Shown piece by piece: positions 1-7,261 of a DNA stretch of 7,261 nt; within the stretch, counting starts at the first letter, position 1; each line of letters begins with the position of its first letter. The position numbers and the translations under genes were made by a program. This DNA comes from Deltaproteobacteria bacterium (lineage in GTDB: Bacteria; Desulfobacterota; BSN033; UBA1163): assembly GCA_016875255.1 (NCBI GenBank), contig VGRU01000187.1:1-7261 (forward strand), given 5' to 3'. The notes beneath the pieces are model-generated. The model was not told the origin of the DNA. It saw nothing but the letters and a program-made list of their open reading frames with translations, and ran no database searches.

Positions 1-400
1 AGTCCCCGTCCTGGATGTGTGCATCAATCATACTGTCTCCCTGGACTCGAAGGAGAAACACATCTTTTGAAGAGGCAAAACTCCGGTCAAGGTTAAAGTA
101 TCCCTCAATATTCTCGATGGCGAGAATAGGCTCCCCTGCCCTCACCCGGCCCACAAGGGGAATCGATATGATGTTACTGGAAGAAAACCCGAGAATCTCA
201 ATCGCCCTCGATTCGCCCGGAATTTTTCGGATATAACCTTTTCTCTCAAGGATATTCAGGGTCTTTTGAGGGCCCCTGGGCCCTTTAAGTCCAAAATGGG
301 AGGCCATCTCCCGGAGGGTGGGCGGAAAACCCTTTTCCCCAAAAAATTCCTTTAAAAAATCAAATAGTTCCTTTTGTCTTGCGGTAAGTTCATTTCCCAT
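1..400 (-). CDS. lexA: LexA repressor, C-terminus cut by window edge
   Basis: SOS-response repressor and self-cleaving serine protease that binds operators as a dimer and is inactivated when RecA filaments stimulate cleavage. The visible 133 codons contain the N-terminal winged helix-turn-helix (residues about 1-70; LTARQKELFDF, then GFPPTLREMASHFGLKGP, then LERKGYIRKIPGESRAIEI). The start of the peptidase domain follows, with the cleavage site in GRVRAGEP (Ala88-Gly89) and the nucleophile Ser123 in GDSM. The catalytic lysine lies beyond the window edge. The ATG at 400 is chosen because the product then begins like known LexA proteins (MGNELTARQ). In-frame GTG (421) and ATG (442) starts also exist inside a heptamer repeat and would add 7 or 14 residues. 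The gene has its own promoter and palindrome upstream, so it is probably autoregulated and independent of the hgc operon. Confidence 0.95.
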   Translation of the reverse strand, partial: MGNELTARQKELFDFLKEFFGEKGFPPTLREMASHFGLKGPRGPQKTLNILERKGYIRKIPGESRAIEILGFSSSNIISIPLVGRVRAGEPILAIENIEGYFNLDRSFASSKDVFLLRVQGDSMIDAHIQDGD

Positions 401-446
401 TTCCCACTTCCCATTTCCCACTTCCCATTTCCCACTTCCCATTTCC
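391..446. repeat. Heptanucleotide tandem repeat over the lexA start
   Basis: Eight consecutive 7-bp units of CATTTCC or CACTTCC, mostly alternating. Read on the lexA strand, each unit is GGAAATG or GGAAGTG, so every unit supplies an ATG or GTG preceded by a purine-rich GGAA. Because 7 is not a multiple of 3, only every third unit is in the lexA frame (starts at 400, 421 and 442). A shorter unit at 447 carries a partial ninth copy. Confidence 0.9.
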
Positions 447-455
447 CATTTGTCA

Positions 456-473
456 GGTCTACATATGTAGACC
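456..473. promoter_or_regulatory. Perfect 18-bp palindrome, candidate LexA (SOS) operator
   Basis: GGTCTACATATGTAGACC is its own reverse complement. It starts 1 nt downstream of the lexA -10 box and covers the expected transcription start. From memory, the Geobacter sulfurreducens LexA box is GGTT-N2-C-N4-G-N3-ACC; this site fits that pattern except for C instead of T at position 4. Its position is right for autorepression of lexA. LexA binding is an inference. Confidence 0.75.
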
Positions 474-474
474 A

Positions 475-503
475 TTTATACCATAAAAAAAGGGGATGTC
501 AAG
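475..503 (-). promoter_or_regulatory. Sigma-70 promoter of lexA
   Basis: On the minus strand a consensus -35 box TTGACA (503-498) is followed after exactly 17 nt by TATAAA (480-475), which matches the -10 consensus at 5 of 6 positions. The palindrome at 456-473 lies immediately downstream. The promoter falls between hgcB and lexA, so lexA need not rely on read-through from the hgc operon. I see no clear hairpin terminator after hgcB in the 474-543 gap. Confidence 0.8.
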
Positions 504-543
504 AAAATTTTTTGGTTTTGAAGGGTTATTTTAATTTCCGTTT

Positions 544-879
544 TTAACAACAACCTGAACGCTGAGAGTCACAACAGGATTGGGATTGATTTTTTGAAGG
601 TTCAATATAACAGCAGGACTCTTTTTTCCTGCCGATTTTCGAGTTGATCACAGCGGCGGCACAACCCACGCCCGACTGGACGTTTAATGCCTCAGCAGGG
701 CAGTTTCGGGAACAGGCCCCGCATTCCATACAGGCGTCCCGGTCGACGATCTCGGCCGTCCCATTTGTCAAACTCAAGACGGCATGAGGACAGACGAGCA
801 AACACATCCCGCAACCCACACACTTTTTCTCGTCAAGCTTCAAGGTGACCACATCTTTCAAATAGATCAACTGATTCAT
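544..879 (-). CDS. hgcB: HgcB, ferredoxin-like partner of the mercury methylase
   Basis: A 111-residue 2[4Fe-4S] ferredoxin required together with HgcA for mercury methylation. It is thought to reduce the HgcA corrinoid and may pass Hg(II) to it. Two cluster motifs are visible: CVGCGMCLLVCP (C20-C30) and CMECGACSRNCP (C50-C60). Cys73 in GVGCAAA matches the position of a cysteine I recall as essential in the Desulfovibrio protein. The C-terminal tail carries three adjacent Cys pairs (89-90, 102-103, 110-111), where one pair is the usual family feature. The start is supported by AAGGAG 8 nt upstream of the ATG. It is the last gene of the operon, 96 nt after hgcA. Without hgcA beside it, it could only be called a ferredoxin; with it the assignment is firm. 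Confidence 0.94.
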   Translation of the reverse strand: MNQLIYLKDVVTLKLDEKKCVGCGMCLLVCPHAVLSLTNGTAEIVDRDACMECGACSRNCPAEALNVQSGVGCAAAVINSKIGRKKESCCYIEPSKNQSQSCCDSQRSGCC

Positions 880-975
880 GATTCGAACTCCTTATAGAGA
901 GAATTTCCAATTTCTCTTGATTACACAGATTTTAAAAGATGATTACAAAGATTTCAAAATTTTTCGAGAAAACTC
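880..975 (-). other. hgcA-hgcB spacer with short direct and inverted repeats
   Basis: The 96-nt gap is AT-rich and long for an operon. On the minus strand it holds two near-copies of the phrase AATCTNTGTAATCA separated by a few bases (within 919-958), and a 6-bp inverted repeat (AGAGAA / TTCTCT, 898-917) just upstream of the hgcB Shine-Dalgarno. No promoter with both boxes was recognised, so hgcB is probably co-transcribed with hgcA. Confidence 0.5.
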
Positions 976-2124
976 TTATGTGGTGAAGATGGATCCAAGC
1001 CAGAGAATAAAGCCGATGATGCCTGCCCCGATCTGAAATGGCACAGCCCATCGCATCTCTTTTCGCACTCCGGAAAGGGACGTATAGGTCGAGGCGCCTG
1101 TAAAGTTCATCGCCATAAAAGCAGAAAGCGCAGGGATGATCAGGAACCAGGCTAACATTTCAAAATGTCCTGCTAATGTGATCCCATCACTCCATCGAAA
1201 AAAAACAAAAAGAAGAGCAACGAATAACCCCACAGAAACTCCTTTAATGGAAAAAGCCCGACCTGGCAGCCAGGGCAGTAAGGCGGGTGTTAACACGGCC
1301 CCGGATAGAATGGCAATCAGAATGGCTAAAGCGGAGAAGAGACCCTGATGTAAGGCATTCGCCCAGCCTTCCCCTGCCCTTCCGAAAAAAGTGATCAGAA
1401 ACAGAATGGCCATGAGAATAAGCCCTGCCTTTAGGGCCGCGACAAGTTCAATAGGGATAAGTGCTATCCTCTCCCCGATTGGAAAAGTCTTGATTCTCAT
1501 CTGCGGTGTCGCCTTCAATCCTGCATCGAGAAAAGCCGGAAGGTCTTCTGCCCGAATGGGACCATAAATGACTTTGAACCCCGATAATTTCTTCACCTCA
1601 TGAGCAGCCACACCAGGGCCGCCTAACTGGGGCAGAATCAATTCCCGGTGCGAGACAATCTGCATCAGGCCACTTGAGTCGATTCGGCTTACAAGTTCCA
1701 ATGTTCCAAAGGTCCCCTTCCCTGCCGCACACCAGACATTGATCCCCTTCGTATCAAGGACGAGAATCCACACATTCCGGCCGGGCAAAGCTACACGGAG
1801 CCTGTCAAAGCTCATCTTGTAATTGGCTGTAACCATGACCGGAGATTTCTCATCTGGCGTTCCCAGCGCATAAAGACCGGGCTCAACAACATAATGCATG
1901 CGGCCGATTCCCCATCGTGCCTTGAAGCTCCCCAGATGATCGCTCCGGGTGAGAGAAGATAAAACCTGTGGAACCAAACCCACCGACGTTTGAAGGGCTC
2001 CGCTCACAAAAGGCTGTTTCAGATCGGGAAGGCCCACCTGGGCCTTGACGACCGGAGGTCAACAGCTTGTGTTTTGAGAACAATCGCTCTGTTGAGCCGA
2101 AGCGTAACATTTTGATTCATCCAT
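976..2124 (-). CDS. hgcA: HgcA, corrinoid mercury methylase, probable selenoprotein (in-frame TGA at codon 22)
   Basis: HgcA transfers a methyl group from its corrinoid cofactor to Hg(II), giving methylmercury. It has a cytoplasmic corrinoid-binding domain with the family signature NVWCAAGKGTFGT (N129-T141); Cys132 is the expected axial cobalt ligand. About five membrane segments follow (roughly 233-247, 260-279, 293-310, 322-340 and 362-380), as in the family. Translation should start at ATG 2124, which follows a perfect AGGAGG by 5 nt. The frame then meets TGA at 2061-2059 and continues without another stop to 976, giving 382 residues. The N-terminal tail is Cys-rich (C6, C15, C21) and ends in Cys21-Sec22 followed by Pro-Pro. 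A SECIS-like hairpin lies just downstream. The alternative is the GTG at 2037 (353 residues), which lacks a good ribosome site. HgcA identity is very secure; selenocysteine is a strong inference. Confidence 0.93.
2029..2061 (-). promoter_or_regulatory. UGA selenocysteine codon and candidate bacterial SECIS hairpin in hgcA
   Basis: The TGA at 2061-2059 is followed on the coding strand by AAGGCCCAGGTGGGCCTT (2046-2029). This folds into a perfect 7-bp stem (AAGGCCC with GGGCCTT) closed by the tetraloop AGGU. The loop begins 19 nt after the TGA, close to the 18 nt of Escherichia coli fdhF and inside the 16-37 nt range I recall for bacterial SECIS models. The loop has G at its second position and contains GU, as expected for SelB recognition. 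There is no bulged U in the stem as in fdhF. The base after the UGA is C, a context favourable to readthrough. Confidence 0.75.
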
Positions 2125-2136
2125 TGTAACCTCCTA
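2125..2136 (-). promoter_or_regulatory. Shine-Dalgarno of hgcA overlapping the stop of the upstream gene
   Basis: AGGAGG (2135-2130) precedes the hgcA ATG at 2124 by 5 nt. It overlaps the TAG stop (2136-2134) of the AbrB-like gene, which suggests translational coupling. This site decides the hgcA start: a ribosome loading here reads straight into the TGA at codon 22. Confidence 0.88.
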
Positions 2137-2406
2137 TATCTCTTTCATCATGGGGCCGAGGAAATCTCTCACCCGTTCCCCAAGGGAATCCGCTTTGATC
2201 AAATAGAGACAGCAAATCTCCCCTTCTTTATCCCAACTGATGAGAGCCAATTTGTCACCTGCGCGAATCTTCGCTTTATCCCTCAAATCTTTGGGAAGCA
2301 CCATCTGCCCCCGCTCATCGACGCTGATGATCGACTCGACCTTGCAACAAGACATCCCCTTATCCACGGATCCGCAAAAGGATACTTTCTGACTCTTCTT
2401 TGACAT
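2134..2406 (-). CDS. AbrB/SpoVT-family protein of the hgcAB operon (HgcAB-associated protein)
   Basis: A 90-residue protein with one swapped-hairpin AbrB/MazE/SpoVT DNA-binding domain at about residues 23-70 (VESIISVDERGQMVLPKDLR, then KIRAGDKLALISW). I recall small AbrB-like proteins being annotated as HgcAB-associated in hgc loci; the layout here, 9 nt before hgcA, agrees. It most likely regulates the operon and could sense metal. Two adjacent cysteine pairs stand out, C20-C21 just before the domain and C65-C66 at its end, plus C11. The C-terminal helix ends GPMMKEI. The ATG at 2406 is preferred because GGGAGG lies 7 nt upstream; a TTG at 2439 would add 11 residues but has no ribosome site. 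It could also be an antitoxin-like regulator, but no toxin gene is adjacent. Confidence 0.85.
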   Translation of the reverse strand: MSKKSQKVSFCGSVDKGMSCCKVESIISVDERGQMVLPKDLRDKAKIRAGDKLALISWDKEGEICCLYLIKADSLGERVRDFLGPMMKEI

Positions 2407-2453
2407 GGCGTCGCCTCCCGTTACAGCTTTTTCTGACAAAACAGATTAATCAG

Positions 2454-2477
2454 TAATATCAGCTTTTCCTGATATTA
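2454..2477. promoter_or_regulatory. Inverted repeat over the hgc operon -10 box, candidate operator
   Basis: Perfect 9-bp arms TAATATCAG (2454-2462) and CTGATATTA (2469-2477) flank a 6-bp spacer. The right arm, read on the minus strand, contains the proposed -10 box TAATAT. A repressor bound here would block the promoter. The shape resembles operators of ArsR-type repressors, but no arsR gene is in the window; the AbrB-like product of the first gene is the nearest candidate ligand. Confidence 0.65.
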
Positions 2478-2500
2478 AGCCATTCCAAACCATCTGTCAA
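2472..2500 (-). promoter_or_regulatory. Sigma-70-like promoter of the hgc operon
   Basis: On the minus strand TTGACA (2500-2495), a perfect -35 box, is followed after 17 nt by TAATAT (2477-2472), a 4-of-6 match to the -10 consensus. The start would fall near 2465, giving a leader of about 60 nt before the AbrB-like gene at 2406. Confidence 0.65.
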
Positions 2501-2650
2501 GTTTCCCAGCTAAAAATTCAAGCAGGGGGTTTGCCGTGACAACACGACAAATTGTCAATTCTGGGCAAAAATTTGGCACTACATCGACTATTTTAAAACC
2601 CTAAATTTTAACAATATCTTTAAATTTCAATATGTTACGATTTAAGCGGG

Positions 2651-2667
2651 TTGGCACGGCAATTGCT
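2651..2667 (+). promoter_or_regulatory. Sigma-54 promoter of the HTH-DUF2914 gene
   Basis: TTGGCACG, 4 nt, TTGCT matches the RpoN consensus (TGGCACG-N4-TTGCW) at every fixed position. Transcription would start near 2677, leaving a leader of about 67 nt before the ATG at 2744. Such promoters need an enhancer-binding ATPase activator, none of which is encoded here. Confidence 0.8.
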
Positions 2668-2743
2668 AACTTATCTATTGGTGAAGAATCCATCTTGGGT
2701 TTGCATCTATTTAAAATTTTAAAACCCTTCTTCAGAATAGGTT

Positions 2744-3601
2744 ATGGCAGAGGCTCCTGGAAGAATTTTGAAAAAAGAAAGAGAGATGCGGAACATCCCG
2801 CTGGAGAAAATCTGTTCCTTTACCAAAATAAAAGAGCACCATCTCGAGGCCATTGAAGAAGACAGATACGATCATCTTCCTCCTCCTCTTTATGTCAAAG
2901 GATACCTGAAGGTCTACGCTAAATACCTTGCCCTCGATGAGAAAGATATTCTTTACCTATATGAAAATTATCTAAAAAGCCTTCTTCCACCGGAACCTCC
3001 CGTGCCGCTGCCGGAGGCCTCACCCCCGAAAAAGAATAACAGATCATTACTCTTACCTTCTCTCATCATCGCAGCGTTTCTCCTCTCATCGCTCTTTATT
3101 GCCTACCTTATGCACGACCCCAAAGAAGAGAAACCCACATCTTCGACACTCTTTCCTGTATCGCCCGCTACAGCCACTCAGCGAGAGGAAGGAAAGCAGA
3201 CCCATGAGGTAGCACAACCAAAAGAGATACAAGAGTTAGAAAGCAAGGAAGTGGAAACACGGCTGACTTCCGCCTTTGAAATTCTTGAGGCGGGCATGGG
3301 AACAAGCATTGATAAAGAGAATGACCGGCAGTTCCTCACGGGAAATGCTTCGGAATTTACCTCCAACCATCAAAGGGGCTACTTCTTCACAAGAATCAAG
3401 GCTTCCAGAATAGGGAAAATCGCCCATGTCTGGTTATTGGAAGAAAAAGAGTTCCATCGAATCGAAATGGATGTCAAGCCTCCTGCCTGGTCCGTTTATA
3501 GTTACCTGACCTTCCGGCCGCAACACACCGGAAACTGGAAGGCCGAGGCAAGAGAGGGGGATCAGGTCCTGACAAGCCTCAACTTCAAGGTCCTTCAATA
3601 A
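2744..3601 (+). CDS. RodZ-like HTH membrane protein with C-terminal DUF2914 domain
   Basis: A 285-residue single-pass membrane protein. Residues about 6-75 form a RodZ-type helix-turn-helix (GRILKKEREMRNIPLEKI, then EEDRYDHLPPPLYVKGYLKVY). A proline-rich linker (82-96) leads to one membrane helix at about 101-123, and a low-complexity charged linker follows. Residues about 210-284 look like DUF2914 (YFFTRI, IAHVWLLEEKEFHRIEM, WSVYSYLTF, GNWKAEA, LNFKVLQ), predicted to lie outside the membrane. RodZ links the MreB cytoskeleton to cell shape, but this combination with DUF2914 has no established role that I know of; DNA binding or an envelope role are both possible. The ATG at 2744 starts the conserved domain at once; the ribosome site is weak (AATAGG). 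It is transcribed away from the hgc operon, apparently from a sigma-54 promoter, and appears monocistronic. Confidence 0.85.
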   Translation: MAEAPGRILKKEREMRNIPLEKICSFTKIKEHHLEAIEEDRYDHLPPPLYVKGYLKVYAKYLALDEKDILYLYENYLKSLLPPEPPVPLPEASPPKKNNRSLLLPSLIIAAFLLSSLFIAYLMHDPKEEKPTSSTLFPVSPATATQREEGKQTHEVAQPKEIQELESKEVETRLTSAFEILEAGMGTSIDKENDRQFLTGNASEFTSNHQRGYFFTRIKASRIGKIAHVWLLEEKEFHRIEMDVKPPAWSVYSYLTFRPQHTGNWKAEAREGDQVLTSLNFKVLQ

Positions 3602-3609
3602 ACCCATCA

Positions 3610-3804
3610 GTTGCAAAAAACAATATCGAAACCGGGTGGGGGTGCTGTAAAAGCCTTGCAGCGGCACCTTTGGAAGTTGGCTACATGCGTTTTTAGGCAA
3701 AACCGGGACTTCACCTAAAGTGAAATCCTCTGTAATCCTACCTTTTCGAAAAATCCGCGATTGCAAGGGTTTGGAAGTACCCCTGCCCGGGTTCGATATT
3801 GCAA
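3610..3804. repeat. Long imperfect inverted repeat (MITE-like) in a convergent gap
   Basis: The left arm begins GTTGCAA and continues CAATATCGAAACCGGGTG (3621-3638). The right arm ends, in reverse complement, with CAATATCGAACCCGGGCAG and GTTGCAA. Similarity goes on inward through GGGGTRCT and CCTTGCA, so each arm is about 50 bp with several mismatches and a 7-nt insertion at the left tip. Because of this, frames read outward on either strand give matching peptides (QGF-STP-R-RYC), which are repeat artefacts rather than genes. No transposase is present. The element fills most of the 269-bp gap between two converging genes and could act as a bidirectional terminator. A smaller hairpin (TTCAC / GTGAA, 3710-3724) lies in its middle. 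Confidence 0.65.
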
Positions 3805-3870
3805 CATCTGGGTAAATCGGCCCACTAATCGACAGGTAACAAATCCTGACATTTCGTCAATTGACATATC

Positions 3871-5127
3871 TCAGGTCTCCAGAAGAATCAGGTCCGGGTC
3901 TTCGAGACGGGCGATCACCGTGTTGAGGAATCGTGCCCCCTCCGCCCCATCGACCACCCGGTGATCAAAGGAGAGGGCCAGGCTGAGAATTTTTCGAACC
4001 ACCAACTTTCCATTTCTCACAACAGGCATGTCTCTGATTTTTCCGACACCCAGGATCGCCACTTCGGGGTAGTTGATGATCGGTGTCGCAAAAATTCCCC
4101 CCAATGCCCCATAGTTTGAAATGGTAAAAGTTCCCCCCTTCAAATCGGCGAGATCAATCGTTCGGTTTCTTGCCTTTTCAACCAACTGGGTTAATTCTTG
4201 CGCTATCTGAAGGATGGATTTATCCTTTGCATTCTTCACCACAGGGACCATTAGGCCTTCAGGTGTGTCAGTAGCAACTCCAATGTTAAAATACTTTTTC
4301 AGAATGATCTCCTCATTTTCATCATCCAGGGTTGCATTGAGATAGGGATGCTCACTCAAGCCTGCGATCACAGCTTTGATGATGAAAGGCAGGATAGTCA
4401 ATTTAACCCCCTTCTTCTCAGCCGGCTTCTTCTCTTTCTCTCTGATCTTCCACAATTCTGTGACATCCGCTTCATCCATCGTAGTTACATGGGGTGCCGT
4501 ATATTTCGATTTGACCATGGCCCTGGCAATGGAGCGCCGAACCCCTCTTAACGGAATTCGATCCACATAGCCGTAAAGGTCATATTTCTTTACTTTTATC
4601 ACTCTCTTTTCCGGCTCCGGAGGCTTCTCCTTAGTCCCGGCGAACTGACGGACATCCTTTTCCAGGACCCTTCCTTCAGGGCCGGATCCTTTCACCTTAT
4701 TAATATCAACCCCCAGCTCCTTTGCCAGGGCTCGAACAGCAGGAGTGGCAAGCGCATGTTCGCTGGCCAGGACTGTTTTAACCGGTTCTGCTGCAAATGT
4801 TACGGATGGGGCTTCTTCAGGGGCCTCCTCCAGTTCACCCACAACCCCCACTGATCTGGGTCTCGGAGGTGGAGCGGCCAATGCTTCTCCTTTCTCTCCG
4901 ATAACAACGATCACCTGCCCCACCTTCACGATCTCCTTCTCTTTGGCCATTATTTTCAGAATGACCCCTGTTCTGGGAGAGGGTATCTCTGCAAGGGCCT
5001 TATCGGTCTCCACCTCAACAAGAGGCTGCCCCTCTTTAACCTCATCCCCTTCTTTAACCAGCCAGCGAACAATCTCTCCTTCTGTTAATCCCTCTCCGAT
5101 ATCAGGAAACTTGAATTCGAATGCCAT
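3871..5127 (-). CDS. pdhC: Pyruvate dehydrogenase E2, dihydrolipoamide acetyltransferase
   Basis: Core subunit of the 2-oxoacid dehydrogenase complex; it moves the acetyl group from lipoamide to CoA. The 418 residues show one lipoyl domain (1-78) with lipoylated Lys43 in ETDKA, and an Ala/Pro/Glu-rich linker. A peripheral-subunit-binding domain (about 126-162; ATPAVRALAKELGVDINKVKGSGPEGRV) follows, then a second linker and the catalytic domain (about 188-418). The active-site motif is SFDHRVVDGAEGARF with His389 and Asp393. TGGAGG 7 nt before the ATG supports the start. The sequence resembles Gram-positive-type PdhC with a single lipoyl domain. It follows pdhA and pdhB on the same strand, separated from pdhB by 213 bp of repeats. 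A branched-chain 2-oxoacid substrate cannot be excluded from E2 alone. Confidence 0.93.
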   Translation of the reverse strand: MAFEFKFPDIGEGLTEGEIVRWLVKEGDEVKEGQPLVEVETDKALAEIPSPRTGVILKIMAKEKEIVKVGQVIVVIGEKGEALAAPPPRPRSVGVVGELEEAPEEAPSVTFAAEPVKTVLASEHALATPAVRALAKELGVDINKVKGSGPEGRVLEKDVRQFAGTKEKPPEPEKRVIKVKKYDLYGYVDRIPLRGVRRSIARAMVKSKYTAPHVTTMDEADVTELWKIREKEKKPAEKKGVKLTILPFIIKAVIAGLSEHPYLNATLDDENEEIILKKYFNIGVATDTPEGLMVPVVKNAKDKSILQIAQELTQLVEKARNRTIDLADLKGGTFTISNYGALGGIFATPIINYPEVAILGVGKIRDMPVVRNGKLVVRKILSLALSFDHRVVDGAEGARFLNTVIARLEDPDLILLET

Positions 5128-5340
5128 ACTCTAACCTCCAGTATTTACAATCGCCCTGAAAAAAAATCAGATAATCGGTTTTGAAAAATGTATTATAAAA
5201 CCCGAAATTCGAATGTCGAAATCCGAAACAAATTCGAATGACCAAAATTTTAAATCCGAAACGAAAAGATTAGATTTTGAACATTTGATATTTGAATTTT
5301 GATATTGTTTCGAAATTCGGATTTCGTGCTTCGAATTTTT
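5128..5340. repeat. AT-rich intergenic inverted repeat between pdhB and pdhC
   Basis: The phrases AAATTCGAA-N3-CGAAATCCGAA (5205-5227) and its reverse complement TTCGGATTTCG-N3-TTCGAATTT (5316-5338) form 23-bp arms with matching 3-nt gaps around an 88-nt middle. The middle holds further partial copies (ATTCGAATGACC at 5232-5243, AAATCCGAAACG at 5252-5263). It looks like an amplified intergenic repeat. I see no coding frame or convincing promoter. Confidence 0.7.
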
Positions 5341-6318
5341 TCAAAAACTCATCACCTTCTTCACTGCCATCACAATTCTTTTAGGATTCGGAAGATAGTA
5401 ATGTTCCGATTTCAACAAGGGCACGGGGATGTCGAAGCCCGTCACCCTTTCGATGGGTGCCTGAAGCGAGAGAAAAGCCTTTTCGTTGATAACAGCAATG
5501 ATCTCCGCACCCAGACCGCAGGTCTTTGGCGCCTCATGGACAACGACCGCTCTTCCTGTTTTTCGAACCGAGGCGATGATCGCATCCACATCCATGGGCG
5601 AGATCGTTCTGAGATCGATGATCTCCGGATCAATCTTATCTCCCTTTAATTCTTCAGCCGCATTTAAAGCCTCCCGAACCATTGCACCCCAGACAATAAT
5701 CGTCACATCCCTGCCTTCCTGAACCAATCGGGCTTTGCCCAATGGAATGGTATAGTCTCCTTCCTCAACCTCCTCGCGAATGGCCCGGTAGATGCGTTTG
5801 GGTTCAAGAAAGATGACCGGGTCGGGGTCACGGATCGAAGAAAGGAGCAACCCTTTCGCCTCAGAGGGAGTGGATGGGATGACCACTTTGATCCCTGGCG
5901 TATGGGCTAAGATCGCCTCAGGGCTTTCGGAATGATGCTCAGGCGCATGGATGCCGCCCCCATAGGGAACCCGGATGACCAAGGGACAGACAAACCTTCC
6001 TCGCGAGCGATTCCGAATCCTTCCAATGTGGTTCGTGATCTGATCGAGGCAGGGATAGAGAAAACCATCAAACTGAATCTCCGCAATCGGCCGCAGTCCA
6101 TACAGGGCCATGCCCATGGCCGTGCCCACGATTCCTGTCTCCGCGAGAGGGGTGTCAACCACCCGTTGGTCGCCGAACTTCGCCTGGAGTCCATCGGTCA
6201 CACGAAAGACCCCGCCCTCGCGGCCCACATCCTCACCCAGGACAACGATTCGATCATCCCTTTCCATCTCCTCCCGAAGAGCGAGGTTGATTGCTTCTAC
6301 CATATTGAGTCTGGGCAT
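5341..6318 (-). CDS. pdhB: Pyruvate dehydrogenase E1 beta subunit
   Basis: Beta chain of the thiamine-diphosphate-dependent E1 component, which decarboxylates pyruvate and acetylates lipoyl-E2. Conserved features in the 325 residues are GEDVGREGGVFRVTDGL (28-44), TPLAE with Glu60 which contacts the thiamine cofactor, FDGFLYPCLDQI (83-94), the His-rich segment HAPEHHSES with catalytic His129, and the C-terminal domain with DLRTISPMD and VTGFDIPVP. The ATG at 6318 is chosen because AGGAGA lies 10 nt upstream and the product then begins MPRLNMVEAI at the normal family length; an ATG at 6339 adds 7 residues but lacks a ribosome site. It lies between pdhA and pdhC, with gaps of about 200 bp on each side. 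Confidence 0.94.
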   Translation of the reverse strand: MPRLNMVEAINLALREEMERDDRIVVLGEDVGREGGVFRVTDGLQAKFGDQRVVDTPLAETGIVGTAMGMALYGLRPIAEIQFDGFLYPCLDQITNHIGRIRNRSRGRFVCPLVIRVPYGGGIHAPEHHSESPEAILAHTPGIKVVIPSTPSEAKGLLLSSIRDPDPVIFLEPKRIYRAIREEVEEGDYTIPLGKARLVQEGRDVTIIVWGAMVREALNAAEELKGDKIDPEIIDLRTISPMDVDAIIASVRKTGRAVVVHEAPKTCGLGAEIIAVINEKAFLSLQAPIERVTGFDIPVPLLKSEHYYLPNPKRIVMAVKKVMSF

Positions 6319-6403
6319 AACTTTATTTTCTCCTGTCATTCAACTTTGGATACTTACAAGTTCAATATGAGAATATTCTTCTACCATTTAAGAAACGGCA
6401 GTC

Positions 6404-6473
6404 GTCATGCTGAATTTAGTTCAGCATCTCGATTGATCCAAAGTGTCAGATCCTGAAACAAGTTCAGGATGAC
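6404..6473. repeat. Twin-hairpin intergenic repeat between pdhA and pdhB
   Basis: Two hairpins, each with a perfect 8-bp stem and a 5-nt loop: ATGCTGAA / TTCAGCAT (6407-6427) and ATCCTGAA / TTCAGGAT (6450-6470). Outer GTCAT and ATGAC also pair, and the second hairpin is a diverged inverted copy of the first. It sits in the 6340-6545 gap inside the pdh cluster; the remainder of that gap is AT-rich with no gene seen. The paired structure may stabilise or attenuate the polycistronic message. Confidence 0.75.
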
Positions 6474-6545
6474 ACATACCTGAAATTCCAAATATTTTTT
6501 TAAATATATTTTTACCCTATACCCTATGCCCTTCGCTCTATGCGA

Positions 6546-7261
6546 TTAAAGCGTTGACTTCAAATACTCCATCTGTTCTTTCAACTGCGGCGTCATCTCC
6601 GCATAGACATATTTAAAAATATCTTCTACCTCAGGCACTGGAACCGCTTCAGCCTCCTTCACTACCTGGTCAATTTCTTTCTGCGCCTCTTCAGTCATTT
6701 GCTTTTCTACTTCCTCGCTCCAGAGTCCCTTCCCTTTGAGATAAAGCCTCAACCTCACCAATGGATCTAAAGGTTTCCATCGCTCTATCTCTTCATCCGT
6801 CCTGTATTTGGTTGGATCATCGGCTGTGGTATGAGGACCAAACCTGTAGGTCACTCCCTCGATAAGGGTAGCCCCTCCTCCGGAACGTGCTTTATCGACT
6901 GCTTCCTTTGTTGCGGTATGAACAGCAAAGAGATCGTTTCCATCCACCTGAATTCCATCCATTCCATAGGCCATCGCCTTCTGGGCAATCGTCTCCGAAG
7001 CAGTCTGGATCTTTCTTGGAACGGAGATGGCAAACTGGTTATTCTGACAGAAGAAGATGCTCGGAGTTTTAAAGACTCCTGCAAGGTTCATCGCTTCATG
7101 AAAATCGCCTTTGGAGGTTGCACCATCTCCAAAATAGGCGATGGTCACAATTTTATCCCCCCGGATTTTTGCCGCCCAGGCCACTCCAACCGCATGAAGG
7201 GGATGTGTTCCAACAGGGATCGATACAGGCATGACATTAATCCCTTCTGGCGCGCGGCTTC
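6546..7261 (-). CDS. pdhA: Pyruvate dehydrogenase E1 alpha subunit, N-terminus cut by window edge
   Basis: Alpha chain of E1, carrying the thiamine-diphosphate motif. The 237 visible residues run open to the window edge, so roughly the first third of a normal E1 alpha is missing. The thiamine motif begins GDGATSKGDFHEAMNLAGVF and ends in CQNN, about 30 residues long as expected. The later loop YRFGPHTTADDPTKYRTDEE and the segment DPLVRLRLYLKGKGLWSEE resemble PdhA of Bacillus-type complexes more than branched-chain enzymes, which supports pyruvate as substrate. An internal Met at 7232 could be mistaken for a start, but conserved sequence continues upstream of it. It is the first visible gene of the pdh cluster; its promoter is outside the window. 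Confidence 0.93.
   Translation of the reverse strand, partial: SRAPEGINVMPVSIPVGTHPLHAVGVAWAAKIRGDKIVTIAYFGDGATSKGDFHEAMNLAGVFKTPSIFFCQNNQFAISVPRKIQTASETIAQKAMAYGMDGIQVDGNDLFAVHTATKEAVDKARSGGGATLIEGVTYRFGPHTTADDPTKYRTDEEIERWKPLDPLVRLRLYLKGKGLWSEEVEKQMTEEAQKEIDQVVKEAEAVPVPEVEDIFKYVYAEMTPQLKEQMEYLKSTL

What the first reader, a model, noticed from the sequence alone, without database searches (positions are those of the whole stretch)
2059..2124. HgcA appears to be a selenoprotein with a Cys-Sec pair in its N-terminal tail
Seen: a perfect AGGAGG and ATG at 2124 open a frame that meets one TGA at codon 22 and then stays open to the HgcA stop at 976. The residues between the TGA and the next possible start (GTG 2037) are in frame with HgcA, and the GTG has no good ribosome site. 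The TGA follows a Cys codon and is followed by C. Known: mercury binds selenol even more strongly than thiol, and HgcA works on Hg(II). Inference: Sec22 with Cys21 binds or relays mercury, or protects the corrinoid site. I do not know of a described selenocysteine HgcA. Ordinary gene callers would hide it by truncating the gene.
Basis: partly seen in the sequence, partly recalled or inferred. Interest (0 to 1): 0.95.

Follow-up and report, generated by a model that had tools for sequence, protein, structure and literature searches.

The report
Mercury-methylating HgcA with a selenocysteine tail
This bacterial gene for HgcA, half of the protein pair that makes methylmercury, contains a TGA codon, kept in dozens of relatives, that is predicted to be read as selenocysteine; selenium forms of HgcA were already in print, so this is one more member of a known kind, and what the selenium does there is untested.

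Summary
Window 2124..976 (minus) is one frame: ATG with AGGAGG, Cys21, TGA22, then an HgcA that scores 465.9 bits against a cut-off of 275. The TGA is very likely selenocysteine. Of 81 sequences (80 relatives and the window) 30 have an in-frame TGA at this site, mostly after Cys, and the other two frames show no such excess. In a second set of 395 genomes, 39 of 126 with a match run through a TGA there and none through TAA or TAG. A hairpin with compensatory changes follows the TGA; the annotated GTG start lies inside it. A genome whose locus is 93.5% identical keeps the TGA and has selA, selB and tRNA-Sec; the window's own genome is not held. Two relatives nested among Sec forms have Cys or Arg instead and keep the hairpin's remains. 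It is not new: a 2026 review tabulates HgcA as a selenoprotein with motif CU, citing Haft and Gwadz 2023. The model places the pair on a low-confidence, probably disordered tail. Mercury capture is the likeliest role, but it is inferred.

The parts
976..2124 (-). hgcA, full frame read through TGA22 (382 aa); the form gene callers give starts at GTG 2037 (353 aa)
   Evidence: NCBIfam NF040863 465.9 bits, cut-off 275
2130..2135 (-). AGGAGG ribosome site before ATG 2124
   Evidence: sequence
2059..2061 (-). TGA, predicted Sec22
2062..2064 (-). Cys21 codon (TGT), partner of Sec22
   Evidence: Cys before the TGA in 27 of 32 and 34 of 39
2029..2046 (-). SECIS-like hairpin AAGGCCC-AGGT-GGGCCTT, 12 nt after the TGA; holds the GTG 2037 start
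   Evidence: (-20.4 kcal/mol for 46 nt, z -2.85)
544..879 (-). hgcB, dicluster ferredoxin; GVGC (not GVGU) and three CC pairs in its C-terminal tail
   Evidence: NF040864 119.4 bits, cut-off 99
2134..2406 (-). hgcC (HgcAB-associated, AbrB-like), ends 9 nt before the hgcA ATG
   Evidence: NF040962 128.3 bits, cut-off 70

Best explanation
The window's hgcA has an in-frame TGA, followed by a conserved SECIS-like hairpin, that is very likely read as selenocysteine, giving HgcA a Cys21-Sec22 pair on a predicted flexible N-terminal tail that would most likely bind Hg(II) and hand it to the HgcAB active site. Shown by sequence: the frame, the TGA, its conservation, the hairpin and its covariation, and Cys pairs at the same site in other HgcA. 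Inferred: that SelB and tRNA-Sec of this organism insert Sec here (machinery seen in relatives only). Predicted: the tail is disordered. Inferred and untested: mercury binding and hand-over, by analogy with the C-terminal Cys pair of HgcB. I put Sec insertion at about 0.96 and the mercury-capture role at about 0.6 given insertion.
For: Sec insertion: TGA and hardly any other stop at one site in 30 of 81 sequences (after dropping L043 and L066) and in 39 of 126 matched genomes (five genomes are in both sets); frame control. The hairpin loop begins 16-22 nt after the TGA in 29 of 30 and after 19 nt in 20; the 30th, L008, was mis-anchored by the script and has the +19 hairpin by eye. Covariation on 26 sequences: 92.3% of cells paired, 5 of 6 pairs with changes on both sides, covariation 0.354 against a shuffled mean of 0.201 (0 of 500 as high); slid registers reach at most 0.239. 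selA over cut-off in 28 of 29 Sec genomes, selB in 26 of 29, tRNA-Sec at 65 bits or more in 24 of 29; each of the 29 has selA or selB. The nearest genome seen, G217, has all three. Probable losses with remains: L016 (CGA) and L004 (TGT) form a starred pair inside a starred clade whose other 7 rows have Sec, and still match the hairpin model at 26.5 and 23.2 bits. Role: residues 1-27 below pLDDT 50 while the core is well modelled with five long helices; 34 of 50 non-Sec relatives (masked L023 left out) have CC or CxC in the tail.
Against: No genome is held for the window, so its own sel genes are unseen. No protein-level evidence of Sec here. The outermost of the 6 counted hairpin pairs is unpaired in 12 of 26; four Sec loci with 5-6 nt loops were left out of that alignment and the model built from it finds none of them at E up to 1, and it finds 25 of the 39 TGA loci of the second set. 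The stretch from ATG to TGA differs from its nearest relative by 3 non-synonymous and 0 synonymous codons in 21, so that part of the tail shows no purifying selection. Sec is dispensable: Arg in L016, L090 and L112, Ser in P0027, no Cys or Sec in several relatives. Low pLDDT may also reflect a shallow, gappy alignment (33 rows). By residue numbering (Cys93 of strain ND132 against Cys132 here) the biochemically studied HgcA should begin after this tail and still methylates mercury; that is inference and ignores indels. No call tests mercury binding.
Confidence: 0.6

Rival explanations
1. Sec is inserted, but the Cys-Sec pair is a redox device: it would reduce or protect the corrinoid or the Cys ligand, or form a selenenyl-sulfide switch, without binding mercury itself.
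For: Vicinal Cys-Sec pairs are redox-active in other selenoproteins (recalled). Cys pairs replace it in relatives, which fits redox as well as metal binding.
Against: Sec has been replaced by Arg or Ser in some relatives; the tail is predicted loose; HgcB in the same operon ends in Cys pairs, and mutagenesis links the C-terminal Cys of HgcB to mercury methylation (PNAS 2024 passages).
Confidence: 0.3
2. The TGA is a true stop: a 21-residue leader peptide is made and ribosomes restart at GTG 2037 to make a 353-residue HgcA.
For: Database gene calls start after the site (117 of 120 listed); an AAGG precedes the GTG; the codons before the TGA show no purifying selection against the nearest relative.
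Against: No match runs through TAA or TAG and only 1 of 33 first stops is not TGA; Cys precedes the TGA (27 of 32, 34 of 39); the following hairpin covaries; relatives have sense codons, often Cys, in one unbroken frame; the GTG lies inside the hairpin.
Confidence: 0.03
3. Read error, decay or general reading of TGA as another amino acid.
For: The window's source genome is not held; L135 carries a second TGA that may be decay.
Against: The same codon in another 93.5%-identical assembly and in 62 further loci of the two sets; hgcA itself ends in TGA in several of these genomes, so TGA is an ordinary stop there.
Confidence: 0.01

Closest known systems
Selenoprotein form of HgcA, motif CU (Haft and Gwadz 2023, as tabulated in PMC13188914)
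   Same: Same family (NF040863), one Sec, directly after Cys (passages only).
   Different: I could not read the 2023 paper or compare with its example WP_250697417.1; the copy of the window's product in the protein database (P0002, 353 aa) lacks the tail.
HgcA of Pseudodesulfovibrio mercurii ND132
   Same: Corrinoid domain with a conserved Cys and a five-helix membrane domain (papers, passages).
   Different: By numbering it should lack the Cys-Sec tail (inference; its sequence was not fetched).
Selenoprotein form of HgcB, motif GVGU (same review)
   Same: Same operon and probably the same chemistry.
   Different: In the window this residue is Cys; so it is in 77 of the 80 HgcB matches among the 81 sequences, the other 3 not reaching the site.

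Membership tests
HgcA (NF040863) | Score above the curated cut-off | tested here: met
   465.9 bits against 275
HgcA (NF040863) | NVWCAAGK motif and a C-terminal domain of five long helices | tested here: met
   that the helices are membrane helices rests on the papers
HgcA (NF040863) | hgcB next to it | tested here: met
   NF040864 119.4 bits against 99
HgcA (NF040863) | Methylates mercury with HgcB | not testable with these tools
   no assay
Bacterial selenoprotein | In-frame TGA conserved across relatives, with Cys homologs at the site | tested here: met
Bacterial selenoprotein | SECIS hairpin just downstream, apical loop with G (features recalled) | tested here: met
   (loop G invariant in 26 of 26); four loci with 5-6 nt loops (L053, L054, L060, L067) left out of the alignment; no Rfam family matched
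Bacterial selenoprotein | selA, selB, selC and selD in the same genome | tested here: inconclusive
   window genome not held; selA, selB and tRNA-Sec in the 93.5%-identical relative G217; selD not searched
Bacterial selenoprotein | Selenium in the protein | not testable with these tools
   no protein data
CU-type HgcA of Haft and Gwadz 2023 | Sec directly after Cys, one Sec per protein | tested here: met
   against the table row
CU-type HgcA of Haft and Gwadz 2023 | Alignment with the published example protein | not tested
   paper not held

The most novel reading that the evidence does not exclude
The Cys-Sec tail is a swinging mercury arm: a disordered selenol-thiol claw that captures Hg(II) for HgcA as the C-terminal Cys pairs do for HgcB. 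Its claw has been rebuilt many times (CU, UC, CC, CxC, lost, or Sec turned into Arg or Ser), so mercury methylation comes in selenium-dependent and selenium-free forms set by single codon changes, and standard gene calls hide the selenium class.
Probability: 0.35. Interest if true: 0.7.

Novelty: new member of a known kind. Interest (0 to 1): 0.4.

Why it matters
The hgcAB pair is required for microbial mercury methylation (abstracts), and mercury binds selenium extremely tightly (recalled). If the selenol handles mercury, selenium supply and Sec-to-Cys exchanges would bear on how methylators work, and enzyme studies on a tail-less HgcA would miss one step. In practice, 117 of the 120 database proteins listed are annotated without the site, so surveys built on such calls would not see it.

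Tried and rejected
Rfam on 1700-2500 of the window gave only a chance match (sR24, 15.9 bits, gathering 36): no SECIS family matched. Mean folding energy of the 46 nt after the site separates Sec (30) from non-Sec loci (49) only weakly (-13.8 against -11.1 kcal/mol; Mann-Whitney p 0.009); the placed, covarying hairpin is the better evidence. Machinery contrast: selB over cut-off in 26 of 29 Sec genomes, 16 of 21 nearer non-Sec and 17 of 29 farther non-Sec; tRNA-Sec at 65 bits or more in 24 of 29, 18 of 21 and 18 of 29. It points the right way but is confounded by kinship and incomplete assemblies. Of the 50 non-Sec genomes 13 lack both by these marks (one of them, G047, has selB in two pieces); of the 29 Sec genomes 1 does (G027, which has selA and a selB fragment). 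selA was sought in the Sec genomes and G217 only. Sec in HgcB of the window: rejected (GVGC). A PDB relative for the tail: none; PDB matches start at residue 78. The 2008 GOS paper, apparently reference 61 of the review, showed no mention of this protein in its main text under my terms.

Full report
What is there. On the minus strand the window holds hgcC (2406-2134), hgcA (2124-976) and hgcB (879-544), all above NCBIfam cut-offs. The hgcA frame starts at an ATG 5 nt after AGGAGG, meets one TGA at codon 22, directly after Cys21, and then runs open to its stop. A gene caller would start at GTG 2037 and give 353 aa; the database copy of the window's product is that form (P0002). Of the 120 proteins listed in that search (the best of 7,998 scored), 117 start after the site; the three that reach it (P0027, P0071, P0073) have Ser, Cys and Cys there.

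Is the TGA selenocysteine? I fetched 80 relatives from genome contigs (the best 80 kept of at least 580) and read the frame upstream of the conserved core. With the window that makes 81 sequences. The first in-frame stop within 34 codons is TGA in 32, TAG in 1 and absent in 48; Cys precedes 27 of the 32 TGAs. I set L043 and L066 aside because their TGA lies before a later, likelier start, leaving 30 Sec loci. In 78 of the 81 the two other frames give 7 and 8 TGAs with 1 and 0 Cys-TGA, against 30 and 25 in frame. A second set, 395 genomes drawn from the phylum of the L001 genome, has 126 with a match; 39 run through a TGA and none through TAA or TAG, though some of the other 87 do not reach the site. 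I read all 39: the TGA stands 29-33 codons before the core in each, after Cys in 34. Five of these genomes are also in the first set, so the two sets hold 64 different TGA loci. I also looked at 31 loci of the second set without a TGA.

The hairpin. In the window AAGGCCC-AGGT-GGGCCTT begins 12 nt after the TGA. The loop begins 16-22 nt after the TGA in 29 of 30 Sec loci (19 nt in 20); the script mis-anchored L008, which has the +19 hairpin by eye. This is close to the spacing of known bacterial SECIS elements (recalled). For 26 loci with a 4-nt loop, 5 of 6 pairs show changes on both sides and the covariation score is reached by 0 of 500 shuffles; the best slid register is 0.239 against 0.354; the outermost pair is open in 12 of 26. 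L053, L054, L060 and L067 have 5-6 nt loops and were left out. A covariance model built on these 26 finds its training set and, at this site, L016 and L004 at 26.5 and 23.2 bits; it misses the four loci left out; off-site it gives L074 (20.1 bits, minus strand) and L017 (15.1 bits, minus strand), probably chance. In the second set it gives 27 matches at E up to 0.1: 25 of the 39 TGA loci, plus L090 and L112, which have Arg. The 14 missed loci form a different hairpin sequence at the same place in several cases (such as L124, L130, L132).

Gains and losses. On a tree of 80 cores (masked L023 left out) the Sec label needs at least 7 changes, 3 of them forced by well-supported branches. L004 (Cys-Cys) and L016 (Arg, CGA, with the Cys lost too) form a supported pair inside a supported clade whose other 7 rows have Sec, so they are most simply losses that keep the hairpin. 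L090 and L112 have AGA, another Arg. L070, L075, L098 and L102 have the order Sec-Cys; L070 and L102 lie in one genome, as hits of two searches. L017 and L027 have Thr, L087 Leu, L109 and L120 Gly before the TGA.

Machinery. No genome is held for the window. Of 29 Sec genomes, 28 have selA and 26 have selB over the cut-off and 24 have tRNA-Sec at 65 bits or more; each has selA or selB. Most non-Sec relatives have the machinery too, so this agrees with Sec without proving it. The genome nearest to the window, G217, is 93.5% identical over window 992-3602, has the same Cys-TGA, and has selA (626.9 bits), selB (368.4) and tRNA-Sec (76.5). selD was not searched.

How it likely works. AlphaFold2 gives a confident core with five long C-terminal helices, and residues 1-27, Sec22 included, below pLDDT 50, on an alignment of 33 rows. 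A vicinal Cys-Sec pair on a loose tail beside an enzyme that works on Hg(II) is most simply a mercury ligand that hands on its metal, as proposed for the C-terminal Cys pair of HgcB (PMC7305189 and PMC11588087, passages only). This step is inference. Sec has been replaced more than once, so the tail is an aid, not the catalyst. The codons before the TGA show no purifying selection against G217 (0 synonymous, 3 non-synonymous of 21), which fits a loose linker but gives no support for that part.

What is known. The 2026 review PMC13188914 (passages) lists HgcA as a selenoprotein with motif CU and HgcB with GVGU, citing Haft and Gwadz 2023, which I know only by its title in reference lists (not held). 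PMC11588087 (passages) repeats the point. The finding is therefore a new member of a known kind. Whether the covarying hairpin, the Arg replacements with hairpin remains and the reversed pairs are in print I cannot say, since the main paper could not be read.

Noticed in passing
L082 (Desulfacinum infernum genome), 520-609 and 1510-3615: A second selB-like gene near a tRNA-Sec-like tRNA with a GCA (Cys) anticodon (54.9 bits to RF01852). G029 has a matching pair of hits. It resembles recoding tRNA-Sec variants described in the literature (recalled).
   Followed up: partly
L081, 1639-1726: A similar divergent tRNA-Sec (TCA anticodon, 55.8 bits) beside a second selB-like hit, in a Sec-HgcA genome where selA was not found.
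   Followed up: partly
L013, hgcB downstream of hgcA: HgcB frame reads GVCC-TGA-VVEP where relatives read CCCVIEP: a possible Sec in the HgcB tail at a site other than GVGU, or a stop; this HgcB also has an odd stretch between its clusters.
   Followed up: no
L135, hgcA tail: Two in-frame TGAs, at the Sec site and 12 codons later, while the similar L136 has only the first; the second may be decay.
   Followed up: no
window 2029-2046 and Sec loci: The protein motif AQ(V/L)S after the Sec site is encoded by the hairpin and is missing from most Cys-type HgcA of the first set, so it is probably imposed by the RNA.
   Followed up: partly
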